From an uncultured Verrucomicrobiales bacterium (GTDB lineage: Bacteria; Verrucomicrobiota; Verrucomicrobiae; Limisphaerales; CANJSG01), in contig CAMLMI010000180.1 of the NCBI GenBank assembly GCA_946480965.1, positions 1 to 8,751 on the forward strand: a DNA stretch of 8,751 bases, given 5' to 3'. Every line of letters begins with the position of its first letter. Position 1 is the first letter of the stretch. The notes below the pieces were generated by a model. The model had not been told where the DNA came from. It did not search any database and saw only the letters and a program-made list of their open reading frames with translations. The translations under genes were made by a program, and so were the position numbers. Below are positions 1 to 8,751 of this stretch, piece by piece.

Positions 1-545
1 CCATCGCCTACGGCTTGAGCGGCCCGAACCTGCGTGGTTCCGGCGTGGATTTCGATCTGCGCAAGGCGAGCCCGTATCTCTGCTATCCCGAGCTGGAGTT
101 CGAGATTCCCATCGGCTCCGTTGGCGACTGCTACGACCGCTATCTTGTCCGCATGGAAGAGATGCGGCAGAGCCTCCACATCCTCCGTCAGGCCTTGGAC
201 AAACTGCCCGGTGGTCCGATCAACGTGGCTGACGGCAAGGTCGTCCTGCCGCCGAAGCAGAAGGTCATGACGAGCATGGAGGAGCTGATCCACCAGTTCA
301 TGCTCGTGACCGAAGGCGTGAACTGCCCGCCGGGCGAAGTCTATTTCGGGGCCGAGAATCCCAAGGGCGAACTCGGCTTCTACATCAACAGCCGGGGCGG
401 CGGCACGCCCTACCGGTTGAAGATCCGCGCCCCATCCTTCGTGAACCTCTGCATCCTCTCGAAGATCCTCCCGGGCCACATGATGAGCGATACCGTCGCC
501 ATTTTGGGTTCCTTGGATTTCGTGATGGGCGAGTGCGACCGGTGA
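1..545 (+). CDS. nuoD: NADH-quinone oxidoreductase subunit D, C-terminal part (5' end outside window)
   Basis: This is the 49-kDa-type subunit of complex I, which helps form the quinone-binding site at the peripheral/membrane arm junction. The reading frame is already open at base 3 and runs to TGA at 543-545, so only about the last 180 residues are visible. Family landmarks are a GLSGPNLRGSG stretch, the block GDCYDRYLVRMEEMRQS, the SMEELIHQFMLVTEG helix with a following GEVY, the KGELGFYINSRGG block, and the ending GSLDFVMGECDR. Most homologues end GEVDR, so the Cys before DR is a minor variation. nuoE follows after 20 bp, consistent with one transcript. No Shine-Dalgarno or promoter is evident in that gap. 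The identity is secure, and the true start lies upstream of the window. Confidence 0.97.
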   Translation, partial: IAYGLSGPNLRGSGVDFDLRKASPYLCYPELEFEIPIGSVGDCYDRYLVRMEEMRQSLHILRQALDKLPGGPINVADGKVVLPPKQKVMTSMEELIHQFMLVTEGVNCPPGEVYFGAENPKGELGFYINSRGGGTPYRLKIRAPSFVNLCILSKILPGHMMSDTVAILGSLDFVMGECDR

Positions 546-565
546 ACCGAATCTGAACTGCCACG

Positions 566-1051
566 ATGAGCTTTTCCGTTCCCGCCAACCTAGAAGCCGA
601 GCTCGACGAGCTGGCGACGCACTATCCGGTCAAACGGAGCGCGTCCCTCATGTTCCTGCACGCGTTGCAGGAGCACTTCGGCCACGTCTCGAAGGAGGCC
701 ATCGAGTGGACCGCCCAGAAGCTGGGACTCCAGCCGATCAACGTCTATGAGCTGGTGACGTTCTACCCGATGTTCCGCCAGGAGCCGCTGGGCAAGACGC
801 ATATCAAGGTCTGCCGCACGCTGAGCTGCGCCTTGGCCGGTTCCGGCGAGCTGCGCACGCACTTCTGTGAGAAGCTGGGCCTTGATGCCCACGCGCACGT
901 CCCCCAGACCACGCCCGACGGGAAATTCACGGTCGAGTTCGTCGAGTGCCTCGCCGACTGCGGCAACGCGCCGGTGGTGTTGGTGAACGAGGATCTGCTG
1001 CCGAAGGTGACCGAGACGAAGGCGGACGAAATTCTGGCCTCTGGCCGGTGA
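566..1051 (+). CDS. nuoE: NADH-quinone oxidoreductase subunit E, [2Fe-2S] (161 aa)
   Basis: This is the 24-kDa-type subunit of the NADH-oxidising arm. It carries the off-pathway [2Fe-2S] cluster N1a next to the FMN of NuoF. The 161 residues match the usual family length. A helical N-terminal half (about residues 5-75, with LHALQEHFGHVS and the VYELVTFYPMF signature) precedes a thioredoxin-like cluster domain. The four ligands are visible as C83-x4-C88 and C128-x3-C132 (the CRTLSC and CLADC motifs). The ATG at 566 is the first start after the nuoD stop and gives a normal N-terminus. There is no recognisable Shine-Dalgarno in the 20 bases before it. In most nuo operons nuoF follows directly; here 727 bp of foreign-looking sequence intervene. 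Function looks intact. Confidence 0.97.
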   Translation: MSFSVPANLEAELDELATHYPVKRSASLMFLHALQEHFGHVSKEAIEWTAQKLGLQPINVYELVTFYPMFRQEPLGKTHIKVCRTLSCALAGSGELRTHFCEKLGLDAHAHVPQTTPDGKFTVEFVECLADCGNAPVVLVNEDLLPKVTETKADEILASGR

Positions 1052-1074
1052 TTCGATGCCGAAGAAGCGAACAG

Positions 1075-1271
1075 ATGAAAACCACCCTCAAAGACTGGCC
1101 AAGCGTGTATCGGCGGATACGCCGGATGCGCAGCCTCAGCGAGGACGAAAAGGTGCTGTTCGCCCGCTACGCGGCGGCGACGCCGGACGAGCGCTGGCAA
1201 ATGAACGTGAACTATCTCCGCTCGGTCGGCTCCTGGGGGCGCTGCGCGCTGCAAAATCAGATTCCAAGTGA
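1075..1271 (+). pseudogene. Small ORF, probably the frameshifted upstream partner of the nucleotidyltransferase-like gene
   Basis: From ATG 1075, frame 1 encodes about 60 residues that look like real protein: MKTTLKDWPSVYRRIRRM, then SLSEDEKVLFARYAAATPDE, then RWQMNVNYLRS, all predicted helical and charged. Beyond roughly base 1252 the same frame turns into an Arg/Ser-rich shadow of the next gene. If the run of four A at 1253-1256 were five A, the protein would instead end ...RCALQKSDSK with a TGA at 1269-1271, overlapping the GTG (1268) of the next ORF. This suggests a one-base deletion, a sequencing error, or a frameshift site. A weak purine stretch (gaagaag, 1060-1066) precedes the ATG. 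I recognise no named family. From the layout it could be a short antitoxin-like or accessory partner, which is an inference. The frame-3 reading from ATG 1056 looks less protein-like and is probably a shadow. Confidence 0.45.
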
Positions 1272-1645
1272 TCGGCATGACGGCAGCAAACATTCAAGGC
1301 GTGCCCGGGTCCACGATCGGCGTGGATCTGTGGATCGACCTTTTGCCCCGCGACTACATGCGGGCGATGAATGTTGCCGTAAGGCAGGGAGCGGAAATGG
1401 TGCGCAATACCGTCGCCGTCTTGTCCGACCAGACTCTTGTGAACTTCGTCTTCGAAGTGACCGGTTTGCCCGCTTTCGACCGCACCATCGGCAAAGCCAA
1501 GAGGCTTCGCTGGAACGGGGTGATGGTGGATGTGCTGCCGCTGGAGCTGATCGCGAAGAGCAAACGAGCCATTGGACGGCCGAAAGATCTGCTCCACTTG
1601 GAATTGATTCGCCAAGCACAGGCGGTCGGGAGGAAGAACCGATGA
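1268..1645 (+). CDS. Nucleotidyltransferase-like protein (AbiEii/MNT superfamily type), N-terminally short
   Basis: The ORF from GTG 1268 gives 125 residues. Its N-terminus has the nucleotidyltransferase-fold pattern IGMTAANIQGVPGST followed by VDLWIDL. Near the C-terminus, KSKRAIGRPKDLLHL matches the K-x-x-x-GRPKD-LxxL motif common in AbiEii/MNT-type nucleotidyltransferases. The middle contains LVNFVFEVTGLPAFD. Two things are odd. The in-frame sequence upstream (KIRFQ before the VIGM) also fits the fold's first strand, but no helix-encoding start exists in that frame, since a TGA sits at 1208-1210, so the N-terminal helix is missing or split off by a frameshift. The expected D-x-D is read as G18-V19-D20. 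No Shine-Dalgarno precedes GTG 1268 or ATG 1277. It lies between nuoE and nuoF and ends 2 bp from the 3' end of an opposing tRNA gene. It may be an inactive remnant. Family assignment is moderate, and substrate is unknown. Confidence 0.6.
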   Translation: MIGMTAANIQGVPGSTIGVDLWIDLLPRDYMRAMNVAVRQGAEMVRNTVAVLSDQTLVNFVFEVTGLPAFDRTIGKAKRLRWNGVMVDVLPLELIAKSKRAIGRPKDLLHLELIRQAQAVGRKNR

Positions 1646-1647
1646 AG

Positions 1648-1721
1648 TGGTTGCCGGACATGGATTCGAACCATGACAAAGAGATTCAGAATCTCTTGTG
1701 CTACCGTTACACCATCCGGCA
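1648..1721 (-). tRNA. tRNA-Gln (anticodon CUG), antisense to the nuo operon
   Basis: Read on the minus strand, bases 1721 to 1648 fold as a full cloverleaf. The 7-bp acceptor stem TGCCGGA/TCCGGCA is perfectly paired. The D arm is GTGT-AACGGTA-GCAC with one G-U pair. The anticodon arm AGAGA-TTCTGAA-TCTCT has CTG at positions 34-36 and U33. The variable loop is TTGT. The T arm CATGG-TTCGAAT-CCATG is perfectly paired. Position 73 is A, and CCA is encoded at 1650-1648. The anticodon CUG reads CAG (Gln). No mismatches in any stem argue for a functional gene. It is convergent with the nucleotidyltransferase-like ORF and divergent from nuoF, so operon transcripts carry its antisense. No terminator is visible beyond its 3' end. 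Confidence 0.95.
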
Positions 1722-1735
1722 AGGACGGGACGCGG

Positions 1736-1763
1736 AACTTAGAAAATTCCTCCGTGGAGTCAA
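1736..1763 (-). promoter_or_regulatory. Putative sigma70-type promoter for tRNA-Gln
   Basis: On the minus strand a -35 like TTGACT (plus-strand 1763-1758, five of six consensus bases) is followed by a 16-bp spacer and a -10 like TAAGTT (1741-1736, three of six matches including the key first TA and last T). It lies 14 bp upstream of the tRNA 5' end, with a GC-rich discriminator, as expected for a stable-RNA promoter. It sits between the tRNA and nuoF, with its -35 only 15 bp from the nuoF ATG. This is a pattern match only. Confidence 0.5.
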
Positions 1764-1778
1764 GGCGACAGACTGATT

Positions 1779-3200
1779 ATGCCGCAAGAATTTCGTCTCA
1801 TCCTGAAAAACGCCGATCTGCCGGGCTACACCCCCGACATCGAGTGCTACCTGCGCCACGGCGGCTACGAGGCGTTGAAGAAGGCTTTGGCCACCGCTCC
1901 GCGCGAGCTGCCCGACAACAAGAAGATGTCGCCGCAGGAAGTGATCCGCGACGAGGTGCTGAAGTCCGGACTGCGCGGTCGCGGCGGCGCGGGTTTCTCC
2001 GCCGGGTTGAAATGGAGCTTCGTGGACCGTCGGAGCGGCAAGCCGATCTATCTCATCTGCAACGCGGACGAGTCCGAGCCCGGCACGTTCAAGGACCGCC
2101 AGATCCTGCACAAGGATCCGCACCAGTTGATCGAGGGGATGATCATCTCCTGCTGGGCCAACGACGTGAAACTCGCCTACATCTACATCCGTGGCGAGAT
2201 GCCCAAGGGCGCGAAGCTCTTGAACCAGGCGTTGAAGGAAGCCCGTGAGAAGGGGTTCCTCGGGAAGAACATTCTCGGCTCCGGCTTCGACTGCGAGATC
2301 CACGTGCATCGCGGCGCCGGTGCCTACATCTGCGGCGAAGAGACCGGGCTGATCGAATCGCTTGAAGGCAAGCGCGCTTATCCCCGCATCAAGCCGCCGT
2401 ATTTCCCCGCCGTGCTCGGCCTCTACATGAGCCCGACGATCGTGAACAACGTGGAGACGCTCTGCCACGTGAAGCACATCGTCACGATGGGCAGCGCGGA
2501 ATACGCCAAGCTCGGCACGCCCAACAACACCGGCACCCGCATCGTCAGCCTCAGCGGCGACGTAAAGCGCCCCGGCTACTACGAGATCGAGGTCGGCAAG
2601 GTCACGCTCGGCGAGCTGATCAACCACGAGAACTTCGGTCAGGGCCTGAAGGACGGTCGCTCGCTCAAGGCGGTCATTCCCGGCGGATCTTCGTCCAAGG
2701 TTCTGAAGGCCGGCGAGGTCTTCAAACTGAACCGCAAGGGCGCCGACGGCCAGATGTCCAAGGTCGATGTGCCGCTGCTCGATCTGCCCTACGACTTCGA
2801 TTCGCTCCAGGGCGCCGGCACCATGTCCGGTTCAGGCGCGATCATCGTCATGGACGACACCCGCAGCATGGTGGACGCGTTGGCGAACCTCTCCGAGTTC
2901 TACGCCCACGAAAGCTGCGGCCAGTGCACCCCTTGCCGCGAAGGCTCGCTCTGGATGGCCAAGGGCCTCCATCGCTTGAGCCACGGCGAAGGCCGCAAGG
3001 CGGACGCCGCGTATCTCAAGGACATCGCCCAGAACATCCAGGGCCGCACGATCTGCGCCTTCGGCGAGGCCGCCGCGTGGCCGGTGCTGAGCTTCGTGAA
3101 GAAGTTCGGAGACGAATTTGAAGCCCGGGGCGCCGCCGACGAGGCGAAGCACGCCAGCGCCGGAGCTCCCGTGAAGATGGCCGCCAGCCCCAAGCACTGA
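1779..3200 (+). CDS. nuoF: NADH-quinone oxidoreductase subunit F, NADH/FMN-binding (473 aa)
   Basis: This is the 51-kDa-type subunit. It binds NADH and FMN and takes the hydride, passing electrons to [4Fe-4S] cluster N3. The NADH/FMN glycine-rich loop is GLRGRGGAGFSAGLKW (residues 64-79), followed by CNADESEPGTFKDR (94-107) and the GAGAYICGEETGLIESLEGK block (180-199). The N3 ligands are C380, C383 and C386 in ESCGQCTPCREG, plus C426 in RTICAFGEAAAWPV. Compared with the usual family, about 20 extra residues lie around 312-332 between GGSSS and LPYDFDSL, and the C-terminal tail is Ala/Lys-rich. ATG 1779 gives a normal N-terminus. A weak AAGG lies 13 bases upstream. nuoG starts 6 bp after the stop. 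Upstream is the antisense tRNA, so transcription must come from the distant nuo promoter or an undetected one. Confidence 0.97.
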   Translation: MPQEFRLILKNADLPGYTPDIECYLRHGGYEALKKALATAPRELPDNKKMSPQEVIRDEVLKSGLRGRGGAGFSAGLKWSFVDRRSGKPIYLICNADESEPGTFKDRQILHKDPHQLIEGMIISCWANDVKLAYIYIRGEMPKGAKLLNQALKEAREKGFLGKNILGSGFDCEIHVHRGAGAYICGEETGLIESLEGKRAYPRIKPPYFPAVLGLYMSPTIVNNVETLCHVKHIVTMGSAEYAKLGTPNNTGTRIVSLSGDVKRPGYYEIEVGKVTLGELINHENFGQGLKDGRSLKAVIPGGSSSKVLKAGEVFKLNRKGADGQMSKVDVPLLDLPYDFDSLQGAGTMSGSGAIIVMDDTRSMVDALANLSEFYAHESCGQCTPCREGSLWMAKGLHRLSHGEGRKADAAYLKDIAQNIQGRTICAFGEAAAWPVLSFVKKFGDEFEARGAADEAKHASAGAPVKMAASPKH

Positions 3201-3206
3201 TTTTCC

Positions 3207-4931
3207 ATGTCGAACGCCGCGACAACTGAAGCCAAGCCCGCCGCGCCCGCGACGCCGCCTCCGGTCGAGAAGATCAAGATCAAGGTGGACGGCCGCGAGA
3301 TCGAGGTGCCGAAGATGCTGCCCAATTGGCAGGGCAAGCTGGAAGCCACCACCATGCTCCAAGCCGTCCAGATCGCGGGCGGCGAGGTTCCCCATTACTG
3401 CTACCATCCGAAGCTCCCGGTCGCCGGCAATTGCCGCATGTGCCTGGTCGAGTTCGGCACGCCCATGATGGGACCGGACCGCAAGCCGGTGCTCAACGAG
3501 GACGGCACGCCCAAGATCGCCAAGTCGGTTCTCCCCTACGAGCCCCAGACGCCGCGCGGCGCCATCGCCTGCGCCACGCCGATCTCACCGGGCATGGAGA
3601 TCTATCCGAATTCGCCCGCGACGAAGCAGATGCGCGAAGCGGTGCTGGAATCGCTCCTGATCAACCACCCGCTCGATTGCCCGATCTGCGACCAAGCCGG
3701 CGAGTGCAAGCTGCAGGAATACTCCGTCCAGCACGGCCAGGCTGGCAGTAAGTTCGTCGAAGCCAAGGTCCACAAGCCGAAAGCCGTCGATCTCGGGCCC
3801 CGCATCGTGCTCGACGACGAGCGCTGCGTGCTCTGCACCCGTTGCATCCGCTTCACCAAGGACATTGTCGGCGACGACAAGCTCGGCATCGTCAATCGCG
3901 GTTCCTACAACACCATCGCGGCGTTTCCCGGAACGAAGTTCGACAACAACTACACGCTCAACACCGTGGACCTCTGTCCGGTGGGCGCGCTCACGTCGAA
4001 GGATTTCCGGTTCCAGATGCGCGTCTGGTTCCTCAAGGAAACCAAGAGCCTCTGCACGAGCTGCGGCACCGGCTGCAATACCGTCATCGGTTCCCGCGAA
4101 GGCAAGGTCTATCGCTACGAGCCGCGCCAGAACGACGCCGTCAACGCCACGTGGATGTGCGATGCCGGTCGTTTGAACTACAAGTGGATCGGCCGTGAGG
4201 ATCGGTTGACTAGGTTTTTTGGAGTGAAAGCTCCAAAGCTAACTTGGTCGCAGAACTTAAAAGGACTCGCGCAGGATTTGGCGGAAGCTCCGCAAGGGTC
4301 AGTTGCCATCATCGCCAGCGCCCGCCAGACGACCGAGGAGCTTTATCTTCTGAAAAAGCTCGCAGACAAATTGGGGGCAATTACGGATTCAGTTCCGCGA
4401 ATGGGTGAAGCGGATAACTTGTTGGTCGTGGCCGACAAAAACCCGAACAGCAACGGTGCCCGGTTAACCGGAATTTCGGGTGCTGAACTAGGTGCCAATC
4501 TCTCCAAGATCGCTGACGGCATCCGCAGTGGGTTAATCAAGACACTGATTGTCTTCGGTGAAGATGTGACCAAGGTCGGCATTGGCGAAGATCTTTTGGC
4601 AAAGCTTGAGCTGCTTGTCGTCAGCGACATCCTCCCGAACAAAACAACCGCAAAAGCCCACTACCTTTTGCCCGGCTGCGCGCACGCCGAAAAGCGCGGG
4701 ACGTTCGTCAACGTGAAGGGCCGGTTGCAGAAGCTTACGAAAGCCGTCGAGGCTCCAGGGGACGCGCGTCCTGAATGGGAATTTCTGCTGGAACTCGTCA
4801 GCAGCCTTACCGGTGAGGCTAACGTCACCAGCATCGAGGGCCTCTTCAACCAGATGGCGAAGGAAGTGCCAGGATTCGCCGGCATCGAATGGGCGCAGAT
4901 CGGCGACCTCGGCGTGAACACTCAGGCTTAA
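3207..4931 (+). CDS. nuoG: NADH-quinone oxidoreductase subunit G, Fe-S wire (574 aa, short molybdopterin-like domain)
   Basis: This is the 75-kDa-type subunit, which conducts electrons from NuoF toward NuoI through several Fe-S clusters. After an Ala/Pro-rich start (residues 1-20), the ligand sets are in family order. They are C65, C76, C79 and C122 ([2Fe-2S] N1b), H154, C158, C161 and C167 (N5, His-Cys3), C207, C210, C213 and C257 (N4), then C283, C286, C290 and C318, which match the optional N7 cluster. The spacing C79-C122 is long because of an insert (about 85-118). After residue 320 follows a degenerate molybdopterin-oxidoreductase-like domain of about 250 residues, with LLPGCAHAEKRGTFVNVKGR near the end. 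This domain is shorter than in many NuoG proteins (E. coli is about 900 aa in all). Bases 4201-4680 are about 53% GC, lower than the neighbours. nuoH begins 6 bp downstream. Confidence 0.96.
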   Translation: MSNAATTEAKPAAPATPPPVEKIKIKVDGREIEVPKMLPNWQGKLEATTMLQAVQIAGGEVPHYCYHPKLPVAGNCRMCLVEFGTPMMGPDRKPVLNEDGTPKIAKSVLPYEPQTPRGAIACATPISPGMEIYPNSPATKQMREAVLESLLINHPLDCPICDQAGECKLQEYSVQHGQAGSKFVEAKVHKPKAVDLGPRIVLDDERCVLCTRCIRFTKDIVGDDKLGIVNRGSYNTIAAFPGTKFDNNYTLNTVDLCPVGALTSKDFRFQMRVWFLKETKSLCTSCGTGCNTVIGSREGKVYRYEPRQNDAVNATWMCDAGRLNYKWIGREDRLTRFFGVKAPKLTWSQNLKGLAQDLAEAPQGSVAIIASARQTTEELYLLKKLADKLGAITDSVPRMGEADNLLVVADKNPNSNGARLTGISGAELGANLSKIADGIRSGLIKTLIVFGEDVTKVGIGEDLLAKLELLVVSDILPNKTTAKAHYLLPGCAHAEKRGTFVNVKGRLQKLTKAVEAPGDARPEWEFLLELVSSLTGEANVTSIEGLFNQMAKEVPGFAGIEWAQIGDLGVNTQA

Positions 4932-4937
4932 CCACAG

Positions 4938-6080
4938 ATGGACTGGACCACTCTACTGCTCATCGTCGCGAAGGCCGTCAGCTTCTTCGTGGTGATGATC
5001 ACCATCGTCGCCTACTCGGTCTTGGCCGAGCGCAAGATCGCGGCCTTCATCCAGGACCGCGTCGGGCCGAACCGCGTCAGCCTCCCGCTGATCGGCAGCA
5101 TCCCCATCATCGGACCCTTCCTGACCCGTGTCGGCATCTGGCAGCCGCTGGTGGACGGCGTGAAAACCTTCCTCAAGGAAGATTTCACCCCGAGCTACGT
5201 CCGAAAGGCCTACTTCTGGCTCGCGCCCGCGATGACCGCAGCGCCCGCCGTCGTGGTCTTCGCCGTGATCCCCTTCGGCTCGATGCTCGGCGGCCAGCAC
5301 ATGGTGATCGCCAACCTGAACGTCGGCATCCTCTTCACCTTCGGCATCGTCTCGCTCGGCGTGTATGGCGTGGTGATGGCCGGCTACGCGTCGAACTCAA
5401 AGTTCCCCCTCCTCGGCGGCATCCGCTCCAGCGCGCAGATGATCTCCTACGAACTGGCGATGGGCCTCTCCGTCGTGCCGCTGATCATGATCGTGGCCAG
5501 TTCGTCGTTGAACGGCGCGGCCGGTTCCGGTTGGGACAAGTATCTCGGCGCGAGCAGCGACCTGAACCTGACCCGCTTCGTCGCTTGGCAGGCGCAGAAC
5601 GGTTGGCTCGTCTTCTGGGCTCCGCTGTCGTTCGTCATCTTTCTCGTGTCGGCCTTCGCGGAAACCAACCGCACGCCGTTCGACCTGCCCGAGTGCGAAA
5701 CCGAGCTCGTCTCCGGCTACCACACGGAATACAGCTCGATGCGTTTCGCCCTCTTCATGATCGGCGAGAACGCCAACATCGTCGCCGCTTCCTGCATGAT
5801 GGTGACGCTGTTCTTCGGCGGCTGGGCCGGGCTGAACATCTACGGCTGGAACCTGACCGAGTTCCTCAACCATCCGGCGGAAACCCTTGCGCTCGGCATC
5901 GGCCACATCGCGCTCTTCACCACGAAGGTGGTGGCGCTGGTCTGCCTCTTCATCTGGGTGCGCTGGATGCTCCCGCGCTTCCGCTACGACCAGCTCATGG
6001 ATCTTGGCTGGCGCCGGTTCATGCCCCTGGCCCTAGCCAACATCGTGATCACCGCCGTGGTGCTGTATTTCCGCTCCTGA
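4938..6080 (+). CDS. nuoH: NADH-quinone oxidoreductase subunit H, membrane (380 aa)
   Basis: This is the ND1-type integral membrane subunit that joins the peripheral arm and forms most of the quinone chamber. About eight hydrophobic segments are visible, the first at residues 5-29. Family signatures are AERKIAAFIQDRVGPNRV (30-47), the loop KEDFTPSYVRKAYFWLAP (80-97), and the acidic quinone-site loop AETNRTPFDLPECETELVSG (241-260) followed by YHTEYSSM. The C-terminal WVRWMLPRFRYDQLMDLGW (340-358) is also typical. ATG 4938 lies 6 bp after the nuoG stop, and only a weak CAGG occurs about 12 bases before it. A very long overlapping open frame through this gene and nuoI is a GC-driven shadow. The gene appears complete and intact, with nuoI 18 bp downstream. 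Confidence 0.97.
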   Translation: MDWTTLLLIVAKAVSFFVVMITIVAYSVLAERKIAAFIQDRVGPNRVSLPLIGSIPIIGPFLTRVGIWQPLVDGVKTFLKEDFTPSYVRKAYFWLAPAMTAAPAVVVFAVIPFGSMLGGQHMVIANLNVGILFTFGIVSLGVYGVVMAGYASNSKFPLLGGIRSSAQMISYELAMGLSVVPLIMIVASSSLNGAAGSGWDKYLGASSDLNLTRFVAWQAQNGWLVFWAPLSFVIFLVSAFAETNRTPFDLPECETELVSGYHTEYSSMRFALFMIGENANIVAASCMMVTLFFGGWAGLNIYGWNLTEFLNHPAETLALGIGHIALFTTKVVALVCLFIWVRWMLPRFRYDQLMDLGWRRFMPLALANIVITAVVLYFRS

Positions 6081-6098
6081 GACCTTCGAGACACCGCC

Positions 6099-6656
6099 AT
6101 GATCGTCGAACGCAAAAAACTGAGTTTCTGGGAACGGCTCTACGTGCCCGCCCTGATCGGCGGCTTCAAGGTCACCTGGAAGCACTTCTTCAACACGGTC
6201 TCCGGCCGGACGAAGGTGACGCAGCAGTATCCGGAAGAGCCGACGAAGGTTCCGGCCAACTACCGTGGCGCGCCCTATCTGGTGAAGGACCAGGAAGGCA
6301 ACACGAAGTGCGTGAGCTGCCAGCTCTGCGAATTCGTCTGCCCGCCCAAGGCGATCAAGATCACTCCGCCCGGCGCGAACGGGCAGCCGGCCGACCGGAA
6401 GAACGCGGAGAAGATGCCGCGCGAGTTCGAGATCAACATGCTCCGGTGCATCTTCTGCGGCTTCTGCCAGGAAGTGTGCCCGGAAGAGGCGATCTTCCTG
6501 CAAAAGGATTTCTCCCTGACCGGCCTCAGCCGCGGGGAAATGATCTACAACAAGGAAAAGCTCCTGGCGCTTGGCGGCGTCCATGCCGGCACCCAGAAGT
6601 GGAAGCACAAGCTGGAGGAAGCCAAGGAGCAGGAAATGTTTCCGGTAAAGGCATGA
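6099..6656 (+). CDS. nuoI: NADH-quinone oxidoreductase subunit I, 2x[4Fe-4S] ferredoxin-like (185 aa)
   Basis: This is the 23-kDa-type (TYKY) subunit. It holds clusters N6a and N6b, which relay electrons from NuoG to N2 near the quinone site. An N-terminal amphipathic part (residues 10-35, FWERLYVPALIGGFKVTWKH) anchors it to the membrane arm. The two ferredoxin motifs are C71-x2-C74-x2-C77-x3-C81 (CVSCQLCEFVCP) and C117-x2-C120-x2-C123-x3-C127 (CIFCGFCQEVCP). The preceding RGAPYLV is a family hallmark (usually RGRHVL-like). A Lys/Glu-rich C-terminal tail ends in FPVKA. The stop TGA (6654-6656) overlaps the ATG of a PEP-CTERM gene at 6653 instead of the usual nuoJ start, which is the notable feature of this junction. 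Confidence 0.97.
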   Translation: MIVERKKLSFWERLYVPALIGGFKVTWKHFFNTVSGRTKVTQQYPEEPTKVPANYRGAPYLVKDQEGNTKCVSCQLCEFVCPPKAIKITPPGANGQPADRKNAEKMPREFEINMLRCIFCGFCQEVCPEEAIFLQKDFSLTGLSRGEMIYNKEKLLALGGVHAGTQKWKHKLEEAKEQEMFPVKA

Positions 6657-7111
6657 AAACGAACCCAAACAACGGAAGGGCGTTGGGGCTGGCAGTGCTG
6701 TTGGCTCCGACTTTGGTTTTGGCCCAAGGAGCCATTTCTCTGCCCGGAGGCTCGTTGCCTTCGCTTCCGACACCAGGCCTCTCGCTCACAAATGTGGGAA
6801 TCACGGCACCGTCCGGCAATCCGGGTTTGTTGTTTCCCCCGCTGACATCGCCGCCGGAAGGCGAATATCTGGTGCTGCGCCCGTGGCACGGTTCCAACGG
6901 TGGAACCGTCCAGCCTGTGGTGATCCACATTCCATCCTCGCGGCCTTTGCCCGAGGCTCCGGAGTTCAGCCCTGAGAACGATGTGGAGATTTTCGGGGTT
7001 TCCCAGCAGACCGTGTTCACTCCTGTTCCGGAGCCTTCGAGCCTGGGACTGCTGGCCGCTTCCGCCGCCGCGTTCGTGTTCAAGCGACGTTTCCGTCCTT
7101 CCACTCGATGA
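6653..7111 (+). CDS. PEP-CTERM sorting-domain protein inserted in the nuo operon (152 aa)
   Basis: This is a small secreted protein. The N-terminus has a signal peptide with a hydrophobic core at residues 11-23 and a likely cleavage after VLA (A24/Q25). The C-terminus is a classic PEP-CTERM signal: VPEPSS (125-130), a hydrophobic stretch GLLAASAAAFVF (132-143), then basic KRRFR (144-148). Such tails are processed by exosortase in Gram-negative bacteria with extracellular matrix systems. The mature part is rich in proline (23 Pro in 152 residues overall), lacks cysteine, and has no recognisable enzymatic domain. The start overlaps the nuoI stop (ATGA, 6653-6656), and the stop overlaps the nuoJ start (ATGA, 7108-7111), so translation is coupled on both sides. 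Codon use (TTG, GTT, ACT) differs from the CTC/CTG-rich nuo genes. A role in complex I is not suggested by its sequence; it looks like a recent passenger. Confidence 0.88.
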   Translation: MKTNPNNGRALGLAVLLAPTLVLAQGAISLPGGSLPSLPTPGLSLTNVGITAPSGNPGLLFPPLTSPPEGEYLVLRPWHGSNGGTVQPVVIHIPSSRPLPEAPEFSPENDVEIFGVSQQTVFTPVPEPSSLGLLAASAAAFVFKRRFRPSTR

Positions 7112-7614
7112 GCCTCTCCGATTTTTTCTTCTACCTGTTCGCCTTCATGACGCTCTTCTGCGGCGTCATGGTGGTGGCGAACCCTTTCAGCCGGAACCCG
7201 GTGACCAGCGCGATCTTCCTCGTGCTGACCATCCTCTCCATGTCCGGCCTCTTCGTCCTGCTGCACGCCTTCTTCCTCGCGGCCGTCCAGGTCATCGTCT
7301 ATGCGGGCGCGGTCATCGTGCTCTTCCTCTTCGTGATCATGCTGCTCGATCTCAAGGAAGAGGAACGCCGCAAGATCAAGGTCGTCAGCGCCGGCATCGG
7401 CACCTTGGCCGTGCTGGCCATCGCCGGGCTCTTCGTGAAGTCGATCCTCGGGCACGACGTCGCCGCGCTGCCGGTTCCTTCGGTCGAGGGTTCGGTCTCC
7501 GCGCTGGGCCAGAACCTCTTCAAGAACTTCCTCCTGCCGTTTGAAATCGTCTCCGTGCTGCTCCTGGTGGCGATGATCGGCGTGATCCTCCTCAGCAAAA
7601 AGGACCTGAAATGA
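7108..7614 (+). CDS. nuoJ: NADH-quinone oxidoreductase subunit J, membrane (168 aa)
   Basis: This is the ND6-type membrane subunit, which links quinone-site movements to the proton pumps. About five hydrophobic helices are seen. They include residues 5-24, the block [18 protein letters not shown] (30-47), and the signature helix [20 protein letters not shown] (58-77) with its conserved Tyr-Ala-Gly, where ND6 homologues have a pi-bulge. The loop [10 protein letters not shown] follows. The last helix (about 143-161) ends in SKKDLK. Its ATG overlaps the stop of the PEP-CTERM gene and its TGA overlaps the nuoK ATG, so both junctions are ATGA. No Shine-Dalgarno precedes the start, so initiation probably depends on coupling with the inserted upstream gene. 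Confidence 0.96.
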
Positions 7615-7949
7615 TCCTCGCCGCCGCCGACCTTCCGAGTCTGCCGCCCGTGGGGTTGCAGCACTATCTCGTGGTCAGCGCGCTCCTCTTCAGCCTCGGG
7701 CTGGTGGGCGTGCTGGTCCGGCGCAACATCCTCGTGATGTATATGTCGCTGGAGCTGATGCTCAACGCCGCGAACCTCGCGCTCGTCTCCTTTTCCCGCT
7801 TCAACAACAACCTCGATGGCCAGGTGATGGTCTTCTTCATCATCACCGTCGCCGCCGCCGAGGTCGCCGTGGGACTGGCCCTCATCGTCGCGCTCTACCG
7901 CAAGCGCCAGACGGCCCATGTCGAGGACCTCACCACGATGAAGCTGTAG
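7611..7949 (+). CDS. nuoK: NADH-quinone oxidoreductase subunit K, membrane (112 aa)
   Basis: This is the ND4L-type three-helix subunit of the proton-translocating arm. The helices lie at about residues 18-36, 40-62 and 70-96. The two membrane glutamates of the proton path are present as E48 in [12 protein letters not shown] and E84 in [11 protein letters not shown]. Their 36-residue separation equals that of E36/E72 in E. coli. The N-terminus is about 12 residues longer than E. coli NuoK. ATG 7611 overlaps the nuoJ stop (ATGA) and has the only convincing Shine-Dalgarno among these genes, AAGGA at 7600-7604, 6 bases before the start. nuoL follows 3 bp after the TAG stop. Confidence 0.97.
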
Positions 7950-7952
7950 CCG

Positions 7953-8751
7953 ATGAAACCCGAACTGCTTCCCTGGCTCGTCCTTTTCCTGCCGCTGCTC
8001 TCCGCAGTGGCCATCACGCTCTTCACCCGCAGGTCGAAGGGCCTCAGCGCCGCCATCTCCGTCGGAGCGATCGGCGTCGCGTTCCTGTGCAGCTTGGCGC
8101 TCTTCGCCCAGACCGGCGGCAAGAGCTTCGTCTCTCCGGCGCTCAATCTGGAGTGGCTCCACTTGGAAGACTTTGGCGTGGATGCGTCCGCGCTGACCAT
8201 CAACATCGGTCTGACCGTCGATGCGCTCAGCCAACTCATGCTGCTGATCGTCACTGGCGTCGGTCTGGCGATCCACGTGTTCTCGTGGGGCTACATGCAC
8301 GACGACCGGGCGGTGTCCCGCTACTTCGCCAGCCTGAGCCTGTTCTGCTTCTCGATGCTCGGCATCGTCCTCGCGAACAACCTGGTGATGATGTTCATCT
8401 TCTGGGAACTGGTCGGTGTCTCCTCCTACCTGTTGATCGGCTACTGGTATGAGAAGCCCTCGGCGGCCGACGCCTGCAAGAAGGCGTTCATCACAAACCG
8501 CCTGGGCGACTTCGGCTTCATCCTCGGTATCCTGATGGTCTGGGGAATCCTCGGCACCGTCAGCTTCGGTCTATTGCAGGAGAAGATCGCCGCCACGCCC
8601 GGCGCCCTCGGCACGGTGGCGACCTGCGCCGGGCTGCTGCTCTTCTGCGGCGCGATGGGCAAGTCCGCCCAGTTCCCGCTGCACGTCTGGCTGCCGGACG
8701 CGATGGAAGGCCCGACCCCGGTGTCGGCGCTGATCCACGCCGCGACGATGG
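7953..8751 (+). CDS. nuoL: NADH-quinone oxidoreductase subunit L, N-terminal 266 residues (3' end outside window)
   Basis: This is the ND5-type antiporter-like subunit, the distal proton pump of complex I. From ATG 7953 the frame is open to the window end. The visible part includes an N-terminal hydrophobic helix (LLPWLVLFLPLLSAVAITLF) and the conserved FIFWELVGVSSYLLIGYWYE segment with E152. It also includes NRLGDFGF with D186 and the Proton_antipo_M signature GKSAQFPLHVWLPDAMEGPT with K237, followed by PVSALIHAATM. E152, D186 and K237 correspond to E144, D178 and K229 of E. coli NuoL, each shifted by 8, so the pump residues are intact. There are 3 bp between the nuoK stop and this start, with no Shine-Dalgarno, which suggests re-initiation after nuoK. 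Confidence 0.97.
   Translation, partial: MKPELLPWLVLFLPLLSAVAITLFTRRSKGLSAAISVGAIGVAFLCSLALFAQTGGKSFVSPALNLEWLHLEDFGVDASALTINIGLTVDALSQLMLLIVTGVGLAIHVFSWGYMHDDRAVSRYFASLSLFCFSMLGIVLANNLVMMFIFWELVGVSSYLLIGYWYEKPSAADACKKAFITNRLGDFGFILGILMVWGILGTVSFGLLQEKIAATPGALGTVATCAGLLLFCGAMGKSAQFPLHVWLPDAMEGPTPVSALIHAATM

Follow-up and report, generated by a model that had tools for sequence, protein, structure and literature searches.

A gene for a probable PEP-CTERM surface protein between nuoI and nuoJ in a verrucomicrobial complex I operon with accessory genes at two junctions

The window analyzed here is a stretch of 8,751 nucleotides from an uncultured Verrucomicrobiales bacterium, and it has the single-strand gene order nuoD-E-F-G-H-I-J-K-L that is typical of a nuo (complex I) operon. 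The genes nuoI and nuoJ were identified with family models, while the names of nuoD, E, F, G, H, K, and L are those that we take to apply from matches to relatives. The operon of the window differs from the usual one in having accessory genes at the nuoI-nuoJ and nuoE-nuoF junctions (Table 1). At the first of these a gene for a PEP-CTERM protein lies exactly between nuoI and nuoJ and overlaps both, with an ATGA shared at each side. This confirms the arrangement described in the initial annotation of the window.

Table 1. Features of the nuoI-nuoJ and nuoE-nuoF junctions in the window.
Feature	Position	Strand	Basis
nuoI	6099..6656	+	TIGR01971, 117.2 bits, cut-off 113.05
ATGA overlap, nuoI stop and PEP-CTERM gene start	6653..6656	+	sequence
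PEP-CTERM protein gene, 152 aa	6653..7111	+	ORF reading; PF07589 and TIGR02595 matches
Signal-peptide-like N-terminus, residues 1-24	6653..6724	+	translation, by eye
PEP-CTERM tail, residues 124-148 (PEP motif, hydrophobic stretch, basic cluster)	7022..7096	+	
ATGA overlap, PEP-CTERM gene stop and nuoJ start	7108..7111	+	sequence
nuoJ	7108..7614	+	PF00499, 124.5 bits, cut-off 33.2
Second accessory stretch, nuoE-nuoF (two small ORFs in different frames, opposite-strand tRNA)	1052..1778		

The C-terminal tail of the 152-aa protein identifies it as a PEP-CTERM protein. The tail exceeds both curated cut-offs, with 25.5 bits for PF07589 (cut-off 20.7, E 1.3e-5, residues 124-146) and 25.5 bits for TIGR02595 (cut-off 16), and PEP-CTERM is the only family that the protein matches. 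The start of the protein resembles a Sec signal peptide by eye. The predicted structure has a mean pLDDT of 32.4, with two sequences as input. A search of about 5.8 billion proteins, which detects only relatives sharing short words, gave one match at E values up to 10. This match, P0002, is encoded on another contig and is 96% identical to the window protein, with six substitutions and the same length of 152 aa. The existence of a copy with unchanged length supports a real gene at 6653-7111. The codon-position GC signal of the gene is weaker than that of the nuo genes (GC3 of 0.66 versus 0.78-0.93), and this counts against its being a real gene. No transposase was found among the family matches in the insert, which in this respect does not resemble a transposable element or insertion sequence, and there were no terminal repeats of 14 nt or more at its edges in positions 6000-7700. 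The six substitutions of P0002 all lie within residues 16-51, and there are none in the last 101 residues.

The window protein is absent from the nuo operons of relatives. The comparison covered 80 related nuo loci, the best 80 of 230 confirmed with NuoI as the query. Most are from MAGs titled Limisphaerales, Pedosphaera, Verrucomicrobia, or Verrucomicrobia subdivision 3, and we take the few titled otherwise (such as Akkermansia or Proteobacteria) for mislabels. In a tree of concatenated NuoG-NuoL the window pairs with L024, to which it is 80% identical over 1613 columns (SH-aLRT 100). Inspection of the nuoI-nuoJ junctions, to which the initial annotation had pointed, found the protein in none of these best 80 of 230 loci, and in the large gaps there were other genes. 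A complex I subunit or assembly factor would be conserved in the nuo operons of relatives, and this protein is found in 0 of 80. When it was compared to 19 of the relatives' genomes, only its tail had matches. The nuoI-nuoJ junction had been called normally tight. Measured between tblastn ends, which may be off where the N-terminus varies, the gap has a median of 36 nt in the 79 relatives with nuoJ on the locus and is at most 100 nt in 59 of them, so the junction is tight in the majority; on the other hand, the gap is above 100 nt in 20 of the 79 and above 350 nt in eight. Ten loci (L003, L004, L005, L007, L009, L019, L024, L029, L038, and L062) have gaps of 122-171 nt, which by eye contain short palindrome-like repeats rather than genes.

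The large nuoI-nuoJ gaps contain different cargo in different relatives. In L036 the insert encodes a protein of 463 aa whose FokI-like match falls below the cut-off, in L044 a cation efflux transporter, and in L016 a protein of 297 aa from a family that three other loci have between nuoF and nuoG. L021, L030, and L046 each carry a protein that looks secreted by eye, and L025 has an unknown protein of 144 aa. The insert of L073 encodes a protein of 234 aa whose PEP-CTERM-like tail scores 15.6 bits, below the Pfam cut-off of 20.7. There were no pairwise matches at E 0.01 among the cargo of these eight gaps. In all ten loci with a gap of at least 200 nt the main ORF runs in the direction of the operon and is no more than 36 nt away from either neighbor, with ORF starts taken as the earliest allowed, which favors small 5' distances. 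The insert label, carried by nine of 80 rows with the window counted, needs at least seven changes on the nuo tree, and six of these are forced by starred branches. A single origin of the inserts was therefore rejected, although the label shows some clustering on the tree (24 of 500 shuffles were as low). Given the tree changes and the different cargo, the inserts are best read as separate events.

The insert of L073 was compared to that of the window in its protein and its edges. Among 20 ORFs compared with the window protein, namely L073 and 19 control PEP-CTERM ORFs (20 controls were fetched, of which one yielded no ORF), L073 was the best at 29.6 bits with tails included. With the tails removed it scored 18.5 bits and was tied with one control, and homology between the two proteins was rejected. 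When the 80 loci were scanned with the motif for further PEP-CTERM ORFs, there were five hits, all rejected by eye as frame artefacts; the scan missed L073, in which the tail is displaced. At L073:10480-11305 the 3' end of the insert carries a second copy (87%) of the terminal 53 nt of nuoI. The insert ORF reads through this copy to its stop and ends in NuoI-derived residues, and consequently nuoJ retains a native-looking upstream context. The window junction has neither a copy of the nuoI tail nor edge repeats. Two near-identical homologs of its neighbors vary mostly beside the junction. The NuoI protein P0123 has one internal substitution and three changes at its last residues relative to the window, and the NuoJ protein P0004 has nine differences, five of them in the first seven alignment positions, while a second NuoJ protein, P0003, has one difference and an identical N-terminus. 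The differences in P0123 and P0004, which are proteins only and come from different sources, would fit a junction that was recently remade.

Large gaps are also found at other nuo junctions. By the same measure, gaps above 350 nt are present at D-E in 6 of 49 cases, F-G in 11 of 64, G-H in 3 of 72, H-I in 18 of 80, I-J in 8 of 79, J-K in 3 of 77, and K-L in 4 of 74. Together these seven junctions have 53 large gaps in 495, spread over 31 of the 80 loci; E-F (17 of 50) was excluded from the total because there is a tRNA inside. Two control operons were analyzed with a slightly different script, in which the genes were taken from the ORFs of one reference. Gaps above 350 nt were found at 5 of 114 atp junctions (19 relatives' genomes) and 0 of 304 S10/spc ribosomal-protein junctions (17 relatives' genomes). 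Insertion in nuo is clearly above that in the ribosomal-protein operon (p 4e-12). The excess over atp is uncertain. It is borderline for the 80 loci (p 0.0496), and it is strong (p 4e-6, with 32 of 125) when restricted to the 19 genomes, which were partly chosen for nuo inserts. The remaining 61 loci have 21 large nuo gaps in 370, near the atp rate.

The nuo cargo of relatives includes toxin-antitoxin-like, restriction-type, transposase-like, and other genes. Gaps of at least 180 nt yielded 122 insert ORFs of at least 50 aa, with at most four per gap. The family scan was carried out on 78 of them (co-directional, at least 70 aa, tRNA translations dropped) and on the window protein. Among these 79 proteins there were six matches to DUF2442, five to DUF4160, five to PDDEXK_3/GxxExxY, and four to IS200-like transposases, and single matches to families such as DNA methylases, a cation transporter, ferritin-like/Dps, UPF0175, and AbiEii. 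Family names were paired with loci by sequence clusters and by eye, from a family summary that does not name the matching members. Clusters and family counts indicate that DUF4160/DUF2442 pairs recur between nuoH and nuoI (L004, L009, and L042) and that GxxExxY (PDDEXK_3) genes recur between nuoJ and nuoK (L019, L025, and L038).

The context of the window gene is not the usual one for a PEP-CTERM gene. According to the description of the PEP-CTERM/exosortase (EpsH) system (PMC1569441), PEP-CTERM genes are mostly single-gene operons that follow large intergenic regions. The window gene is like those described there in its PEP motif, hydrophobic stretch, and basic cluster, in a start that by eye is signal-peptide-like, and in having little homology beyond the tail. 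The presence of an exosortase is a further similarity, in this case in the genomes of relatives. The difference is that the window gene has no upstream gap and is part of the nuo operon, with an ATGA overlap with nuoI in place of the stand-alone context. In a rough count of 20 PEP-CTERM genes of relatives, made with a crude ORF caller that also missed the window gene, three had a same-strand ORF within 30 nt upstream and one was flanked on each side by a same-strand ORF no more than 100 nt away. An exosortase above the Pfam cut-off is found in all 19 of the relatives' genomes searched, which are the genomes of 19 of the 80 loci and were partly chosen for nuo inserts. PEP-CTERM matches are found in 18 of the 19, with 1 to 33 in each and none in G003. 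If the genome of the window resembles those of its relatives, the product would probably find its exosortase.

These observations suggest that a lineage-specific accessory surface-protein gene was captured by an insertion-prone nuo operon, and we give this reading a probability of about 0.7. The host would belong to a verrucomicrobial clade in which the nuo operon readily gains genes between those for its subunits, and in the lineage of the window an accessory gene of the exosortase type would have been inserted exactly between nuoI and nuoJ. The direction of the operon and the handing on of ribosomes would allow the insert to be tolerated. Translation of the gene would probably begin by termination-reinitiation at the nuoI stop and end on the nuoJ start, and complex I synthesis would thus be little harmed. 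The product would probably be exported by Sec and reach the envelope or matrix once an exosortase has recognized its PEP-CTERM tail. We naturally infer co-transcription with nuo, and expression of the protein would track complex I as a by-product of location, with no role in respiration. Against capture, no sibling DNA was found in which the nuoI-nuoJ junction is empty, and relatives could also lack the protein because the gene is old and evolves fast. The gene may have a selected function, since it is intact in a second copy that is 96% identical. The insertion of genes into conserved core operon clusters, as presented in PMC8046335, is similar in that accessory genes lie between conserved operon genes. 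Verrucomicrobial nuo differs in that several single junctions of one operon are involved in many members of a clade, and in that the cargo is unrelated and close to both neighbors.

The capture of unrelated genes has also been considered as a property of the whole operon. The nuo operon of the clade could be a capture array, with toxin-antitoxin-like pairs, restriction-type genes, a cation transporter, and an exosortase substrate that have settled among the complex I genes and are each retained because their translation is coupled to that of the following subunit gene. We regard this as doubtful, though if it is true the loss of a cargo reading frame would cost respiration.

An adaptive coupling of the PEP-CTERM gene to complex I is unlikely. 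In this explanation the gene is kept in nuo so that a surface or matrix protein scales with respiratory capacity, and the initial annotation likewise proposed that the location ties its synthesis to the respiratory chain. The exact placement with overlaps on both sides is consistent with this, as is the location in nuo, which is unusual relative to the single-gene operons described in PMC1569441. That L073 also has a PEP-CTERM-like ORF between nuoI and nuoJ would be in favor too, but the tail of this ORF does not reach the Pfam cut-off, and beyond the tail the ORF resembles the window protein no more than background. In addition, the protein is absent from the 80 related loci, unrelated genes are found in the same and other nuo junctions, and at least six other types of cargo occupy nuoI-nuoJ. 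Apart from position there is no support for a dedicated link of respiration to the surface.

Selfish retention of the gene seems improbable as well. Here nuoJ would depend on ribosomes that finish the insert, so that loss of the frame would cost complex I. In the window, nuoJ is not preceded by a Shine-Dalgarno site (its score of +1.2 kcal/mol is the weakest of nine starts, while the start of the PEP-CTERM gene has -3.2 kcal/mol), and a dependence of nuoJ on translation of the PEP-CTERM gene, as first proposed in the initial annotation, is therefore plausible. In all ten loci with gaps of at least 200 nt at this junction, the distance between the end of the insert and the start of nuoJ is -7 to 36 nt, and the L073 ORF crosses the copied nuoI tail into the native nuoJ context. 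However, nuoJ often lacks a Shine-Dalgarno site in relatives without an insert, and the starts of nuoF, G, and H mostly lack one also, so coupling is perhaps not needed. Scores at or below -4.4 kcal/mol were found for 0.13 of nuoF, 0.05 of nuoG, and 0.12 of nuoH starts of relatives in a comparison that has no values for nuoK and nuoL. For nuoJ of relatives the fraction was 0.37 (n=19) versus 0.23 for random internal ATGs, a comparison that allows no firm statement. Tight spacing is common in operons generally, and the small 5' distances are favored by the choice of the earliest allowed starts. Reinitiation in the nuo operon is plausible from these start sites.

An assembly or binning artefact is very improbable: the junction is known from one contig of one assembly, and the contigs listed for P0002 and P0003 have different lengths (3627 and 4460), but the nuo frames on either side are complete and keep their native ends, the overlaps are exact, repeats at the edges are absent, and P0003, with one substitution and the same NuoJ N-terminus, comes from the ena source, as does P0002.

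The operon-wide insert pattern of this clade is more interesting than the single PEP-CTERM gene. Complex I operons are usually regarded as rigid. A clade with repeated, unrelated, co-directional inserts that lie close to both neighbors is a natural test of the tolerance of an operon for foreign genes, and it also tests whether coupling to a core gene keeps inserted genes in place. For PEP-CTERM biology the window gene is an example of a substrate that lacks the customary stand-alone region upstream. In titles and abstract openings of the accessible literature that was searched, mostly outside subscription journals, no description was found of a PEP-CTERM gene in a nuo operon or of repeated inserts in verrucomicrobial nuo operons.

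The stretch between nuoE and nuoF has accessory features of its own. Two small ORFs in different frames are found at positions 1052-1645, and neither has a Pfam match. The first matches ORFs of L037, L005, L004, and L050, and the second matches an ORF that L037 has between nuoE and nuoF (53% over 114 aa, E 3e-34). They are followed by a tRNA-Gln gene (anticodon CTG) on the minus strand at 1648-1721. A minus-strand tRNA-Gln was also found in 41 of 43 related loci scanned, and the two without it, L001 and L015, do not reach nuoE-nuoF. The tRNA-Gln gene at this junction is thus a conserved feature that lies head-on inside the complex I operon.
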